A DNA stretch of 64,000 nt from an uncultured Ruminococcus sp. Lineage in GTDB: Bacteria > Bacillota > Clostridia > Oscillospirales > Ruminococcaceae. The notes under the pieces are model-generated. The model saw only the letters and a list, made by a program, of their open reading frames with translations. It searched no databases and was not told the DNA's origin. The position numbers and the translations under genes are program-made. Positions within the stretch are counted from its first letter, which is position 1, and each line of letters begins with the position of its first letter. Where the stretch lies: positions 55,500 through 119,499 of the forward strand of contig CASEUJ010000040.1 in the NCBI GenBank assembly GCA_949291125.1. Direction: 5' to 3'. Positions 1 to 64,000 of the stretch are shown piece by piece.

Positions 1-1
1 T

Positions 2-748
2 TTCCGCAAGATCACAGTTCCATATCACGCCTCCGGCTACAGTGCACAGCAGGTGACCTATGTCAGCGATGGATACTACGTCCACAGTCAGGAAGAATTT
101 ACTGTCACAGTCACATTCGAAAAACCGATCTCCGGTCTGCTCTTATTACAAATGCATGTCAACAACCGGCTTGGCGACGGCTCTACAACTGGTGACGTTG
201 CGATCACGGTAAACGGTATCCGTAACAAGCTTACAGATCCTGACTGGAAATATCAGAATCTAAACAACGCATTTCGATATACACTTTCTTCCAACGAACC
301 GATCCGTGAACTAAAGGTGACGTTTTCCTCCGGAGATTATATCATCTCCGACGTCGCACTATATACAATCTCTTATCAGGCATTAGAAGATGCTGGTGAC
401 CAAATCACGCCCTTTCAAGTAAAACACGCAGATATTGGAGACGATACAATCTCCGGTTCAATCGATGTCACACAAGACAGCTGGTTCGTGCTTTCTGTTC
501 CGTATGACGAAGGTTTCTCCTGCTTTGTCGATGGAAAAGAAGTGCCGATTGTAAAAACCGATATGGATTTTATCGGATTTCCAATCTCTGCCGGTTTTCA
601 TCAGATCGCAATCACCTATCATGCGCCCGGTTCCTTCGCTGGCATTAGATGTTCTGCTTTGGGGATCGGTGCAGCAATCCTGTGGTTTGGTGGAAACACC
701 GGATGGACGCTATGGGACAAGCACCACAAACGTAAACGAAATTTTTGA
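2..748 (+). CDS. YfhO-family membrane protein, C-terminal part (cut by window edge)
   Basis: The reading frame is open from base 2, with no start in the window, so the gene enters from the left. The visible 248 residues resemble the extracellular C-terminal beta-domain of YfhO-type glycosyltransferase-like membrane proteins: a 'PYDEGFSCFVDGKEV' stretch, then 'SAGFHQIAITYHAPG', then one last transmembrane segment (about residues 215-235 of the visible part) and a basic tail HHKRKRNF. In YfhO proteins this domain follows many membrane helices and is linked to glycosylation of lipoteichoic acid or other surface polymers. The family call rests on this C-terminal signature alone. No clear terminator follows. 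Confidence 0.7.
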   Translation, partial: FRKITVPYHASGYSAQQVTYVSDGYYVHSQEEFTVTVTFEKPISGLLLLQMHVNNRLGDGSTTGDVAITVNGIRNKLTDPDWKYQNLNNAFRYTLSSNEPIRELKVTFSSGDYIISDVALYTISYQALEDAGDQITPFQVKHADIGDDTISGSIDVTQDSWFVLSVPYDEGFSCFVDGKEVPIVKTDMDFIGFPISAGFHQIAITYHAPGSFAGIRCSALGIGAAILWFGGNTGWTLWDKHHKRKRNF

Positions 749-766
749 AATCCTACCGCATTCCCC

Positions 767-795
767 TTGCAATTTTCTCTCAAATATGCTATGAT
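767..795 (+). promoter_or_regulatory. Sigma-A-type promoter for tautomerase-maf operon
   Basis: TTGCAA (767-772), a 17 bp spacer and TATGAT (790-795) preceded by TGC (extended -10). It lies about 80 bp before the tautomerase start. Confidence 0.65.
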
Positions 796-878
796 GAATA
801 AGTAGCACACACGGCAGAAAAGAAGACCGCAGTGCGCTAAATCCCCAAATTTCGAAAAAGCATAGGAGGATCATGAAC

Positions 879-1112
879 ATGCCGCATATTACCATCAAAA
901 TGCTAAAAGGAAGAACAGACGAACAGAAAAAAGTTGCAGCTGATAAAGTAGCACAGGCTCTTGTGGATGCGATCGGATGCAGCGCAGATCACATTTCCGT
1001 TGCTGTTGAGGATTTTACACCAATAGAGTGGCAAGATGTATTCCAGAAAGAAGTCACCGAAAGCGAGCATATCTACAGAGAACCACACTATGACCCGAAG
1101 GATGTGTTGTAA
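879..1112 (+). CDS. 4-oxalocrotonate tautomerase family protein
   Basis: Small 77-residue tautomerase. Start choice matters because these enzymes use the N-terminal proline as catalytic base. An ATG at 873 sits only 2 bases after the AGGAGGA at 864-870, while the ATG at 879 is 8 bases away and is followed directly by Pro (MPHITIKML). After Met removal this gives Pro1. Length and N-terminus fit the 4-OT/YwhB-like group, although the mid-region (DAIGCSADHISVAVEDFTP) and a C-terminal extension are typical of less-studied members. The physiological substrate is unknown. It overlaps the next gene, maf, by one base and probably shares its transcript. Confidence 0.85.
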   Translation: MPHITIKMLKGRTDEQKKVAADKVAQALVDAIGCSADHISVAVEDFTPIEWQDVFQKEVTESEHIYREPHYDPKDVL

Positions 1113-1684
1113 TGCAGCTGATCCTTGCATCCGGTTCCCCGCGGCGACAAGAACTTCTGCGGCTTGTAACACCGGATTTTTTAGTACAACCTGTCAATAT
1201 AGACGAATCTATTCCGGATACCATTGCACCCGAAGATGCATCTACATATTTAGCACGCAAAAAAGCACAGGCTGCGGCAAGACAATTTCCGGACAGCATT
1301 GCGCTGGGTGCAGATACGACAGTCCTGCTTGGAAATCAGATCTTAGGTAAGCCGCGTACGCCAGAACATGCTGCGGAAATGCTGCGTCTTTTATCTGGAA
1401 AGACGCATAAAGTCATCACCGGTGTAGCACTTGCAGAGCGTGAACACATGGAATCATTCTGTACAAAAACACTTGTCACATTTTATCCACTCAGTGAGGC
1501 AGAAATTCGGCAATACGTCGCAACCGGTGAGCCGCTCGATAAAGCCGGCAGCTATGGCATTCAGGGCTATGGTGCACTACTGGCAGAACGGATTGAAGGC
1601 GACTATTACGGCATCGTAGGACTTCCTATCGCACCACTTGCTCGAATGCTTCGAACATGGAACGAAAAAGGAGGCTCAATATGA
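1112..1684 (+). CDS. maf: Maf/YhdE-type nucleoside triphosphate pyrophosphatase
   Basis: 190 residues with the Maf hallmark near the N-terminus (ILASGSPRRQELL, residues 4-16), the acidic loop ADTTV (about 68-72) and LGKPRTPEHAAEML. Maf proteins hydrolyse non-canonical or modified NTPs (dTTP/UTP and methylated nucleotides in characterised homologues) and have been linked to septum-formation arrest. C-terminal motif DKAGSYGIQGYG is typical. The start overlaps the tautomerase stop by one base (TAATG), and the stop overlaps the GNAT start (ATGA), so translation is probably coupled in a three-gene operon. Confidence 0.93.
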   Translation: MQLILASGSPRRQELLRLVTPDFLVQPVNIDESIPDTIAPEDASTYLARKKAQAAARQFPDSIALGADTTVLLGNQILGKPRTPEHAAEMLRLLSGKTHKVITGVALAEREHMESFCTKTLVTFYPLSEAEIRQYVATGEPLDKAGSYGIQGYGALLAERIEGDYYGIVGLPIAPLARMLRTWNEKGGSI

Positions 1685-2130
1685 CCACGATCCGAAAAAT
1701 GCAATCTCGCGATGAATCGGCGCTATTGCCGATGATGCGTGTCTTTTACGACTCCCCTGCCGTTTTGCACAAGGTATCTGATGATGTGCTAAAGCGCAAT
1801 ATTCAGGACGCTTCCGGCGAGTGCCCCTATGTCAAAGGATATGTCTTTACCGAACCGGATGGCAAAATCATTGGTTATTCAATTGTTTCACTGGGGTATT
1901 CCACCGAATACGGCGGCGTTTGCCTTTGGATCGAAGATATCTATCTGTCGCCGGAGTGCCGCGGACGCGGTGTCGGATCGCAGTTTTTTGCCTTTCTGGA
2001 AGAGGAATACCGTGGCAAAGCGGTGCGGCTCAGACTGGAGGCAGAACCGTCGAACACAGGGGCGATCCGCATGTACCAGCGTCATGGCTTTGAAACGATC
2101 CCCTATCACGAAATGGCAAAAGAACTTTAA
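1681..2130 (+). CDS. GNAT-family N-acetyltransferase
   Basis: 149 residues. AGGAGG at 1669-1674 points to the ATG at 1681 rather than an in-frame ATG at 1657 that has no ribosome site. The acetyl-CoA binding signature is RGRGVGSQF (about residues 94-102), preceded by the beta-strand WIEDIYLSPE and followed by the C-terminal NTGAIRMYQRHGFE typical of GNAT fold enzymes. The substrate cannot be told from sequence. It is translationally coupled to maf (ATGA overlap) and is followed by a hairpin terminator. Confidence 0.85.
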   Translation: MTTIRKMQSRDESALLPMMRVFYDSPAVLHKVSDDVLKRNIQDASGECPYVKGYVFTEPDGKIIGYSIVSLGYSTEYGGVCLWIEDIYLSPECRGRGVGSQFFAFLEEEYRGKAVRLRLEAEPSNTGAIRMYQRHGFETIPYHEMAKEL

Positions 2131-2136
2131 CGAACC

Positions 2137-2171
2137 TGTCCACATCCACATGCTGGATGTGGACAAATTTT
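2137..2171 (+). terminator. Rho-independent terminator after GNAT gene
   Basis: A perfect 12 bp stem (2137-2148 with 2154-2165) with a 5-base loop, followed by a short AATTTT run. The U-tract is brief, so termination may be partial and the DUF4317 gene 30 bases on could receive read-through. Confidence 0.6.
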
Positions 2172-2198
2172 CCAATCGAATAAAAAAGGAACAAACAT

Positions 2199-3494
2199 AT
2201 GAACAAAAAAGAATTATCTGAAATTCGAAAGAATTTTTCTGAGTCCAGCGATTTATTTGTCGTCAACCGTGCTGCAACCGCATTTGTCGATGCAGAAAAA
2301 CAGATCCGGTGTTTGAGCAACCGTGCCTATCACAACATTCCCACAGATGAAAATGAATGTCTGATCACGACACTTAAACGTGTTCTCTCTGGCACGCTTG
2401 GCAAGGGGCTTCTGGAATATGAGTTCCCGCAGGAAGCATATGAAGAAGGCGGCAGTCAGGCGATTTTGTATGAAGCACTGAATTGTAAACTAGAAGATGA
2501 CGCTTCGGTTTCTATGCTTATGGAACAGATTGTACAGAACATGGACTACGTTTCGACATATGCAATTATTGTAGCACATTGTACGTATACCGTTTTTCAA
2601 AAGTCCCGAAACGATGAGATCGACCCGTATCAGAGCTATGACTATTCATTTCTGATTACCGCAATCTGTCCGGTAGAAGTACGTGTAGACGGGCTGATCT
2701 ACAATGAAGATGATAATGCGATTGAAAAGAAAAGCGTCTATGACCGTATTGTGGCAGAAGTCCCAACTGATGGGTTTTTATATCCAACATTCACCGGTAG
2801 AGGTCCGGATGTGAACCACGTCCTCTACTCCGCACACAAGCCAAAACAAGTCAATATCAGCATCGTGGAACAAGTGCTGGGATGCAGCTTTACCCAGACG
2901 GCACAAGAGCAGAAAGAGACGTTCCAGATCATGATGCAGGAGATCGTGGCGGATGAGCTGAGTTATTCTGTCATCACCGGGGTCAACGAAAAAATCCGCG
3001 ATATTGCAGCTGAATATGCCAATGAACCGGAAATGCCGATCATTGACGATATTCATGTACGCGATGTACTGCTCGATTCTGGCGTCAGCCAGGAAAAAGC
3101 CGAAGAAATGCAAATGGCATATCGGGAGGCCACCAAGGACAAGCCCATTATGGTCAATAATCTAGTGGAGTCCAAAACTACCATCCGGATGGACGGCATA
3201 ACAATTTCTATCGGGAAGGATGCAACTGACAAAATCCGTACCCAATCCGTCGGTGGCAGGCGCTATCTGTTAATTGATCTGGATGATCCGGCGGTGGAGA
3301 TCAATGGTCTGATAGCACGCGTCGCGCCGGAAATTCCAGAATTGGTAGAACAAACAGATAACGCTTCTGATGAATTCTCACAAGAGATGATTGCATCCGA
3401 TCCGAATAATTCAATATCAGCAGGTATTTCTATATCAGATACGGTTACAAACACCGAAGAAACGAACAACGAAATTTCGGAACATGATACATAA
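2199..3494 (+). CDS. DUF4317 family protein
   Basis: 431 residues with the N-terminus MNKKELSEIRKNF and the overall pattern of DUF4317, a family of Clostridia proteins of unknown function. No signal peptide or membrane segment is seen, so it should be cytoplasmic. The body alternates acidic helices and short strands. The last ~45 residues are Ser/Glu/Asn-rich and look disordered. It lies just after the maf operon and is followed within 5 bases by the promoter of the GH5 gene. The family match is from recalled sequence pattern; no function is proposed. Confidence 0.75.
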   Translation: MNKKELSEIRKNFSESSDLFVVNRAATAFVDAEKQIRCLSNRAYHNIPTDENECLITTLKRVLSGTLGKGLLEYEFPQEAYEEGGSQAILYEALNCKLEDDASVSMLMEQIVQNMDYVSTYAIIVAHCTYTVFQKSRNDEIDPYQSYDYSFLITAICPVEVRVDGLIYNEDDNAIEKKSVYDRIVAEVPTDGFLYPTFTGRGPDVNHVLYSAHKPKQVNISIVEQVLGCSFTQTAQEQKETFQIMMQEIVADELSYSVITGVNEKIRDIAAEYANEPEMPIIDDIHVRDVLLDSGVSQEKAEEMQMAYREATKDKPIMVNNLVESKTTIRMDGITISIGKDATDKIRTQSVGGRRYLLIDLDDPAVEINGLIARVAPEIPELVEQTDNASDEFSQEMIASDPNNSISAGISISDTVTNTEETNNEISEHDT

Positions 3495-3498
3495 ATTC

Positions 3499-3526
3499 TT
3501 GACATCACGAGATTTTATGTTATAAT
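3499..3526 (+). promoter_or_regulatory. Promoter for GH5 lipoprotein gene
   Basis: TTGACA (3499-3504), a 16 bp spacer and TATAAT (3521-3526) with an extended TGT before the -10. Both hexamers match consensus. The GGAGGT ribosome site is at 3548-3553. Confidence 0.85.
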
Positions 3527-3561
3527 AAAGACAGTATTTGTAATTTTGGAGGTATATCACT

Positions 3562-5358
3562 ATGTTTTCATGGAAAAAACTTCTGGCGCTAGCTTCGGCA
3601 GCAGTGATTGCAGGGCTTGCAACAGGCTGTGGCTCCGGCGGAGACAGCAGCTCTTCCGCAGATGGCGAATCAGAATCTATGGCATACGACAGCGATTTCA
3701 CTATTGGTGTAGATGAAGTAGCAAAAGCCATGGGCGCCGGCTGGAACTTGGGCAACCAGCTGGAGGCAAACAGCGGTGGTCATGTAGACGAAACCGTGTG
3801 GGGCAACCCCACCGTTACACAAGAGCTGATCTCTGCAGTTGCGGAAGCCGGCTTTACCACCGTCCGTGTACCGGTCTCTTACCTGGACTACATCGATGAT
3901 GAAAATAATTATACGATCGACGCCACATGGCTCGATCGTGTAGAAGAAGTCGTACAGTATTGTTACAACGAAGGACTTTATGTCATCATTAACATCCACG
4001 GTGACGGCTATAACAGTATCAACGGCGGCTGGTTTTTGGTAAACGGTGAAGATCAGGATTATATCTGCGAAAAGTATGAGGCTGTATGGACACAGATCGC
4101 AGACCGTTTTAAGGACTATGACGAACATCTTATCTTTGAATCCATGAACGAAGAATCCGACGGCACCTACACCGACCCGAACCCGGATTACTACGCAAAT
4201 CTCAATACCTACAATCAGATCTTTGTGGACACTGTTCGCGCAAGTGGCTCGAAGAACACCCATCGCTGGCTGTTAGTACCGGGCTGGAATACCGATATCA
4301 ACTATACCGTTGGTGATTATGGTTTTGAAATGCCCACCGACGAGAACTGCACTGCTGATGAAAGCCGCATGATGCTCTCAGTACACTATTACACCCCGTG
4401 GGATTATTGCGGCGAGGAAGACCTAAAGACCATCCTTTGGGGCGCATATGGCACAGAGATGAAGGATACTTACGGATTCCCGGCTATGAATCTGGCCAAG
4501 TGGGGGGACGAGGCATACTTAGACGATCTGTTCCAGCAACTATATGACAAATTTGTGTCAAATGATATCCCGGTGGTCATTGGCGAGTATGGCTGTATCG
4601 ATAAAACTTCGGCATACCCGGATTTCAGCGGTGAGATCCAGGGCAACCGCGCATACTTCAATGGCTATGTGGCTGGTAAGGCTGCATCCATGGGCATGAT
4701 CCCAGTATACTGGGACAATGGATACAACGGTGTTTATGGTTTTGGACTGTTCGATAGAAACACACTGGAACAGACTCAACCGGAAATCATCAGTACAATC
4801 ATCGAAGCGGTGAAAAATCAGGATCCGCAGGCAGGTATGGATGTCCGAATTGAAACAACGGTTGAAACCATAGAAGAAGCGCACGCATATCTCGGAATCC
4901 AGACTGAGGTGTTCACCTTCCGCAATTCCTGCTCGGATGCAGAGTATGGCATTGATACAGAGTATTTCAACACCCTGATCAAGTGGGGCGAAAACGATGA
5001 GATCATTGACACCGGTGCCACATTCACCGATGCAACGATCACAGAAGACGGCACATATTCCGTTGGCGTTTCCGGCTATGACTTCTCATCTGACAGCAGC
5101 TCACTAAATATGCTCTTTGTCAGCACAGACTTTGCGTTCACTAATGACATTGATGTAACAGATGTAGTTGTGAAATGCGACGATACAGAAATTCCTGTTG
5201 ACAATCCTCTCTTGATCGCAGATGAAAACGGCAATCTCTATATCGAACTTATCAACATTTACAACACTGACCTTGCAGCACTCGACTATCAGATGCCGAC
5301 AGATAGCTTAACCATCACCTTTACCATTAGCGGCATGGAAAGCGTATTGTCTGCATAA
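3562..5358 (+). CDS. Glycoside hydrolase family 5 lipoprotein (probable beta-1,4-glucanase)
   Basis: 598 residues. A signal peptide ends at a lipobox-like ATGC (Cys23), followed by a Ser/Gly linker, so the enzyme is probably membrane-anchored rather than on the cellulosome; no dockerin is present. The GH5 domain spans about 45-420: GAGWNLGNQLEA (59-70), the acid/base Glu in MNEE (E197), VHYYTPWDY (274-282) and the nucleophile Glu in IGEYG (E342). The WNLGN and HYYTPWDY patterns fit the GH5_4-like endoglucanase/xyloglucanase branch; the exact substrate is inference. Residues ~425-598 form an all-beta C-terminal domain that I do not recognise and that could bind carbohydrate. Own promoter upstream, strong terminator downstream. 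Confidence 0.88.
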   Translation: MFSWKKLLALASAAVIAGLATGCGSGGDSSSSADGESESMAYDSDFTIGVDEVAKAMGAGWNLGNQLEANSGGHVDETVWGNPTVTQELISAVAEAGFTTVRVPVSYLDYIDDENNYTIDATWLDRVEEVVQYCYNEGLYVIINIHGDGYNSINGGWFLVNGEDQDYICEKYEAVWTQIADRFKDYDEHLIFESMNEESDGTYTDPNPDYYANLNTYNQIFVDTVRASGSKNTHRWLLVPGWNTDINYTVGDYGFEMPTDENCTADESRMMLSVHYYTPWDYCGEEDLKTILWGAYGTEMKDTYGFPAMNLAKWGDEAYLDDLFQQLYDKFVSNDIPVVIGEYGCIDKTSAYPDFSGEIQGNRAYFNGYVAGKAASMGMIPVYWDNGYNGVYGFGLFDRNTLEQTQPEIISTIIEAVKNQDPQAGMDVRIETTVETIEEAHAYLGIQTEVFTFRNSCSDAEYGIDTEYFNTLIKWGENDEIIDTGATFTDATITEDGTYSVGVSGYDFSSDSSSLNMLFVSTDFAFTNDIDVTDVVVKCDDTEIPVDNPLLIADENGNLYIELINIYNTDLAALDYQMPTDSLTITFTISGMESVLSA

Positions 5359-5395
5359 ACGCTTACATACTTTCCAAATATCAGCATATCATCAC

Positions 5396-5440
5396 AACAG
5401 GCGATATCTTCCGGAATATCCGGTCGATATCGCCTGTTTT
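5396..5440. terminator. Bidirectional terminator between GH5 and CE12 genes
   Basis: A 13 bp perfect stem (5396-5408 with 5426-5438) with an inner CCGGA/TCCGG stem, then TTTT. It serves the convergent GH5 gene (+) and the pectin operon (-). Confidence 0.8.
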
Positions 5441-5458
5441 CATGCTTGAAAAATATCC

Positions 5459-8416
5459 TTAGTTCAGAATCCGTATCAGTTCATTTGCCACAAGTTGTGC
5501 GACTGCACTTGCACCGGTTTCGGTGAAGTGAGTCATGTCAGTATCAGACAATTCTGTAGAGATCAGATGATAAGTATACGCCGTATCGTAACCAATGGCG
5601 TTATAATGCGCTACCATCAATGCATTCAGATCGATATATGGAACCTGATAATATGCTGCAATCTGTTTTATAGCATCGCAGTAATTCTGATAGCTGCCCT
5701 CAAACTGTCCGGTGGCGGCATTATATGCCTTAAGTCCCAGAACCGTTGTCACTAGTACCGGCGTACCTCCTTTTTCAAGTGCTCCCTCAATATATTTGGC
5801 AATGTAGAATTCAAAACTTCCCTCTGTTCCAGGTACACTGCCACAAACCGGTGCATAACGTTCCGCATTGTTATAAGCAGAGTCGTTGATGCCAAACTGA
5901 ACTAACAGATAATCTCCCGGCTGCATCTCATCGAGGATTGCATCGAGTCTGCCATTATCATAAAAGCTCTTGGAACTTCTACCAGCAATTGCATGATTGG
6001 AAACGGTATAGCCTTCCGGCAAATAATTTTCCAGATACGCACCCCATCCTTGCTGTGGTGCATAGCTTGCACGATAAGTCTGTACAGTTGAATCACCTGC
6101 AATAAAGATCGTTGTATCTGACGAAGGCGTCGGATCCGGTATGGGATCTGACTGCGGTGGGATATAGGTCTCGGCGATTGGCTCTTCTGTCTGCTCGAGA
6201 TAGAGCGTATCAAAATTCGGAGCACCCTCCTCTACCATCGACGTCATACGGATCACATTTTCTCCGGCTTTCAGCGGAAGTACAATGCCGCGTTCGCTCC
6301 ATGTCGTCCAGCTGCCTGTAGTCAAAAAGTCCTGCATCCAATAGTCTTTTGCACCGTTGACTTCAATTTTCATGGCACGGTTTATATTACTGCCATTTGC
6401 TGTGCGGAAAGAACAGAGATAGTTGCCGTCCTCCGGCACATTCACATTCCATTCCAAAAAACTGCCAACACAATTATCAAGATTCACATATGCCTCATCG
6501 GTAAAGCCGGCATTGACTGATTCTGTTACTCCACGGCAGAAGGATGCATCAATCGCATAATACAATGCACTTTTTTTCTCATTTGCGGCAAATGACTTCT
6601 GATTTAACAGATACTGCTGCATTGCCACGCAATCAGCAAGCCCAACTACACCGTCTGCGTTAGTATCTGCGAATCGACGCTCTGCACGTGTCAGATGCGG
6701 TATGAATACCTGTTGACGCATTAAGGCGAAATCAATACCGTTTATTTGTCCATCCTGATTTAGATCCCCCAAAATACCACCTGGTTCCCCAGAAGCAAAT
6801 GTCACCGGTTCTAGCGTCCATGCCTGGCACGCATGACCATTGCGTTCCCACTGCTGCACATTTGCACCGCTCTCTGTGTTAGCGTTCTTGACTTCCACGC
6901 ACCGTGCATCCTGAGAAGATTTTGTAACAATGCAATAAGAGCCATCCGAATTCTGAAGAAACTTAAACTTTTGTGCATCGGCATAAGTATTCGACCAGAT
7001 GCCAATATTGGTGCCATTGTCCGGTGCACCATAAGCAAGATCAAGCAGATAAGTTTCACCCCCACTGAGGGCGTTGTAAACTTGATAATACCCATCAGGA
7101 TCTGCCTGAACGCGCCAGAGATACGCTTCATCAAGCCGATTACAAAGCTGTTGAGAAACATTTGCGCCATCTGCACCAACGCCACCCTCTACTGCCATGT
7201 ATAGCCCACTATTCTGATTGCGTAGCAAATACCATGTGTTTTCTGTAATTTCTGCACCGACCTCCGGCTCAGTCGCCCGATCCCATGCAATGGCATTTGC
7301 GGCAAGTTCTGCCAGTTTCATCGCGCCCTGGCGATTGGGATGCAGCGTGTCATTCTCCATATAAAGTGCAGTCGTTGCCTCCTGACCAATGGAAACACAG
7401 TAGTCAAAGAACAGGCGAAATAGATCCAGCACTTCAACGTCTTGTTCTGTGCCGATCTGATCCAGCGTACTGCCAAACCATCTGCCGGTGAGATTCGGAT
7501 GCTCTGTGATGTCGTTGGCACGCCCTTGTTGTTTGATAAGAATCACGCGCATACCTTTTGCTTTTGCGCGCTGTACCATGTCTGTGACGACCGTATAATA
7601 TTCCTCTGCATTGGAATAGTTGGTGTCATTGATGCCGATCGAAATGATGTAAATATCTCCAGATTTCCCATATGTTTCAATGACATCGAACTGTCCTGCC
7701 TCGACAAAGCCCTTGGCATATTGCCCGCTTGCCGCCATGTTGCGTACCTGCCATTTGTTGGTATCGAGGAGCTGCGGCAAAACCTGTCCCCAGCCGGCCT
7801 GAACGCTGGTATCCAGCGGATAGTAATTGCAAACCGTAGAATCGCCGCACATCCAGATCGTCGGCGGCAGCTGCGTTTCATTCGAAACCCATGTGATTTC
7901 TAATGTGCTGATCGAAAAGGCATAGCCCTCTTTCCCGGCAGCAGCACGAATGTTCAGCTGTCCGTCAGTGATTGGCAAAAGAATCGAATCTTTCGCCAGA
8001 TCGCCGGTCATATTGACGATCTGAAGCATACCCTCCATGTAAATGCTGGTGCGGTTGGTGTTGCCAAGTGTGACTGTTATCTGATAAAGTCCGTTCGGCA
8101 AATCCACATCAAACGTGTTGCTTGCGTTTTTCGTATCTGTGAACTGTACGGCATCGCTGTATACGCCGCTTCCGGAAGCCGCAACATCCCGGACACCTGC
8201 AGTGCTTCGAAAGCCATAGCCCAGCGTTGCATCATAGCCTTGTGCCGCACTGACGGAGGTATAACCGTTTTCTACCACCTCACCAAAGTCAAACATCCAA
8301 TTCGAGCTTGCTGCTGATACAGTCCCTGGTAGATACCCCGTCAGGTGAAATCCAAATAACACCATCATCAGACAGAGCAGCCATGCGAAAATCCGTTTAC
8401 CCATTGTAAGTTTCAT
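5459..8416 (-). CDS. Dockerin-bearing double rhamnogalacturonan acetylesterase (CE12-RICIN-dockerin-CBM35-CE12)
   Basis: 985 residues, secreted (signal peptide about 1-35). Domain order: jelly-roll N-domain (38-175); first SGNH/CE12 esterase (186-380; GDS at 191-193, GIND 261-264, D356xxH359); ricin-type CBM13 domain (390-540, two QxW repeats); dockerin (548-606; DLNQDGQ and DTNADGV calcium loops); CBM35 (615-742); Pro/Asp linker; second CE12 (768-985; GDS 774-776, GIND 842-845, D960xxH963). Both esterase triads look complete. CE12 enzymes remove acetyl groups from rhamnogalacturonan I. It lies 15 bp after the PL11 lyase gene in one operon, so deacetylation and backbone cleavage would act together on the cellulosome. 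Ribosome site AGGAGGTT at 8422-8429. Confidence 0.9.
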   Translation of the reverse strand: MKLTMGKRIFAWLLCLMMVLFGFHLTGYLPGTVSAASSNWMFDFGEVVENGYTSVSAAQGYDATLGYGFRSTAGVRDVAASGSGVYSDAVQFTDTKNASNTFDVDLPNGLYQITVTLGNTNRTSIYMEGMLQIVNMTGDLAKDSILLPITDGQLNIRAAAGKEGYAFSISTLEITWVSNETQLPPTIWMCGDSTVCNYYPLDTSVQAGWGQVLPQLLDTNKWQVRNMAASGQYAKGFVEAGQFDVIETYGKSGDIYIISIGINDTNYSNAEEYYTVVTDMVQRAKAKGMRVILIKQQGRANDITEHPNLTGRWFGSTLDQIGTEQDVEVLDLFRLFFDYCVSIGQEATTALYMENDTLHPNRQGAMKLAELAANAIAWDRATEPEVGAEITENTWYLLRNQNSGLYMAVEGGVGADGANVSQQLCNRLDEAYLWRVQADPDGYYQVYNALSGGETYLLDLAYGAPDNGTNIGIWSNTYADAQKFKFLQNSDGSYCIVTKSSQDARCVEVKNANTESGANVQQWERNGHACQAWTLEPVTFASGEPGGILGDLNQDGQINGIDFALMRQQVFIPHLTRAERRFADTNADGVVGLADCVAMQQYLLNQKSFAANEKKSALYYAIDASFCRGVTESVNAGFTDEAYVNLDNCVGSFLEWNVNVPEDGNYLCSFRTANGSNINRAMKIEVNGAKDYWMQDFLTTGSWTTWSERGIVLPLKAGENVIRMTSMVEEGAPNFDTLYLEQTEEPIAETYIPPQSDPIPDPTPSSDTTIFIAGDSTVQTYRASYAPQQGWGAYLENYLPEGYTVSNHAIAGRSSKSFYDNGRLDAILDEMQPGDYLLVQFGINDSAYNNAERYAPVCGSVPGTEGSFEFYIAKYIEGALEKGGTPVLVTTVLGLKAYNAATGQFEGSYQNYCDAIKQIAAYYQVPYIDLNALMVAHYNAIGYDTAYTYHLISTELSDTDMTHFTETGASAVAQLVANELIRILN

Positions 8417-8431
8417 CTCAGAACCTCCTGT

Positions 8432-11400
8432 TTAATTTCTTGCCACTGCAGCGTATACTTTTGGTATTTCCGGCAGTGCATAGTCTGTACCAAGGAAAAA
8501 GCTTGTATTCGGTGCCTGATTATAGCCGACATTTTCGTTTGCCACGCCGGTACGATACTGAATATCATGCATCAGAGTAAACAACTTGGTTTGTGTCATA
8601 TAGGTTGTGCCAAAAACGCGCAGTGCAGTTCCGTCACTGGTCGGAAAGATCATTTCTTCGCGCCAGTCTCCGAAGAGATCACATGTAATCGATGCATTAG
8701 ATTTAGAAGCATTGTTATAAGTGACGCCGTCACCGGTAAAGACTCTGGTCGGGCCAGATTTTTCTACCATAGCACGATCAAGCGCCTCACGTTCTAAATC
8801 GCCATCCCACCAGACAGCGGAGTTCATACTCCACTTGATGGTATCGCTCCACGCCTTATCGGTGGATTCGATCTGACCGGTTGCAGTGTTATAGGCATAG
8901 ATCACACCATCTGCCACGCTTGCAAATTCCATGCCCGGCGTATCTGTTGTCAAGTTCAGTGCAATGCCGCGTCCCACATCGTCACTGCCGTCTACACGCC
9001 AGAGAATCTCGCCTGTTGCTGCATCATGTACTTCCGCGCACCAGACTTCTTCATGCACTTGGAATACCTCAAGACCTGGACGTTCTGGAATCAGGTCGCC
9101 TGCCTGCATACAATCCCCATGTTTTAGTCCGGTGCTCCAAAGCCCTGTGCCATTATCGTCGATACAGCACGAACCATAAATGATCTCATCCTTACTGTCA
9201 CTATCCACATCCATTGTCACAAGGCTATGATTTCCTTGGCTATAATAGGGATTGGAGGCGTCGAATCCGGTGTCAAAGATCCAACGCTCTACGATCTGAT
9301 TATCCACCACATCATACGCCGCCAGCACAGCTCTTGTATAATAGCCGCGGCAGAATACTGCAGACGGTGTCTTACCGTCCAGATACGCCACGCCTGCCAG
9401 AAACCGATCAACACGGTTACCGTAGTCGTCGCCCCAGTCAGACACATTTCCACGTGCCGGATAATAATCAATGGTGTCCAGCGCCGCACCGGTTTCACCG
9501 TCAAACAGGGTGAGATACTCATTGCCGGAAAGAATTCTACCATCCGTACTGCGATAATCTGCTGAAGCATTACCGATCGCTGTTCCAGTGCCATCATAGG
9601 TGGCATCGGCCGTTTTGCACATCAATTCAGCCTTTCCATCGCCGTCAAAATCGTATACGAGGAACTGGGTATAGTGTGCGCCAGCACGGATGTTAATGCC
9701 AAGATCAATGCGCCATAACTGTGTACCATCCAACCGGTAGCAATCCAAAAATACAGTTCCGGTATAGCCGTTTTTGGAGTTATCCTGCGAATTCGATGGA
9801 TCCCACTTCACAATGATCTCATATTGTCCGTCACCATCTACATCCCCGACAGAACAGTCGTTTGGTGTATAGCTGCACGTTGTACCATCCGGCATAGTCT
9901 GGTCTGCCGGTTTATTCATGGCAATATCAAAATATGCACCGGATTGTCCGGAATTCTTCGTCCCCAAGATCATGGCGGGCTGTGCAAATTCTGTCATTCT
10001 ACCATTGACGTAAGTATCGATCGTAAATGAATCAGACGGCGTTGCCCCCGCAATCAAATAGTTTGTCGCATCATCCGCGCCAATATCTGCAACAAAATTG
10101 CCGTTCTGATAGAGCTTGAAGGTAGTATTCTCCGGATCTGTGGCAAGGCTACGCCAAGATACCAGCATGCCGTTTCCGGTATAAGCCGCTGTGACGCCAC
10201 GGTTCAGAAATTCCACCTGCTTGCCATCCTGCTCGGTTGGAGGCTCTGTTTCTGGAATCCCCACCAGTGCCTTTAACGGTGTGCCTTCACGCTCGACTTC
10301 GTCTGTCGCCGTAACAGAGATCCAATCCAGATTTGGTGCGCCGTCACCGGTCAGAGAGGTCAGTGTCAGCCGATTTACGCCTTGTTTTAACGGAAGATTC
10401 GCGGTAACTTCCTTCCAGTTTGTCCAGCCGCCAGTCGCAGGAAATGCTTCTTCCCATTCAACGAAAGAACCATTTATATTGAGCTGCATATTTCGGCTGG
10501 CTGTACCACCGTTGGCATAGCGGAAGGTGATTGCATAAATTCCGTCGCTATCTGCCGAGATGTTCCAAGATACTGAAATGTCTTCAGCATTATCCAAATT
10601 CAGGTATGATTCACTTTCAAAGCCGGCATTAATGGTTTCTGACACTCCCTCAGTATATGTACCATCGATTGCAGCATAACGGCGTATGATAGAAGAGTCA
10701 TACTGTACAAATGTCACATCTTCTCCAAGCAGAAACTTTTGAAGTGCAGCAAGATCTGCCACAGTAAATGTGCCATCACCATTCACATCCCCCACTCGCA
10801 GTTGTATTCCAGATGCTGTACTTGAAAACGCAATTGCCTTTGCAAGTGTGAGATCGACCCCAGTCAGAGCTCCGTCGCCGTTCAGATCCCCCATCACGTC
10901 GTTACTGCTGCCAGAAACAACACACGATGTTTCCAAAAGAGGTTCTGCCGCATAGTCGATCGGAATCAGTTCCCAGTCCTGACAGCTTGCACCATTTCTC
11001 TCCCATTCCTGCACAGCTGCACCATTGGTCATTTCCGCATTGATCACCTCTACTACACGATTGCCGCCGGAACGCATCGTCCGAATCTGAAAACTTCCAT
11101 CGTTATTTGCATAAAACTGATACTTCTGAGCATCATGATCATTCTTTTCCCAGATACACATAGCAATGTCTCCGGCATTCCCGTCTGTACCAGTACTGAG
11201 CCGATAGTGATCCCCGCCGTCCAACATGGAATTGATAAAAAAGCTGCCGTCACCAGTTGGTTCAATTTCCCACACATTGTACGCAGAGCCATAGTCTGCA
11301 GCCCATTGTTGCACACGTGTCCCATTTGCGGGAACGTCATTCCCTGCGTCAAGATAAATACTGCTGTTTTTATTGCGAATCAGATACGTACCACTTAGGA

Positions 11401-11500
11401 TGTCCCCCGCCGTCACCTCTGCCGCATTTGCCGGAAGTTGTGACAAAACTGATGCTGCAAACATCGTCACAGACAAGACCAACGCAATTGTTTTTTTCAT
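8432..11500 (-). CDS. Dockerin-bearing rhamnogalacturonan lyase, PL11 (RICIN-dockerin-CBM35-PL11)
   Basis: 1022 residues. Signal peptide 1-27; CBM13/ricin-type domain about 35-182; dockerin 202-260 (GDLNGDG and GDVNGDG loops followed by helices); CBM35 272-400; PL11 catalytic domain 428-1022, starting QVEFLNRGV, with repeated Ca-binding blade motifs such as GDVDGDGQYE and YDFDGDGKAE typical of the eight-bladed YesW-like fold. PL11 enzymes cut the rhamnose-galacturonate backbone of rhamnogalacturonan I by beta-elimination. It is the first gene of the pectin operon. The dockerin sits between binding modules rather than at the C-terminus, as in its partner esterase. Confidence 0.92.
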   Translation of the reverse strand: MKKTIALVLSVTMFAASVLSQLPANAAEVTAGDILSGTYLIRNKNSSIYLDAGNDVPANGTRVQQWAADYGSAYNVWEIEPTGDGSFFINSMLDGGDHYRLSTGTDGNAGDIAMCIWEKNDHDAQKYQFYANNDGSFQIRTMRSGGNRVVEVINAEMTNGAAVQEWERNGASCQDWELIPIDYAAEPLLETSCVVSGSSNDVMGDLNGDGALTGVDLTLAKAIAFSSTASGIQLRVGDVNGDGTFTVADLAALQKFLLGEDVTFVQYDSSIIRRYAAIDGTYTEGVSETINAGFESESYLNLDNAEDISVSWNISADSDGIYAITFRYANGGTASRNMQLNINGSFVEWEEAFPATGGWTNWKEVTANLPLKQGVNRLTLTSLTGDGAPNLDWISVTATDEVEREGTPLKALVGIPETEPPTEQDGKQVEFLNRGVTAAYTGNGMLVSWRSLATDPENTTFKLYQNGNFVADIGADDATNYLIAGATPSDSFTIDTYVNGRMTEFAQPAMILGTKNSGQSGAYFDIAMNKPADQTMPDGTTCSYTPNDCSVGDVDGDGQYEIIVKWDPSNSQDNSKNGYTGTVFLDCYRLDGTQLWRIDLGINIRAGAHYTQFLVYDFDGDGKAELMCKTADATYDGTGTAIGNASADYRSTDGRILSGNEYLTLFDGETGAALDTIDYYPARGNVSDWGDDYGNRVDRFLAGVAYLDGKTPSAVFCRGYYTRAVLAAYDVVDNQIVERWIFDTGFDASNPYYSQGNHSLVTMDVDSDSKDEIIYGSCCIDDNGTGLWSTGLKHGDCMQAGDLIPERPGLEVFQVHEEVWCAEVHDAATGEILWRVDGSDDVGRGIALNLTTDTPGMEFASVADGVIYAYNTATGQIESTDKAWSDTIKWSMNSAVWWDGDLEREALDRAMVEKSGPTRVFTGDGVTYNNASKSNASITCDLFGDWREEMIFPTSDGTALRVFGTTYMTQTKLFTLMHDIQYRTGVANENVGYNQAPNTSFFLGTDYALPEIPKVYAAVARN

Positions 11501-11577
11501 TCGAATACACCTCGTTCTAAAATTGGATTAGATCACGAACCATTTCCGTTTCCTCTTTCTATTCCGTCATTATCACT

Positions 11578-11627
11578 ATTATATCATAACAATTGAGAAA
11601 AAGCAATAGTTATTTTTATCAATTGTT
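11578..11627 (-). promoter_or_regulatory. Promoter of pectin operon overlapping an inverted repeat
   Basis: On the minus strand, TTGCTT (11601-11606), a 17 bp spacer and TATAAT (11578-11583). A 10 bp inverted repeat, TAACAATTGA / TCAATTGTTA (about 11587-11596 and 11619-11628), flanks the -35 box and could be an operator. The binding protein is unknown. Confidence 0.6.
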
Positions 11628-11639
11628 ACAAGAAACCAC

Positions 11640-11668
11640 TTGCGTTCTCTAACAAACTGCATTATACT
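11640..11668 (+). promoter_or_regulatory. Candidate promoter for sigma/anti-sigma operon
   Basis: TTGCGT (11640-11645), a 17 bp spacer and TATACT (11663-11668). This leaves a leader of about 130 bases before the sigma gene, in which I see no clear structure. The divergent pectin promoter is about 35 bp away. Confidence 0.5.
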
Positions 11669-11802
11669 AAAACAAGCTGCGAGCAAAACGATCTATCCGC
11701 CCAACAATTAACAAAAAATCCACATATCGGAACGTCACAAATTGGCTCTTTCTCTTGTTTATATCATGAAGGCAGAATGCTTTCAGGAAGGAGGACAGGC
11801 AT

Positions 11803-12330
11803 ATGAACAAAGAAGAACTGGAACAAGCAATGGATATCTATCAGGACATGATCTACCGAATTGCCATGAACTTTACACAAAACACAGCAGATGCACAAGA
11901 TATTTCACAAGAAGTTTTTTTGCGTCTTTATCGGTTTGACCGTTCATTTTCATCAGAAGAACACCGACGTGCATGGCTGATCCGCGTCACCATCAATCTA
12001 TGCAAAAACATCGTATGCAGCAAATGGCATAAAATCATGCAGCAAAGCCCCGAAGAAATACAAAACCTCGCTTCATATGATCACGAGAATCTTGAAAAGC
12101 GTATGTGGGTCACAACCGCAATGCAGCATCTCTCCAAAACAGACCGTATGATCTTACATCTATATTATTACGAGGAATATGACACAAGATCCATTGCTGA
12201 TTTTATGCAAATCAAAGAAACAGCTGTACGGAAGCGATTATCACGTGCAAGAAAGAGACTGGAAAAGCAGTTGGGAGAGGAGGTATTCCGATATGAAGCA
12301 TTCCAATTGGATCAGACAATATCACACTGA
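11803..12330 (+). CDS. ECF-type RNA polymerase sigma factor
   Basis: 175 residues with sigma region 2 (about 10-75; DAQDISQEVFLRLYRF, then AWLIRVTINLCKN) and region 4 (about 105-160; YYEEYDTRSIADFMQIKETAVRKRLSRARKRLEKQL, a helix-turn-helix). Regions 1 and 3 are absent, as in ECF factors. Ribosome site GGAGGA sits 6-11 bases upstream. The gene overlaps by 38 bases a downstream gene for a membrane protein that is probably its anti-sigma factor. Placed divergent from the pectin operon, the pair is a candidate regulator of it, but this is inferred from position only. Confidence 0.9.
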   Translation: MNKEELEQAMDIYQDMIYRIAMNFTQNTADAQDISQEVFLRLYRFDRSFSSEEHRRAWLIRVTINLCKNIVCSKWHKIMQQSPEEIQNLASYDHENLEKRMWVTTAMQHLSKTDRMILHLYYYEEYDTRSIADFMQIKETAVRKRLSRARKRLEKQLGEEVFRYEAFQLDQTISH

Positions 12331-13474
12331 GCAGGATCAAATCCATATGCCGAATCAATGTCGTCAAAATATTCTGCATATTGTGGATCAGGAAAAAAAC
12401 GCTGAAAACAAGCATGCGATGGAATGGGAATCAATGTGGGAACCCCAAAAGCATTCTTCCTGGAAGGCAGTCTTTCTCATACTGGCATTGTTGATTTTTG
12501 CCGGTTTCGCCGCCATCCTTGCAGTCAGCACCCAGCGTCCTGCATCCAATTTGCCGCAGATCAATAACATTGACATTTTTGCCAGCACAGAGCCTTCTGG
12601 TGAGAGCGATGTCAACGAAACAGAACATGGCGATGCTCTCACAAAAAAACAGATTTATTATCGCTGTCTGAACAGCGCGTTATATCTATCACAGCTCTCC
12701 GGAACGGTGAAGATCTATAGCCATACAAATCCAGATGTAGTGGAACAAGGTTCATTTTCCCTTGACTATGAAAATGACGAATACTATGCATGCGTCGATA
12801 CAATTGATGCCGATAATCCCACACACATTCAACTTACAACGACTTACTACCATGGGCACAATGGCGATGTTCAGAATGAGATGTACATTCTCTATGATTC
12901 AGATGAAGACGATACGCATTTATATAACTTCATCCCCTTCGCTTCACAAAAGACGCCGTCTTCCCCTGTCTCAGATGACGAGATCAATACGATGTCTGTG
13001 GAGGAAATAGAAGCAACGGCATACGCGTATGAACCGACCGGCATTGATGCATTGACACCCTGCTTCGCACCATATCGCAACACGATTGAATATCTTAGTG
13101 ATTTTGATCAATGGACGATCGTAGATACGCTCTCATATGATGCGTTTCAGGGGGAATATGAGAGCGCTGCAAGCAGCAATCGGAAGGTTGTTCAGATTGA
13201 AGGAACTACAGATCATACCGAAAGCGAAGCGGAACGCTTTTCCCTGACAGTTGATTTGGAAACCGGCATATGGATCACATTTACCACCTATCGTCCCGAC
13301 GGTGAGGTATTGGATGATATCACGGCTGTTAATCTAAACTTTTATGAAGACGGCAATGAGATCTTGATGCAAAGACTCACCGAAGAAGACAAAAATGAAA
13401 TCGAATCCAATTACATTTGTACAGAAGATGAATTTATGTATCACCAAAACACGGCTGTTACGACAGCAGAGTAA
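12293..13474 (+). CDS. Membrane-anchored probable anti-sigma factor
   Basis: 393 residues from the ATG at 12293, chosen because AGGAGGT lies at 12278-12284; longer in-frame starts lack a ribosome site. The short N-terminal cytoplasmic part (1-55, HxxxQ-rich) could hold the cognate sigma factor. One transmembrane helix is at about 58-79, followed by an acidic extracellular domain of roughly 310 residues with no match I recognise. It shows no zinc-anti-sigma HxxxCxxC motif. The layout (ECF sigma, overlapping one-TM protein) is the usual sigma/anti-sigma arrangement. The large outer domain suggests sensing of an external cue, but no carbohydrate-binding module is visible. Confidence 0.7.
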   Translation: MKHSNWIRQYHTEQDQIHMPNQCRQNILHIVDQEKNAENKHAMEWESMWEPQKHSSWKAVFLILALLIFAGFAAILAVSTQRPASNLPQINNIDIFASTEPSGESDVNETEHGDALTKKQIYYRCLNSALYLSQLSGTVKIYSHTNPDVVEQGSFSLDYENDEYYACVDTIDADNPTHIQLTTTYYHGHNGDVQNEMYILYDSDEDDTHLYNFIPFASQKTPSSPVSDDEINTMSVEEIEATAYAYEPTGIDALTPCFAPYRNTIEYLSDFDQWTIVDTLSYDAFQGEYESAASSNRKVVQIEGTTDHTESEAERFSLTVDLETGIWITFTTYRPDGEVLDDITAVNLNFYEDGNEILMQRLTEEDKNEIESNYICTEDEFMYHQNTAVTTAE

Positions 13475-13550
13475 AAAGGCGATGCGCACAAAGATCATAA
13501 GATATCCCCCTAATAGATGACATTTCCAAATACTCTCCTATATCCAAAAA

Positions 13551-13594
13551 GGGACTGATACACCTACCTGACAGGCATATCAGTCCCGATTTTT
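13551..13594 (+). terminator. Terminator after anti-sigma gene
   Basis: 10 bp stem GGGACTGATA/TATCAGTCCC (13551-13560, 13578-13587) then GATTTTT. Confidence 0.75.
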
Positions 13595-13639
13595 ATCATA
13601 TCGCTTATTCTCCCCTGAAATTAAAGAGTCTCAACAAAA

Positions 13640-13685
13640 CAGTGCCTGATGAAGAGGGTTTCCTCTTGCCAGACACTGCTTTTTC
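13640..13685. terminator. Second, imperfect terminator-like hairpin
   Basis: Imperfect stem CAGTGCCTG...CCAGACACTG (13640-13678) with CTTTTTC on the plus side and an AAAAC run on the other. It may also end the convergent GNAT transcript. Confidence 0.45.
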
Positions 13686-13754
13686 ATTGAAATAAATTCC
13701 GTTTTGTTCTATTTTTTATATGCATTTTGGCTGTGTTTACATTCCTTGCAAAAT

Positions 13755-14204
13755 CTATGCTTTCGTTTCGTGATCGGACAACGTTTTTTGCATTGTCACA
13801 TGAAGACAGAATTCATCCATGTGAATGTCATTCGTGCAGATGTAACCCAACTTTTCATAAAACGCGGATGCCTGGCACTGTGCCGAAAGCGTAATACGCT
13901 TTGCACCATGTTCTTTGGCACATATTTCCAGTGCCTGCACCACAGTAGCGCCCAGATGATTTCCGCGATGGGATGGCATAACTGCTACTCTGCCGATGCA
14001 AAAAGTATCTTTGGAAAGGGCGTACAGCCGCCCGGTTGCTGCGGCCTCTCCGCCATCATATACCAGTATATGAAAGGCATGGTCGTCGATCTCGTCGAAC
14101 TCCTGGGTGAAGCCCTGTTCGCGTACAAATACAGCCTGGCGAATTGCGGCGCAGTCTGAATGTAGATGTGAGAAGATTTGATAAGTGAGAATCGGTCTAT
14201 GCAT
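13755..14204 (-). CDS. GNAT-family acetyltransferase, ElaA/YjcF-like
   Basis: 149 residues from the ATG at 14204, which lies one base after the ABC ATPase stop; an upstream in-frame extension lies inside that gene and is not likely used. Features: AIRQAVFVREQGFTQEFDEID at the N-terminal half, IGRVAVMPSHRGNHLGATVV (acetyl-CoA binding R-G-N-H-L-G), and a C-terminal ASAFYEKLGY. The VFxxEQG...DE pattern is that of the ElaA/YjcF group of GNAT proteins, whose substrates are poorly known. It is the last gene of the amino-acid importer operon. Confidence 0.82.
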   Translation of the reverse strand: MHRPILTYQIFSHLHSDCAAIRQAVFVREQGFTQEFDEIDDHAFHILVYDGGEAAATGRLYALSKDTFCIGRVAVMPSHRGNHLGATVVQALEICAKEHGAKRITLSAQCQASAFYEKLGYICTNDIHMDEFCLHVTMQKTLSDHETKA

Positions 14205-14205
14205 G

Positions 14206-14931
14206 TTACAACACCTTGGATAAAAATGTCTGTAGTCGCGGATTCTCTGGATGGGCGAAAAAGGTCTTTGGTTCGTTTTCTTCCACGATCCGTCCACCAT
14301 CCATAAAGATCACACGCGATGCCACCTCCCGGGCAAAGCCCATTTCATGTGTCACGACAATCATAGTCATGCCCTCGTCTGCGAGTTCTTCCATCAGCCC
14401 GAGCACTTCTCCTACCATCTCCGGGTCAAGCGCAGAGGTCGGCTCATCAAATAGCAGTACCTCAGGCTGCATTGCCAGCGCGCGGGCAATGGCAATACGT
14501 TGTTTCTGACCGCCGGAAAGTTGGTTCGGATACTGCTGTGCCTTGTCCGAAAGCCCAACTTTTTCTAAGAGCTGTGCTGCCTTTTCGTCTGCCTCTTGCT
14601 GTGTCATACGCTTGAGCTTGACGGGTGCAAGGGTGATATTCTTCTGGATCGTCAGATGAGGAAACAGATGAAAGTGCTGAAACACCATGCCCATTCGTTC
14701 CCGCACTTTGTGTAGTTCCCGATCCGGGAGCTTTGTCAGGTCAACGCCTTCAAATAGAATGTGCCCCGATGTAGGAGTTTCCAAGCGGTTCAGACAGCGC
14801 AGAAAGGTGCTTTTTCCAGATCCTGACGGTCCGATGATTACGACTTTTTCTCCACGCTGAATCGTGGTGGAAATTCCTTTGAGAATATGCAGATCACCGA
14901 ACGATTTATGTAGATCGTTAACCTCTATCAT
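14206..14931 (-). CDS. Polar amino-acid ABC importer, ATP-binding subunit
   Basis: 241 residues, close to the GlnQ/ArtP family. Walker [10 protein letters not shown] (about 34-42), Q-loop, signature [15 protein letters not shown] (about 136-150), Walker [13 protein letters not shown], then H-loop [13 protein letters not shown]. It energises the fused binding-protein/permease subunit whose gene overlaps its start by 14 bases. The three-gene set lacks a separate binding protein. Confidence 0.95.
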
Positions 14932-16438
14932 GTTTTGCCAGCCTCCTTTCGAGTCGGTTTACTAAAGTACTCAGTACCATTACCATCACTAGATAGATCA
15001 GCGCTACGGCAATCAACGGCAGAAATGCCTCATAGGTCTGGCTGCGAATGATATCGCCGCCCTTTGTCAGATCAGCAATGGCAATATAGCCTGCCACCGA
15101 AGTTTCTTTCAATAGAACAATGCATTCATTCGCCAGAGCCGGCAACACGTTCTTACACACCTGTGGCAGAATGACCGACACCATCGTTCGCGGATAATTC
15201 AGTCCTAAGCTAGCGCTGGCTTCAAATTGACCGTTATCGATCGCCATAATACCTGCACGTACGATCTCCGCCACATATGCCGCAGAGTTCAATCCGAATG
15301 CAAGCACCGCCACGACGGTCTTATCCACATTCACTGAAGCGAAGATGACAAAGTAAATGATCAATAGTTGTACGACCACTGGCGTTCCTCGAATCACAAT
15401 TAAGTAGAGTTTCGCCACAAGGTTGAGCAGTTTGAGCTTACCAGTTTTATCGTGTGTGGCACGGACAATGGCAAGCAGGAAGCCCAGAATCATGCCCAGA
15501 ATGACGGAAAAGAACGTGATGACTAGCGTTGTTTTCAGTCCATTCGCCAGGTATAGCCATCGATCATTTTCTACAAAGGTGCTGTGCAGTTTCTCGCCGA
15601 TATTCTGGAAAAATCCCAACTGTGTTTCTTCACCTGTGCCACTGCGAACAATGACCACCTGCATCGTCGTCGCGTATCCTTGTGTGAAGGAAACGTTCTT
15701 TTCCCGATCCGGTGTCACAGTCATCCCAGCTACTCCGACATCCGCTTTTCCCGATTGTACGGCGGCAATGATGGAGTCAAACTCCATATTCTCTACTTCA
15801 AGCGTCATATTTAATTTATCACAGACCGCTTGCATCATATCCACATCGATGCCGACGACGGCGCCATTTTCCATGCTCTCATAGGGCGGGAATTCCGCAT
15901 TCGTCGCCATTACCAGCGTTCCATTTTCCCGTGACGCGTCTTCATCCGGAACATAGGATACTTTATCCGCATCATCACCGATCCAGTGACTGATGATCTC
16001 ATCAAGTGTCCCATCTTCTTTCAACTCTGTCAGCGCTGCATCCAGCTGTTCCCCCAGTGCAGTATTTTCTTTCTGATATGCGATCGCGTATTCTTCTTCA
16101 ACAAAGGGTTCGTTCAGAATACGAAGTGAGCCGTTGTTGCGCTCTACAAATGCCTGCGCAGGCTGGCTATCGATGATCACTGCGTCCAACTTACCCTGTT
16201 TCAGCGCTTGTACCGCATCCGCCCCTTTGTTATATGGCTCTACCGTAGCACCTTCCACTTCATCTTCAGCATAGATATAACCCGTTGTCCCCAACTGGCT
16301 ACCGATGGTCTTTCCCGTCAGATCTGCGATGCTGTTTACCGTATTTTCCGGAATGCGATCCTCGCCGCATCCGGCAAGCAGCCCTATAGCGCCAAGCAGC
16401 ATTAGCAGCGTCATCAGGACAAAAACGATTCTTTTCAA
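14918..16438 (-). CDS. Fused substrate-binding lipoprotein and permease of polar amino-acid ABC importer, lobes permuted
   Basis: 506 residues from a TTG at 16438: AGGAGGAC lies 6-7 bases upstream and the start gives a clean lipoprotein signal ending LLAGC (Cys24). Residues 36-160 match the second half of a polar amino-acid binding protein ([15 protein letters not shown], then the C-terminal helix [14 protein letters not shown]). Residues 173-265 match the first half ([17 protein letters not shown] to [13 protein letters not shown]). The lobes are thus in reverse order to a normal binding protein. The permease domain (about 297-506) has five or so membrane helices and the EAA-type loop [20 protein letters not shown]. 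Ligand is probably a polar or basic amino acid. Confidence 0.88.
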
Positions 16439-16530
16439 CGATCTGTCCTCCTGTTTTTCTGAAATTTTCTGAGTAACCAGAACAGGACAAACCACATAAC
16501 TCTGTCTTCCTTAACCTGTACTCATCTAAC

Positions 16531-16559
16531 ATTATACTGCATCTATCTACAAAATGCAA
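16531..16559 (-). promoter_or_regulatory. Promoter of amino-acid importer operon
   Basis: Minus strand TTGCAT (16554-16559), 17 bp spacer, TATAAT (16531-16536). Confidence 0.8.
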
Positions 16560-16591
16560 GATGATTTTTGAAAAAGTGAGAGATCGTGCAT

Positions 16592-16622
16592 AAAAAGGAA
16601 GCCGCAGCCATGTTGCGACTTC
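16592..16622 (-). terminator. Terminator of the decayed AraC/mannanase unit
   Basis: Minus-strand stem of 9 bp with one G-U pair (16598-16606 with 16614-16622) followed by CUUUUUAU. It marks the old 3' end of the decayed unit upstream. Confidence 0.65.
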
Positions 16623-16630
16623 TTCAGTGT

Positions 16631-16905
16631 TTATCGTTTCAATACGACTTCAAAGATCACATGTCCCTATCTCCTTCCGGATATGGCATCTGGCGTATTC
16701 CAATGCCAGCAAAAAGACACAATGCCGCCGGCTTTATGATAGGCAATTGCTGTTCCACCGCATATACCGAATTGCGCCATAATCTGATTGATCTTTCTCC
16801 GTCAATGCCTTTGGAGATTAATGTAAGATCATAAAATCCATCTTCTGCAATTTCATTGGTGAAGGTCAATGCATCATCATTGCCATCAATTGGACCCACA
16901 ATCAT
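16631..16905 (-). pseudogene. Remnants of a CBM35-like plus GH26 beta-mannanase gene
   Basis: Two protein fragments lie in different frames. At 16800-16905 the minus strand reads VGPIDGNDDALTFTNEIAEDG followed by FYDLTLISKG, a CBM35-like binding-module fragment. At 16667-16800, in another frame, it reads AYHKAGGIVSFCWHWNTP, a GH26 mannanase motif (GGIV-x-WHW-x-P), then a TAG stop. No single frame covers both, and most of the catalytic domain is missing. I read this as an old secreted mannanase gene reduced by deletion and frameshift; the intact GH26 gene lies 1.6 kb away on the other strand. Confidence 0.6.
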
Positions 16906-16909
16906 CTGT

Positions 16910-17202
16910 TTATAGAGTCAATTTATGCTGCATTCTTTCCTGCTTTGGCGTAATCCCACGCCATTTTTTGTATGTTTTGATAAAATGGCTGCAATCGAAA
17001 AATCCCGTTTCCTGTGCGATATAGTCAAGGCCAAAATCAGAATTCAACAGCAGATCCTGTGCATGCATTTTATTTTGATGGAACCGCTGACAATGTGCAG
17101 AACCTCACTGTAATAGTGCCAGTGCAGGGGCGAATGTACACTGTCTGTATAAAAAATATCGTATGGCTGATGCATCACATCAATATATTCAAACAGCTCC
17201 AT
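16910..17202 (-). pseudogene. AraC-family regulator with internal deletion
   Basis: From an ATG at 17202 with GAGGTGAGG just upstream, the first 40 codons give an AraC cupin N-terminus (DSVHSPLHWHYYSEVLHIVSG). The frame then shifts, and the C-terminal half of the AraC DNA-binding domain follows (DFGLDYIAQETGFFDCSHFIK, then KTYKKWRGITPKQ) to a stop at 16910. About 150-200 residues between the two parts are missing. The gene faces away from the intact mannan operon starting at 17366, so it probably once regulated that operon. Confidence 0.75.
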
Positions 17203-17365
17203 TTCCTCACCTCATGATAATTGTAACACGGCATCAAATCTCTGTCAAGACAGTTCTAATAGGTTTATACAATTTTTTGCTTTCTATTTCATAGAACTCG
17301 TGTACTTGTGAGGGTAAAATAGAATCAACAAAAACATCCGTAACACTTATAAGGAGGAAAAGTTT

Positions 17366-18544
17366 ATGAAAGCAGAGGGATTTCAAGAACATTTGGAAAA
17401 GAATTTGATTCCATTCTGGAATCACATGGAAGACAATAAAAATGGAGGCTTTTACGGATATGCCGATTCCGACGGAAATCCAAATGAAAGCAGCGTAAAA
17501 GGATGCATTCTGAACAGCCGCATTCTATGGTTTTACGCCGCAGCATACCAGTTGCTGAAAAAACCAGAGTTGCTTGCAAAAGCAGAACATGCTTATCAGT
17601 TCCTTTCGGAGCATTTCTATGACAGCAGATACGGCGGTGTGTTCTGGTCAGTTCATGCAGACGGAACACCAGAAGATACAACAAAACACACTTATAATCA
17701 GGCATTTGCCGTGTATGCCCTTTCGGAATATTATCAGGCAAGCGGAAAAAAGGATGCTTTGAACCTTGCCTATAGTCTGTATCGAACAATAGAAGGCAAA
17801 TGTCGTGATGCAGAAGGCTACTTCGAGGCGTTCAGCTGTGATTTTTCACCTGTTTCCAATGAAAAGCTATCGGAGAACGGTGTACTTGCAGAGCGTACCA
17901 TGAATACACTGCTCCATGTGCTAGAGGCATATACAGAGCTTTACAGAGCTGATAAATTCTACGCTGTGGGAGATTCTATCCGGGACATTCTTCGTATTTT
18001 CAAATTCAAAGTTTACGATGCGGACAAAGAAATTTGCCGGGTATTTTTTGATAAAGAATATCATTCCTTGATTGCGCTGGAATCCTATGGCCATGATATT
18101 GAAGCCTCATGGCTGATTGACAGAGCGTGTCAGGTTCTTGATGACAAAGCTTACTATGCAGAAATGCTTCCTGTTATCGAACAGTTGGCTGACGGCGCCT
18201 ATAAAAATGGGATTGATGCTAAAAATCACGCAATGAACAACGAATGTGAAAATGGAACAGTCAATGCCAAAAAAGTATGGTGGGTACAGGCAGAATCTGT
18301 AACTGGTTTTTACAATGCTTATCAGAATCAGCCTGATAAGATAGAATATCTGCAAATTTCTGAAAATGTCTGGGATTATATCCAGAAATACATCATTGAT
18401 CCGAAAACTGGAGAATGGATTGAGGATATTATGCCAGATAATACCGTGAAATCCGGTCAAGCATTAGCACATCCTTGGAAATGTCCATATCATAACGGCA
18501 GAATGTGCATTGAAATAATCCGTAGACTTTCATCTGCTTCTTAA
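17366..18544 (+). CDS. Cellobiose 2-epimerase (AGE family)
   Basis: 392 residues of the N-acylglucosamine 2-epimerase superfamily with an (alpha/alpha)6 barrel pattern. Motifs typical of cellobiose 2-epimerase include NSRILWFYAAAY, TKHTYNQAFAVYALSEYY, ERTMNTLLHVLEAY, and SYGHDIEASWLID with its catalytic His. The enzyme interconverts glucose and mannose at the reducing end of beta-1,4-disaccharides, for example mannobiose to mannosylglucose. In Ruminococcus the product goes to a GH130 phosphorylase, not present in this window. Ribosome site AAGGAGG at 17351-17357. It is followed 14 bp later by the GH26 gene. No signal peptide, so cytoplasmic. Confidence 0.9.
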   Translation: MKAEGFQEHLEKNLIPFWNHMEDNKNGGFYGYADSDGNPNESSVKGCILNSRILWFYAAAYQLLKKPELLAKAEHAYQFLSEHFYDSRYGGVFWSVHADGTPEDTTKHTYNQAFAVYALSEYYQASGKKDALNLAYSLYRTIEGKCRDAEGYFEAFSCDFSPVSNEKLSENGVLAERTMNTLLHVLEAYTELYRADKFYAVGDSIRDILRIFKFKVYDADKEICRVFFDKEYHSLIALESYGHDIEASWLIDRACQVLDDKAYYAEMLPVIEQLADGAYKNGIDAKNHAMNNECENGTVNAKKVWWVQAESVTGFYNAYQNQPDKIEYLQISENVWDYIQKYIIDPKTGEWIEDIMPDNTVKSGQALAHPWKCPYHNGRMCIEIIRRLSSAS

Positions 18545-18558
18545 GGAGGTAAATTCTC

Positions 18559-19506
18559 ATGCAAAAAACAGCAAATCCGAATGCTTCAGCAGCAACAAAA
18601 AAACTACTGAATGATTTATCAGAGACTGCGGGAAAGGCAATTATAACCGGACAACATACGCAGACAAATACAATGGAAGAAATTAATTACATCCGCAAGG
18701 AAACCGGAAAAGAGCCATTACTCAGAGGCTTTGAACTGCTGGCATATTCTCCGAATATCAATTATCAAAATGCCACGGACGAGTGTCTGACAGAAGTTTA
18801 TGAAAATCGCAATACTATGCAAACAGCTTTGAAATGGGCAAAAGAAACAGGTGGTATCGTTACTCTTACTTTCCATTGGTTTTCTCCGTTGGGCGGTCAT
18901 GATAAAAGCTTTTATGCGAAAAATACGGATTTTGATGCGGAAAAGATTCTCATAGAAGGTGCGCCTGAACGCATTGCATTTTATCGCGACATGGATGTTA
19001 TTGCCGCAGAACTAAAAAAATTCCAGAATGCTGATATTCCTGTATTATGGCGTCCTTTTCATGAAGCGGACGGCGAATGGTTCTGGTGGGGCGCAAAAGG
19101 TCCGGTCATTGCATCGAAGCTATATCGACTAATGTTTGAATACTATACCAATGTGTTACATCTAGATAATTTGATCTGGGTTTGGAATTGTCCCGTAAAG
19201 GAAGCATATCCGGGTGATGCATATGTGGATATTGTTTCTATGGATATTTATCTGTCGAATTATGAAAAAACGGATTATCATCAGCAATACGATCAGCTGA
19301 TTCAAGCGACATCGCCCTACAAAACAGCAGCTCTGGCAGAAGTGGGATACATGCCAGATATTCAACTGCTATCACAGTCCCACACACCTTGGGCGTATTA
19401 TATGACATGGTCGAAGGAATTCTGCATTGGCGAACAGTATAATAGCGTCAATCAGCTGAAATCCATGTATCAAAATTCGTATGCTATTTGTGCTGAAAAT
19501 GCGTGA
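18559..19506 (+). CDS. Intracellular GH26 beta-mannanase
   Basis: 315 residues without signal peptide, dockerin or binding module, so probably cytoplasmic and acting on imported manno-oligosaccharides. GH26 motifs: GGIVTLTFHWFSP (98-110), acid/base Glu in WRPFHEADGEWFWWG (E169), nucleophile Glu in ALAEVGYMP (E261). AAGGAGG precedes the start. Pairing with cellobiose 2-epimerase fits the route mannan oligomer to mannobiose to mannosylglucose known in Ruminococcus. It could be a mannobiose-releasing exo-type enzyme; endo or exo mode cannot be told by eye. Confidence 0.92.
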   Translation: MQKTANPNASAATKKLLNDLSETAGKAIITGQHTQTNTMEEINYIRKETGKEPLLRGFELLAYSPNINYQNATDECLTEVYENRNTMQTALKWAKETGGIVTLTFHWFSPLGGHDKSFYAKNTDFDAEKILIEGAPERIAFYRDMDVIAAELKKFQNADIPVLWRPFHEADGEWFWWGAKGPVIASKLYRLMFEYYTNVLHLDNLIWVWNCPVKEAYPGDAYVDIVSMDIYLSNYEKTDYHQQYDQLIQATSPYKTAALAEVGYMPDIQLLSQSHTPWAYYMTWSKEFCIGEQYNSVNQLKSMYQNSYAICAENA

Positions 19507-19546
19507 TATGTTTTAATTTGAAAATTCTATGGAAAAATAAAGAATG

Positions 19547-19670
19547 CCCCCACTGGGCTGTCGGGCTATCCTCGTTCGACAGTCAGTGGGGTGTATCTCT
19601 ATTTGTATTATCCCAAAGTGTTTCAAGCACAATGAGCGGACACTGTCATCAAAACAGTATCCGCTCATTG
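19547..19670. repeat. Two hairpins between GH26 and hpf genes
   Basis: First dyad: CCCCACTG/CAGTGGGG (19548-19555, 19584-19591) with an inner CTGTCG/CGACAG pair; on the minus strand a T-rich stretch follows, so it may end the hpf transcript. Second dyad: a long stem, 19630-19646 with 19654-19670, around a short loop and without a U-tract. Both lie between convergent genes and probably act in transcript ending or stability. Confidence 0.5.
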
Positions 19671-19722
19671 TATTTATGCGTGAACAAGTTGTAAAAAGAA
19701 CATTTGTTATGGAGTGTGCGGT

Positions 19723-20247
19723 TTACTCGTAGATTGGCTCTAACACAGCGTATTTTCCATCGGCGCGCTTGTAAACCACATTAACCTCACCAGTGTTGGC
19801 GTTGGTGAACATGAAGAAAGCATGTCCCAGCAGATCCATCTGAAGAATTGCTTCATCCAAATCCATCGGGTGCATCACAAATTTCTTGTGACGGATGACC
19901 TCATGATCGGCTTCTGCGATTGGCTCATCAAAGAGATCTTGGAAGGCCGATTCCTTCAGCTTCTTTTCAATACGAGTCTTGTTCTTCCGGATCTGGCGAA
20001 TGATCTTATCGATGCAGGCATCCAAGGCATCTTCCTTGTCCACTGCGGACTGCTCGGCGCGATAGATGATGTTGTTATAGATCACCGTCAATTCGATGAT
20101 AATCAGGTTTTTATGTGCAGACATAATGATCTTTGACTCGGCCTCTTCGCCGAAGAATTTATTCAGCCTTGCATTCAGCCGCTCTTCTGCGTACTCCGTA
20201 AAGTTCTGTGGGATTTGCATTTTTTTTGCTGTAATTGTCATTTTCAT
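19723..20247 (-). CDS. hpf: Long-form ribosome hibernation promoting factor
   Basis: 174 residues from the ATG at 20247, which has AGGAGG ahead; an in-frame start 63 bases earlier lacks one. N-terminal S30AE domain (1-100; ITAKKMQIPQNFTEYAEERL, ... RAEQSAVDKEDALDACIDKIIRQIRK) binds the 30S subunit at tRNA/mRNA sites. Linker, then the C-terminal dimerisation domain (about 118-174; VIRHKKFVMHPMDLDEAILQMDLLGHAFFMFTN). Long HPF dimerises ribosomes into inactive 100S particles in stationary phase in Firmicutes. Single gene. Confidence 0.96.
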   Translation of the reverse strand: MKMTITAKKMQIPQNFTEYAEERLNARLNKFFGEEAESKIIMSAHKNLIIIELTVIYNNIIYRAEQSAVDKEDALDACIDKIIRQIRKNKTRIEKKLKESAFQDLFDEPIAEADHEVIRHKKFVMHPMDLDEAILQMDLLGHAFFMFTNANTGEVNVVYKRADGKYAVLEPIYE

Positions 20248-20355
20248 ATTGGATTCCTCCTGATTTATAATAATCATTGCATTACATGCCGGCGTATTCC
20301 ATTTTGGCACAGCCGGAACGCATCTGCAATTACAGACAACATGTTAAAAGCTGCT

Positions 20356-21386
20356 TTACGCTTCTTCGACTGGCATAGATGCAGTTAGCACCCCACGTAG
20401 CCGCCCAAGATCAAAGCCATTCAATGCCATATCGGCATTCAAGTCAAAGGGCATCCACTGGGAAAGCGTATCACATCCCAACAGCCATTTTTGAAGCACG
20501 ACTGCATCGGCAATCGTTACCTGTCCATCACCGTTTCCATCTCCCAGCAGAAACTCGCCCAGTTCTTCCGTCACATCGGTAATGTCAGAAGCCATTGGCG
20601 AAACCCGGAAGATACGCTGTGTGGTTTCGGTGGGGGTGTTTTCCCAATCCCGTTTATGCTGCCAGATCGCCTGGATATAACCCGTTGATGCGGGCTTTAA
20701 CACTTGGACATAATACGCCGACGATCCGTCGACCAGATCATACGATTGATGTACGATATTTTCCTCCAGTACAACTTCATACTCGGTAGAAGCCATGACG
20801 CTTTGCATCGTGTAGCTGTAGCCGCCATCCATATAGCATTCATCGCAGAACACGATATAGCCGTCCCAGATAGAGACGCTGCCATGTTCGGTCGTAAAGA
20901 CCTCTGCTTCGTTATAGCCATCGGGGACAAAGGCGGATAAATCAGTCTGAGTCACCTGTAACTGTTCATCCACTGTAAAGGTATACTGAAAGGCAATGGC
21001 GGTCTCTTCCCGCAGCGAATTCATTTCATACCAAGTCAGGGTGATGATGCCGGGGGACTGTGCCTCCACCGCCAGCATCTCATGATACCAGCCATCATTC
21101 ATATACTCCATTTTGTAAGCTCCTTGAGAGAGAATCGTAAAATCCGCCGTAGAGCCTTCAATGGAGAAGTCATAGCTGATGGTCATCCATTCATCCAGAT
21201 CCACGCAGACATAGATCCGGCTGCTCTCTACATGGGTATGCCCATAAGTGTTGAGAAAATCTACTGTCTCCTCGTAGGTACGGGGACAGCGAATGCAGCA
21301 TCTTCTGCGCTGACCTGCACACCGGCATTTTGAGCCAGACCAAGAAATAGCGCAGCTACCGCAAAAGCGGCAAGTTGTCTTTTCAT
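20356..21386 (-). pseudogene. Secreted dockerin protein, broken by a frameshift near a CCCC run
   Basis: An ATG at 21386 opens a signal peptide (MKRQLAAFAVAALFLGLA, cleavage near VSAEDA), but the frame stops after about 41 codons. The rest, in another frame from about 21285 (RTYEETVDFLNTYGHTH...), is open to 20356. A one-base change at the run of four C (minus strand, 21282-21285) would join them into a protein of about 343 residues. The body has no family I recognise; the C-terminus is a dockerin (GDGNGDGQVTIADAVVLQKWLLG, then FDLNADMALNGFDLGRLRG). It could be a real mutation or a sequencing error in a homopolymer. Confidence 0.75.
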
Positions 21387-21474
21387 AAAAATCCTCACTT
21401 TCTAATGTGAATTTATCCTTTTCCTTCTGACTACATGCAGCACAGAAAGTAAACCGAATGTAATCATATAATAT

Positions 21475-21503
21475 ATTATAACATACTCCTATTTTTTTGG
21501 CAA
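21475..21503 (-). promoter_or_regulatory. Promoter for frameshifted dockerin gene
   Basis: Minus strand TTGCCA (21498-21503), 17 bp spacer, TATAAT (21475-21480) with TGT before the -10. Confidence 0.75.
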
Positions 21504-21646
21504 GTAAAATCCGGCTTTTTATGCGTTTTACACAAAAAATAGAAATGCTTTTAGCGAATTTGTCTGAAGATCAAGAAGGCGCTTTGATTTGAGCAGAAAG
21601 AAATCAAAGGAATTTTGGCGGATTTTACAAAAAATCACGATTTCAC

Positions 21647-21675
21647 TTGCACTTTTGCTGAAAATGTATTATGAT
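21647..21675 (+). promoter_or_regulatory. Promoter for FHA-RodA-PBP operon
   Basis: TTGCAC (21647-21652), 17 bp spacer, TATGAT (21670-21675). The AT-rich 140 bp between this and the divergent dockerin promoter holds no other signal I can see. Confidence 0.65.
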
Positions 21676-21718
21676 ATATAGAACAGGAAAAATCATATTG
21701 AGGAGGAAAAGATAGCGT

Positions 21719-22180
21719 ATGTTCGAACATCTCACAGAAACTTTGCAAGAATCTGCACTGTTTTCAATCGTAGTCAGTGCGGTGGTTGTGGTGATGATCG
21801 CTGCCTCTATTCTGAATATTTATGCAAAGGCACGCGAGGAAAAAGAAGTTGAGCGGCTTCGCTGGAATAAAGTTAGCGCACATATGGCGCTATATGATAA
21901 GACGAATCGCACGATGATCCCACTCGAAGCAGATGAGATCTTGATCGGGCGGCATGGTGCGGCGGATATCCGCTTTCCGGATATGAGTGTGTCGCGTTAT
22001 CATGCGGTGCTCTATGTTTCCAATGGTGTATGGAGTGTGATGGATTTAGACTCCAAATCCGGGACATATGTCAATGGCAGAAAGATCCGTTCACAGGTAA
22101 CGCTGAAAGATATGGACGAGATCCGATTTGGCACAAAAGCTGTCGTCATTCGCCAGAGAAGGAGGCAGCAACATGTATAA
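21719..22180 (+). CDS. Membrane-anchored FHA-domain protein
   Basis: 153 residues: an N-terminal transmembrane helix (about 12-32), a basic/acidic linker, then a forkhead-associated domain (about 60-148; ILIGRHGAADIRFPDMSVSRYHA, ... DLDSKSGTYVNGRKI), with the GRH, SxxH and NG residues that bind phosphothreonine. AGGAGG lies 12 bases before the start. The gene overlaps the following RodA/FtsW gene by 8 bases, so it is translated with a peptidoglycan polymerase. Actinobacteria have a similar FHA-RodA-PBP group next to Ser/Thr kinases; no kinase or phosphatase gene is in this window. Confidence 0.9.
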   Translation: MFEHLTETLQESALFSIVVSAVVVVMIAASILNIYAKAREEKEVERLRWNKVSAHMALYDKTNRTMIPLEADEILIGRHGAADIRFPDMSVSRYHAVLYVSNGVWSVMDLDSKSGTYVNGRKIRSQVTLKDMDEIRFGTKAVVIRQRRRQQHV

Positions 22181-23471
22181 AAACGGTCTTTCCTATGCTG
22201 GATGTACGTCTATCGTACTACTGACACATCTGATCATGCTTGCGGCGATTTTGCTGCGCGGGAATTATGATGGACTGGCATCTGTTTTACCGCTTGCAAC
22301 TGCGGTGATCGGGTTGGATATTGTTTATAGCACAATGCTGCGCTTGGTATATCGTCAGATGACCTATACACTGGATTTTATGCTGTTGTTACTTTTAAAT
22401 ATCAGTGTGATGTTTCAGTCATGCTTTGGCGGTGCCGGATTTGCGTTCAAGCATTATGTAACGTGTATTTTAGCACTTGTCATGTGTCAGCTTGGATTTT
22501 TGCTGACGCGCAATCATGCGTGGATCCAATCCAAAAAGATTGTGCTGTACTGTATTTTGGGTGCGCTGATTCTGAGCATTCTCTTTTTAACCGGAAGCCG
22601 CAGTATGTGGATCAACATCGGCCCCATCAGCATTCAGCCGTCTGAATTTATGAAGCCTGTTTTTGTGCTATTGTGTGCAACCTCGATTCGTGAACAGCAT
22701 GAGAAGAAAAAGATTCTCTTGTTTTATGTGTCAAAGGAAACATTGATCCTGACGGGGGCATTTATTGTGATCGTAGGACTCCAGTGGTGGTGTCGAGACC
22801 TCGGTTCTCTTCCGACATTTGCCGCAGCTTATGGCTGCGCGATGGTATGTCGGCTTTGCTACCCAAAAGCGAAATTTTCCAAAAAAACGGTAATCGTACT
22901 ATGTGTGATTGGTGTGGCGCTGATTGCATTGGCAGCACGATTCGCGCCAGGCTATGTCCAGGATCGGCTGTCTGTGGATATCTGGAACCAAATGGAGGGA
23001 AACGGTTATCAACAGTGCCGCGCACTGATCGCGATCGCAGAAGGCGGTCTGTTTGGCAAAGGCCCTGGAAACGGGACGCTTTATCGTGTATTTGCATCAG
23101 ATACGGATATTGTCTTTTCCACCATCTGTGAGGAATGGGGATTTTTGGTGGCGCTATTGACCATTTTGATTCTCATGTGCATGATGCTCTTGCCTATGAT
23201 CAATAAACCGCGCAGCTATTTCCATACGACGATGATTTTAGGTGTTGTAGCGGTCATGATCGTACAGATGGGACTGAATATTTTTGGCTCATGTAATCTA
23301 ATCCCATTTACCGGCGTTACGATCCCGTTTATTTCCCAAGGCGGAAGCTCAATGCTCACAAGCGGATTTCTTGCGGGTATGCTCCGCGCCGGACAATCAC
23401 CAGTGTTCCGAAAGCCGGAAAAGAAATCCATTCAGCCAAAACGTCTGAAGAAAAAGAAGGTGACAGCATGA
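22173..23471 (+). CDS. RodA/FtsW/SpoVE-family peptidoglycan glycosyltransferase
   Basis: 432 residues from the ATG at 22173 (GGAGG at 22161-22165). About ten membrane helices. SEDS-family motifs: NIGPISIQPSEFMKP, the WCRDLGSL loop (conserved Asp in a large loop), GNGYQQCRALIAIAEGGLFGKGPGNG, and the C-terminal TGVTIPFISQGGSSML. SEDS proteins polymerise lipid II glycan strands with a partner class B PBP. The partner is encoded next, with a 4-base overlap. Whether this pair serves elongation, division or sporulation is not clear from sequence. Confidence 0.93.
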   Translation: MYKNGLSYAGCTSIVLLTHLIMLAAILLRGNYDGLASVLPLATAVIGLDIVYSTMLRLVYRQMTYTLDFMLLLLLNISVMFQSCFGGAGFAFKHYVTCILALVMCQLGFLLTRNHAWIQSKKIVLYCILGALILSILFLTGSRSMWINIGPISIQPSEFMKPVFVLLCATSIREQHEKKKILLFYVSKETLILTGAFIVIVGLQWWCRDLGSLPTFAAAYGCAMVCRLCYPKAKFSKKTVIVLCVIGVALIALAARFAPGYVQDRLSVDIWNQMEGNGYQQCRALIAIAEGGLFGKGPGNGTLYRVFASDTDIVFSTICEEWGFLVALLTILILMCMMLLPMINKPRSYFHTTMILGVVAVMIVQMGLNIFGSCNLIPFTGVTIPFISQGGSSMLTSGFLAGMLRAGQSPVFRKPEKKSIQPKRLKKKKVTA

Positions 23472-24847
23472 AACGTAAGAAACGCATAAAAAGCATTCAA
23501 AGCATTCGCCGTGGTGAACGGTTGACGATCCTAATCCTGATCCTGTTCTTTTTAGGAATGGGCGTATTGGTGTTAAAAATCGTGCTAGAAGCGCCGTTTT
23601 ATATGTCGCATTCCAACAATATTACCTTGGGAAAAGTCTATGACTGTCATCAGGAAGTTTTGTTTGATCCAGATGCGACACCTGAGGAATATGGTTCAGA
23701 TTATTTTTTGGATATCGGAAATGTGATTGGCGACGACAGCGGTCAGATGACCAATACGTTGGTGTCAGAAAATCTTGAATCTCTTCAGAATTACAGTCTG
23801 ATTTTTGGTGCGACAGAAAGCGGCGGAGAAGCAGCTATCTATGCCACATTGGATCATGCCGTAAACCAGACGGTCTACCAGTCTTTCGGCAGCAAGAACG
23901 GCACTGCCATTGCCTATAACTACAAAACCGGTGAGATACTGGTCTGTGTCAGCAAGCCGAGCGTCAATATTTTAGACGGCTATACTAATATTGATTCTTT
24001 AGAAGAGGGTAGTTTAATCTGTAAGGCATTCTATGAAACAACGCCGGGTTCGACACAAAAGGTCGCGACCACGGCTGCGGCACTCGAAGAACTTGGCTAT
24101 GATGGGCTGATGGCAAAAAGCTATTATTGTAGCGGAAGTTATACGACGGTGCATGGCGAAAAAATTATTTGCCATAATGCATATGGTCATGGGACGCAAA
24201 ATATTGTACAGGCATTTGAAAATAGCTGTAATCCGTTCTTCGCCCAGCTTGTTGAGGATCTTCCGCTTGACAGCATTATTCGTGCGTATGAACAGATGGG
24301 GATCTCCGTCAACGGCGGGAAGTCGGAACGCATTGAGATTGATGGTATTCATGCTTTCAAAGCATCCGTAGAGCTGACGGATACCAGCGAGTTCAATACT
24401 ATGTGGAACTGTATGGGGCAGAGCGAAGCATTGGCAAGTCCGTGCCAGATGATGTTGTGGGAGAGCGCCATTGCAAATGGGACTGGCGTGGTGACTAATG
24501 CATATCTGATTGACCATGTGGAAAATGTCATGGGTCAGACAACCTATAATGCAGAAACTTCATACGGGGATCAAGTGTTTCCTGCGAAAGTGGCGAGTGA
24601 GCTGAAAGAGATTATGCTGAAAAACGGTGCAGATCAATATGGCTCGATTCCGTATTCTGTTGGTGTCAAGAGTGGTACTGCACAAGTGGACAATGGCGCT
24701 TCGGAGAATTCTCTGCTGGTTGGCTTCTGCAATGATCCGGATCTGCCGATTGCATTTTGCGTGGTGATCGAAGATCGTGTTTCCGGAGAAGTTTCTACAA
24801 CTGATATTGTGTCGAAAATGCTTCAGGCGTTGAACTCTTCTAATTGA
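23468..24847 (+). CDS. Class B penicillin-binding protein (transpeptidase)
   Basis: 459 residues with one N-terminal membrane anchor (about 18-40) and a transpeptidase domain. Active-site motifs are all present: STQK (S195-K198), SCN (S253-N255), KSG (K401-G403). At 459 residues it is short, like the PbpA class of actinobacteria, with a reduced pedestal domain. It overlaps the RodA/FtsW gene by ATGA and should be its crosslinking partner. It ends the operon; a weak hairpin TTGAGT/ACTCAA (24844-24869) with a TTTTTC tail follows. Confidence 0.93.
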   Translation: MKRKKRIKSIQSIRRGERLTILILILFFLGMGVLVLKIVLEAPFYMSHSNNITLGKVYDCHQEVLFDPDATPEEYGSDYFLDIGNVIGDDSGQMTNTLVSENLESLQNYSLIFGATESGGEAAIYATLDHAVNQTVYQSFGSKNGTAIAYNYKTGEILVCVSKPSVNILDGYTNIDSLEEGSLICKAFYETTPGSTQKVATTAAALEELGYDGLMAKSYYCSGSYTTVHGEKIICHNAYGHGTQNIVQAFENSCNPFFAQLVEDLPLDSIIRAYEQMGISVNGGKSERIEIDGIHAFKASVELTDTSEFNTMWNCMGQSEALASPCQMMLWESAIANGTGVVTNAYLIDHVENVMGQTTYNAETSYGDQVFPAKVASELKEIMLKNGADQYGSIPYSVGVKSGTAQVDNGASENSLLVGFCNDPDLPIAFCVVIEDRVSGEVSTTDIVSKMLQALNSSN

Positions 24848-25008
24848 GTTTAATTTCAAGCTGACTCAAATCGCTTTTTCTCTTTTTCACTCGTTCTAAG
24901 ACAAATGATATCTTTTACAAAACGGATAATCACTTTATTATCGCCAACGATCCTGATCAACAATCACCTTTTATGAAACAAAAACGAATCAGACAATCTA
25001 GCATAGCA

Positions 25009-25470
25009 TTACAAAAGCAGCTCCATTTCATGTTCTTTCAGCGTAAAACCTCGTTTTACATATAGCCGCCTCCCCTGCACACTGCTGCTAAGCCAAAGCC
25101 GCCGGACACCATTAGTCTTGGCAAAGTCGATAATTGCATCTAATATCTTGCTGGCACAACCTTGTTTGCGATAGGCTGGCACAGTATAGATACTCAGGAT
25201 ATAACCTTCACTGCCAGTCAGGTTTCCATCATAGGGTATACGTGAAAACAGACACAGCGCACCGATTGCAGCAAGTGTGTTCTCCTGCAAGACTCCCCAA
25301 CAGAATAGATCTTGATTGATATGCGACAAGTAATACTGTTTTGTTGCAAGTTCCAGCAAAGAACATTCCACGCTATTTGGAAGTTCCATTAACTCCTGCA
25401 ACAATTCCATTCGCAATTGCCAAAATCCATTGACAAATTTCTCATTCAGCCGAATCACATCACTGTTCAT
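25009..25470 (-). CDS. GNAT-family acetyltransferase
   Basis: 153 residues. GNAT core: YILSIYTVPAYRKQGCASKILDAIIDFAKTNGVRRLWLSSS with the acetyl-CoA loop RKQGCA, then GRRLYVKRGF. The ATG at 25470 has AGGAGG 6-11 bases upstream. The substrate is unknown. It is convergent with the PBP operon and looks like a single gene. Confidence 0.85.
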   Translation of the reverse strand: MNSDVIRLNEKFVNGFWQLRMELLQELMELPNSVECSLLELATKQYYLSHINQDLFCWGVLQENTLAAIGALCLFSRIPYDGNLTGSEGYILSIYTVPAYRKQGCASKILDAIIDFAKTNGVRRLWLSSSVQGRRLYVKRGFTLKEHEMELLL

Positions 25471-25493
25471 ATTTTCCTCCTGAAAGCCTGGGT

Positions 25494-25877
25494 ATGTGCG
25501 TTTTGGTGCAAGAGCTTCTCACATCCGCTCACATCCGCCTATTTTGGATAAAATGCAGTCAAATACGACCCAGTCAACAATTTCCAAATCCCAACTTGAT
25601 CTTCTCCCGCACCTCCGGCGGCAATACTTTACAGACCTGTACCACACGCAAAGATTCATCCTGCACGATGGTGATCCGGCGTAAAATCCTCGTAGCCGAC
25701 TTTGGGTAGATCCGAGCCATGCCAGGTTTTTTCCGATTAGTATGCAATTTGTAAAGTTGATGTCGGTTCCCGTGTTTCTTCGCCTTTCAATTTGGTTTGG
25801 CTGTATGGTGTTTTCTTTGTACCCATAGGTGTTGCCAGTTCGCTTGATATGAGTTGTGATAACTTACTTTTACCGCT
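25494..25877. other. No intact gene; probable decayed sequence
   Basis: I see no intact gene here. On the minus strand a 48-codon open stretch (25574-25720) has an ordinary protein-like composition but no match I recognise. The segment lies downstream of a truncated methyltransferase remnant and probably belongs to the same decayed region. Confidence 0.4.
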
Positions 25878-26024
25878 TCATTGGTATGCGATTGCCCTTA
25901 ATCTTCGATAATCTGCAATCCATTGTGTCCCATTCCAAAGATGATGAATATAACGTAGCAAATCCTCACCGTATTTTGATACAAAATCATGCTTATTATC
26001 ATACAAAATGGAATTCCACTTCAT
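25878..26024 (-). pseudogene. N-terminal remnant of a SAM-dependent methyltransferase
   Basis: From an ATG at 26024 the minus strand encodes 48 residues starting MKWNSILYDNKHDFVSKYGE, the typical opening of small class I methyltransferases of the trans-aconitate methyltransferase type. The SAM-binding GxGxG part never appears: the frame departs after about 25 residues and stops at 25878. A good ribosome site (GGGGGTG) and a promoter (26060-26088) remain. Confidence 0.6.
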
Positions 26025-26059
26025 TTCCTGTCACCCCCTTGTTGTTTCATCTATATTCC

Positions 26060-26088
26060 ATTATACCATGATTTGCGAGGAAACGCAA
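26060..26088 (-). promoter_or_regulatory. Promoter of methyltransferase remnant
   Basis: Minus strand TTGCGT (26083-26088), 17 bp spacer, TATAAT (26060-26065) with TGG before the -10. Confidence 0.6.
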
Positions 26089-26089
26089 C

Positions 26090-26125
26090 AAAAAGCAGAC
26101 CGCACACTTCACGATCTGCTTTTTT
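26090..26125. terminator. Terminator of gltB-gltD
   Basis: Stem GCAGA/TCTGC extended by A/T pairs (26090-26099, 26115-26125) with T-runs on both strands. It ends gltD on the minus strand. Confidence 0.7.
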
Positions 26126-26163
26126 CGCGTACTCTATTGTATGATCTCTTTCAATCCGTAGCT

Positions 26164-27648
26164 TTAGAGGTTGGTATATCCCATCAAATACTTATCCACT
26201 TCTCTTGCAGCCTCTCTTCCCTCGCGGATCGCCCAGACGACTAAGGACTGTCCCCGATGCATGTCACCGGCAGTGAATACCTTATCCACATTGGTCTTAT
26301 ACTTACCTGCTTCTGTTGCCACGTTGGTGCGTGGGGTCACTTCAACGCCAAAAGCGTCTGTCACATAAGACTGTGCACCTAAGAAGCCTGCAGCAATCAG
26401 CACAAGATCGGCGTCTAAGATCTGTTCGCTGCCTGCGATCTCTTCCATCCGCATGCGCCCGGTCTTGGGGTCGTGTACCGACTGGAGCTTGATAGTCTCT
26501 ACCGCACGGACGTGATTTTTCTCGTCCTTGATAAAGCGCTTGACGGTGGTCTGATAGATTCTGGGATCCTGGCCGAATACCGCAATGGCTTCTTCCTGAC
26601 CATAGTCCGTCTTGCAGACCCGCGGCCACTCCGGCCACGGGTTGTTCTCCGCCCGAGTATCCGGCAATTTCGGCATCATCTCCAGCTGGATCACACTTTT
26701 GCAGCCATGGCGAATTGCCGTACCCACGCAGTCATTACCGGTGTCACCGCCGCCGATGACGATGACATTTTTATACTTAGCGCTAATGTAATACCCATCT
26801 GACAGGTTTGAATTGATCAGGCTCTTGGTAGTAGCTTTCAGGAAATCCACAGCGTAATAGATGCCGTCTGCTTCTCTGCCTTCTGCTACAATATTTCGAG
26901 GATTTGATGCACCACATGCCAAGATCACTGCGTCGTATTTTTCCAGCAGCTGTGCCGCCGAGATATCCTTGCCCACATCTACGCCAGTGCGGAATTTGAT
27001 TCCCTCTTCCTGCATCATATCCACACGGCGCTGTACCACAGTTTTCTCCAGCTTCATGTTGGGGATGCCATACATCAACAACCCACCTACACGATCTTCT
27101 CGTTCAAATACTGTAACACTATGACCACGCTTATTTAGCTGCAATGCTGCCGCCAATCCGGATGGACCCGAGCCGATGACAGCCACGCGCTTACCAGTGC
27201 GCACCTTCGGCGGATTTGGCTTCAGATGGCCGCTTTGGAATGCCTTTTCGATGATGGCATACTCGTTTTCCTTGACGGTAACCGGGTCATCATAAAGTCC
27301 ACAAGTGCATGCTTTTTCACACAACGCCGGGCAGACCCGGGATGTAAACTCCGGAAAACAGTTGGTCATCAAAAGGCGGTCTGCCGCTTCGTCCCAAAAT
27401 CCCTTATAGACTAGATCGTTCCATTCCGGGCAAAGGTTGTTCAAAGGACATCCTGACACCATGCCGAAAATCGGCTTGCCAGATTGACAAAACGGTACGC
27501 CACAATCCATACAGCGTGCACCTTGTTTCTGACGCTCCTCATCCGAGAGGGGCGTGTGAAATTCACGGTAGGTTTTGATGCGCTCCAGCGGTTCCTGGCC
27601 TACGTTTTCGACTCTCGCATAATCGAGAAATCCAGTTGCTTTTCCCAT
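26164..27648 (-). CDS. gltD: Glutamate synthase (NADPH) small subunit
   Basis: 494 residues. N-terminal Cys-rich FeS region (CMDCGVPFC, CPLNNLCPEWN, CPALCEKAC), then FAD-binding GSGPSGLAAALQLNKRGHSVTVFE (about 158-181) and NAD(P)H-binding GGGDTGNDCVGTAIRHG. C-terminal TAGDMHRGQSLVVWAIREGR closes the FAD site. The subunit feeds electrons from NAD(P)H to the large subunit, which makes two glutamates from glutamine and 2-oxoglutarate. It starts 15 bases after gltB, with GGGAGG ahead. Confidence 0.97.
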   Translation of the reverse strand: MGKATGFLDYARVENVGQEPLERIKTYREFHTPLSDEERQKQGARCMDCGVPFCQSGKPIFGMVSGCPLNNLCPEWNDLVYKGFWDEAADRLLMTNCFPEFTSRVCPALCEKACTCGLYDDPVTVKENEYAIIEKAFQSGHLKPNPPKVRTGKRVAVIGSGPSGLAAALQLNKRGHSVTVFEREDRVGGLLMYGIPNMKLEKTVVQRRVDMMQEEGIKFRTGVDVGKDISAAQLLEKYDAVILACGASNPRNIVAEGREADGIYYAVDFLKATTKSLINSNLSDGYYISAKYKNVIVIGGGDTGNDCVGTAIRHGCKSVIQLEMMPKLPDTRAENNPWPEWPRVCKTDYGQEEAIAVFGQDPRIYQTTVKRFIKDEKNHVRAVETIKLQSVHDPKTGRMRMEEIAGSEQILDADLVLIAAGFLGAQSYVTDAFGVEVTPRTNVATEAGKYKTNVDKVFTAGDMHRGQSLVVWAIREGREAAREVDKYLMGYTNL

Positions 27649-27663
27649 TGATTGTTCCTCCCG

Positions 27664-30600
27664 TTAATTTCTCGTATTGGCATAAAATGCTTCGATCTGT
27701 GCTTCTTCGCGGCTCATGCCTTCCTTTTCAAAGGCTGCGATGCTCTCCAGCATCTTTGCATAGTCGTGAGGTACGATCTTCTTGAACCGTGGCAGATATC
27801 CCTCAAAGTCAGCCAGAATCTCCTTACCCAGCTTAGAATCAGTCCACTGAACATGTTCTTCAATCAGAGCGCGCAGCTGTGCGATATCCTCCGGTCTGGT
27901 TACGCCGCTGAAACCAACCAGCGCCTTATTCAACTTGGTGTACAAATCATTCTCCACATCCAACACATAGGCAATACCGCCACTCATGCCGGCTGCAAAG
28001 TTCTTACCCACAACGCCCAGGATGACGGCACATCCGCCTGTCATGTATTCACATCCATGTTCACCCACGCCTTCGACAACAACATTTGCACCGGAGTTGC
28101 GAACGCAAAACCGTTCGCCGGCCACACCGTTGATAAACGCCTTACCACTTGTTGCACCGAACAGCGCTACATTACCAATGATGATATTTTCATTCTCCTT
28201 GAACTGAGAATTCTTCGGGGGGAATACAGCCAGCTTACCACCGGAGAGTCCCTTGCCGAAATAATCGTTACTGTCACCTTCCAGTGCCAGCGTCAATCCC
28301 TTCGGTATAAATGCGCCAAAGCTCTGGCCGCCGGCACCGTTGCAGTGTACCACAAAGGTATCGTCCTCTAATGTATTGTAATACTTCCGTGTGATCTCGG
28401 CGCCGAACAGGGTGCCCAGCGCACGATTCAAGTTGCTGACATTGATGCTGATTTCCTTGTGCTTCTTCTTTGCCAGTGCTTCCTTCATCTGGGGAATGAT
28501 CACCGTTTCGTCGATGGTATTTTCAAGTTTGAAGTCAAATACATCCTCCGGTACAAAGTGCATCTTCACTTCGCTATCCGGCTTTGCATATGGATTGGAT
28601 AAGATCCGCGACATATCTGTTTTGCCTTCCCGACTTTCTGCCGGATAGGGCTTCTGTACCAGTAGGTCGGAACGACCAATGAGTTCGTTCACCGTGTGGA
28701 TGCCCAGTTTTGCCATATATTCACGCATTTCCTGTGCAATAAAGCGCATGAAGTTGATGACATATTCCGGCTTGCCACGAAAGCGCTTGCGTAGTTCTGG
28801 ATTCTGTGTAGCAACGCCAGCCGGACAAGTATCCAGATTGCAGACACGCATCATCACGCAGCCCATGGTTACCAAAGGAGCAGTGGCAAAGCCGTATTCT
28901 TCTGCACCGAGAAGTGCTGCAATGACCACATCACGACCAGTCATCATCTTGCCGTCTGTTTCAATGACAACCTTCGAACGCAGGTTGTTCTGGATCAAAG
29001 TCTGATGCGTTTCTGCAAGACCCAGCTCCCACGGCAAACCTGCATTGTGGATTGAGCTTGCCGGAGCCGCACCCGTACCACCGTCATAGCCGGAAATCAG
29101 GATGACCCCAGCACCAGCCTTTGCAACGCCGGCAGCGATTGTGCCAACACCTGCTTCCGATACCAGCTTGACAGAAATCCGCGCCTTCTTATTGGCATTT
29201 TTCAAGTCATAGATCAACTGTGCCAGATCTTCGATGGAGTAAATATCGTGGTGCGGCGGGGGCGAGATCAGTGCCACGCCCGGGGTAGAATGACGCGTCT
29301 TTGCAATCCATGGATATACCTTCTTGGCCGGCAGATGACCACCTTCGCCGGGCTTTGCACCCTGTGCCATCTTGATCTGAATCTCCTTGGCAGAGGTAAG
29401 ATACTTGGAAGTAACGCCAAATCGTCCCGACGCCACCTGCTTGATGGCAGAACACTTATCTACGGCGCTGCCTGAGGTAACAATGCGTTCTAGGTCTTCA
29501 CCACCTTCACCGCTATTGGACTTACCGCCGATGCGGTTCATGGCGATCGCCATACATTCATGAGCCTCCTGAGAAATCGAGCCATAGGACATAGCACCAG
29601 TCTTAAAGCGACGCATGATCGATTCTACGCTCTCTACTTCTTCCATAGGGATGCCGCCGTCCTCGTCGAACTTAAAGTCCAATGTACTACGCAGTGTAAT
29701 GTGGCGATTTTCTGCATTGACACAGGCGGAGTACTGTTTGAATAGATTATAGTCATCACGCCATGTTGCCTGCTGCAATAGGTGAATGGTTTCTGGATTA
29801 TAGAGGTGCTCTTCTTGATTGCTGCGTTCTTTGTGCCAGCCGATACTGCGCAGCCCTTCATCCATCCCCAGCTCATTGGGATCAAAGGCGCTCTCGTGCA
29901 TTTCCATGCTGCGTTTTGCAATATCATCCAGATCAATCCCACCGACACGACTTACTGTATCCGGGAAAAATTCATCAATGACGCTTTCACTGATGCCCAG
30001 TGCCTCAAAAATCTTTGAGCCCTGATAAGACTGAATGGTGGAAATGCCCATCTTGGATGCGATCTTGACGATACCAGATACCACGGCATCAATGTATGCC
30101 ATACTAGCCTGCGAATAGTCCTTATCCACAAGACCACGGTTGATCATGTCGTACAAGGTATCCAGTGCCAGATAAGGGTTAACAGCACTTGCGCCAAATC
30201 CCAGCAGTGTTGCAAAGTGATGTACTTCACACGGCTCTGCTGTTTCGACGATCAGCGAAATCGCGGTGTTCTTTCTGGTCTTGACCAGATAAGTTTCCAA
30301 TGCTGCCACCGCCAGCAGGGACGGGATCGCCAGATGATCTCGATCTACACCGCGGTCGGTGAGGATCAAGATTGTTGCGCCCTTTGCATGCGCCTCTTCT
30401 GCCTGATGGTAGAGATTCTCAATGGCATCATGGAGTGGCACATCCTTGGTGTAGAGCATGGAGATATCTGCAGTCTTCAGACCATCAATCTTCATATCCC
30501 GGATCTTCATCAAGTCCAGATTAGTCAGAATCGGATTGTTAACCTTCAATACGCGGCAGTTACGTTCTTCTTCCTTCAGAATATTGCCAGCAATACCAAG

Positions 30601-32232
30601 GTATACAGTCGTGTCGGTGATCACCGATTCCCGAATCGAATCGATCGGCGGATTGGTAACCTGTGCAAAAAGCTGTTTGAAATAATCGAACAGCGGCGGA
30701 TTCATCTTTGACATTGCCGGAACCGGCGTATCGGTACCCATCGCAGCAGTCGGTTCGCTGCCGTTAATCGCCATGGGCACAACTACGCTATACAGCGATT
30801 CATACGTATAGCCAAATGCACGCTGAAGCCGCAGCAGTTCTTCTCCGCCATGACGGAAGGGACGCTTGTTCGGGATCTTCAGCTCGCGCAGCTCGTACAA
30901 ATTGTGATCAAGCCACTCACCATAGGGCTGACGCTTTGCATAGTAATTCTTGATTGTATCATCATCAATGAGCTTGCCCTGTACGGTGTCTACCAACAGC
31001 ATTTTTCCCGGATGCAAACGCTCTTTCTTGATAATACTTTCCGGTGGGATGTCATCCAGTGCACCAACCTCAGAGGACAGAATCAGGTACCCGTCATTGG
31101 TTACATAGTACCGAGAGGGACGCAGACCGTTACGATCCAGCACGGCACCCATCACATCGCCATCTGTAAAGATAATGGAAGCAGGACCGTCCCAAGGCTC
31201 CATCATCGTTGCATAATACTGATAGAATGCACGCTTCTCACGACTCATGGTCGGGATATGCTGCCACGGTTCCGGAATGGTCATCATCACTGCCAGAGGC
31301 AGATCCATACCAGACATGGTCATAAATTCCAACGTGTTGTCCAGCCGTGCCGAGTCAGATCCCCGAACATCCAGCATCGGCAGGATGTCCTTCATCCGAG
31401 CATTGAGTGCGTCACAGTGAAGAATCGATTCACGGCTAAGCATCTTGTCCACATTACCGGTGATCGTGTTGATCTCGCCGTTGTGTACCATCATGCGGTT
31501 CGGATGAGAACGCTGCCAGCTAGGGTTCGTGTTGGTACTGAAACGCGAGTGCACGATGCCGATTGCCGAATGATAATCCGGGCTATTCAGGTCGTGGTAG
31601 AACAAACGCAGCTGGTTTACTAAAAACATACCTTTATACACAATCGTACGGCTGGAGCAGGATACCACATAAGTTAACTTATCACGCTTTTCGAATACCA
31701 TCCGCGCAATATACAGCTTACGGTCAAATTCCAGACCTTTGGCACAATCGTCTGGCTTCTTGATGAATGCCTGCATAATATGCGGCATGCTGTCAAGTGC
31801 CTTAGAACCAAGAACATCCGGATTTACCGGTACCTCGCGCCAGCCCAGAAGCTCTAAGTTTTCTTCTTTTAGAACCTCTTCAAAGGTCTGCATTGCCTTT
31901 TGATATTTTTCTTCCGACTGTGGAAAAAAGAACATGCCAATTCCGTATTCTCGCTTTCCGCCAATCCGAATGCCTGCCTCTTTCGCAACCTTTGAAAAAT
32001 AGGTGTGTGAAATCTGAAGCAGAATGCCGACACCGTCGCCGGTCTTTCCTTCGGCATCCTTTCCGGCTCTATGCTCCAGAGTTTCCACAATGCGTAGTGC
32101 ACTGTCCACTACCTTGCGGTCGGTTTCACCGTTCATGTTGACAACGGCACCGATACCGCAGTTTTCATGTTCAAAACGAGGATCGTACAAACCACTTTTT
32201 GCAAACGGCTCCTGATTTCTGTAGTTGTCCAT
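27664..32232 (-). CDS. gltB: Glutamate synthase large subunit
   Basis: 1522 residues from the ATG at 32232 (AAGGGAGAAG upstream; an in-frame start 81 bases earlier has no ribosome site). Residues 1-24 are a propeptide; Cys25 in HENCGIGAV becomes the N-terminal nucleophile of the glutaminase domain (25 to about 430). The central domain, the FMN/TIM-barrel synthase domain (SGYDGGTGAAP), the 3Fe-4S cluster cysteines (CVMMRVCNLDTCPAG) and the C-terminal GxGxG beta-helix follow in the usual order. It is the first gene of the GOGAT operon and is preceded by an ANTAR-type leader. Confidence 0.97.
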   Translation of the reverse strand: MDNYRNQEPFAKSGLYDPRFEHENCGIGAVVNMNGETDRKVVDSALRIVETLEHRAGKDAEGKTGDGVGILLQISHTYFSKVAKEAGIRIGGKREYGIGMFFFPQSEEKYQKAMQTFEEVLKEENLELLGWREVPVNPDVLGSKALDSMPHIMQAFIKKPDDCAKGLEFDRKLYIARMVFEKRDKLTYVVSCSSRTIVYKGMFLVNQLRLFYHDLNSPDYHSAIGIVHSRFSTNTNPSWQRSHPNRMMVHNGEINTITGNVDKMLSRESILHCDALNARMKDILPMLDVRGSDSARLDNTLEFMTMSGMDLPLAVMMTIPEPWQHIPTMSREKRAFYQYYATMMEPWDGPASIIFTDGDVMGAVLDRNGLRPSRYYVTNDGYLILSSEVGALDDIPPESIIKKERLHPGKMLLVDTVQGKLIDDDTIKNYYAKRQPYGEWLDHNLYELRELKIPNKRPFRHGGEELLRLQRAFGYTYESLYSVVVPMAINGSEPTAAMGTDTPVPAMSKMNPPLFDYFKQLFAQVTNPPIDSIRESVITDTTVYLGIAGNILKEEERNCRVLKVNNPILTNLDLMKIRDMKIDGLKTADISMLYTKDVPLHDAIENLYHQAEEAHAKGATILILTDRGVDRDHLAIPSLLAVAALETYLVKTRKNTAISLIVETAEPCEVHHFATLLGFGASAVNPYLALDTLYDMINRGLVDKDYSQASMAYIDAVVSGIVKIASKMGISTIQSYQGSKIFEALGISESVIDEFFPDTVSRVGGIDLDDIAKRSMEMHESAFDPNELGMDEGLRSIGWHKERSNQEEHLYNPETIHLLQQATWRDDYNLFKQYSACVNAENRHITLRSTLDFKFDEDGGIPMEEVESVESIMRRFKTGAMSYGSISQEAHECMAIAMNRIGGKSNSGEGGEDLERIVTSGSAVDKCSAIKQVASGRFGVTSKYLTSAKEIQIKMAQGAKPGEGGHLPAKKVYPWIAKTRHSTPGVALISPPPHHDIYSIEDLAQLIYDLKNANKKARISVKLVSEAGVGTIAAGVAKAGAGVILISGYDGGTGAAPASSIHNAGLPWELGLAETHQTLIQNNLRSKVVIETDGKMMTGRDVVIAALLGAEEYGFATAPLVTMGCVMMRVCNLDTCPAGVATQNPELRKRFRGKPEYVINFMRFIAQEMREYMAKLGIHTVNELIGRSDLLVQKPYPAESREGKTDMSRILSNPYAKPDSEVKMHFVPEDVFDFKLENTIDETVIIPQMKEALAKKKHKEISINVSNLNRALGTLFGAEITRKYYNTLEDDTFVVHCNGAGGQSFGAFIPKGLTLALEGDSNDYFGKGLSGGKLAVFPPKNSQFKENENIIIGNVALFGATSGKAFINGVAGERFCVRNSGANVVVEGVGEHGCEYMTGGCAVILGVVGKNFAAGMSGGIAYVLDVENDLYTKLNKALVGFSGVTRPEDIAQLRALIEEHVQWTDSKLGKEILADFEGYLPRFKKIVPHDYAKMLESIAAFEKEGMSREEAQIEAFYANTRN

Positions 32233-32346
32233 GACCACTTCTCCCTTGCTGTAATTTCTAAACTTGTACCGACAGAAAGCACCACACGATTTTTCTGTGA
32301 GAACGCAAAGCACGCGCTTCTCTTGCCATCATGTACTTCAGAAAAC

Positions 32347-32429
32347 AAAAAACGCCCACAAAGCAGTAGAACTCTCTCCACTGTTTCATAAGCGCCATTG
32401 CTTTTATATTTCTACTCAATCCATCGAGT
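32347..32429 (-). promoter_or_regulatory. ANTAR-type two-hairpin antiterminator and terminator in gltB leader
   Basis: Minus-strand RNA order. Hairpin 1 (32429-32414): stem ACUCG/UGAGU around the hexaloop AUGGAU. Hairpin 2 (32403-32390): stem AAGC/GCUU around the hexaloop AAUGGC. Both loops have A at position 1 and G at position 4, the rule for RNA sites of ANTAR antiterminator proteins. A terminator follows (32396-32353, then six U at 32352-32347). Its 5' arm, GGCGCUU, reuses the loop and 3' arm of hairpin 2, so hairpin 2 and the terminator exclude each other. I infer that an ANTAR response regulator, not in this window, promotes gltB read-through. Confidence 0.75.
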
Positions 32430-32443
32430 TTTATGATATGTTT

Positions 32444-32472
32444 ATTATACCGCATCTTATGCTAGTTGTCAA
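32444..32472 (-). promoter_or_regulatory. Promoter of gltB-gltD
   Basis: Minus strand TTGACA (32467-32472), 17 bp spacer, TATAAT (32444-32449): full consensus. It gives a leader of about 200 bases containing the ANTAR-type element. Confidence 0.9.
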
Positions 32473-32658
32473 TAGCAAAATCGCATTTTTTTCGAAAAAA
32501 ATAAAATAATCGCCGAAATTAATTTATTTAGAAAAGAATTTAGTGATTTCAGGGCATCTGTGGCTTTTGCTGTTAAATAAAAAATCTCATGCACTTATTC
32601 ACGTACAAACATGACACAGCATCAAAAACATAGTCCAAAATTTTACAGTTTCTTTTGC

Positions 32659-32687
32659 TTGACAAATCGTCATCCCTATGATATAAT
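32659..32687 (+). promoter_or_regulatory. Promoter for dockerin protein gene
   Basis: TTGACA (32659-32664), 17 bp spacer, TATAAT (32682-32687): full consensus. The stretch between this and the gltB promoter is AT-rich with nothing else recognised. Confidence 0.85.
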
Positions 32688-32737
32688 AATTCCTATCATA
32701 TCCATAGCTAAAAAGCGCATCTGAAAGGACTGAAAAC

Positions 32738-33643
32738 ATGAAAAAGACGATATCAGCATTGCTGTGCGCCGGTATTTTCTGCTATTCTATCGCACTATCA
32801 CCTTGGGCTGTTCTTGCTGCAGAAAACGCCTCTGACATTCCCGTTGTCATTATGGATAAAAGCAGTGCTTTATATTATGAAGTACAAAATAGCGATGGCA
32901 CAACTTCGTTGCGGCTTTTGCCAGAGAGTCAGATCACTGGCGAAGTCGCGATCACGGTATATGATTATCCGATCCACGTTGTGATCACACGGCAATCTTC
33001 AGAAAGGCCATATGTCTATTATGAAACTGACCTTGCGCCGCAGGAAGGTTCAAACGCAACAGAATACGTTTTTTTATTGGATTATTCAGAGCTGCCGAAA
33101 AATCCATCCCATTTTGACCAGACCTATACGGCAGATTTTTTATCCGGCATATACAGCTCCTCTTACTCCATTGAGATCAGCGTTCCTCAAAACAAAGGCA
33201 ATGCAGCTTATACGGAATCCAGCATGCTGATCGCAGATTATCACACAGAAAGTGATGTCACCGGCAAAACACGATACCAATACACAGTTTCATTTGCACA
33301 AGAAGATGTTTCACCGATCACGGTTACAGAAAACGACGCTGTTATCACCGATGGTTCTGCCACACTGGATCGTCAGATTCAATTTTTATGGAGCCCCTAC
33401 ACACTCGGCGATGTAGATGAAAACGGCATTATCAACCTGTCAGATGCCTATACGATTTTGACATACTACACAGAGGAAGCTGCAACCGGTTCATTACCCG
33501 AAGGCGCGAATTTTAAAGCGGCAGATGTCAATGGAGATGAAACGATTACCATTTTTGATGCGTTTGCAACTCTGACTTATTATGCAAAGGCTTCTGCTGG
33601 TTACAAACTAACATTAGAACAAATTGTGGAAGAAATGTCATAA
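32738..33643 (+). CDS. Secreted dockerin-containing protein of unknown function
   Basis: 301 residues. Signal peptide about 1-27 (cleavage near VLAAEN). Residues 30-220 form a beta-rich module that I do not recognise, with no glycoside hydrolase motif. The C-terminus is a dockerin: GDVDENGIINLSDAYTILTYY and ADVNGDETITIFDAFATLTYY, each a calcium loop plus helix, with Asp-Ala-Tyr/Phe at the usual recognition positions. It should attach to a cellulosome scaffold or cell-surface cohesin. Own promoter and a very strong terminator, so a single-gene unit. Role unknown; binding or structural functions are possible. Confidence 0.85.
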   Translation: MKKTISALLCAGIFCYSIALSPWAVLAAENASDIPVVIMDKSSALYYEVQNSDGTTSLRLLPESQITGEVAITVYDYPIHVVITRQSSERPYVYYETDLAPQEGSNATEYVFLLDYSELPKNPSHFDQTYTADFLSGIYSSSYSIEISVPQNKGNAAYTESSMLIADYHTESDVTGKTRYQYTVSFAQEDVSPITVTENDAVITDGSATLDRQIQFLWSPYTLGDVDENGIINLSDAYTILTYYTEEAATGSLPEGANFKAADVNGDETITIFDAFATLTYYAKASAGYKLTLEQIVEEMS

Positions 33644-33670
33644 TAACAAACAATTTTGAATCAAGCAAAT

Positions 33671-33717
33671 AAAGCACCTACTGATCGCAATGAACGTGCG
33701 ATCAGTAGGTGCTTTAT
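33671..33717. terminator. Strong bidirectional terminator
   Basis: A 19 bp perfect stem (33671-33689 with 33697-33715) with a 7-base loop and T/A-rich flanks, between the convergent dockerin and ispH-S1 genes. Confidence 0.85.
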
Positions 33718-33735
33718 TCGTATTATATATTGTGA

Positions 33736-35697
33736 TTATTCTTCGTCTTCGCCTTCAAATTCGTCATCCTGGTCATCCAGAAGTGCACGCATGGAAATCG
33801 AAATACGCTTATTCTCAATATCGATATCGATGATCTTAACATCGACTTTGTCGCCGATCGAAACCACATCCTTGACATTTTCAACACGTCTATCAGCCAG
33901 CTGCGAAATATGAATCAGACCATCCACGCCGTCCATGATCTGTGCAAACGCGCCAAACGGTGTGATCGAAACAATGGTAGCTGTTACAACATCGCCAACA
34001 TGATATGTAGCCTTGAACTTCTCCCACGGGTTATCCTCAGCCTTCTTATAACCCAGAGAAATGCGGTTATTTTCGCGATCGAGATCCTTGATATAAACCT
34101 CAATATAATCGCCGACATTGACAACTTCGCTCGGATGCTTGATGCGCTTCCAAGACAATTCAGAGATATGAACCATACCATCAATACCGCCCAGATCTAC
34201 GAATGCACCATAGCTGGTCAGCGACTTCACTTCGCCCTTATAGGTCTTGCCGACTTCTGCGGTCTCCCAGAACGCTTCTCTTGCCGCATCCTTCTCCGCC
34301 TTGATGACAGCCTTGATCGATCCAACAGCTCTTCTGCGGTGTTCGTTGACTTCAAGGATGATAAAACGCTGGGTTGTTTTCACTAGAGAATCCATCTCTG
34401 CGCCACGCGGCAAACCGCTCTGCGATGCCGGGATAAATACGCGAACGCCCGCATAACGGATGATCACACCGCCCTTGACTACGGCACTAACGGTGCCCTC
34501 CAGTACAGTCTTTTCCTCATAGGCTTTCACAATCTCTTCAAAGCCCTTGATCTCGTCCACTTTCTTTTTCGAAAGTGTGACAATGCCTTCCTGATCATTA
34601 ATTTTGGTAACAATGAGATCAAGTTCATCACCAATGGAAACGACATCTTCCGGCTTTTTGCCAGGATCATCTGTCAGTTCACTCAGCGGCACATAACCAG
34701 TGTGCTTGGTTCCGATATCCACAATTGCCTCAGTGTTGTTCAGTGAACAAATGGTACCCTTTACGCGCTCTCCTGTATGTATTTTTTTGAAGGACTGATC
34801 CAATGCTTCTTCGAAGTTGATATCCTCCTCCAGATTATTGTTTTCCATAATTTCAGTCATAGTTTGTTGAACCTCCTTAATGATATGCGCCGGTGTGGAC
34901 GCGCCGGCAGTAATCCCGATCTTCTCGGCATTACGTAGGTCTAAGGTGTAAAGCTCGTCCGAATTCTCAATATGATAAGTCGTGCAGTTCTGATTGCAAA
35001 CGTGAAACAATTTCACAGTGTTCGAACTGTGTCTGCCGCCCACAACGACCATCAGATCAGACTGGCGGGAAAGCTTGTCTGCATCAGATTGCCGCACCTG
35101 TGTTGCGTGACAAATTGTATCATAAACCATAATATTCGGGTCGTCCTTAGGAAGAAGCCCTAAACACTTATCCCATACTAATATATTATACGTGGTTTGC
35201 GCAACAATTGCAAGCTTTTTGTATGATCTCCATAATTTTTTTTGAAAAAAAAGGTTTAGTGCTCTTTCGTCTTCGAAAACAAAGCAATTCCCCTTACAAT
35301 GCCCAACAATTGCCTCAACTTCCGGATGTGTACGATCTCCGGCGATCAGGACAAAATCGCCCTGTTGCGTATGCTTCTCCACAATCCGGTGAATTTTTGC
35401 CACAAACGGACAGGTCGCATCCACATAGGGGTTCCCCAAACATTCCAACTTTTGATATACATCTGCGCTGACGCCGTGCGAGCGGATAACTACACACTCT
35501 CCGGGTTTTAGTTCAGATACATCCTGTATAATGCGTGCCCCTTTCCGAGTGAGGTCATCCACAACATTCTGGTTATGGATGATGGGGCCGAGCGTTGCAA
35601 CCGCTTTATTTTGTTCCAGCGCCTTATAGCAGAGTTTGACAGCGCGATCTACGCCAAAGCAAAATCCAGCAGAATCTGCCACTCGAATCTGAGCCAT
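33736..35697 (-). CDS. IspH fused to ribosomal protein S1 domains
   Basis: 653 residues from the ATG at 35697 (GGAGGAATG upstream, 4 bp after plsC). Residues 1-285: 4-hydroxy-3-methylbut-2-enyl diphosphate reductase, last step of the MEP isoprenoid pathway, with the 4Fe-4S cysteines in GFCFG (C13), DATCP and DTICHATQ, and GGRHSSNT. Residues ~310-635: four S1 RNA-binding repeats (VKGTICSLNN..., LEGTVSAVV..., YKGEVKSLTSYGAFVDLGGIDGMVHISEL, VTATIVSITPFGAF). This fusion is common in Clostridia, where it supplies both IspH and S1 activity. The C-terminus is very acidic. Confidence 0.95.
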   Translation of the reverse strand: MAQIRVADSAGFCFGVDRAVKLCYKALEQNKAVATLGPIIHNQNVVDDLTRKGARIIQDVSELKPGECVVIRSHGVSADVYQKLECLGNPYVDATCPFVAKIHRIVEKHTQQGDFVLIAGDRTHPEVEAIVGHCKGNCFVFEDERALNLFFQKKLWRSYKKLAIVAQTTYNILVWDKCLGLLPKDDPNIMVYDTICHATQVRQSDADKLSRQSDLMVVVGGRHSSNTVKLFHVCNQNCTTYHIENSDELYTLDLRNAEKIGITAGASTPAHIIKEVQQTMTEIMENNNLEEDINFEEALDQSFKKIHTGERVKGTICSLNNTEAIVDIGTKHTGYVPLSELTDDPGKKPEDVVSIGDELDLIVTKINDQEGIVTLSKKKVDEIKGFEEIVKAYEEKTVLEGTVSAVVKGGVIIRYAGVRVFIPASQSGLPRGAEMDSLVKTTQRFIILEVNEHRRRAVGSIKAVIKAEKDAAREAFWETAEVGKTYKGEVKSLTSYGAFVDLGGIDGMVHISELSWKRIKHPSEVVNVGDYIEVYIKDLDRENNRISLGYKKAEDNPWEKFKATYHVGDVVTATIVSITPFGAFAQIMDGVDGLIHISQLADRRVENVKDVVSIGDKVDVKIIDIDIENKRISISMRALLDDQDDEFEGEDEE

Positions 35698-35701
35698 ATG
35701 A

Positions 35702-36457
35702 TCATTCCTCCGTCTGTCCGGCATCTGTCGATGCCTTTGCCTGCTGTGCATTTTGATTCCGCGCCTGTTGTCGACGTTCTTGTTCGATCTCAATCGACGT
35801 CCGCTTTCTGGGCGTGTCATGCAGAATCGGGAATGGCGGATCTTCTTCTACCATGGTGCGGATTGCATCCATAATATCTTTTTTCATTGCACGCATCTCA
35901 TGGGGATTGGAATTTTCATCGAGCCCATAGTCCGCCGCATACAACGGCTTTCCCACACGTACACAGATACGACTTCGGAAGTGAAGATTATTCGAATCAA
36001 ACACCAGCCCGATGGGAACGACCGGTTTGCCACTGCGTGCCGCAAGAACGCAAACACCGCTTTTGCCCCTGCCGACCTTGCCGTCGGTGTGGCGTGTGCC
36101 CTCCGGAAAGATCGTCAAATAACGGCGCTTTTCCAAACGACGGGTCGCTTCACTGAGCATATCATACGACGGATCTTTATGATTGGCAGTCGGGAAAGCG
36201 CCCATAAAGCGAATAAAACCGCCAAACACGGGATTGCGAAACAATTCTTCCTTTGCAATATAATTGAATGGATGCGGTGCCGCCATTGCAACCAAGACCG
36301 GATCGAGAAAACTGCGGTGATTGGAAGCAAAAATGACCGCCGTATTCTTCGGTACATTTTCTCGCCCCTCAAAAGAGATCCGGTAATAGAATAAAAACAG
36401 AAATCGTACAATGTAATAAGCAATACGGTAAAAGAATGCGACAATATAATATCCCAA
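35702..36457 (-). CDS. plsC: 1-acyl-sn-glycerol-3-phosphate acyltransferase
   Basis: 251 residues starting at a TTG (36457) with AGGAGG 8 bases ahead. N-terminal membrane helix, catalytic NHRSFLD (H-x4-D; about 46-52), and substrate-binding FPEGTRH (about 117-123). It adds the second acyl chain to lysophosphatidic acid in phospholipid synthesis. The tail beyond residue 225 is Gln/Arg-rich and not part of the enzyme core. It sits between cmk and ispH-S1, a conserved Clostridia order. Confidence 0.92.
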   Translation of the reverse strand: MGYYIVAFFYRIAYYIVRFLFLFYYRISFEGRENVPKNTAVIFASNHRSFLDPVLVAMAAPHPFNYIAKEELFRNPVFGGFIRFMGAFPTANHKDPSYDMLSEATRRLEKRRYLTIFPEGTRHTDGKVGRGKSGVCVLAARSGKPVVPIGLVFDSNNLHFRSRICVRVGKPLYAADYGLDENSNPHEMRAMKKDIMDAIRTMVEEDPPFPILHDTPRKRTSIEIEQERRQQARNQNAQQAKASTDAGQTEE

Positions 36458-36485
36458 ATGAAAATCCTCCTGTCTGGATGCGGGG

Positions 36486-37154
36486 TTATTCCAGATCGAT
36501 CTTTTCTTCGATCAGGTCTAAAATCTCTTCGCATACTTCGTGAAAACCCATGGTCGTACTGTCCACCAAAACTGCATCCTTCGCACGCTTGAGTGGTGAC
36601 ACTGCACGGTGCATATCATTATAATCACGCTGTTTGATGTCCTCTAAGATCTGCTCATAGGTCGGCGCATCGGGCTTATCCTCCAGCTCGAGATAACGAC
36701 GGCTTGCACGTTCTTCCGCCGAAGCAGTCAAGTAAATCTTGAGATCCGCATCTGGCAAAACCACAGTGCCAATATCCCTGCCGTCCATGATGACATTATA
36801 TTCCCGTGCGATATCTTTTTGTGTTTCCAGCAGAAATTTACGCACTTCCGGCAGCGCCGAAACTTCCGATGCTTTCATGGAGATCTCCGGTGTGCGGATC
36901 TTATCGGTAACATTATCTCCATTGAGGAAAATACACTGCGTGCCGCCAAAATACTTCATTTCAAGGTGACATTCATCCTCCAGCGCCTCTAGAAACGCCT
37001 TCTTTGTGGGATACTCTGTAGAAAACAGTGCAATTGCACGATAGAGCGCCCCCGTATCCACATAGACAAATCCCAGCTCCGATGCCACCTCTCTGGCAAT
37101 GCTGCTTTTCCCTGCACCGGCAGGGCCATCAATAGCAATATTGATCGTTTTCAT
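36486..37154 (-). CDS. cmk: Cytidylate kinase
   Basis: 222 residues. P-loop GPAGAGKSS (10-18), DTGALYRA (about 32-39), DGRDIGTVVLPDADLKIYLTAS (NMP-binding and LID start), ERASRRYLEL. It phosphorylates CMP and dCMP. A ribosome site precedes the ATG at 37154. It is part of the BaiN-like/cmk/plsC/ispH-S1 run transcribed leftward. Confidence 0.96.
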   Translation of the reverse strand: MKTINIAIDGPAGAGKSSIAREVASELGFVYVDTGALYRAIALFSTEYPTKKAFLEALEDECHLEMKYFGGTQCIFLNGDNVTDKIRTPEISMKASEVSALPEVRKFLLETQKDIAREYNVIMDGRDIGTVVLPDADLKIYLTASAEERASRRYLELEDKPDAPTYEQILEDIKQRDYNDMHRAVSPLKRAKDAVLVDSTTMGFHEVCEEILDLIEEKIDLE

Positions 37155-37187
37155 AAGTTACTCCTTTATGTATCAATTTCAGAACAT

Positions 37188-38432
37188 TTATTTCTGCGCT
37201 GCGCACTGTGCCATAGCACATCCGGCGCTATACGCAGTTGAAAATGCGATTTGCAGGTTAAATCCACCCGTATATCCATCCAGATCAAGGACTTCTCCGG
37301 CAAAGTAAAGCCCAGGGCAGCACTTGGATTCCATCGTCTTGGCATTGATTTCACGCACCGACACTCCGCCGCGGGTGATGATTGCCTCTTCAATGGGACG
37401 AAATGCGCGAATATGCAGGGGCAGTGCCTTGACACAATGTCCAAGTGCAAGGCGCTGTTCCCGCGTGATGCTGTTCGCCTTGATCTCTGGAGAAATGCCG
37501 CACTGTTCCAATACGGGCAGAATCAGTTTTGCTGGCAAGAGCGCATGCAGAATATTCCCAATTGCACGATTGCGGTTTTCCGCAAAATCACGCTGTACCC
37601 GACGATCCAGCTGGTCATAGGTCAGACCAGGTTTTAGGTCGATCTCCAGGTGGTAATCCTGCGGTTCGCCATTTCGCATCTTTGCACTGGCACTAAGCAC
37701 CAGCGGTCCGGAAACGCCAAAATGGGTAAAGAGCATCTCGCCCAGTTCCTCATAAACACATTTTTCACCGCGATAGAGCCGCAATGTCACATTGCGCAGT
37801 GACAATCCCATAGCACCGCTGCACCAGCGTTCTTGTGTCACCAGCGGTACAAGCGATGGTTTCGGCGGAATGATCGTATGTCCTGCGGACTGTGCCAAGC
37901 GATAACCATCGCCGGTCGAGCCGGTACGTGGATAAGACATGCCTCCAGTCGCGATCAATGTCTGTTCGGCACGAAATTCTCTGCCATCTGCCGTCCTGAC
38001 GCCGACACACCTGCCGTCTTTTAAGATGAGCGACTTTGCCTTAGTATGTACCACTGCAACTCCCTTTTTTTGAATGGCACGCCGTAACGCCTGTACGACA
38101 TCCTCGGCGCGATCGCTCACTGGGAACACCCGATTGCCACGCTCAACCTTCAACGGTACGCCGAGGTTTTCAAAATATTCCATCACATCCTGCGGCATAC
38201 AACGTGAAAACGCACTGTATAAAAATTTCCCGTTTCCCGGAATATTTGCCATCAGCGTCTCTAATTCACAGGCATTGGTCAGATTACAGCGTCCCTTGCC
38301 TGTAATGCGTAGCTTTCTGCCAAGATGTTCGTTTTGTTCCAAAATGATACAGCGGGTTCCGCTGTCAGCAGCAGTCAACGCAGCAAACATGCCCGCAGCA
38401 CCACCGCCGATACATAAATGATCTGTGTCCAT
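37188..38432 (-). CDS. BaiN/HI0933-family NAD(P)/FAD-dependent oxidoreductase
   Basis: 414 residues from the ATG at 38432 (AGGAAAGG upstream). FAD-binding GGGAAGMFAALTAADSG (about 9-25), GRKLRITGKGRCNLTN (the family hallmark) and the C-terminal CPGLYFAGEVLDLDGYTGGFNLQIAFSTAY. HI0933-like flavoproteins are widespread. One relative, BaiN, has been linked to bile-acid dehydroxylation, but the general role is unsettled, so no pathway is assigned. It starts 11 bases after the DUF3006 gene stop. Confidence 0.9.
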   Translation of the reverse strand: MDTDHLCIGGGAAGMFAALTAADSGTRCIILEQNEHLGRKLRITGKGRCNLTNACELETLMANIPGNGKFLYSAFSRCMPQDVMEYFENLGVPLKVERGNRVFPVSDRAEDVVQALRRAIQKKGVAVVHTKAKSLILKDGRCVGVRTADGREFRAEQTLIATGGMSYPRTGSTGDGYRLAQSAGHTIIPPKPSLVPLVTQERWCSGAMGLSLRNVTLRLYRGEKCVYEELGEMLFTHFGVSGPLVLSASAKMRNGEPQDYHLEIDLKPGLTYDQLDRRVQRDFAENRNRAIGNILHALLPAKLILPVLEQCGISPEIKANSITREQRLALGHCVKALPLHIRAFRPIEEAIITRGGVSVREINAKTMESKCCPGLYFAGEVLDLDGYTGGFNLQIAFSTAYSAGCAMAQCAAQK

Positions 38433-38443
38433 AATTCCTTTCC

Positions 38444-38656
38444 TCAAGATTGCTTTTTCAGATTTCGTATGCGGGATAGAATTTTTTCCCGACGCAGCTG
38501 GGTCTGCTCATTATCCACAACATAACCATCCGGTGTTAACCTCAGTACATCACCTTCTGCCGCTTCCGGCGGAAGCAGACACCGCGAAACATTCAGCATC
38601 CCATCCGCAGTTTCCAATACCGCCGTATTTTCCTCAAAACGATCCAGTATGATCAT
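38444..38656 (-). CDS. DUF3006 family small protein
   Basis: 70 residues from the ATG at 38656 (AAGGAG ahead, spacing about 10; a GTG 21 bases earlier is the alternative). The pattern IILDRFEENTAVLETADG ... LPPEAAEGDVLRL matches DUF3006, small beta-barrel-like proteins commonly encoded next to secreted ComEC-type beta-lactamase-fold hydrolases, as here. Function unknown. Confidence 0.8.
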   Translation of the reverse strand: MIILDRFEENTAVLETADGMLNVSRCLLPPEAAEGDVLRLTPDGYVVDNEQTQLRREKILSRIRNLKKQS

Positions 38657-38673
38657 ACCATTCTCACTCCTTA

Positions 38674-39600
38674 TCACGACGCAGTTTCAACAGTCAATTC
38701 CTTGCCGTCCGATGTGATTTCAACAGTGCCATCCTGGTCAGTGCGCCAGATCTGATCGCCGCAGTAGACTTCCAGACGCTTAAGTGCCTCATCGGTCGGA
38801 TGACCATACGAGTTATCTACGCCGCACGAGATCACTGCGCATGAGGGTCGGACTTCTGCCAAAAACGCCTCTGTTGAAGATTCGCGGCTGCCGTGATGCC
38901 CAACTTTCAGAACATCTGCCTGATGCAGTACACCAGATTCCACCAGATCCTCTTCTTCTGGCTCTGACGCATCTCCAGTGAAGAAAAAGCTTGTTTCACC
39001 GCAGTTCAGATAAGCGCAAATTGAATAGTCATTAAGAGAGCTATAGTCGTTTCCTGGCGCTGGGATGATCTCAAGCGACGCACCGCCCAGATCGATCTGC
39101 ATTGAAACAGCTTCTGTTAATTCCAAGCCATTTTCCTCCACACTATCCAGAAAGCGTTCATAGGTCTGCGTAGTCGGTACTTTGCTGGTCGGCAACGATG
39201 GCACCATAACGTTCTCAATGTTCAGGTCATCCGAACCAGCCGCATATTCCAAGATCACCGGGAATCCACCAATGTGATCAGCATGCGGATGCGTCACAAT
39301 GATCCAATCGAGCGTTTCTACGCCATATTGCTGTAAATCTGCCAGCACAGTCTGAGCAGCGCTCTGTTCTCCTGCATCAATCAGCACTGCTGCGGAATCC
39401 GTCAGAATCAAGGTGCTGTCACCCTGCCCAACATCCAAAAAGCACACCTGACAGCTACCTTGTGTCGGCGAATCGCCGCCGAATGCCTGGTCGACTATAT
39501 CAGTCAGAACTACTTCAATATCATCCAGCACACACCCTGTCGAAGCTATAAGCTGCCCTGCCAAAAGTACAGCAAGGATTGTCATCTTTCTTTTCGTCAC
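38674..39600 (-). CDS. ComEC/Rec2-type metallo-beta-lactamase-fold lipoprotein
   Basis: 308 residues. Signal peptide with a lipobox-like STGC (Cys23), so probably exported and lipid-anchored. The hydrolase domain (about 50-300) has DVGQGDS, THPHADHIGGF (HxHxDH metal site), FTGDA and KVGHHGS, the pattern of the C-terminal nuclease-like domain of ComEC. Stand-alone secreted versions are common in Clostridia and are suspected nucleases; no channel domain is present. Encoded just ahead of the DUF3006 gene, probably in one operon. Confidence 0.88.
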   Translation of the reverse strand: MTKRKMTILAVLLAGQLIASTGCVLDDIEVVLTDIVDQAFGGDSPTQGSCQVCFLDVGQGDSTLILTDSAAVLIDAGEQSAAQTVLADLQQYGVETLDWIIVTHPHADHIGGFPVILEYAAGSDDLNIENVMVPSLPTSKVPTTQTYERFLDSVEENGLELTEAVSMQIDLGGASLEIIPAPGNDYSSLNDYSICAYLNCGETSFFFTGDASEPEEEDLVESGVLHQADVLKVGHHGSRESSTEAFLAEVRPSCAVISCGVDNSYGHPTDEALKRLEVYCGDQIWRTDQDGTVEITSDGKELTVETAS

Positions 39601-39641
39601 AAATGCCTCCTTTGGCTCATACGCAATTGATCCTGCCGTGA

Positions 39642-42185
39642 TTACAGCCGCCGGATCTTACGCTCGGCAAGCTGTTCTTTCGTCATCAGGACTTTGCGTG
39701 GCTTTGCACCCTCATACGGTCCAATCACGCCCATTTGTTCAAGTTCATCCATCATACGTGCAGCACGTGCATAACCAAGTTTGAGCCGCCGTTGTAAAGA
39801 CGAGGTTGATGCCTGTCCAACTTCGACAACAAATTCAATGGCACGTTCTAAGACCTCTTCGTCGCTTCCCGGCTCTGGTGCTGACTCTGCAGCAGCAACC
39901 GTTACCTTTTGTCCTTTTTGCTCCGCCTTTGTCACGGGAATATTTTGTTCGACTTGTTCCATGATCTCATTGCTGTATACGCTTTCCATCTGATTTTTGA
40001 TAAAGCCGACTGTCTTTTCAATTTCTTTGGTAGATGTAAAACAACCCTGCACACGAATGGGTTTCAATTTGCCGTTTGGCAAATAAAGCATATCCCCGTG
40101 TCCTAACAATTTTTCTGCGCCGCCGCTATCGAGAATTGTGCGGGAATCAACCTGAGACATCACAGACAGCGCAATACGACTTGGAATATTCGCCTTAATA
40201 AGACCCGTGATAATATCTGTTGTCGGACGCTGGGTCGCAATGATCAGATGCATTCCTGCCGCACGTGCCTTTTGTGCCAGGCGACAAATTGCATCCTCCA
40301 CTTCTTTGGATGTAGTCATCATCAGGTCTGCCAATTCGTCAATAATCACGACAATCTGCGGCATGGATTCTAAATCATTGTCCGGCTGTGATGCAAGCGC
40401 ATTGAAATCACCGAGATCGCGCACGCTGTTCTCTGCAAACAGATTATAGCGTCGTTGCATTTCCTGCACCGCCCAATTGAGTGCACCTGCCGCTTTTTTC
40501 GGATCTGTCACAACCGGGATCAACAGATGCGGAATCCCCTCATAGACAGTGAATTCCACGATCTTCGGATCAATCAGGATTAGCTTGACTTCGTCCGGTG
40601 CCGCGTGGTATAGAATGCTCATGATGATCGAATTGGTGCAGACCGATTTGCCGGAGCCCGTTGCACCAGCAATGATCATATGTGGCAGTTTTGCAATATC
40701 CCCTACGACGGCATTTCCGGCGATATCACGTCCCACTGCAAATGACAGCTTGCTCTTCGAGCTACGAAAGCTCTCACTCTCTAAGATCTCACGCAAAGAT
40801 ACAGTATCCTTATGTCCATTCGGCACTTCAATGCCGATCACCGGTTTCCCCGGCACTGGTGCTTCGATCCGCACGCCTTGTGCCGCCAAAGACAGCGCAA
40901 TATCATCTGCAAGCCCTGTAATCTTCGAAACCTTGATGCCTGCCGCCGGCTGAATCTCATACCGTGTAACCGATGGTCCACGTGAGATGCCCGTTATGCG
41001 CACCGTCACTCCAAAGCTGTTGAGGGTATCCACTAGAATATTGGCATTGTCTTTGAGTTCCTGCTCTGCCGCTGGATCTTTCGCACGACTAACGCCGCTC
41101 TGTAAAAAATCAAGCGGCGGAATCTGATAAGGTTTCTCCGGGGCAGAAGATTCATGCATCAATTCCGGCGCATGCATTTGCTGCGACTCATACGACATTA
41201 CTGGCAGATCTACCGGCGGCATTTCTTCGGAATCGACCGGAATATCAACATCCATATCATAGCCATAGCCCGGCAAAGGATCCCGCGCATAATCGTTAAT
41301 GAGCGCATCAAGATCCGGCGGCAACAGCTCTTCCTGTGGTGGCATATAATCTGCCACAGTCTCTTCCGGTTCAAGGTTTGCCTCCCGCGCAGCTGCTGCC
41401 ATATCTGTTTCTTCCATTTCTTCCGGAAACAGAATGTCACGAATGCGTTGAGCGAATTTAGGCAACCGCCGCGGTTTTTTCTCTGGTGCAGGCTCAAGCA
41501 TCTCATCCGGGATCTCATCCACAACTGGATCCTCTGCCCAATCTGCCTCATGATTCCACAATTCCCGAACCTTCCGTAGCGGCCAGAGAATACCGGAAAA
41601 CAGCTGACGCATGCTTAGATCAAACATCCACATCACCGCCACGAACAACAATACTGCGATCGTGATCCGTGCGCCAGTTGCACCCAATAATTTGATCAGC
41701 GGATACGCCAGTACCGCACTGATGACACCGCCGCAAGTAAATGCATTCTCCGAAGCAGTTTCATATAAGTAGGCAATAGCCCGAAAAAAAGTCTTTTTCT
41801 CAATCTCACCAACAAAGATGATCTGAATAAAACTGCTGACTAGAATCGTCAGGCAAGACCCGAAAATCAACCGTCTGGAAAGCGACATGCCACGGCGGCG
41901 ATCCGTATGATATGCAGACACCAGCAAAATGACTGGTACCAGCAAAATGGAAAAACCGAACACGCCGCGCACAAAACGATGCAAAAAAAGCCATCCTGCA
42001 CTTCCCTGAATAAACGCGATCAAAATAAAGAAAACCGCACCGGCAAAAAGCAGCACCGACTGGAACTTAGTGTTGCTTTCCTGTCGGCGACTAAGCTGTT
42101 CCAGCGCCTCTTCTTTCGGCGTCATCGATTTTGACGCCGACGCTGACCTTTTTGTTTTTTTCGTACTCTTTTTTGCCAATTTCAT
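39642..42185 (-). CDS. FtsK/SpoIIIE-type DNA translocase
   Basis: 847 residues. About four N-terminal membrane helices (40-195), an acidic Pro-rich linker (210-375), the motor domain with Walker A GATGSGKSV (around 510) and Walker B IVVIIDELADLMM, and a C-terminal gamma winged helix (QASTSSLQRRLKLGYARAARMMDELE) that reads oriented chromosome motifs. It pumps DNA at the division or sporulation septum. Membrane topology and linker fit SpoIIIE or SftA-like paralogues; I cannot separate vegetative from sporulation use. Downstream of tepA in the same direction. Confidence 0.95.
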   Translation of the reverse strand: MKLAKKSTKKTKRSASASKSMTPKEEALEQLSRRQESNTKFQSVLLFAGAVFFILIAFIQGSAGWLFLHRFVRGVFGFSILLVPVILLVSAYHTDRRRGMSLSRRLIFGSCLTILVSSFIQIIFVGEIEKKTFFRAIAYLYETASENAFTCGGVISAVLAYPLIKLLGATGARITIAVLLFVAVMWMFDLSMRQLFSGILWPLRKVRELWNHEADWAEDPVVDEIPDEMLEPAPEKKPRRLPKFAQRIRDILFPEEMEETDMAAAAREANLEPEETVADYMPPQEELLPPDLDALINDYARDPLPGYGYDMDVDIPVDSEEMPPVDLPVMSYESQQMHAPELMHESSAPEKPYQIPPLDFLQSGVSRAKDPAAEQELKDNANILVDTLNSFGVTVRITGISRGPSVTRYEIQPAAGIKVSKITGLADDIALSLAAQGVRIEAPVPGKPVIGIEVPNGHKDTVSLREILESESFRSSKSKLSFAVGRDIAGNAVVGDIAKLPHMIIAGATGSGKSVCTNSIIMSILYHAAPDEVKLILIDPKIVEFTVYEGIPHLLIPVVTDPKKAAGALNWAVQEMQRRYNLFAENSVRDLGDFNALASQPDNDLESMPQIVVIIDELADLMMTTSKEVEDAICRLAQKARAAGMHLIIATQRPTTDIITGLIKANIPSRIALSVMSQVDSRTILDSGGAEKLLGHGDMLYLPNGKLKPIRVQGCFTSTKEIEKTVGFIKNQMESVYSNEIMEQVEQNIPVTKAEQKGQKVTVAAAESAPEPGSDEEVLERAIEFVVEVGQASTSSLQRRLKLGYARAARMMDELEQMGVIGPYEGAKPRKVLMTKEQLAERKIRRL

Positions 42186-42225
42186 TTACGCCTTTCCGTT
42201 TCAGCGCGGTTCAATTCCGGTATAA

Positions 42226-42951
42226 CTACGCATCCGGATAACGCGGCGCTGCCGTTTCTATCAGATGATAAAGCGTTTCCACCGCATCATGCAGTGTGCC
42301 GAGCCGATCAATCAGCCCACATGCCACAGCCTCTTCTCCCGAAATCACTGTTCCGATATCAGTTGCAAGCTCCTGAGTATTGAGCAACATTTGATCAAGG
42401 GTCTTCGCAGAAATATGGCTGTTTCGCATGATGAATTGGTTCACACGCTCTTGAATTTTTTCGAAATACGTCACTGTCTGGGGCACACCAAGCACCAGAC
42501 CGTTCGTCCGAACCGGGTGTACCGTCATAGAAGCCGAAGGAACAATCATCGAAACATCGGCACTTACTGCAAGCGGGATGCCGATCGAATGACCACCACC
42601 AAGTACCAGCGAAACCGTCGGTGTGTACATACCAGCGATCATCTCCGCAATGGCAAGACCTGCTTCAACGTCACCACCCATGGTGTTGAGCAAGATCAAC
42701 AGCCCTTCTACACTTCTGTCTTGTTCAATGGCGATCAGTGCAGGCAGGACATGTTCATACTTTGTCGTCTTGGTGTCCTCCGGCAGGATCATATGGCCTT
42801 CCACTTGTCCGATAATGTTCAGACAATGGATCAAATGCTTAGAATGTTCTGAACGCACACTACCTGTTTCTTCGATCAGCTGCGCCTGATCAAGCTGGTC
42901 ATCCAATCCCGACTTTTCGTCCATCGTGTTTTTTTTCTTTTGTTTTTCCAT
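42226..42951 (-). CDS. ClpP-like translocation-enhancing serine protease (TepA)
   Basis: 241 residues of the ClpP/SppA crotonase-like fold: LLILLNTMGGDVEAGLAIAEMI (strand/loop), GGGHSIG with the nucleophile Ser, MTVHPVRTNG with the catalytic His, and an Asp further on. This matches YlfB/TepA, a ClpP-like protein found in spore-formers next to SpoIIIE. The N-terminus is charged and lacks a signal peptide, so it is cytoplasmic. The role (export or spore formation) is by family only. Confidence 0.87.
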   Translation of the reverse strand: MEKQKKKNTMDEKSGLDDQLDQAQLIEETGSVRSEHSKHLIHCLNIIGQVEGHMILPEDTKTTKYEHVLPALIAIEQDRSVEGLLILLNTMGGDVEAGLAIAEMIAGMYTPTVSLVLGGGHSIGIPLAVSADVSMIVPSASMTVHPVRTNGLVLGVPQTVTYFEKIQERVNQFIMRNSHISAKTLDQMLLNTQELATDIGTVISGEEAVACGLIDRLGTLHDAVETLYHLIETAAPRYPDA

Positions 42952-43073
42952 TGCATTACGCTCCTCTTCTCCACACTTTGATTATAGAATCAGCTTTAGT
43001 TTACCCGATCAAAGAGAAGATATGCGCACAATAGCAATCCACACGATACAAACAATACACCCAGTGTACCACT

Positions 43074-43102
43074 ATTATATCAATTCTTTTTCAAAAAGTC
43101 AA
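43074..43102 (-). promoter_or_regulatory. Promoter for tepA-ftsK
   Basis: Minus strand TTGACT (43097-43102), 17 bp spacer, TATAAT (43074-43079). Leader of about 115 bases. Confidence 0.8.
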
Positions 43103-43167
43103 GAAGGCGATTTTTACTGGCAGAGCATCGCATGGATCATTGCTCTTTGCGTAATATCTGACCCCTT

Positions 43168-44456
43168 CTATTTTTGATTCGCCGGATTGTTCAATATCGT
43201 ACCATCTTCCGCAATACGCGAGCCATGACAAGCACAATCCCACGAATGTTCTGCGTGATTCCAATGCAGCGCACATCCTAAGTGCGGATAGCGTTTTCCT
43301 GTAAATGTCATCAAATTAACCACTGATTCCAGACCATTCACAAATAACTGTGGTGTTAGAATGCTTCTGGATGGACTGAATATTTCCGCGTATTCATTTT
43401 GCTTTCCCAGCACAAGATCTACAAGCAACATCGATGCAAGCATTGCACCCGTCATCCCCCATTTATTGAAGCCGGATGCTGTGAAAAGCTGAGCTGTTCT
43501 GCTGGAATATTGCCCAATATAAGGCATATCATCAAGGCTCATACAGTCCTGCGCTGCCCAATGACATTCCTCTTTCGCATCCGGATAATGCTGTTGCACA
43601 AATCGCCGTAATTCCGTCCAATTGCCTCCGTTTTTGCCAGTACGATGTCCGCCACCGCCAAGCAAAAGGACGTCTCCAAAATTCCGGAATGACATTCCTG
43701 TTCTACACTGATCGACATACATTCCTCCTACATCCTGTGCAAACCTGAGCGCAACCACGTATGAACGATGCTGGTATAGTTTAAGGAAATAACTCCCATG
43801 CTGATTGATAAACGGAAAATGTGTTGTGACGACCACAGATTTTGCTGTAATATTGCCTGCATCCGTTATTACTGTATTTCCACGTATCTCTCTCACAAAA
43901 GTATTTTCGTAGATCGGAAGCCCTTTAGAAATGAAAGAGAGAAACTTTAGCGGATGAAACTGTGCTTGATTTGGAAACATCACCGCACCCGCCGTCTTAA
44001 ACGGGAGCGGCAAATTCTCACAAAGCTCTGCAGGATATCCGATTTTTGCAAGCGCAGAAAGCTCACGTTCAACTATTCTCCTGTCATCAACAGCATACAC
44101 ATAGTGATTCTTTCGCTCATAGTGACAGTCAATCGTTTCACAAAGTGTAGCATATTTTCAAATGCTAGAAAATTGGCATGGATATACTTCTGTGCTGTTT
44201 CCAATCCATTATTTTTGAGAATTTTATGATAAATCAGCCCATGCTGAAATGTGATTTTCGCTGTCGTATATCCTGTTGTGCCACTGCATATATGTCGTTT
44301 TTCCACAAGAATACAATCTACGCCACTTTCTTTCAAAAAGTATGCCGTCAGGAGCCCGGCAATACCTCCGCCGATGATCAAGACGTCTGTTTTGACATCC
44401 CCCTGCAATTTTTGAAAAGACGGCATGCACAAATTTTTTTGCCAAATGGATTTCAT
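43168..44456 (-). pseudogene. FAD-dependent oxidoreductase with C-terminal Rieske domain, frameshifted
   Basis: An ATG at 44456 (GAGGAGGAACG ahead) opens a DAO-type flavoprotein: DVLIIGGGIAGLLTAYFLKE (FAD loop) and SGTTGYTTAKITFQHG. Near 44141-44150 the frame shifts; the continuation (ETIDCHYERKNHYVYAVDD, then through HWAAQDCMSLDDMPYIGQYS) is open to 43168 and ends in a Rieske-like HLGCALHWNHAEHSWDCACHGSR. The Cys expected two residues before the first His ligand is Tyr (RYPHLGC), so the 2Fe-2S site has lost a ligand. Homologues (YhfW-like) use both parts. Two separate lesions argue for a real pseudogene. Confidence 0.8.
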
Positions 44457-44475
44457 CGTTCCTCCTCTGTAAAAT

Positions 44476-44501
44476 GCCGCCCGATTTTTAAGTCGGACGG
44501 C
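44476..44501 (-). terminator. Hairpin between small basic protein gene and FAD oxidoreductase remnant
   Basis: 9 bp stem with one G-U pair (44476-44484, 44493-44501), loop TTTTTAAG on the plus strand, then AUUUUA on the minus strand. Confidence 0.5.
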
Positions 44502-44508
44502 TTTGTCA

Positions 44509-44784
44509 TTACAAATCCTGAATATCCGCAGCAGTCAGATCATTCTCCACATTATCTCTTGCGAGATCGTTGTCGATAACTGCATAAACATCGGATATTG
44601 GCTTTTCCTGTGAAAACGGCTTCGTATGATATACCTTTTGAGCAGGAGGCTCAGTGCCTGCAATAATGGGGTTTGCATGTTTCTTTCCATGTCTTGCTTT
44701 TCCTTGGATCTCAGGAACGACAGCAGATGCGTTCTTCGGCTGCGCATGTGTCCATTCAGGACGCTTCATGCCCTGTTTTGCCAT
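44509..44784 (-). CDS. Small basic conserved protein of unknown function
   Basis: 91 residues from the ATG at 44784 (GAGGTG ahead, spacing 5). The N-terminal half, MAKQGMKRPEWTHAQPKN ... VPEIQGKARHGKKHANPII, has the look of a short Firmicutes family of uncharacterised basic proteins; the C-terminal half is acidic. No membrane segment, signal peptide or known motif is visible. It lies between a remnant upstream and the FAD/Rieske pseudogene downstream. Confidence 0.6.
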   Translation of the reverse strand: MAKQGMKRPEWTHAQPKNASAVVPEIQGKARHGKKHANPIIAGTEPPAQKVYHTKPFSQEKPISDVYAVIDNDLARDNVENDLTAADIQDL

Positions 44785-44824
44785 ATCTATCACCTCAGGC
44801 ATAGTATGTGAATCATATATCTGT

Positions 44825-44998
44825 TTATTCGTACGCATCAAAAAGCTGCACAGAAAACCATTCATCATAATACTGCGAAATACCTGGATTCCTTGCATCC
44901 ATTTTGACCGAAGTTCGGATGAAATCGTCTTTACCAAAACTTTTAATTGTGAATCCCGCAGTGGCGTAACACTTGATGACAATATTCCCTTTATTTCT
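44825..44998 (-). pseudogene. C-terminal remnant of an unrecognised protein
   Basis: A 57-codon open stretch without a start codon ends in KMDARNPGISQYYDEWFSVQLF and a stop at 44825. The composition is protein-like, while the stop just upstream and the lack of a ribosome site suggest the tail of a lost gene. I do not recognise the family. Confidence 0.35.
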
Positions 44999-45055
44999 TT
45001 ATATGGTCATGGGACTGAATTATCCCAATAATGTTGTGGGCTGTACTGCGGCAGG

Positions 45056-45077
45056 GTGGTATAATGGGCATTATACC
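45056..45077. repeat. Palindrome with TATAAT on both strands
   Basis: 10 bp arms TGGTATAATG and CATTATACCA (45056-45065, 45068-45077) around GG. Each strand contains a TATAAT preceded by TGG, as in extended -10 elements. No good -35 box is seen on either side. Confidence 0.5.
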
Positions 45078-45080
45078 ATT

Positions 45081-45285
45081 ACTAATCATGAGAATAACGG
45101 ATATGATACAGAAAAATCAGCAAAGGCATCCATGGAAAGACATGATGCAGAATCAACAACAATCCCATATACGCTGCAGCAAGAAACATCATATTGATTA
45201 CCTGAAGATACAGAAGCGTTTCCTGTCCTTTGCCAAACAACCAAATCAAAATCTCACAGAAAAAACAAATCCTAATTGAAACTGA
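45081..45285 (-). pseudogene. Fragment of a small membrane protein
   Basis: The minus strand is open for about 65 codons to a stop at 45081 and encodes a hydrophobic stretch (LLYLQVINMMFLAAAYMGLL, LILHHVFPWMPLLIFLYHIR), as in the last helices of a membrane protein. I find no start codon with a ribosome site. The rest of 45285-45361 holds nothing recognised. Confidence 0.35.
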
Positions 45286-45360
45286 TAATTACAGACAACG
45301 TTTTTGTCCAGCTCATCATCTGATGTTTTTTGAAAGCGACTACTAGCGTCAAATTCTGGT

Positions 45361-45897
45361 TCAAGTATGTATTCTAAACAGATCACCATCCTCGCTCCCG
45401 TCAGTTTCGAAATTCGATAGATCCGCTAAATTCAAGACTGGAATCCCCTTTTTCTGCGCCATACGCACTGTCTGTGCGGTTCCGGTTCTCTTCTTCTCGG
45501 GATCGCAGTAACAAATACAACAATCAGCCAGATCAACAAGTCTTTGATTTCGCTTTTGCATGCAGTCCTCCGTATAGGTTTCATCCAGAACTTCATAGGA
45601 ATCCGCTGCGTCAAAAATTACATCATATGCCTTTCGCTGTTTTTTTGTCCATCGTGCTGTCTGAATATCGGGTGGACACGGTAAGACCAGATGCAGCGCG
45701 ATACCGGGATACTCCATCCGCAAATCAAGTACTGCCTGTGCACAATATGTGTCAAATCCAATCGCACCGCCAGTATAAAAGTCCACAAACCCATTACTGA
45801 TTGATGTTTCAATCACGCGATATAATTCATGCAGCAGATCTGGCAGGGATCGTCTGGCAACTCTGCGGTGCCCAGTAAAACAAATTGCGCTTCCCAT
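45361..45897 (-). CDS. SLOG-superfamily protein (DUF1273/YpsA-like)
   Basis: 178 residues from the ATG at 45897 (GAGAGGAAATT ahead). Motifs: AICFTGHRR at the N-terminus, FYTGGAIGFDTYCAQ (Rossmann-like nucleotide loop), LVLPCPPDIQTARWTKKQR and CCICYCDPEKKRTGTAQTVRMAQKKGIPVLNL. This is the SLOG fold of DUF1273/YpsA proteins, which probably bind a nucleotide or nucleotide-derived signal. The cellular role is unknown. Confidence 0.82.
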   Translation of the reverse strand: MGSAICFTGHRRVARRSLPDLLHELYRVIETSISNGFVDFYTGGAIGFDTYCAQAVLDLRMEYPGIALHLVLPCPPDIQTARWTKKQRKAYDVIFDAADSYEVLDETYTEDCMQKRNQRLVDLADCCICYCDPEKKRTGTAQTVRMAQKKGIPVLNLADLSNFETDGSEDGDLFRIHT

Positions 45898-45920
45898 AAT
45901 TTCCTCTCTTTTTAACACTC

Positions 45921-45955
45921 AAAAAATGCCGCATGTATCTTTTGCGGCATTTTTC
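45921..45955. terminator. Terminator of sortase operon
   Basis: 12 bp stem AAAAATGCCGCA/TGCGGCATTTTT (45922-45933, 45943-45954), T-runs on both strands. It ends the operon 47540-45968. Confidence 0.85.
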
Positions 45956-45967
45956 TTCTCACTTGCT

Positions 45968-46840
45968 TTACGCATTTTTTCTATGTGATCTTCCAAAAAA
46001 CACATTGCTGCCCCATAAAGCAAAACCGATCACTAACAGCAAGATCCCGATCGCTAGCAAAAGCTGTGTCAAAGCAGTCATTATCCCGGTAAAGACGGCA
46101 TAAACTGCCGGATCCTTCAGAGAAAAGCGCTGTATCGCGGATGAACCCAAGATCGCCGCCGTCACAGTGGTCAAAAGTGCGCCCGATGCAAATAAACTTG
46201 TCCCGAGCCAATAGCGGCTTCGTGGGCGAGTCCAGCAAAGCAGTGCCCCAAGTACAACCGATACTACACCACACCCAATCAGCGCAACCCTCGACAATTG
46301 AAGTAGCGTAGATAGTTTGCTGAAAATGCCGGCTTTTTCCATTGTGCCAAAATGACAGACATCAATTGCATTTTGCACGGTGCTTTCTGCAGCATTGCGC
46401 ATTTCTTCCAGCTTTTGCGTATAAGTTTCGTCCTTTTCAAAATCGTTTTCCTCTGCATAGCTTTCAAAATATGCCTCTACTGCGTCCGAAACCGCAAGCA
46501 GACTGTCATCTGTATATAGTTTACCAGAATGGAGATTTTCATATGCCATTGTAACCTGATGCGCCATCTGATGTTCCAGCCAGTCTACCGTGATCACATC
46601 CATATAGACTTCTGCTGGAATTGCGGTGGTATTGTATTGGGTTTCAAAAGTTGTCTGTAGCGAGCTATGTACCTTTTCTGCGGCATTTTGCTTTTCGAGT
46701 TGCGATAATAGCAGAGATGGAGAACCGAGCACATAAGTTCCAACAACACCAGCCACAGTGCCAAGCACGAAAAACACTAACAGTACGCTCAAAATCAGCC
46801 GGACGATCATTCCTCGGCCTGATGAACCTTTTGCGCTCAT
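45968..46840 (-). CDS. Membrane protein with extracellular domain, sortase-linked
   Basis: 290 residues. One N-terminal membrane helix (about 11-36), an outer domain of about 145 residues rich in Glu and Tyr, then three C-terminal helices (about 183-203, 213-238, 250-280) and a basic tail RSHRKNA. I recognise no family. The start overlaps the sortase stop by ATGA, so it is translationally coupled to the sortase gene and may be an accessory of that system. Terminator follows. Confidence 0.75.
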   Translation of the reverse strand: MSAKGSSGRGMIVRLILSVLLVFFVLGTVAGVVGTYVLGSPSLLLSQLEKQNAAEKVHSSLQTTFETQYNTTAIPAEVYMDVITVDWLEHQMAHQVTMAYENLHSGKLYTDDSLLAVSDAVEAYFESYAEENDFEKDETYTQKLEEMRNAAESTVQNAIDVCHFGTMEKAGIFSKLSTLLQLSRVALIGCGVVSVVLGALLCWTRPRSRYWLGTSLFASGALLTTVTAAILGSSAIQRFSLKDPAVYAVFTGIMTALTQLLLAIGILLLVIGFALWGSNVFFGRSHRKNA

Positions 46841-47529
46841 GATGCATCCTCCTCACTCTGATAAAATGCCTTTTCCGTCAGTTCACAGATCACACCAACA
46901 CGCGCCGACGAAGACCCAAGCAGCTGCATCTCACAAGTATAAAGCGTCAGGCGATCATCCTCCTTCTCTTTGAGATAGGATTCATCCGATGCGTCAAATT
47001 CAATCGGCTCTTTGACAGTATAAGTAAATTTCCCATAAGTCGTATACAATGTCACCGTATCCCCGGCAGTAAGATCTGTCAAGTTGGAAAAGAATGTATT
47101 GACATGGGCACTAATAACAGAATTGCCGCTGTTGCCAATAGGTGCAGAAGATGGCGTCTGGCATGCGCCAAGCTCTAATAATTCTGAGCCGCCGCCCCAA
47201 TAAACCGGTACATAAAGATCAATGGACGCAGCTTCCAATATCGCACACTGACTTCCATAAGTCGGGACAATCACTTTCCCCTCTTCTGCAATTTCTCCTG
47301 CATATTCGGTATTGATATCCGCTTCTACAACATGCAACCCTGACGTCCCATCAGTAGTGACCGAAGCGCTGCCGTCCATAAATGCAATCCGCAGATATGT
47401 CTTTGCGAGTTCATACGGCCGGATCGCACAGAGCAACAATATCCCACCGCAGAGAATGGTGATCAAAATGGGCAGCAAAACTTGCAAAGCAAGCGGTAAA
47501 GATGTCACAGATTTTAGATTTCCTTTCAT
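46837..47529 (-). CDS. Sortase
   Basis: 230 residues from the ATG at 47529; longer starts run into the upstream gene. N-terminal membrane anchor (about 15-36), then a sortase beta-barrel. Catalytic residues: His in SAHVNT (H142), Cys in TLYTCEM (C199), Arg in SSARVGV (R210). Sortases cut a C-terminal sorting signal after Thr and link the protein to the wall or to another protein. The class is not assigned; the size and TLYTC fit class C/D-like enzymes. The gene just upstream encodes a plausible dedicated substrate. Confidence 0.9.
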   Translation of the reverse strand: MKGNLKSVTSLPLALQVLLPILITILCGGILLLCAIRPYELAKTYLRIAFMDGSASVTTDGTSGLHVVEADINTEYAGEIAEEGKVIVPTYGSQCAILEAASIDLYVPVYWGGGSELLELGACQTPSSAPIGNSGNSVISAHVNTFFSNLTDLTAGDTVTLYTTYGKFTYTVKEPIEFDASDESYLKEKEDDRLTLYTCEMQLLGSSSARVGVICELTEKAFYQSEEDAS

Positions 47530-47539
47530 ACAGCTTGCC

Positions 47540-48391
47540 TCACTCGTTATTTTTTCTGCCCATATACCAGAGCGTTCCGCCAATCCCAGCACATGCCAAT
47601 AGGATCGCACCGACACCGGCAAGGAGTGGCATCGTATACGAAATCCCAGTTTCCTCCACAGAATTGCCAAGCGTTGTCACGCTCATCAGATTACCGTCCT
47701 CATCTCGCGAACTAATGACGATCGCATCATCTGAAATAGAATCCACCGAGAAATTCAGTCCGAATGCATCGCTAGTATTCATCATGGATTCAATCATCTC
47801 CAGCTGTTTGTCCGTGTCCATTTCTTTAAGGATGCTGTTGCGTGCATCATTGCTCAAACCGCTTATAAATTCCTTGCGCTGTGCCGAAGGAAGACTATTG
47901 ACATATTCGATTTTTTCTTCTAATGAAAGCTGAATGAATTCCGAATCTGTCATAGTGGCCGAAGACTGTGTTCCATTTGCTCCAGTACCGACAGACTGCA
48001 TCCCTGTCGTCTGTGTATTCCCTGTTTGAGCAGATGTATTAGAAGAATTGCTGTTCCCGGAACCGGATGCTGTGCCTTGCGTTGTCGTGTTTCCCGCTGC
48101 CTCATCAAACACTTCTTCTACGACATTTTCCCGCTGTGCAGCATATTCTTGCAGTGCTGCCATTGCCTTTGCACAATACCCCGGAATATCCTCCTCCGGA
48201 ATTTTTCCGGAATCGATAAGGGCATATGCCTGATTCACATAAGCCGAAGCATTCGGATAGCCGATCTCATAAGCATATGCTGCCACATCCGCCGGAGTAT
48301 ATGCACTCGCGGTCATACCGGATATACCAAACACTGATAACAAGCCCAACCCACAAGCCAGACCGAGCAGCCGTGTTTTTGTTTTCTTCAT
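47540..48391 (-). CDS. Secreted surface protein, candidate sortase substrate
   Basis: 283 residues. Signal peptide 1-30; helical domain (31-95, with an AAYAYEIGYPNASAYVNQAY stretch); Ser/Thr/Gly/Asn-rich linker (100-148); second helical domain (148-205); short beta part; then VEETG (245-249), a hydrophobic segment (255-277) and RKNNE. The layout of a short motif, hydrophobic helix and basic tail is that of a cell-wall sorting signal, but with V-E-E-T-G in place of L-P-x-T-G. Together with the adjacent sortase this suggests a dedicated pair; that link is inference. Confidence 0.75.
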   Translation of the reverse strand: MKKTKTRLLGLACGLGLLSVFGISGMTASAYTPADVAAYAYEIGYPNASAYVNQAYALIDSGKIPEEDIPGYCAKAMAALQEYAAQRENVVEEVFDEAAGNTTTQGTASGSGNSNSSNTSAQTGNTQTTGMQSVGTGANGTQSSATMTDSEFIQLSLEEKIEYVNSLPSAQRKEFISGLSNDARNSILKEMDTDKQLEMIESMMNTSDAFGLNFSVDSISDDAIVISSRDEDGNLMSVTTLGNSVEETGISYTMPLLAGVGAILLACAGIGGTLWYMGRKNNE

Positions 48392-48468
48392 AAACTTTCA
48401 TCCTTTCTATCGCCCCCTGTGCAGTGTTACCATGGCGAATCCAAAGCATATCGCACAGGCATATACTC

Positions 48469-48497
48469 ATTATACCTGATCCTCTGCGAAAATGCAA
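48469..48497 (-). promoter_or_regulatory. Promoter of sortase operon
   Basis: Minus strand TTGCAT (48492-48497), 17 bp spacer, TATAAT (48469-48474). From here to the DUF2325 terminator (48671) I see no gene. Confidence 0.8.
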
Positions 48498-48670
48498 GCC
48501 TATCAGTGCAAAAGTTTGCGGTAACTTATAGATTTGGTCATAATGCACGATCAAAATACAAAAAATTCCATTTTTCAAAGAATAAGCTGCAATCCAAGGG
48601 AGAAAATAGCTTCATTTCTTGACAAGACCAGAGCGCAAAAAGAAAAATCGCGAAAAATGAGTGGGATTCA

Positions 48671-48713
48671 AAAAAGCCGTTTCCGACTTAGACACACATC
48701 GGAAACGACTTTT
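48671..48713 (-). terminator. Terminator of DUF2325 gene
   Basis: 12 bp stem AGCCGTTTCCGA/TCGGAAACGACT with one G-U pair (48675-48686, 48699-48710), then TTTTT on the minus strand. Confidence 0.75.
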
Positions 48714-48735
48714 AGATAATTGTGAAAAATTTTTC

Positions 48736-49032
48736 TTATGTACAGGATGATACCATCCCGTGTTCGCCCAACAGCGAGCGCAATGCAGAAATGCTGCTGC
48801 TCTGGATACGTGCGATCGGGATCGAATTCTTTTTCGCTGCCTTCATCGCACCCTGTACCATTTTATGTGATACAGTCCTTGTAAATAAGATCATAAGATC
48901 CGGAGAACCAATCTTCTTTTCAATCGGTCCGGTTTCCTTCGGAAATACCTTTGCCGTACAACCGTGTGCACTGCATACGTCCACATATTGTCGGCTCATG
49001 CGCTCATTTCCACCAATAATAACAACGCTCAT
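48736..49032 (-). CDS. DUF2325 family protein
   Basis: 98 residues: MSVVIIGGNERMSRQYVDVCSAHGC ... DLMILFTRTVSHKMVQGAMKAAKKNSIPIARIQSSSISAL. This is the compact Rossmann-like DUF2325 pattern, with a conserved Cys/His set (C20, H23, C25; later TVSHKM) that could hold a metal or nucleotide. Function unknown. It has its own promoter with a TTAG/CTAA dyad at the start site, suggesting metal-dependent control (inference). Confidence 0.8.
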   Translation of the reverse strand: MSVVIIGGNERMSRQYVDVCSAHGCTAKVFPKETGPIEKKIGSPDLMILFTRTVSHKMVQGAMKAAKKNSIPIARIQSSSISALRSLLGEHGMVSSCT

Positions 49033-49141
49033 AACTCACCTCACATTCCTCTAAATTTGTAAATTTCTGGCAGGTCAACTCCAATGCAAGGCAAAGACTG
49101 CAATCTATTCTGCAATTGCAGCCGGGGACCTTCGCCTATGC

Positions 49142-49189
49142 GTTAGCATTGACTAACTATAGGATAACATAAAAATTTATTCTTGTCAA
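49142..49189 (-). promoter_or_regulatory. Promoter and operator-like dyad of DUF2325 gene
   Basis: Minus strand TTGACA (49184-49189), 17 bp spacer, TATCCT (49161-49166) with TGT before it. Immediately downstream lies the dyad GTTAG-N6-CTAAC (49142-49157), of the TTAG...CTAA type bound by DtxR/IdeR-like metal repressors. The remaining leader (49033-49141) contains the palindrome CTGCAATTGCAG (49110-49121) and can fold (GGCGAAG with CUUUGCC). Confidence 0.6.
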
Positions 49190-49371
49190 GCATATTCTCG
49201 AAAACTTTACAAAAAAATATCCGCACACCTAACATGCACGAATATTTCAAAAAGGATAAAAACAATAGCAGAGTTTCGCAAAGACGCCAGGAATCTTTTC
49301 GATTCTCCATTCGACCAGTTGAGATCATCGCCATCTGCTACCGGACAATGTACCGACAACATCCGAGCCAA

Positions 49372-50931
49372 TTAAGAGCAAAGCGCACCCTTTGTGGATT
49401 GTTCACGCTTTACTTTTTTCGAAGTAGTCTTATCAAATTCTGTTTTGCGAATGCGCAGCCGCCGGATCATCTTTGCCGAAGATACAGTTTGATTAACCTC
49501 CTGTACTTGTTCCTGAAACAGACGCTGCACTCTATCGATGCCGTTTATCGCCAAAAATTCTGCATTCGGATAAATTTCTGCGGTGATCATGCCATCTTCG
49601 GCATATATCAATATTTCAGAGAGCCAGTCGAAACCGGAAAATTTATGCTCCAGTTCTTCCGGCGAAACATTCTCACCATTGCTCAGAATAATCAAATTTT
49701 TCTTTCTACCGGTGATAAAGACATGACGGGATGCATCCACATATCCTAGGTCGCCGGTTTTGAGCCAGCCGTCCTCGGTGAGCATTTCTGCTGTCGCAGT
49801 GGGATTTTTATAATAGCCCATCATGACTGATCCGCTTTTTGCCCAGATTTCACCTTCGACAACGCGCACTTCGCAGCCGTTTACGATCGTGCCAACATCG
49901 CCTATACTGTCATCTTCCAGGCTTGCTGTCGAAATTCTAGGTGAACACTCAGTCATACCATAGCCCTGTGCAATGGGAATCCCAAGCTCGCGGTAGGCTG
50001 TGATCAAGCGCGGACTTAAGTAGGCGCCGCCGCTGTAGATCCCACGAAGCTTAGGCCCAAACACGGCTCGTGCAATCGCTTGGATCGGCACATCTGGCTT
50101 GGCTGCCGCCGCTGCCTGGATCTTCTTATAAATCGTTTCTGCGATCATAGGTACCAACAAGATCAATGTCGGTTGGAATAGCTTCAGATTCTGCGGAATC
50201 CGCATCATAGACTCATTGACACAAACCGTAGTGCCATAACGCAAAGAAAGCAGAATATCACACGTAAAGCAATATACATGGTGAATAGGCAGAACCGTCA
50301 GAAGCACATCTTCCGGTGAGCTTTCGCCGTCCTGACACATGGTATTGTCAATAAGATTCGCATGAGAAAGCATGACGCCTTTACTCAACCCTGTTGTCCC
50401 GGAAGTAAAAAGAATCGCTGCACAGGATTCCGGATCTAATGCCTCCCAATGTGCCGGTACATAATCCTGCAGAATCTGTTCCATGGTCATAAGTTCCGGA
50501 TGTTCTGGAACCGCGCCAAGAGAAACAAATGTTTGTACTTTCGGGCAACCAGCACGAACGGCATCCAACATTGGAATATAGCGCGGTTCGAAGAAAAGCA
50601 CCTCTGCATCGGATCGACGCAGATGATCGCATAGATCTTCTTCCTTCATCTGTGCATCCAGAGGAATAATCACATTGCCGCTGCCAACCGTACCAAAATA
50701 GGCGAACAGATATGCGCTACTGGTGCTGCCGATGACAGCTGCGTGCAAAGGTTTATCTCCGGATTGTGTCACCAGAAATGACGAAACCTTCCGGCTATTC
50801 TCATAGAGCGTCACAAATGAAGTGTCCCGGATTTCATGCCCCTGCTTTTCTCGTAAAAAGGTCTTTTCTCCATAACATTTTGCCGCCTGTATAATCAGAT
50901 CTTGTAGAGTTTTTATCGATGTTTTTTCCAT
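49372..50931 (-). CDS. Acyl/aryl-AMP ligase of discrete NRPS-like locus
   Basis: 519 residues of the ANL (AMP-binding) superfamily: AILFTSGTTGLSKGV (A3 motif, about 172-186), IPIAQGYGMTECSP (A5), WLKTGDLGYVD (A7) and the C-terminal hinge GRKKNLIILSNGENVSPEELE (A8). The terminal Lys region is TEFDKTTSKKVKRE. It would activate a carboxylate as an acyl-adenylate and probably load it on the carrier protein encoded 12 bases upstream in the operon. The substrate cannot be read from sequence; fatty or aryl acids are possible. Last gene of the operon; no clear terminator is seen between it and the DUF2325 promoter. Confidence 0.88.
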   Translation of the reverse strand: MEKTSIKTLQDLIIQAAKCYGEKTFLREKQGHEIRDTSFVTLYENSRKVSSFLVTQSGDKPLHAAVIGSTSSAYLFAYFGTVGSGNVIIPLDAQMKEEDLCDHLRRSDAEVLFFEPRYIPMLDAVRAGCPKVQTFVSLGAVPEHPELMTMEQILQDYVPAHWEALDPESCAAILFTSGTTGLSKGVMLSHANLIDNTMCQDGESSPEDVLLTVLPIHHVYCFTCDILLSLRYGTTVCVNESMMRIPQNLKLFQPTLILLVPMIAETIYKKIQAAAAAKPDVPIQAIARAVFGPKLRGIYSGGAYLSPRLITAYRELGIPIAQGYGMTECSPRISTASLEDDSIGDVGTIVNGCEVRVVEGEIWAKSGSVMMGYYKNPTATAEMLTEDGWLKTGDLGYVDASRHVFITGRKKNLIILSNGENVSPEELEHKFSGFDWLSEILIYAEDGMITAEIYPNAEFLAINGIDRVQRLFQEQVQEVNQTVSSAKMIRRLRIRKTEFDKTTSKKVKREQSTKGALCS

Positions 50932-50943
50932 ATTATCCTCCCC

Positions 50944-51174
50944 TTATTTACTCTGAAGGGATTCCAGATAGGTGATGGCATCACCAACGGTATGCAATTC
51001 CATAACCTCCTGCTCATCGATCATCACATCCAGACGATCTTCCAAATCGCCCAGAAAGCTCATGAAATCATAAGAGTTGAAATGCAGATCCTCGATAAAG
51101 CGTGCATCCGGTGTAATTTCCTCAGGATCTACATCTACATATTCAGTGATAATAGTTTTCATCTGTTCTAACAT
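50944..51174 (-). CDS. Acyl carrier protein
   Basis: 76 residues from the ATG at 51174 (a GTG two codons earlier is closer to AGGAGG and may be used instead). Four-helix ACP pattern: IITEYVDVDPEEITPDARFIEDLHFNSYDFMSFLGDLEDRL. The Ser in FNSYDF (S34) is the phosphopantetheine site, with Asn in place of the usual Asp before it. It sits between the AMP-ligase and condensation protein genes, so it probably carries the acyl group between them. It is distinct from a fatty-acid-synthesis ACP cluster; no other fab genes are near. Confidence 0.92.
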   Translation of the reverse strand: MLEQMKTIITEYVDVDPEEITPDARFIEDLHFNSYDFMSFLGDLEDRLDVMIDEQEVMELHTVGDAITYLESLQSK

Positions 51175-51189
51175 GGTCACATATCCTCC

Positions 51190-52599
51190 TCAGATCATTT
51201 CCAGAATTTCTCCGATGGTTCTACTGCTATTCTCAATCCCACGGAACAAAACACGGCAGAGATAATAGTATAGGTATTCCATCTCATAGTCGGTAACGGC
51301 TTCTTTTTGATATTCAAAGTTGAAATCAAGACCATTGTCTTCCACTCGGTGCATAACTGTTAAGTACAGCGGCTGAGCAGCCACACCGTTGGTATACCAG
51401 AAGCTCTTATACGGGATATCCGGAATCTTCTCAACATTCTGACGCAACGTCATCGGTTGGTAGGTCAAGCTCAGGCTTTCATAGCTGGTGTTCGGTGCCG
51501 TGTTCCAATACTTGACGCGACGGATCATTTGTTCTACCGGATCGAAGTTCGCATGGCGGAAGATGCGATTCTGCTCTTCCTGAATGATATGCAGACCTTC
51601 CAAGAAGGTAGTTTCCGGTTCCATAATAGTACGCAACGGAAAGAAGTGAATTCTTGTTCCACCAGAACGTTTTTCTAAGAGCGTCCCGCGCCTTGCTACA
51701 CAGCTTTTAATGGAAACATCTTTTTCATCGTTATTGAACTTCGACAATACCGTGCGCAGTCCCATCAGAAGCAGACATACCATTGGCACATGACTTTCTT
51801 CGCAGAACTGCATCAATCGATCCGACGGTTCTTTTTCGAGATGATATACAGAGATCGACGCCAACGGACTACGGGAAGCGATGCTTGCACTTCGCTGATT
51901 CGGGTTCCCGGATTCGCGGCGCTGGGTGATGAGGCGTCCCATGCCATTAAAGTCAGTATACATCGGTTCGCTCTTTGCGATCTCTTCCATCCAGAATTTC
52001 TCATCCCGCTGACGCGCCTTGGAGTTTGCCTCATATGCCAGATCTCGTTCGAGAGCCTTGATATATGGCTGCATCGGTTTTGGTCTTTCTGTGCCATAGC
52101 GTTTTGCACAATAGAGCTGTAGAATATCGGTATAAAATGTAATGATTGAGCTGGAGTCCATCGTCATATGATCGACTTTGCTGTAGATCCCATTATAGCC
52201 ATCGGGGAGCTTAATCATAACCACTTCATTCATTGGTGAATGAAACCGCTTGAAGGGGATCGCCGTCCACTTACGCATCTCATTGTGTGCATCTTCCTCA
52301 TTCCACTGTGAAAAGTCCACAAGCCTGATCTCGCGATCCTCGTTTGGTACCAGGTATTGATACACTTCGCCATTTTCGTCCTGTAGGAAACGCAGACGCA
52401 TAGAATCAAGGCGAGCATACGCCTCGTAAATTGCATCTTTCAGCAACGTAAAGTCTACATCCTGCTGAATGTACAGACCAGTACCAATATTCAACAGCTG
52501 GTGATAGGGGCAAGCAAGCCGGGAAAAATTGTGGATGCGCTGTGCTGCTGTCAGTGGATACGCTTGTACCATTACATTATTGACCTGAAATTCTTTCAT
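51190..52599 (-). CDS. Stand-alone condensation-domain protein
   Basis: 469 residues from the ATG at 52599 (GAGGAG ahead). Condensation/acyltransferase superfamily (chloramphenicol acetyltransferase fold): N-terminal YPLTAAQRIHNFSRL, the catalytic VDHMTMDSSS (HxxxD variant of HHxxxDG) around residue 155, and a later pattern typical of NRPS C domains (RMRF/RLRF and latch region). It would join the ACP-bound acyl group to an amine or alcohol acceptor. No adenylation or thioesterase domain is fused to it. The gene lies 10 bases after the hydrolase gene. Confidence 0.82.
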   Translation of the reverse strand: MKEFQVNNVMVQAYPLTAAQRIHNFSRLACPYHQLLNIGTGLYIQQDVDFTLLKDAIYEAYARLDSMRLRFLQDENGEVYQYLVPNEDREIRLVDFSQWNEEDAHNEMRKWTAIPFKRFHSPMNEVVMIKLPDGYNGIYSKVDHMTMDSSSIITFYTDILQLYCAKRYGTERPKPMQPYIKALERDLAYEANSKARQRDEKFWMEEIAKSEPMYTDFNGMGRLITQRRESGNPNQRSASIASRSPLASISVYHLEKEPSDRLMQFCEESHVPMVCLLLMGLRTVLSKFNNDEKDVSIKSCVARRGTLLEKRSGGTRIHFFPLRTIMEPETTFLEGLHIIQEEQNRIFRHANFDPVEQMIRRVKYWNTAPNTSYESLSLTYQPMTLRQNVEKIPDIPYKSFWYTNGVAAQPLYLTVMHRVEDNGLDFNFEYQKEAVTDYEMEYLYYYLCRVLFRGIENSSRTIGEILEMI

Positions 52600-52609
52600 A
52601 ACAATCTCC

Positions 52610-53587
52610 TCATGCATTCACATCTGACGGAATCCACTTATCAATAAACTTGGATTCGGCTTCTTCATACTGTGGCATATTTTCATAATAGCTTGCACCA
52701 TGACCGGCATGTTTGACAATCAACAGCTCTTTTGGCGAAACACATGCTGCATAGTTTTCATGCGTCATGCGGGTAGGAACGAAATTATCTTCCTCGCCAT
52801 GAATGAACAATACTGGACGATCGGTTTGTTTCAATGCCGTCAGCGTGGAATAATCCTGGAATCCATATCCCGCTTTTTTCCGACAGAATGCCGAATTGAT
52901 GTTCATGATCGGGAATGCCGGCAAATGATAATCTCGTTTCAGAATATGTGTGAAAACGTCATAGGGCGAGGTAAACGCACAGTCGGCAATCACGCCCTTC
53001 ACCGACTTTGGTAAAGTCGGATCGCCAAGCGTCATAAGAACTGTTGTCGCCCCCATCGAAGTTCCATGGAGCAAAATCCGCTTTTTCCCGTCAAAGCGTC
53101 TTTCTACATAATCGATCCATGCACGACAATCAAACCGATCGAGAATTCCGAAGCCGATATATTTGCCCTCGCTTTCGCCATGCGCCCGGTGATCCGGAAT
53201 CAGGCAATCAAAGCCAAGCTTATGAAAAAAGCAAGAGTGAGCCGCAAAGTCGTTCATGCCGCAACTGGTGTAACCATGACAGCCAATTACAAGTCGGTCA
53301 GAAGGCTTATCTGCCGGTAGATAATACGCATGCAACTTGATGCCGTCCCTGGCAGTGATTGCCACCGGCTCAAGCTTTTGTTCCATGAGCCACTCTTTGC
53401 GCGGGCCAATCAGCTTTTTATACTCTTCCCACTTTGCCATATCTGCCATCTCGCTGATATCCACTTTGACTTCATCCTGCCGTGGAATGACACGGTTAAA
53501 CAGCGTCAGAGCACCGCCTACCGAAGCCACGGCTCCGGCAAGCACTACGCCGCCAGCAATTGCACCAATCAGCAACCCTGTTTCCAT
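52610..53587 (-). CDS. Membrane-anchored alpha/beta hydrolase
   Basis: 325 residues. N-terminal Gly/Ala-rich membrane segment (about 3-30), then an alpha/beta hydrolase (about 75-320): CHGYTS (oxyanion loop), DHRAHGES, nucleophile Ser in HGTSMG (S177), Asp region GEEDNFVP and His in KHAGHGA. It resembles the YqkD/BEM46-like group. As first gene of the NRPS-like operon it could release or process the product. Whether it faces outward is not certain. Confidence 0.88.
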   Translation of the reverse strand: METGLLIGAIAGGVVLAGAVASVGGALTLFNRVIPRQDEVKVDISEMADMAKWEEYKKLIGPRKEWLMEQKLEPVAITARDGIKLHAYYLPADKPSDRLVIGCHGYTSCGMNDFAAHSCFFHKLGFDCLIPDHRAHGESEGKYIGFGILDRFDCRAWIDYVERRFDGKKRILLHGTSMGATTVLMTLGDPTLPKSVKGVIADCAFTSPYDVFTHILKRDYHLPAFPIMNINSAFCRKKAGYGFQDYSTLTALKQTDRPVLFIHGEEDNFVPTRMTHENYAACVSPKELLIVKHAGHGASYYENMPQYEEAESKFIDKWIPSDVNA

Positions 53588-53611
53588 TTTTATCGCACTT
53601 TCCTTTCTTTC

Positions 53612-53666
53612 GACCTTCGGTCAAATTTAACACTTATATATTAGCATACTTTCGACCGACGGTCAA
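53612..53666 (-). promoter_or_regulatory. Promoter of NRPS-like operon with two TetR-type operators
   Basis: Minus strand TTGACC (53661-53666), 17 bp spacer, TAATAT (53638-53643). Two copies of a dyad, TCGACC-NN(N)-GGTCA type: GACCGACGGTC (53654-53664) overlapping the -35 box and GACCTTCGGTC (53612-53622) downstream of the start site. Centres are 42 bp apart, four helical turns. Likely sites for the divergent TetR protein. Confidence 0.75.
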
Positions 53667-53685
53667 GTACTTTTCGAAATTTCTC

Positions 53686-53714
53686 TTGTCAAACTCAAAA
53701 GTTTGTGATATAAT
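53686..53714 (+). promoter_or_regulatory. Promoter of tetR-hpt
   Basis: TTGTCA (53686-53691), 17 bp spacer, TATAAT (53709-53714). An AAACT/AGTTT dyad lies in the spacer. Confidence 0.8.
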
Positions 53715-53747
53715 GAGAAAAATGAATTAGAAAGTACAGGGTTCTCT

Positions 53748-54365
53748 ATGAAAAATGATAAACAAGAACGCATTCTCGATGCAATGGAAGAGCTGATGTG
53801 CTGCATGCCGGACAAGGATATTTCTGTAAATTTAATTGCAGAAAAAGCAGGCATAGCAAAAGGCAGCGTCTATTATTATTTCAAAAGCAAAGAGGACATT
53901 CTTAATGCTGTGGTAAGCCGCTGTTATAAAAAGGCAATCCATGAATTTTTTAACGGCATCCAAACTGAATCGTCCGCATTGGAGAAGATCAAGCTATTAT
54001 TTCGCAGCCTGATTAAAAAAGAATTCCGCAACAAAGAACAAAATCTGATCCTCACACTGCATCTGCACGAAGATTTACAGTTGCACAATAAAATGAAGAT
54101 GGTGGCAGTGCAGGAAATCGCACCGATTCTAACAGCACTGTTGCAGGAAGGCTGTGCGGAAGGTTCCATCCAGACGGACACGCCGAAAGAAAGCGCAGAA
54201 ATGATTGTCGCGGTCATCACATTTTTTCTCGATAACACGATTTTCCCAACGGATGATGCCAGCATGTATCAAAAGCTGAAGATCTTCTCCAACGTACTTG
54301 ATACTTCCCTGCATGCAACGCCGGGCAGCTTTGACTTTTTGTGGAAGCCTGTTGACAGTAATTGA
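53748..54365 (+). CDS. TetR-family transcriptional regulator
   Basis: 205 residues. N-terminal helix-turn-helix (about 8-52; ILDAMEELMCCMPDKDISVNLIAEKAGIAKGSVYYYFKSKEDIL), then an all-helical ligand domain. It is divergent from the NRPS-like operon and is the obvious reader of the two GACC...GGTC dyads between them. The ligand is unknown; it may be the operon product or an acyl compound. It is followed 17 bases later by the hpt gene on the same strand. Confidence 0.93.
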   Translation: MKNDKQERILDAMEELMCCMPDKDISVNLIAEKAGIAKGSVYYYFKSKEDILNAVVSRCYKKAIHEFFNGIQTESSALEKIKLLFRSLIKKEFRNKEQNLILTLHLHEDLQLHNKMKMVAVQEIAPILTALLQEGCAEGSIQTDTPKESAEMIVAVITFFLDNTIFPTDDASMYQKLKIFSNVLDTSLHATPGSFDFLWKPVDSN

Positions 54366-54382
54366 ATTGAGGAGAGATTTAT

Positions 54383-54925
54383 ATGACGCAACAGGAATAT
54401 CAATCGAAGATTAAACGTGTTTTGTTCACGGAAGATGAGATCCATGCCGCAGTTCGCCGTGCCGGAAAAAAGATCAGCCGCGACTATGCCGAAAAGCCAC
54501 TACTGCTAGTCAGCATCTTAAATGGCGCTTTTGTCTTTCTAGCCGATCTGTGCCGTGCAATTACAATTCCCTGTGAGATCGCATTTATGTGTGCCAAGAG
54601 CTATTATAATGGCACATCTTCCTCAGGAATCGTCAACATCACAATGGATCTGACACTGGATATCAAAGATTATCATGTAATCCTAGTAGAAGATATTATC
54701 GACACCGGACGCACGCTCCACGACGTGGCAGAACTTCTTAAAGCGCGCCACCCGCTGTCGCTGAAGATTGTGACACTATTGGACAAGCCGGACCGCCGAA
54801 TCGCCAGGATCGATGCCGACATGTCACTGTTTACCATTCCAGATCACTTTGTTATAGGCTATGGATTGGACTGCGGTGAGAAATACCGGAATCTCCCATA
54901 TATTGCAGAATATGAAGAATCATAA
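54383..54925 (+). CDS. hpt: Hypoxanthine phosphoribosyltransferase
   Basis: 180 residues. PRPP-binding VILVEDIIDTGRTL (about 96-109), LVSILNGAFVFLADL (PPi loop), FVIGYGLDCGEKYRNLPYI at the C-terminus. It salvages hypoxanthine and guanine to IMP and GMP with PRPP. AGGAGAG site ahead. It likely shares the tetR transcript, although its role is unrelated. Confidence 0.94.
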   Translation: MTQQEYQSKIKRVLFTEDEIHAAVRRAGKKISRDYAEKPLLLVSILNGAFVFLADLCRAITIPCEIAFMCAKSYYNGTSSSGIVNITMDLTLDIKDYHVILVEDIIDTGRTLHDVAELLKARHPLSLKIVTLLDKPDRRIARIDADMSLFTIPDHFVIGYGLDCGEKYRNLPYIAEYEES

Positions 54926-54976
54926 CCCCACATCATTAGCTATATTTTTAAGGCAACAACGCTATAAACAAAAAAG

Positions 54977-55020
54977 AAGGAACTGTTTACATCATCTCGA
55001 TGCAAACAGTTCCTTTTTTA
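54977..55020. terminator. Bidirectional terminator after hpt
   Basis: 12 bp stem AAGGAACTGTTT/AAACAGTTCCTT (54977-54988, 55004-55015), A-run before and T-run after, between convergent genes. Confidence 0.85.
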
Positions 55021-55049
55021 TGATGGGCAGACAACAAGTGTCTAATTAT

Positions 55050-56384
55050 TTATTGATCCAGCTTTTTCTTTTCATCTTCAATCATCGCAAGCAGCTCATC
55101 AACAGATGCATCTTCATACTTATTTCTCGAAGATCTGGAGGATGAATAAGGGCGAGAAGGCGATTGACGCGAATTAGAAGAAGCACTTGAAGCAAACCGA
55201 CTTGAACCAAGATTCCGCGCCTCTTCCGGAGAACCTGCTTCATGTGTACCGCGATAACGCGAAGGTTCTTGCGATGTCGTTTTCTCAACGGGAAGATCGG
55301 ATACTGCATGTGAGATCACAGTATCATCTGCACGTTGCGCACTACGGCGTGTACCAAATGTACTGGTGTTGGAAACAGAGCCACTGTGTGCGCCTTCATA
55401 TCCACCGTCTGAAACCGGCATATTGCCAGTGTTCCTACCCGAAGTACCACCCAACGGGATCTGATCTTCCGGATCCGTATAGATCGGTACATCGTGCTGC
55501 GCCTTAAACTGCATGGTACGCGCCTTCTGATACGGCGAATTCGGATTAACCGCCTTGCGTTCAAAATTCTGTGCAATCGATGAGCGTCTTTTTTCAAACG
55601 ACTGGCTGTTGCCGCTACTACGATAAAGGGGCGTCCGTCCAAGTTCTTCATCGTACTCTGGCGCTTCGTCATAAGAATCTTCACTGAATACTTCATCATA
55701 ATTTTCTTCAAACGCAAACTCGTCATCATGTCTGCTATTAGCACGCACAATCGCCACAATCAGCATGATTACTAAGATCACACTTGGCAGTACAAGCAGC
55801 AGCAAGATACCGCTGACACCTGTCGCAAACTTCACAAATGAATAAAGCTCACCGCTCTGAAACATACATTTTCCGAGGATATTGTCGACTGTGATTGCTG
55901 GTTCTGTGCCAACGGCTTCTGTGCGCATCGTAGTCGGATAATAAAGCAGTACGCCGGTCGAATCCTGTTCAATGTTATAGATCCGGCGGACAGCAATACG
56001 GTCTGAATCCACATCGGTAGAAGTGTCGTTATCCGCTAACACGCAAAGCACCGCATTATTCTTTGCAACAGGATCAGAGCTGTCGTATTCCTTTGCGATA
56101 ACAGCTGTATACTGATGAATCGATGCCGCAGCATTTTCTGCGTCCGCAGTACTTCCCACAGCATTTGCATCTCCGCTATCTGCACTGCTATCCTGTAACG
56201 ATGTCACACCAGTCGCTACTGGTACTTCCATGGTATCGCTTTCCATCATGTAGATGTAATGACCAAACACCTTTGGCGTATCGCTGCGCGAGAAGAGGAC
56301 ATTGGTAAACAGTGTGACTGCCACCAAGAGTAGGAGGATGATCGCAAGTACGACTGCGAAGATCGATTTCGTTTTCTTTTTCAT
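55050..56384 (-). CDS. S26-like membrane protein without catalytic Ser
   Basis: 444 residues from the ATG at 56384. N-terminal membrane helix (about 8-30), followed by PKVFGHYIYMMESDTMEVPVATG, which resembles the opening of type I signal peptidases of the SipW kind (GY..l.V.SGSMEP...G). The usual S-x-S-M reads S-D-T-M, so the catalytic Ser is Thr. After an outer domain comes a second helix (about 200-225) and a 220-residue hydrophilic tail rich in Ser, Arg and Glu ending in a short coiled coil. I infer a non-peptidase relative with a large cytoplasmic tail. Role unknown. Confidence 0.55.
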   Translation of the reverse strand: MKKKTKSIFAVVLAIILLLLVAVTLFTNVLFSRSDTPKVFGHYIYMMESDTMEVPVATGVTSLQDSSADSGDANAVGSTADAENAAASIHQYTAVIAKEYDSSDPVAKNNAVLCVLADNDTSTDVDSDRIAVRRIYNIEQDSTGVLLYYPTTMRTEAVGTEPAITVDNILGKCMFQSGELYSFVKFATGVSGILLLLVLPSVILVIMLIVAIVRANSRHDDEFAFEENYDEVFSEDSYDEAPEYDEELGRTPLYRSSGNSQSFEKRRSSIAQNFERKAVNPNSPYQKARTMQFKAQHDVPIYTDPEDQIPLGGTSGRNTGNMPVSDGGYEGAHSGSVSNTSTFGTRRSAQRADDTVISHAVSDLPVEKTTSQEPSRYRGTHEAGSPEEARNLGSSRFASSASSNSRQSPSRPYSSSRSSRNKYEDASVDELLAMIEDEKKKLDQ

Positions 56385-56425
56385 GACGCTTCCTTCCTTT
56401 AACACGAAAATTTGAAGTCGTTACT

Positions 56426-56454
56426 ATTATAACATACTTCTTTTGTAATTTCAA
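56426..56454 (-). promoter_or_regulatory. Proximal promoter of S26-like gene
   Basis: Minus strand TTGAAA (56449-56454), 17 bp spacer, TATAAT (56426-56431) with TGT before the -10. Confidence 0.8.
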
Positions 56455-56581
56455 TTCTTTTTTTCAAGTTTTCCCGAAAAAATGTCGGAGATTGAAAAAA
56501 GCAAATAATTCCACCGCGTATAGATTCAGATTTATTTGTTTCGAGCATGATTTCCATAAGAATCCGCCGCTTATTTCTTTT

Positions 56582-56610
56582 ATTATAACATATTCCGTTT
56601 CTAATTTCAA
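56582..56610 (-). promoter_or_regulatory. Distal promoter, near-copy of the proximal one
   Basis: Minus strand TTGAAA (56605-56610), 17 bp spacer, TATAAT (56582-56587) with TGT before the -10. The spacer closely resembles that of the promoter 156 bp downstream. The interval can encode a 52-residue peptide from a GGCGG-preceded ATG at 56555, which I do not count as a gene. Confidence 0.65.
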
Positions 56611-56649
56611 TAGAAATTTTGGTTTTCTCACAATTTTTTTGAAAACCTC

Positions 56650-56677
56650 TTGACAAATCCGAAATTCATGATATAAT
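56650..56677 (+). promoter_or_regulatory. Promoter of tRNA pair
   Basis: TTGACA (56650-56655), 16 bp spacer, TATAAT (56672-56677). Confidence 0.85.
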
Positions 56678-56733
56678 AAATAATGTGCTTTGAAACAGTG
56701 TAGTAATTCGATCTTGTTTCAATGCGGTTCGGT

Positions 56734-56809
56734 GCTGGAATAGCTCAGTTGGTAGAGCAGCGCATTCGTAATGCGCAGGTCGCGTGTTCAAGTCACGTTT
56801 CCAGCTCCA
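56734..56809 (+). tRNA. tRNA-Thr (CGT)
   Basis: Complete cloverleaf: acceptor GCTGGAA/TTCCAGC, D stem GCTC/GAGC, anticodon stem GCGCA/TGCGC with loop TTCGTAA (anticodon CGT, codon ACG), T loop TTCAAGT, encoded CCA end. Confidence 0.96.
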
Positions 56810-56839
56810 TTTTTCTGCATCTATCTCATTGCAGAACGT

Positions 56840-56913
56840 GCGAGCGTAGTTTAGTGGTAAAACATCAGCTTCCCAAGCTGAGGTTGCGAGTTCGATTCTC
56901 GTCGCTCGCTCCA
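56840..56913 (+). tRNA. tRNA-Gly (CCC)
   Basis: Complete cloverleaf: acceptor GCGAGCG/CGCTCGC, anticodon stem TCAGC/GCTGA with loop TTCCCAA (anticodon CCC, codon GGG), T loop TTCGATT, encoded CCA end. Lies 30 bases after tRNA-Thr on the same transcript. Confidence 0.96.
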
Positions 56914-56924
56914 GCGCTCATCAA

Positions 56925-56949
56925 CCCGTGTCTTTTGACACGGGTTTTT
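56925..56949 (+). terminator. Terminator of tRNA pair
   Basis: CCCGTGTC/GACACGGG (56925-56932, 56937-56944), TTTT loop, then TTTTT. Confidence 0.88.
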
Positions 56950-57026
56950 CGCTTTTTCAGAAGCTACTGCCATCCCTACTGTTGCTGCATTACATGGTAT
57001 TTTACTGCCAACAACCACATTGATAT

Positions 57027-57071
57027 AAACTGACGATCCGCAAAGATTTTTTCTTTACGGATCGTCAGTTT
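57027..57071 (-). terminator. Hairpin after transglutaminase-like dockerin gene
   Basis: 14 bp perfect stem (57027-57040 with 57058-57071) with a T-rich loop. The minus strand continues TATATC, so the U-tract is poor. Confidence 0.6.
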
Positions 57072-57101
57072 CAATTATCTACAAATTGCCCACTTTTTGT
57101 T

Positions 57102-59273
57102 TTAGAGCTCTGGATATACCGGAAGCTGATCAATCATACGCAATAAAAACTGTAACAAGGCTGCGCTATCTCTCGTATCGATCACGCCATCAAAATAACA
57201 GTCGATCACACGTTCATTCACAGGCAAATCTACCACATCGCCTAAAATATAAAGATTCAGTATTACCAGATCGCTCAGCGTACTGATCCCATCGCGGTTA
57301 ATATCGGAAATCAATTCCGGCTTTACTGCTGTTGTTTGCATCGTTGCAGAAGTCATAGCCGCAGTTGTTATTGGTTCTGGCAATGTAGTGGAGATCAGTG
57401 TTGTCATCACCTGATCGGATGAAGTTGTTGCCATTGCTGTTGTATGCGTATCCGATGATGTTGTTGTCATACTTGACGATATTGAAGCAATCGTCAAAGA
57501 AGATCCTGTTGTAGAGCTTAACGTAATTGCTTCTGTTTCAGAAGTAGTTGTAGTAATCATTGTCGGAAGCGTAGTCAATATAAGATCAGACAACATGCAG
57601 AACGTCCTGTTATATGTTTCTGCATATATCTGCGCAGTCGAACCAGAATAACCGTAGATGACTGGTTTTTCACAGATCGAGGAGGCACGCGGAATCTCAC
57701 AATTTTTCGAATAAATCATGATCTCTCCCAGACTCGCACAATATGTGAAAATACTTTCACCGATCCGCGCAACAGATGACGGTATCGAAATTGTTTCAAG
57801 TGCCGAACAGCCATAGAACGAATGATAATCGATCCGTTTCAGCGTTTTCGGCAATGTTACATTTTTAAGAGAGCTACACCACTCAAAAACACCAATGCCG
57901 TTATCGCCATAAGAGAGCGTTGTAACTGTATCCGGAATCACCACGGATTTGAGATTTGAAATCCCTGCAAACGCCCCTTTGATTTCTGTCACCGGAAGCC
58001 CCTTCACTTCAGACGGAACTACTGCGTGGTCTTCATTCAGATCTGTATTTCCGTAATATTTCACCAGAGCAGCATGATCATTATACAAACGATAGACATA
58101 CCGATCCTCAATGTATTCCTCATAGGATGTCGCTTCATAATTCGAATCCGGCACATCCGGAAGATCATAGAGATAATCTTTCCCCGAGCCGTCGCTGTTA
58201 TCCAGTACATGTTCTTCTGCAAACAGCGTCCTGCCGCCAGCAAAATAGTCCTTTCGCTCTGTGCCGCCAACTGGATCATCCCATGTCAAATCAAAATAAT
58301 AGAACCAGCCGTCATTCATTTGCGCCATACTCCATGCATGACCGCCGCCGTTTCCGATTCCTGTCACATAAATATTCGGGATATCAAACGAATTGAGCAA
58401 AAGCTGGAACGACTTGGCATAGCCCTCGCAGACTGCTGCACCTGCCGTCGGGCCGAACACACCGGTGATGCTGTGTGCCGCAAGCGATTGATCTGGCGTG
58501 TTATTTTCATCAAATGCATAGTCGATCCGATCGATGATCCAGTCGTGGGTCGCTTCAATGATCGGATCATTACCGAACGGAACACTGTTCAGCGCCGTGA
58601 TCCGAAAGGCATCATCCTCGATCTCCTCCTGTGCCGAACTAATCGTCTTTTCTATCACCTGACGCGTTTCAATAAATGTATCAGAATTGGTTAATTCATC
58701 GTCGATCACCAGATTGATCCCATAAACAATATCTTGACCCGATAAAGTTGAATACAGCATACTGTAAGAAGTAAAGAAATAGATCGGATTATCCATACGG
58801 AACGAATTGAATGTTTCCCAAACTTCTTCCGGCGTCAATTCATAGCAATAAATCGGTATTTCTGCAAAAGTATATGCCGACCCTGCTCCACCGTTATATA
58901 CAACCGTCTCTACCAAAGAAGCCGGATCATCGCTGACATAACACATATGCGCTTCTTTTTTGATCGCATCATAAACGGCCTTCTGTGATTCATCCAACGC
59001 ATAATATCCCACATAAGAAGCATAGACATCTTCGCTGTAGTCAGTCTGATCCGCCGCCAGTGCAGATGCCCCGCGCGTCGGCTGACGGTCGTAAATAACA
59101 GCCGGCGGATCGATTTCGATCAGTTCCGTCTGATAGACATCTCCTGTTGGCAGCTCTGGTACAGCATACACATTCTCTATCGGCATCATCGCCCCCACCG
59201 AAGCAATCATCATTGCTGCAGTAACTACTCCGGTCAATCTAACCCAGATCTCTCTTTTACCATATTTCTTCAT
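57102..59273 (-). CDS. Secreted transglutaminase-like, LRR and dockerin protein
   Basis: 723 residues from the ATG at 59273. Signal peptide about 1-38. A transglutaminase-like cysteine-enzyme domain (about 215-345) has Cys in GAAVCEGYAKSF (C282), His in GGHAWSM (H312) and Asp in YYFDLTWDDP (D328), a full triad. Then BspA-type leucine-rich repeats (about 420-560; LKSVVIPDTVTTL, LKNVTLPKTLKRI, LETISIPSSVARI), a Thr/Ser linker (560-660) and a dockerin (665-723; DINRDGISTLSDLVILNLYIL and IDCYFDGVIDTRDSAALLQFLL). It should sit on the cellulosome or cell surface. Possible roles are peptide cleavage or crosslinking. Confidence 0.88.
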   Translation of the reverse strand: MKKYGKREIWVRLTGVVTAAMMIASVGAMMPIENVYAVPELPTGDVYQTELIEIDPPAVIYDRQPTRGASALAADQTDYSEDVYASYVGYYALDESQKAVYDAIKKEAHMCYVSDDPASLVETVVYNGGAGSAYTFAEIPIYCYELTPEEVWETFNSFRMDNPIYFFTSYSMLYSTLSGQDIVYGINLVIDDELTNSDTFIETRQVIEKTISSAQEEIEDDAFRITALNSVPFGNDPIIEATHDWIIDRIDYAFDENNTPDQSLAAHSITGVFGPTAGAAVCEGYAKSFQLLLNSFDIPNIYVTGIGNGGGHAWSMAQMNDGWFYYFDLTWDDPVGGTERKDYFAGGRTLFAEEHVLDNSDGSGKDYLYDLPDVPDSNYEATSYEEYIEDRYVYRLYNDHAALVKYYGNTDLNEDHAVVPSEVKGLPVTEIKGAFAGISNLKSVVIPDTVTTLSYGDNGIGVFEWCSSLKNVTLPKTLKRIDYHSFYGCSALETISIPSSVARIGESIFTYCASLGEIMIYSKNCEIPRASSICEKPVIYGYSGSTAQIYAETYNRTFCMLSDLILTTLPTMITTTTSETEAITLSSTTGSSLTIASISSSMTTTSSDTHTTAMATTSSDQVMTTLISTTLPEPITTAAMTSATMQTTAVKPELISDINRDGISTLSDLVILNLYILGDVVDLPVNERVIDCYFDGVIDTRDSAALLQFLLRMIDQLPVYPEL

Positions 59274-59389
59274 AATCACACCGCCTCACTACCAATCAAA
59301 TGTGCGATCAAAAACAATTGTTTCAAGCGCGCTACACACGGATACGACTTTGTGCTTGTCAGGAATAAAGCCCAAATATTTACATTTAT

Positions 59390-59418
59390 AGTATATCATA
59401 CTTTGTTGGAAATGTCAA
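59390..59418 (-). promoter_or_regulatory. Promoter of transglutaminase-like dockerin gene
   Basis: Minus strand TTGACA (59413-59418), 17 bp spacer, TATACT (59390-59395). Leader of about 110 bases. The AT-rich 200 bp between it and the aspT-like promoter holds nothing else seen. Confidence 0.8.
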
Positions 59419-59618
59419 TTTATTTTTTCATTTTATTGGACTTCTCCGGCATTTTTAATCATAATTTTATGTTATATTGCACTTTATACGAATTTGCATA
59501 AGTAGCCGATTCGATACATATCTCCATTTTATTATGCAAAAAAACGCGCACCCATCACATAAAATCACAGTTTTTTCTACCCAAATTTTACGTTCTTTTA
59601 GAAATTTTGCCGATGATA

Positions 59619-59647
59619 TTGACAAAATCATCAAAAACAGGTATAAT
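59619..59647 (+). promoter_or_regulatory. Promoter of AspT-type transporter gene
   Basis: TTGACA (59619-59624), 17 bp spacer, TATAAT (59642-59647): full consensus. Confidence 0.88.
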
Positions 59648-59653
59648 TGTTAA

Positions 59654-59755
59654 CTAAGTGCGGTGCATGATGCCAAGTCATCTGTCGCATCTTATTTTAT
59701 GATGGGGGCATGTGCAAAGTATGAGAGCCCTTTGCACATGTCTGCATATCATTGC
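59654..59755 (+). promoter_or_regulatory. Structured leader of transporter gene
   Basis: Two foldable parts. The first is GUGCG...CGCAU with an inner GAUG/CAUC (59658-59691). The second is a long hairpin with an 11 bp core, CATGTGCAAAG/CTTTGCACATG (59709-59719, 59730-59740), extended by further pairs. No U-tract follows, so it is not a simple terminator. No known riboswitch class was recognised. Confidence 0.45.
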
Positions 59756-59784
59756 TTAATCTTACCAAAGGAGAGAACGTTTTC

Positions 59785-61065
59785 ATGAATTTAGACAACT
59801 TCAGCTTCGGCCTGTTCGAAGCTGCCGGCACGTATCTTTTTAACATGAAGTCTATCATCATTGTGTTGTTCTTTGTGTTTGCGATCATCGTAGTCGGCTA
59901 TCTGATCGGAAAGATCTCGATCAAGGGTGTTTCTCTTGGTACTGCAGCAATCTTCCTAGTAGCGATCCTTGCCGGTCACTTCAAAGGCATGGCATTCGAC
60001 GAAAATACAGGCATTGCAGGATGGGTAGAAAGTGCTACAAAAGTAGACACCTATTTTAGCATGCTGCAGAACATCGGCCTGATCCTATTTGTCACATCGG
60101 TCGGACTGATTGCCGGTCCGAACTTTTTCAAGAACCTAAAGAAGAACGCAAAATCCTATGTATTGCTTGGTGCAGTCATTATTGCAGCCGGTGCAGCAGT
60201 TTGTGTTGTTGTAACACTGTTTGTGCCGAATATGACTTCAGCAATGAGCGTTGGTCTACTTTCCGGCGCACTGACCAGTACACCGGCATTTGCTGCGACG
60301 CAAGATGCGTTAGCAGGATCTCCGGTATACGAAGAAATCGCCGTTGGACATGCCGTTGCATATCCTTTCGGTGTAATCGGCGTTGTGCTGTTTGTACAGA
60401 TCGTACCGAAGGTCATGCACGCAAATCTGGAGCACGAACGCTCTCTGCTGGGGTCGGTAAAGCCGCAGGACGATAACACAAAGGGAAAGCTGCGCAAGAT
60501 GTTTGAAATGGATAGCCTGGGGCTTGGCTCCTTCTCTTTGGCAGTACTGTGTGGTCTGGTACTCGGCAGCATCACGATCCCTCTGGGATCTAGCGGCTCC
60601 TTCAGCCTTGGTGCAACCGGCGGCCCGCTGATCATGGGACTGATCTTCGGTCACTTTGGAAGAATGGGTAGACTGAACCTGAGAGTAAATGAGCATCTGC
60701 TCTCTGTATTCCAAGAATTCGGCTTAATCCTCTTCCTGATCGGTGCCGGTGTAGAAGGCGGTGCAGACTTTGTAGTAACGCTTTCAAAATACGGTGGCTG
60801 GCTCTTTCTGTGGGGTGCGATCATGACGACTGTACCAATGTTCATCGGATTTTTCCTGGCAAAGAAAGTTCTCAAGCTCAGCCTCCTGAACAACCTAGGC
60901 TCAATTACCGGTGGTATGACTAGCACACCAGCACTGGGCGCTCTGATCAGCTCGTCCGGTACGCCAAACGTTGCATCTGCATATGCGGCAACTTATCCGA
61001 TCGCATTAGTGCTGATCGTTCTGGCATCACAGTTTTTGACTTACGTGCCAAACCTTGTTTCGTAA
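59785..61065 (+). CDS. AspT/YidE-type (AAE family) membrane transporter
   Basis: 426 residues from the ATG at 59785 (AAAGGAGAG ahead). About ten to eleven membrane helices in two repeated halves, each with the family motif: GALTSTPAFAATQDA (about 163-177) and GGMTSTPALGALISSSGT (about 386-403). This matches the aspartate:alanine exchanger and YidE/YbjL families. The usual central TrkA-C regulatory domains are absent, leaving only a short charged loop (about 225-250). The substrate is probably a small carboxylate or amino acid; not certain. Confidence 0.85.
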   Translation: MNLDNFSFGLFEAAGTYLFNMKSIIIVLFFVFAIIVVGYLIGKISIKGVSLGTAAIFLVAILAGHFKGMAFDENTGIAGWVESATKVDTYFSMLQNIGLILFVTSVGLIAGPNFFKNLKKNAKSYVLLGAVIIAAGAAVCVVVTLFVPNMTSAMSVGLLSGALTSTPAFAATQDALAGSPVYEEIAVGHAVAYPFGVIGVVLFVQIVPKVMHANLEHERSLLGSVKPQDDNTKGKLRKMFEMDSLGLGSFSLAVLCGLVLGSITIPLGSSGSFSLGATGGPLIMGLIFGHFGRMGRLNLRVNEHLLSVFQEFGLILFLIGAGVEGGADFVVTLSKYGGWLFLWGAIMTTVPMFIGFFLAKKVLKLSLLNNLGSITGGMTSTPALGALISSSGTPNVASAYAATYPIALVLIVLASQFLTYVPNLVS

Positions 61066-61150
61066 GGAAACAAGCGCATTGCTGACATCGTTACCTCTCA
61101 TGTGCTCTCCGAATCGATGTCCAGCAAATCAAATCATATAACAGAAAAAA

Positions 61151-61192
61151 AGAGTAACCTTCGCTTGATCTTGGAAGGTTACTCTTTTTTGA
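61151..61192. terminator. Bidirectional terminator between transporter and nadC
   Basis: 12 bp stem AGAGTAACCTTC/GAAGGTTACTCT (61151-61162, 61174-61185), A-run before and T-run after. Confidence 0.87.
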
Positions 61193-61225
61193 TCTAATAT
61201 CCGGTGTTCAACTTTTCTCCCAGCT

Positions 61226-62071
61226 TTACGCTTGTTCCTTTGCAATGCGCATAGAAATATCAAAACACCTCACAGAATGTGTCAATGCACCGAGAGAAAT
61301 GATATCCACACCGGTTTCCGCAATGCTACGGATATTGGATTCTGTCACGTTACCGGATGCTTCCAACAAAACTCGGCCAGCATTAATCTCCACAGCGCGT
61401 GCCATATCTTCACAGCTCATATTGTCCAGCATAATGATATCTGCACCAGCAGAAAGCGCCTCTTGCAATTCATCAAGTGTACGCACCTCTACTTCAATTT
61501 TCACCATATGGCCGATCTTTTTTCGGAGCGCTGCAATTGCCGGAGTAATGCCGCCATATGCGTCAATATGGTTGTCTTTTAGCATTGCGCCATCCGAAAG
61601 ATTATATCGATGATTCTTACCACCGCCAACTGTAACCGCATACTTCTGGATTTGGCGCAGCCCCGGCAATGTCTTTCTTGTATCAGTAATCTGTGCATTG
61701 GTACCGGACACAAGCGATACACAGCGATCTGTTGCTGTTGCGATCCCACTCATATGCTGGAGGATATTGAGCGCTGTACGCTCACCTTTCAGAAGTGTCT
61801 TTGTGCTGCCGCGCATGTCAGCAATAATATCGCCCTTTTTCACTTGATCGCCATCGTGCATATGGATCTCCATCTCAAATGCACCACCGACAAGTTCAAA
61901 TACACGCCTTGCAATATCAATCCCGCACAACACACCGCTGTCCTTGGCAAGATAATAGGCGTGACTTGTATGGTCATCATCAAGCAGATAATCAGAAGTC
62001 ACATCCACATAGTGAATGTCTTCTTCGAGCGCCGTTGTGATCAGGCGGTCAATATAAGTTTGTTGTAACAT
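61226..62071 (-). CDS. nadC: Nicotinate-nucleotide pyrophosphorylase
   Basis: 281 residues from the ATG at 62071. Quinolinate phosphoribosyltransferase: ERTALNILQHMSGIAT, TDTRKTLPGLRQIQKYAVTVGGGKNHRYNLSDGAMLKDNH and the barrel end EASGNVTESNIRSIAETGVDIISLGALTHSV. It makes nicotinate mononucleotide from quinolinate and PRPP in de novo NAD synthesis. It starts 37 bases after nadB. The nadA gene is not next to the pair. Confidence 0.96.
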   Translation of the reverse strand: MLQQTYIDRLITTALEEDIHYVDVTSDYLLDDDHTSHAYYLAKDSGVLCGIDIARRVFELVGGAFEMEIHMHDGDQVKKGDIIADMRGSTKTLLKGERTALNILQHMSGIATATDRCVSLVSGTNAQITDTRKTLPGLRQIQKYAVTVGGGKNHRYNLSDGAMLKDNHIDAYGGITPAIAALRKKIGHMVKIEVEVRTLDELQEALSAGADIIMLDNMSCEDMARAVEINAGRVLLEASGNVTESNIRSIAETGVDIISLGALTHSVRCFDISMRIAKEQA

Positions 62072-62108
62072 GTAATTTTTGTCCTTTCTCTTCACGAGTC
62101 ATTCAGGG

Positions 62109-63560
62109 TCAAAGCACTTCTTTCAAAATGATATATGCGACTGTTGCAAGCGATTTCGCCTCTACATAGTCAGCATCGACAATATAGTTACCATTTAACA
62201 ACAGCTCACGGATCTCTGTCACACGCTTCAACCCATCGGCAAGCTTATCGCGGTTCGGAATCACAAAATAATTATCCTGCATAATTTGGCGGATCTCTGT
62301 GCGTAGTCCCTTCGGGATCTTCTGTGCATTCGGTTTTACCGGGAATTGTGCTTGCTCAAATGTTTCTGGCGCATCTGGCAATTTCCGGGCAATATCCAGC
62401 GCCGCCTGTTTGGAGAACACCAGCGCCTCTAGCAGTGAATTGCTCGCTAAACGATTGTTACCATGTACACCGGTATGCGAACACTCCCCTGCCGCATACA
62501 AATTTGGAACGGTTGTCTGTGAGTTGTGATCGACTTGAATTCCACCCATCAGATAATGCTGACACGGGAAAATTGGGATCGGCTCTTTGGTCATATCATA
62601 GCCCTGTTCAAGGACTTTTTCATAGATCATTGGGAATCGATTGCGGATGAAGTCAGGATCCTTATACGAGATATCCAGATAAAACTCATCTGAGCCAGTT
62701 TCACGGCTTTCTAAAATAATTGCATGAGAAACAACGTCACGCGGCGCAAGCTCAAGCCGTTCATCATAGCGATCCATGAAGCGTTCCTTATGGCAATTCA
62801 GCAAATATGCGCCCTCTCCGCGTACAGCCTCCGAAATCAGGAAACATTCTCTGGTGTGATGGTTGTTGAACGCTGTGGGATGGAACTGGATAAGATGAAG
62901 ATTGCGGATCTCTGCGCCATTTTCATAGGCAAAGGCAATTCCATCCCCAGTAGCGATCTTGGAATTGGTCGTAAAACGATACACCCGGCCGATGCCGCCG
63001 GTGGCAAGCAACATAAAGTGACTATGATATGCCGTATACGACCCACCCTGCATCACATTGACAGAAAATCCGGTTGCAGTTTTCTTCATATCCATCATCA
63101 TGGCATTTTCTAAAATCGTAACATTCGGCAGCATCTTGACGCGGCGAATGAGCTTATCTACAATCTCCGCACCAGTGGCATCCTTGTGGTGAAAGATGCG
63201 ATGACGTGAATGCCCTCCCTCAAGTGTGCGGTGCAGTTCCCCATCTTTTGTCCGGTCAAAATCAACGTCAAGGTCTATGAGGGTCTGAATTGCATCTGCG
63301 GCATGAGTTGTCAGAATATGTACTGTCTCCGGATCATTTTGGAATCCACCGGCAACCATGGTATCATGCTCGTGCAGCTCGATCGAATCCTGCGGAGAAT
63401 GATAGACTCCAGCAATGCCTCCCTGTGCCAATGCAGAGTTGCAAAGCGTCAGTTCCTGTTTGCAGAGCAAAAGCACCCGGCAATCAGACGGCATATTGAG
63501 TGCACCGTATAGTCCGGCAGCACCACATCCCACAATGATCACATCAAAATTATGTTCCAT
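62109..63560 (-). CDS. nadB: L-aspartate oxidase
   Basis: 483 residues from the ATG at 63560. FAD-binding VGCGAAGLYGALNMP (about 9-23), SALAQGGIAGVY, GGHSRHRIFHHKDATG, LLATGGIGRVY, HLIQFHPTAF and the C-terminal AAGECSHTGVHGNNRLASNSLLEALVF. It oxidises aspartate to iminoaspartate for quinolinate synthesis. First gene of the nadB-nadC unit; the C-terminal helical domain is shorter than in enteric NadB. Confidence 0.95.
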   Translation of the reverse strand: MEHNFDVIIVGCGAAGLYGALNMPSDCRVLLLCKQELTLCNSALAQGGIAGVYHSPQDSIELHEHDTMVAGGFQNDPETVHILTTHAADAIQTLIDLDVDFDRTKDGELHRTLEGGHSRHRIFHHKDATGAEIVDKLIRRVKMLPNVTILENAMMMDMKKTATGFSVNVMQGGSYTAYHSHFMLLATGGIGRVYRFTTNSKIATGDGIAFAYENGAEIRNLHLIQFHPTAFNNHHTRECFLISEAVRGEGAYLLNCHKERFMDRYDERLELAPRDVVSHAIILESRETGSDEFYLDISYKDPDFIRNRFPMIYEKVLEQGYDMTKEPIPIFPCQHYLMGGIQVDHNSQTTVPNLYAAGECSHTGVHGNNRLASNSLLEALVFSKQAALDIARKLPDAPETFEQAQFPVKPNAQKIPKGLRTEIRQIMQDNYFVIPNRDKLADGLKRVTEIRELLLNGNYIVDADYVEAKSLATVAYIILKEVL

Positions 63561-63650
63561 AACAGTCACGCTTTCTCATAACAAAAATTCAAAGCCCCGA
63601 GCACAAATGCCCGGCAGAACACTCCTGTTGAAATGGGTTGTTCTGACAAT

Positions 63651-63679
63651 AGTATAACACACTCTGATGCGTTTGTCAC
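63651..63679 (-). promoter_or_regulatory. Promoter of nadB-nadC
   Basis: Minus strand GTGACA (63674-63679), 17 bp spacer, TATACT (63651-63656) with TGT before the -10. An AGAACA/TGTTCT dyad (63616-63621, 63639-63644) just downstream could be an operator. Confidence 0.6.
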
Positions 63680-63938
63680 TACCTTTTTGGCGTTTTTGGA
63701 GATTTGTGCAAAACGCGCCCGAAAAGCTGTTAATTTTTTGACAGCTTTTCTGAAAATGCAGGAATTCCGGGAAAAGAAGACATTTTTGGTATTCTTCTTT
63801 TCTCAAAAATACAAACGTAAAATTTCAATGGCAGCACAAAAGCCGCCCGGCAATTCTGCACAGGTCCAGTAAAAACGGACAATAGAAAAAATAGCCCACC
63901 TATGGTATAATGAAATAAAAACCATAGGAGGGAATTTT

Positions 63939-64000
63939 ATGTCCAGAAGCTACCGGCATATTCAAGAATATGAAAAAGAGATATTGAAATTAAGAGAAGA
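63939..64000 (+). CDS. Start of a transposase-like helix-turn-helix protein (cut by window edge)
   Basis: The ATG at 63939 has AGGAGGG ahead and a TATAAT (63906-63911, with TGG before it). The 20 visible residues, MSRSYRHIQEYEKEILKLRE, resemble the N-terminus of short helix-turn-helix proteins that accompany IS3-type transposases in Clostridia. The gene runs off the right edge, so this is a tentative call. Confidence 0.45.
   Translation, partial: MSRSYRHIQEYEKEILKLRE

Follow-up and report, generated by a model that had tools for sequence, protein, structure and literature searches.

The window, by which we mean the whole 64-kb stretch of DNA that was analysed, carries on its minus strand a leader in front of gltB, which we located by inspection of the sequence. 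The mapped features are given below, where P1 and P2 are two small hairpins and R1 is a covariance model that we trained only on 48 gltB leaders.

32467..32472, minus strand: -35 hexamer TTGACA, from the sequence; part of the best-scoring promoter pair, with a 17-bp spacer
32444..32449, minus strand: -10 hexamer TATAAT, from the sequence, with a score of 12 of 12
32414..32429, minus strand: P1 hairpin ACUCG[AUGGAU]UGAGU (loop in brackets), closed by G-U, with A1 and G4, from sequence and folding
32390..32403, minus strand: P2 antiterminator hairpin AAGC[AAUGGC]GCUU, an A1/G4 hexaloop closed by C-G, from sequence and relatives
32347..32400, minus strand: intrinsic terminator whose 5' arm re-uses the loop and 3' arm of P2, from sequence, covariation and folding
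32342..32409, minus strand: match to covariance model R1 (44.7 bits, E 8.8e-6), which had this leader among its training sequences
32241..32246, minus strand: Shine-Dalgarno-like AGGGAG, from the sequence
27664..32232, minus strand: gltB, large subunit of glutamate synthase, the regulated gene (open reading frame)
26164..27648, minus strand: gltD-like small subunit (open reading frame; Pfam Fer4_20 and Pyr_redox_2)

Transcription would start near 32437. The gltB start codon is at 32232, and the product has the Pfam domains GATase_2, Glu_syn_central, Glu_synthase and GXGXG. The gltD-like gene lies 15 nt 3' of gltB and is presumably co-transcribed with it. The divergent neighbor of gltB (window 32738-33643, plus strand) has a product that looks secreted and contains a type I dockerin domain (Pfam, 29 bits), which suggests a cellulosome-bearing bacterium. 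Further along, at 33736-35820 on the minus strand, LytB/IspH is fused with four S1 domains in a single reading frame.

The initial annotation had described two hairpins with the hexaloops AUGGAU and AAUGGC, both with A at position 1 and G at position 4 (A1/G4), and both are present as described on the minus strand. It had also claimed that the second hairpin shares seven bases with a terminator ending in six U. That is what we see: GGCGCUU, the 3' part of P2, is common to P2 and the terminator stem, with the P2 hexaloop AAUGGC at 32399-32394 and the terminal UUUUUU at 32352-32347. The predicted folding energy is -3.0 kcal/mol for P2 and -22.3 kcal/mol for the terminator, and none of 200 shuffles equalled the terminator fold. 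Because P2 is weak and the terminator is strong, we took the default state to be off.

We collected 127 gltB loci from relatives and from named GTDB genomes, which left 122 distinct loci after five duplicates were dropped; the 122 still contain L077, L091 and a few others whose upstream sequence is short. A strict pattern for P2 was found in 54 of the 122 regions. A relaxed pattern asked for a 4-bp stem with the loop RANGRN, followed by a complementary 3' arm and then a U run; 76 regions matched it, against 6–13 in ten shuffled sets. Thus, when we looked for relatives without hexaloop or terminator, which the initial annotation had named as evidence against its claim, 76 of the 122 regions were found to keep both. 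The element is absent from the other 46, including those of the ANTAR-bearing relatives L058-L060. Both patterns fix loop bases, so we added a loop-free search last. It covered 120 regions (the 122 minus two of less than 60 bases) and found a hexaloop hairpin overlapping a terminator in 65 of them, against a mean of 2.3 in 20 shuffled sets. A1 and G4 were both present in 59 of these 65 loops, which were picked with no condition on the loop; A2 was present in 62, G4 in 63 and a C-G closing pair in 59, while position 3 takes all four bases.

For the alignment, 61 of the 76 leaders passed our filters (six named rows were removed by hand) and 48 of the 61 were aligned; the 13 left unaligned include near-duplicates and about five atypical leaders. 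In the 48 aligned leaders three of the four P2 pairs vary on both sides, with pairing itself a selection criterion, and six of the ten terminator pairs do so (69 cells vs 16 shuffled). Among 58 leaders picked without the stem criterion, the P2 stem was formed in 32, vs 11.9 in shuffles with a maximum of 19, and a one-base register ambiguity blurs this test. The columns of the P2 3' arm pair with both the P2 5' arm and the terminator 3' arm in the 48 leaders, and covariation with two partners in this way is characteristic of folds that exclude each other. P2 and the terminator occur in gltB leaders more than chance would give. Aligning related leaders, as the initial annotation had proposed, therefore found P2 and the terminator covarying and A1/G4 kept.

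A search of the host genome for ANTAR domains, also proposed there, found one ANTAR protein (C16:17692-17853, 54.8 bits), so the genome is not ANTAR-free. The protein has a Response_reg domain (43 bits) and an ANTAR domain (52.9 bits). Its gene is directly after glnA, and glnA is a neighbor in 26 of the 31 ANTAR loci that we examined. We take this glnA-nitR arrangement to be that of the NitR system of Clostridium saccharobutylicum, for which the primary source is reportedly Stutz et al. 2007. Like NitR, the host protein is a receiver-like and ANTAR protein with its gene next to glnA; its targets, gltB among them, are predicted. A review describes NitR as an ANTAR protein that antiterminates GS/GOGAT genes when nitrogen is limiting (PMC6316151). 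The position of the phospho-acceptor Asp is Asn in 23 of the 31 aligned ANTAR proteins, including the host's; it is Asp in four (L004, L007, L017, L022) and another residue in the remaining four. By sequence, the nearest solved relatives are Rv1626 (1s8n) and EutV (6wsh/6ww6). We mapped the EutV contact residues (PMC8934654) onto the alignment ourselves, with a numbering shift of two, and obtained R142V, K143R, K147R, K149K, E160E and Y164H; the host protein thus has His where EutV has its loop-contact tyrosine, and Val in place of Arg142. We infer that this protein is the cognate regulator of the leader.

Matches to R1 follow the presence of ANTAR proteins. With genomes treated as independent, matches at E up to 0.004 occur in 46/73 ANTAR genomes vs 0/26 ANTAR-free genomes, and in 33/60 vs 0/26 when the training genomes are left out, also with genomes as independent units. 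The cut-off of 0.004 was picked after seeing the data; cut-offs of 0.05, 0.01 and 0.001 are also significant, and at 0.05 the counts are 57/73 vs 5/26, again with genomes treated as independent. An even sample of the class gave matches in 61/145 ANTAR genomes vs 5/146 without, uncorrected for phylogeny and completeness. The five class genomes with an R1 match and no ANTAR match are perhaps incomplete or the matches false. An ANTAR gene lies within 10 kb of 25 of 66 R1 matches. The presence of gltB (E up to 1e-20) itself tracks ANTAR in the first sample (24/73 ANTAR genomes vs 0/26 ANTAR-free), and ANTAR was present in all 50 genomes that were scanned out of 79 named gltB genomes, so this comparison does not discriminate leaders with the element from leaders without it.

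Within the host genome as analysed (87% complete), R1 has 15 matches at E up to 10. There are two amt genes (ammonium transporters) and three P-II genes, which by position fall into three units: two amt-PII pairs and a P-II gene on its own. Each unit carries a match, so that matches precede both amt genes and the stand-alone P-II gene. These matches score low (17.6–25.5 bits, E 0.14–7.5) and rest on gene context. One of the pairs, at C18:165619-167259 (L174, L205, L207), is a single open frame of 591 codons and apparently encodes an Amt-P-II fusion protein. Of the other matches, one lies before a gene that fits the NCBI model 'tyramine oxidase subunit B', one before a gene for an AraC-type regulator and one before an FAD oxidoreductase gene 405 nt away. 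The host glnA leader is short and lacks the element. About eight of the 15 matches look false or unexplained, and those at terminators of the AAAGACGCTT...AAGCGTCTTT type and at a thioesterase gene are likely false. We observed that the palindromic, terminator-like repeat AAAGACGCTT...GAACTC...AAGCGTCTTT is matched by R1 on both strands, at L164/L167, L165/L171 and L169/L172 (host contigs C8, C37 and C22). In the part of the relatives' matches that we examined, R1 matches precede a class II glutamine amidotransferase protein, gdhA, glnA (glutamine synthetase I), GSIII and amt; others precede purA and genes for a dihydropyrimidinase and a class III aminotransferase. The class II glutamine amidotransferase was identified by Pfam in four loci and by the same N-terminal sequence in others, and we read it as a putative subunit of a split glutamate synthase (GOGAT).

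We also looked at how far P2 is from the promoter, taking the best-scoring predicted promoters as the source of -10 boxes. Distances came from 35 of 44 model-match loci; the nine that were dropped had palindromic-type terminators or unrelated genes and were chosen after seeing them. P2 begins no more than 21 nt past the predicted -10 box in 21 of 28 model-match leaders of relatives and in 27 of 28 class-level leaders, and the commonest distance in both groups is 7–13 nt. By simple arithmetic, a start about 7 nt past the -10 box, a minimal P1 and a working linker need about 23 nt, so many relatives have no room for P1. In the host genome, two of seven plausible sites are close (10 and 12 nt, the latter at the second amt gene). 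At the other five, and in three further leaders of the genus, the distance is 35–67 nt, and P1 would fit there.

This bears on whether the leader works through a pair of hexaloops, as the initial annotation had it. In the canonical arrangement P1 recruits the dimer and P2 antiterminates, and P1 here could be lineage-specific and still working. Ramesh et al. 2012 defined the dual-hairpin ANTAR target, found both hairpins to be needed for eutP and gave 5–12 nt as the working linker in eut leaders (PMC3369931), and the published EutV work has both hairpins needed in vivo (PMC3369931, PMC8934654). The window's P1 has A1 and G4 and a linker of 10 nt to P2, inside that range, which is relevant only if P1 is used. 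A P1-like hairpin with a 5-bp stem is also uncommon for this leader (28 of 5000 shuffles), and the 40 nt between its -10 box and P2 leave enough room. However, judged by sequence comparison, P1 is not conserved, even within the genus. It is upstream of P2 in one of 76 leaders, the window's own, where 1.1 are expected. It is absent from the leader of the closest relative, L033, in which the first 201 residues are 95% identical. A looser count of an upstream A1/G4 hexaloop hairpin showed no clear excess (6/76 gltB leaders vs 3.3 expected), and in 26 other leaders, chosen after seeing them, there was no excess either (1/26 vs 1.2). The 56 nt upstream of P2 at six other plausible sites of the host genome contain no A1/G4 hexaloop hairpin, and the bare dual A1/G4 pattern occurs four times in the 64-kb window, its own site included. 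The P1 loop has U2 and a G-U closing pair, whereas all 48 aligned P2 hairpins have A2 (a condition of selection) and C-G, and the predicted minimum-energy fold of P1 is a tetraloop in which an A1-U6 pair closes the loop. We consider a working P1 unlikely. The two-hexaloop architecture is unsupported, given the lack of conservation of P1 and the missing space for it in many relatives; what stands of the earlier interpretation is an antitermination leader of the ANTAR type with P2 and the terminator.

Two other explanations dispense with the ANTAR protein altogether. The element might be an ordinary constitutive terminator, unregulated, with loop bases conserved only through pairing in the terminator stem, and it is true that the loop pairs within the terminator and that A1 and A2 pair with the U run. 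We find this very improbable: the P2 stem varies with its pairing kept and is formed well above shuffles in leaders picked without it, A1, A2 and G4 are nearly fixed while position 3 is free, and the element occurs at nitrogen genes. It might instead be a real attenuator under other control, such as an RNA-binding protein, a small RNA or transcription speed, and the ANTAR co-occurrence would then reflect shared nitrogen physiology. The five class genomes with R1 matches and no ANTAR match fit this, as does the way gltB itself tracks ANTAR. Against it, the 59 of 65 loops that were not selected for their bases fit the published ANTAR requirement (A1, G4 and closing pairs; PMC3369931), and many of the 25 matches close to ANTAR genes are in genomes without this gltB. 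In addition, no Rfam family reached its gathering score in the leader, where the best match, at 16 bits, is at chance level. We regard such an attenuator as quite improbable.

We believe, with a probability of roughly 0.78, that single hexaloops, P2 of gltB among them, are the sites through which a NitR-like ANTAR protein antiterminates a nitrogen regulon, and that P1 is dispensable or incidental. The claim of an ANTAR-type antitermination leader thus appears sound, given the ANTAR protein in the genome, the recurrent and covarying P2/terminator with A1/G4, and the element at other nitrogen genes. This reading starts from the sequences themselves, the two recurrent, covarying and exclusive folds, the predicted regulon and the ANTAR co-occurrence, and binding, read-through, the nitrogen signal and its sensing by the pseudo-receiver would follow from them as below.

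We predict that transcription of gltBD begins about 35 nt ahead of P2. The strong terminator at 32400-32347 would form by default, and RNA polymerase would stop before gltB. When nitrogen is short, the single ANTAR protein (pseudo-receiver and ANTAR, NitR-like) would bind the P2 hexaloop AAUGGC and hold the weak 4-bp hairpin, so that the 5' arm of the terminator stays occupied and transcription passes. The two amt operons and the P-II gene that stands apart would be controlled by this protein in the same manner. It would bind a single hexaloop in place of the canonical pair, and in many relatives this hexaloop would lie at the extreme 5' terminus of the transcript; in the window species P1 may be dispensable or incidental. 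By analogy, a pseudo-receiver suggests control by a partner protein, as AmiC controls AmiR. In Pseudomonas aeruginosa, AmiR is an ANTAR regulator with a non-phosphorylated pseudo-receiver, under its partner AmiC, which senses amides (PMC3369936). The host protein is like AmiR in being an ANTAR regulator with a pseudo-receiver of the non-phosphorylated type, whereas its partner is only a candidate. The pseudo-receiver would sense nitrogen perhaps through glutamine synthetase or P-II, which are candidate partners by neighborhood and regulon only.

Among known systems, a close one is EutV of the Enterococcus faecalis eut operon. As there, an A1/G4 hexaloop with a conserved closing pair excludes a terminator, and the regulator is a receiver-like domain with ANTAR (PMC3369931, PMC8934654). 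EutV has two hairpins and a phosphorylated receiver, in contrast to the one conserved hairpin found here, often at the 5' end of the RNA, and the Asn that replaces the phospho-Asp. In the work on the EutV-RNA structure, the smallest motif for binding was redefined as one hexaloop, but P1 was still regarded as necessary for recruitment, and further work on single hexaloops was called for (PMC8934654).

ANTAR control of GOGAT is not new. Nitrogen genes are among those preceded by matches in Ramesh et al. 2012, for example the glutamate synthase gene of Desulfotomaculum reducens, and these cases are of the same gene class and mechanism class as the window leader (PMC3369931); the NitR review describes such control as well (PMC6316151). 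Their search required dual hairpins, however, and Ruminococcus is absent from the main text of that paper (PMC3369931). In the open-access literature we found no description of single-hexaloop antiterminators of a clostridial nitrogen regulon. As far as we have seen, the use of a single hairpin, often a 5'-terminal one, is new, and so is the breadth of this form. We also lean, with some reserve, toward a wider version, in which a glnA-linked, phosphorylation-independent ANTAR protein runs the nitrogen regulon across the Clostridia via single hexaloops at the extreme 5' end, without a recruitment hairpin. The hairpin would then be captured by the protein on emerging from the polymerase. If this is true, ANTAR antitermination can work without the dual-hairpin relay proposed for EutV. 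The single-hexaloop reading offers a testable answer to the question raised in PMC8934654 of how far single hexaloops suffice for ANTAR and whether they can work on a moving polymerase, and it proposes a common control, at the RNA level, of ammonium uptake and assimilation in many Clostridia. R1 can find targets that searches requiring two hairpins would miss.

Second A1/G4 hexaloops do occur at other places in gltB leaders. There is a small excess inside the terminator (6/76 vs 1.8), and they are found after the terminator in 12/76 vs 3.9, mostly in leaders of the R. flavefaciens type. In that type, a second AANGRN hexaloop hairpin follows the terminator and in most cases directly precedes the ribosome binding site; L080, L082, L100, L103, L107, L129, L133 and others have it immediately upstream of the Shine-Dalgarno sequence of gltB. 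Counted as AANGRN hairpins after the terminator, these were seen in 15/74 leaders vs a mean of 0.8 in shuffles; the 15 include L127, which looks like a chance case. Ten of these leaders come from genomes that were scanned, and each of those genomes has two ANTAR genes, an association that is confounded because the clade is narrow. From its position, this hairpin could be a translational ANTAR site. A different arrangement is seen in L045 (G072), where two A1/G4 hexaloop hairpins, AAGGGU and AAGGUG, stand nine bases apart, between about 115 and 75 nt ahead of the gltB match; here it is the first that sits in the terminator arm, which inverts the canonical order.
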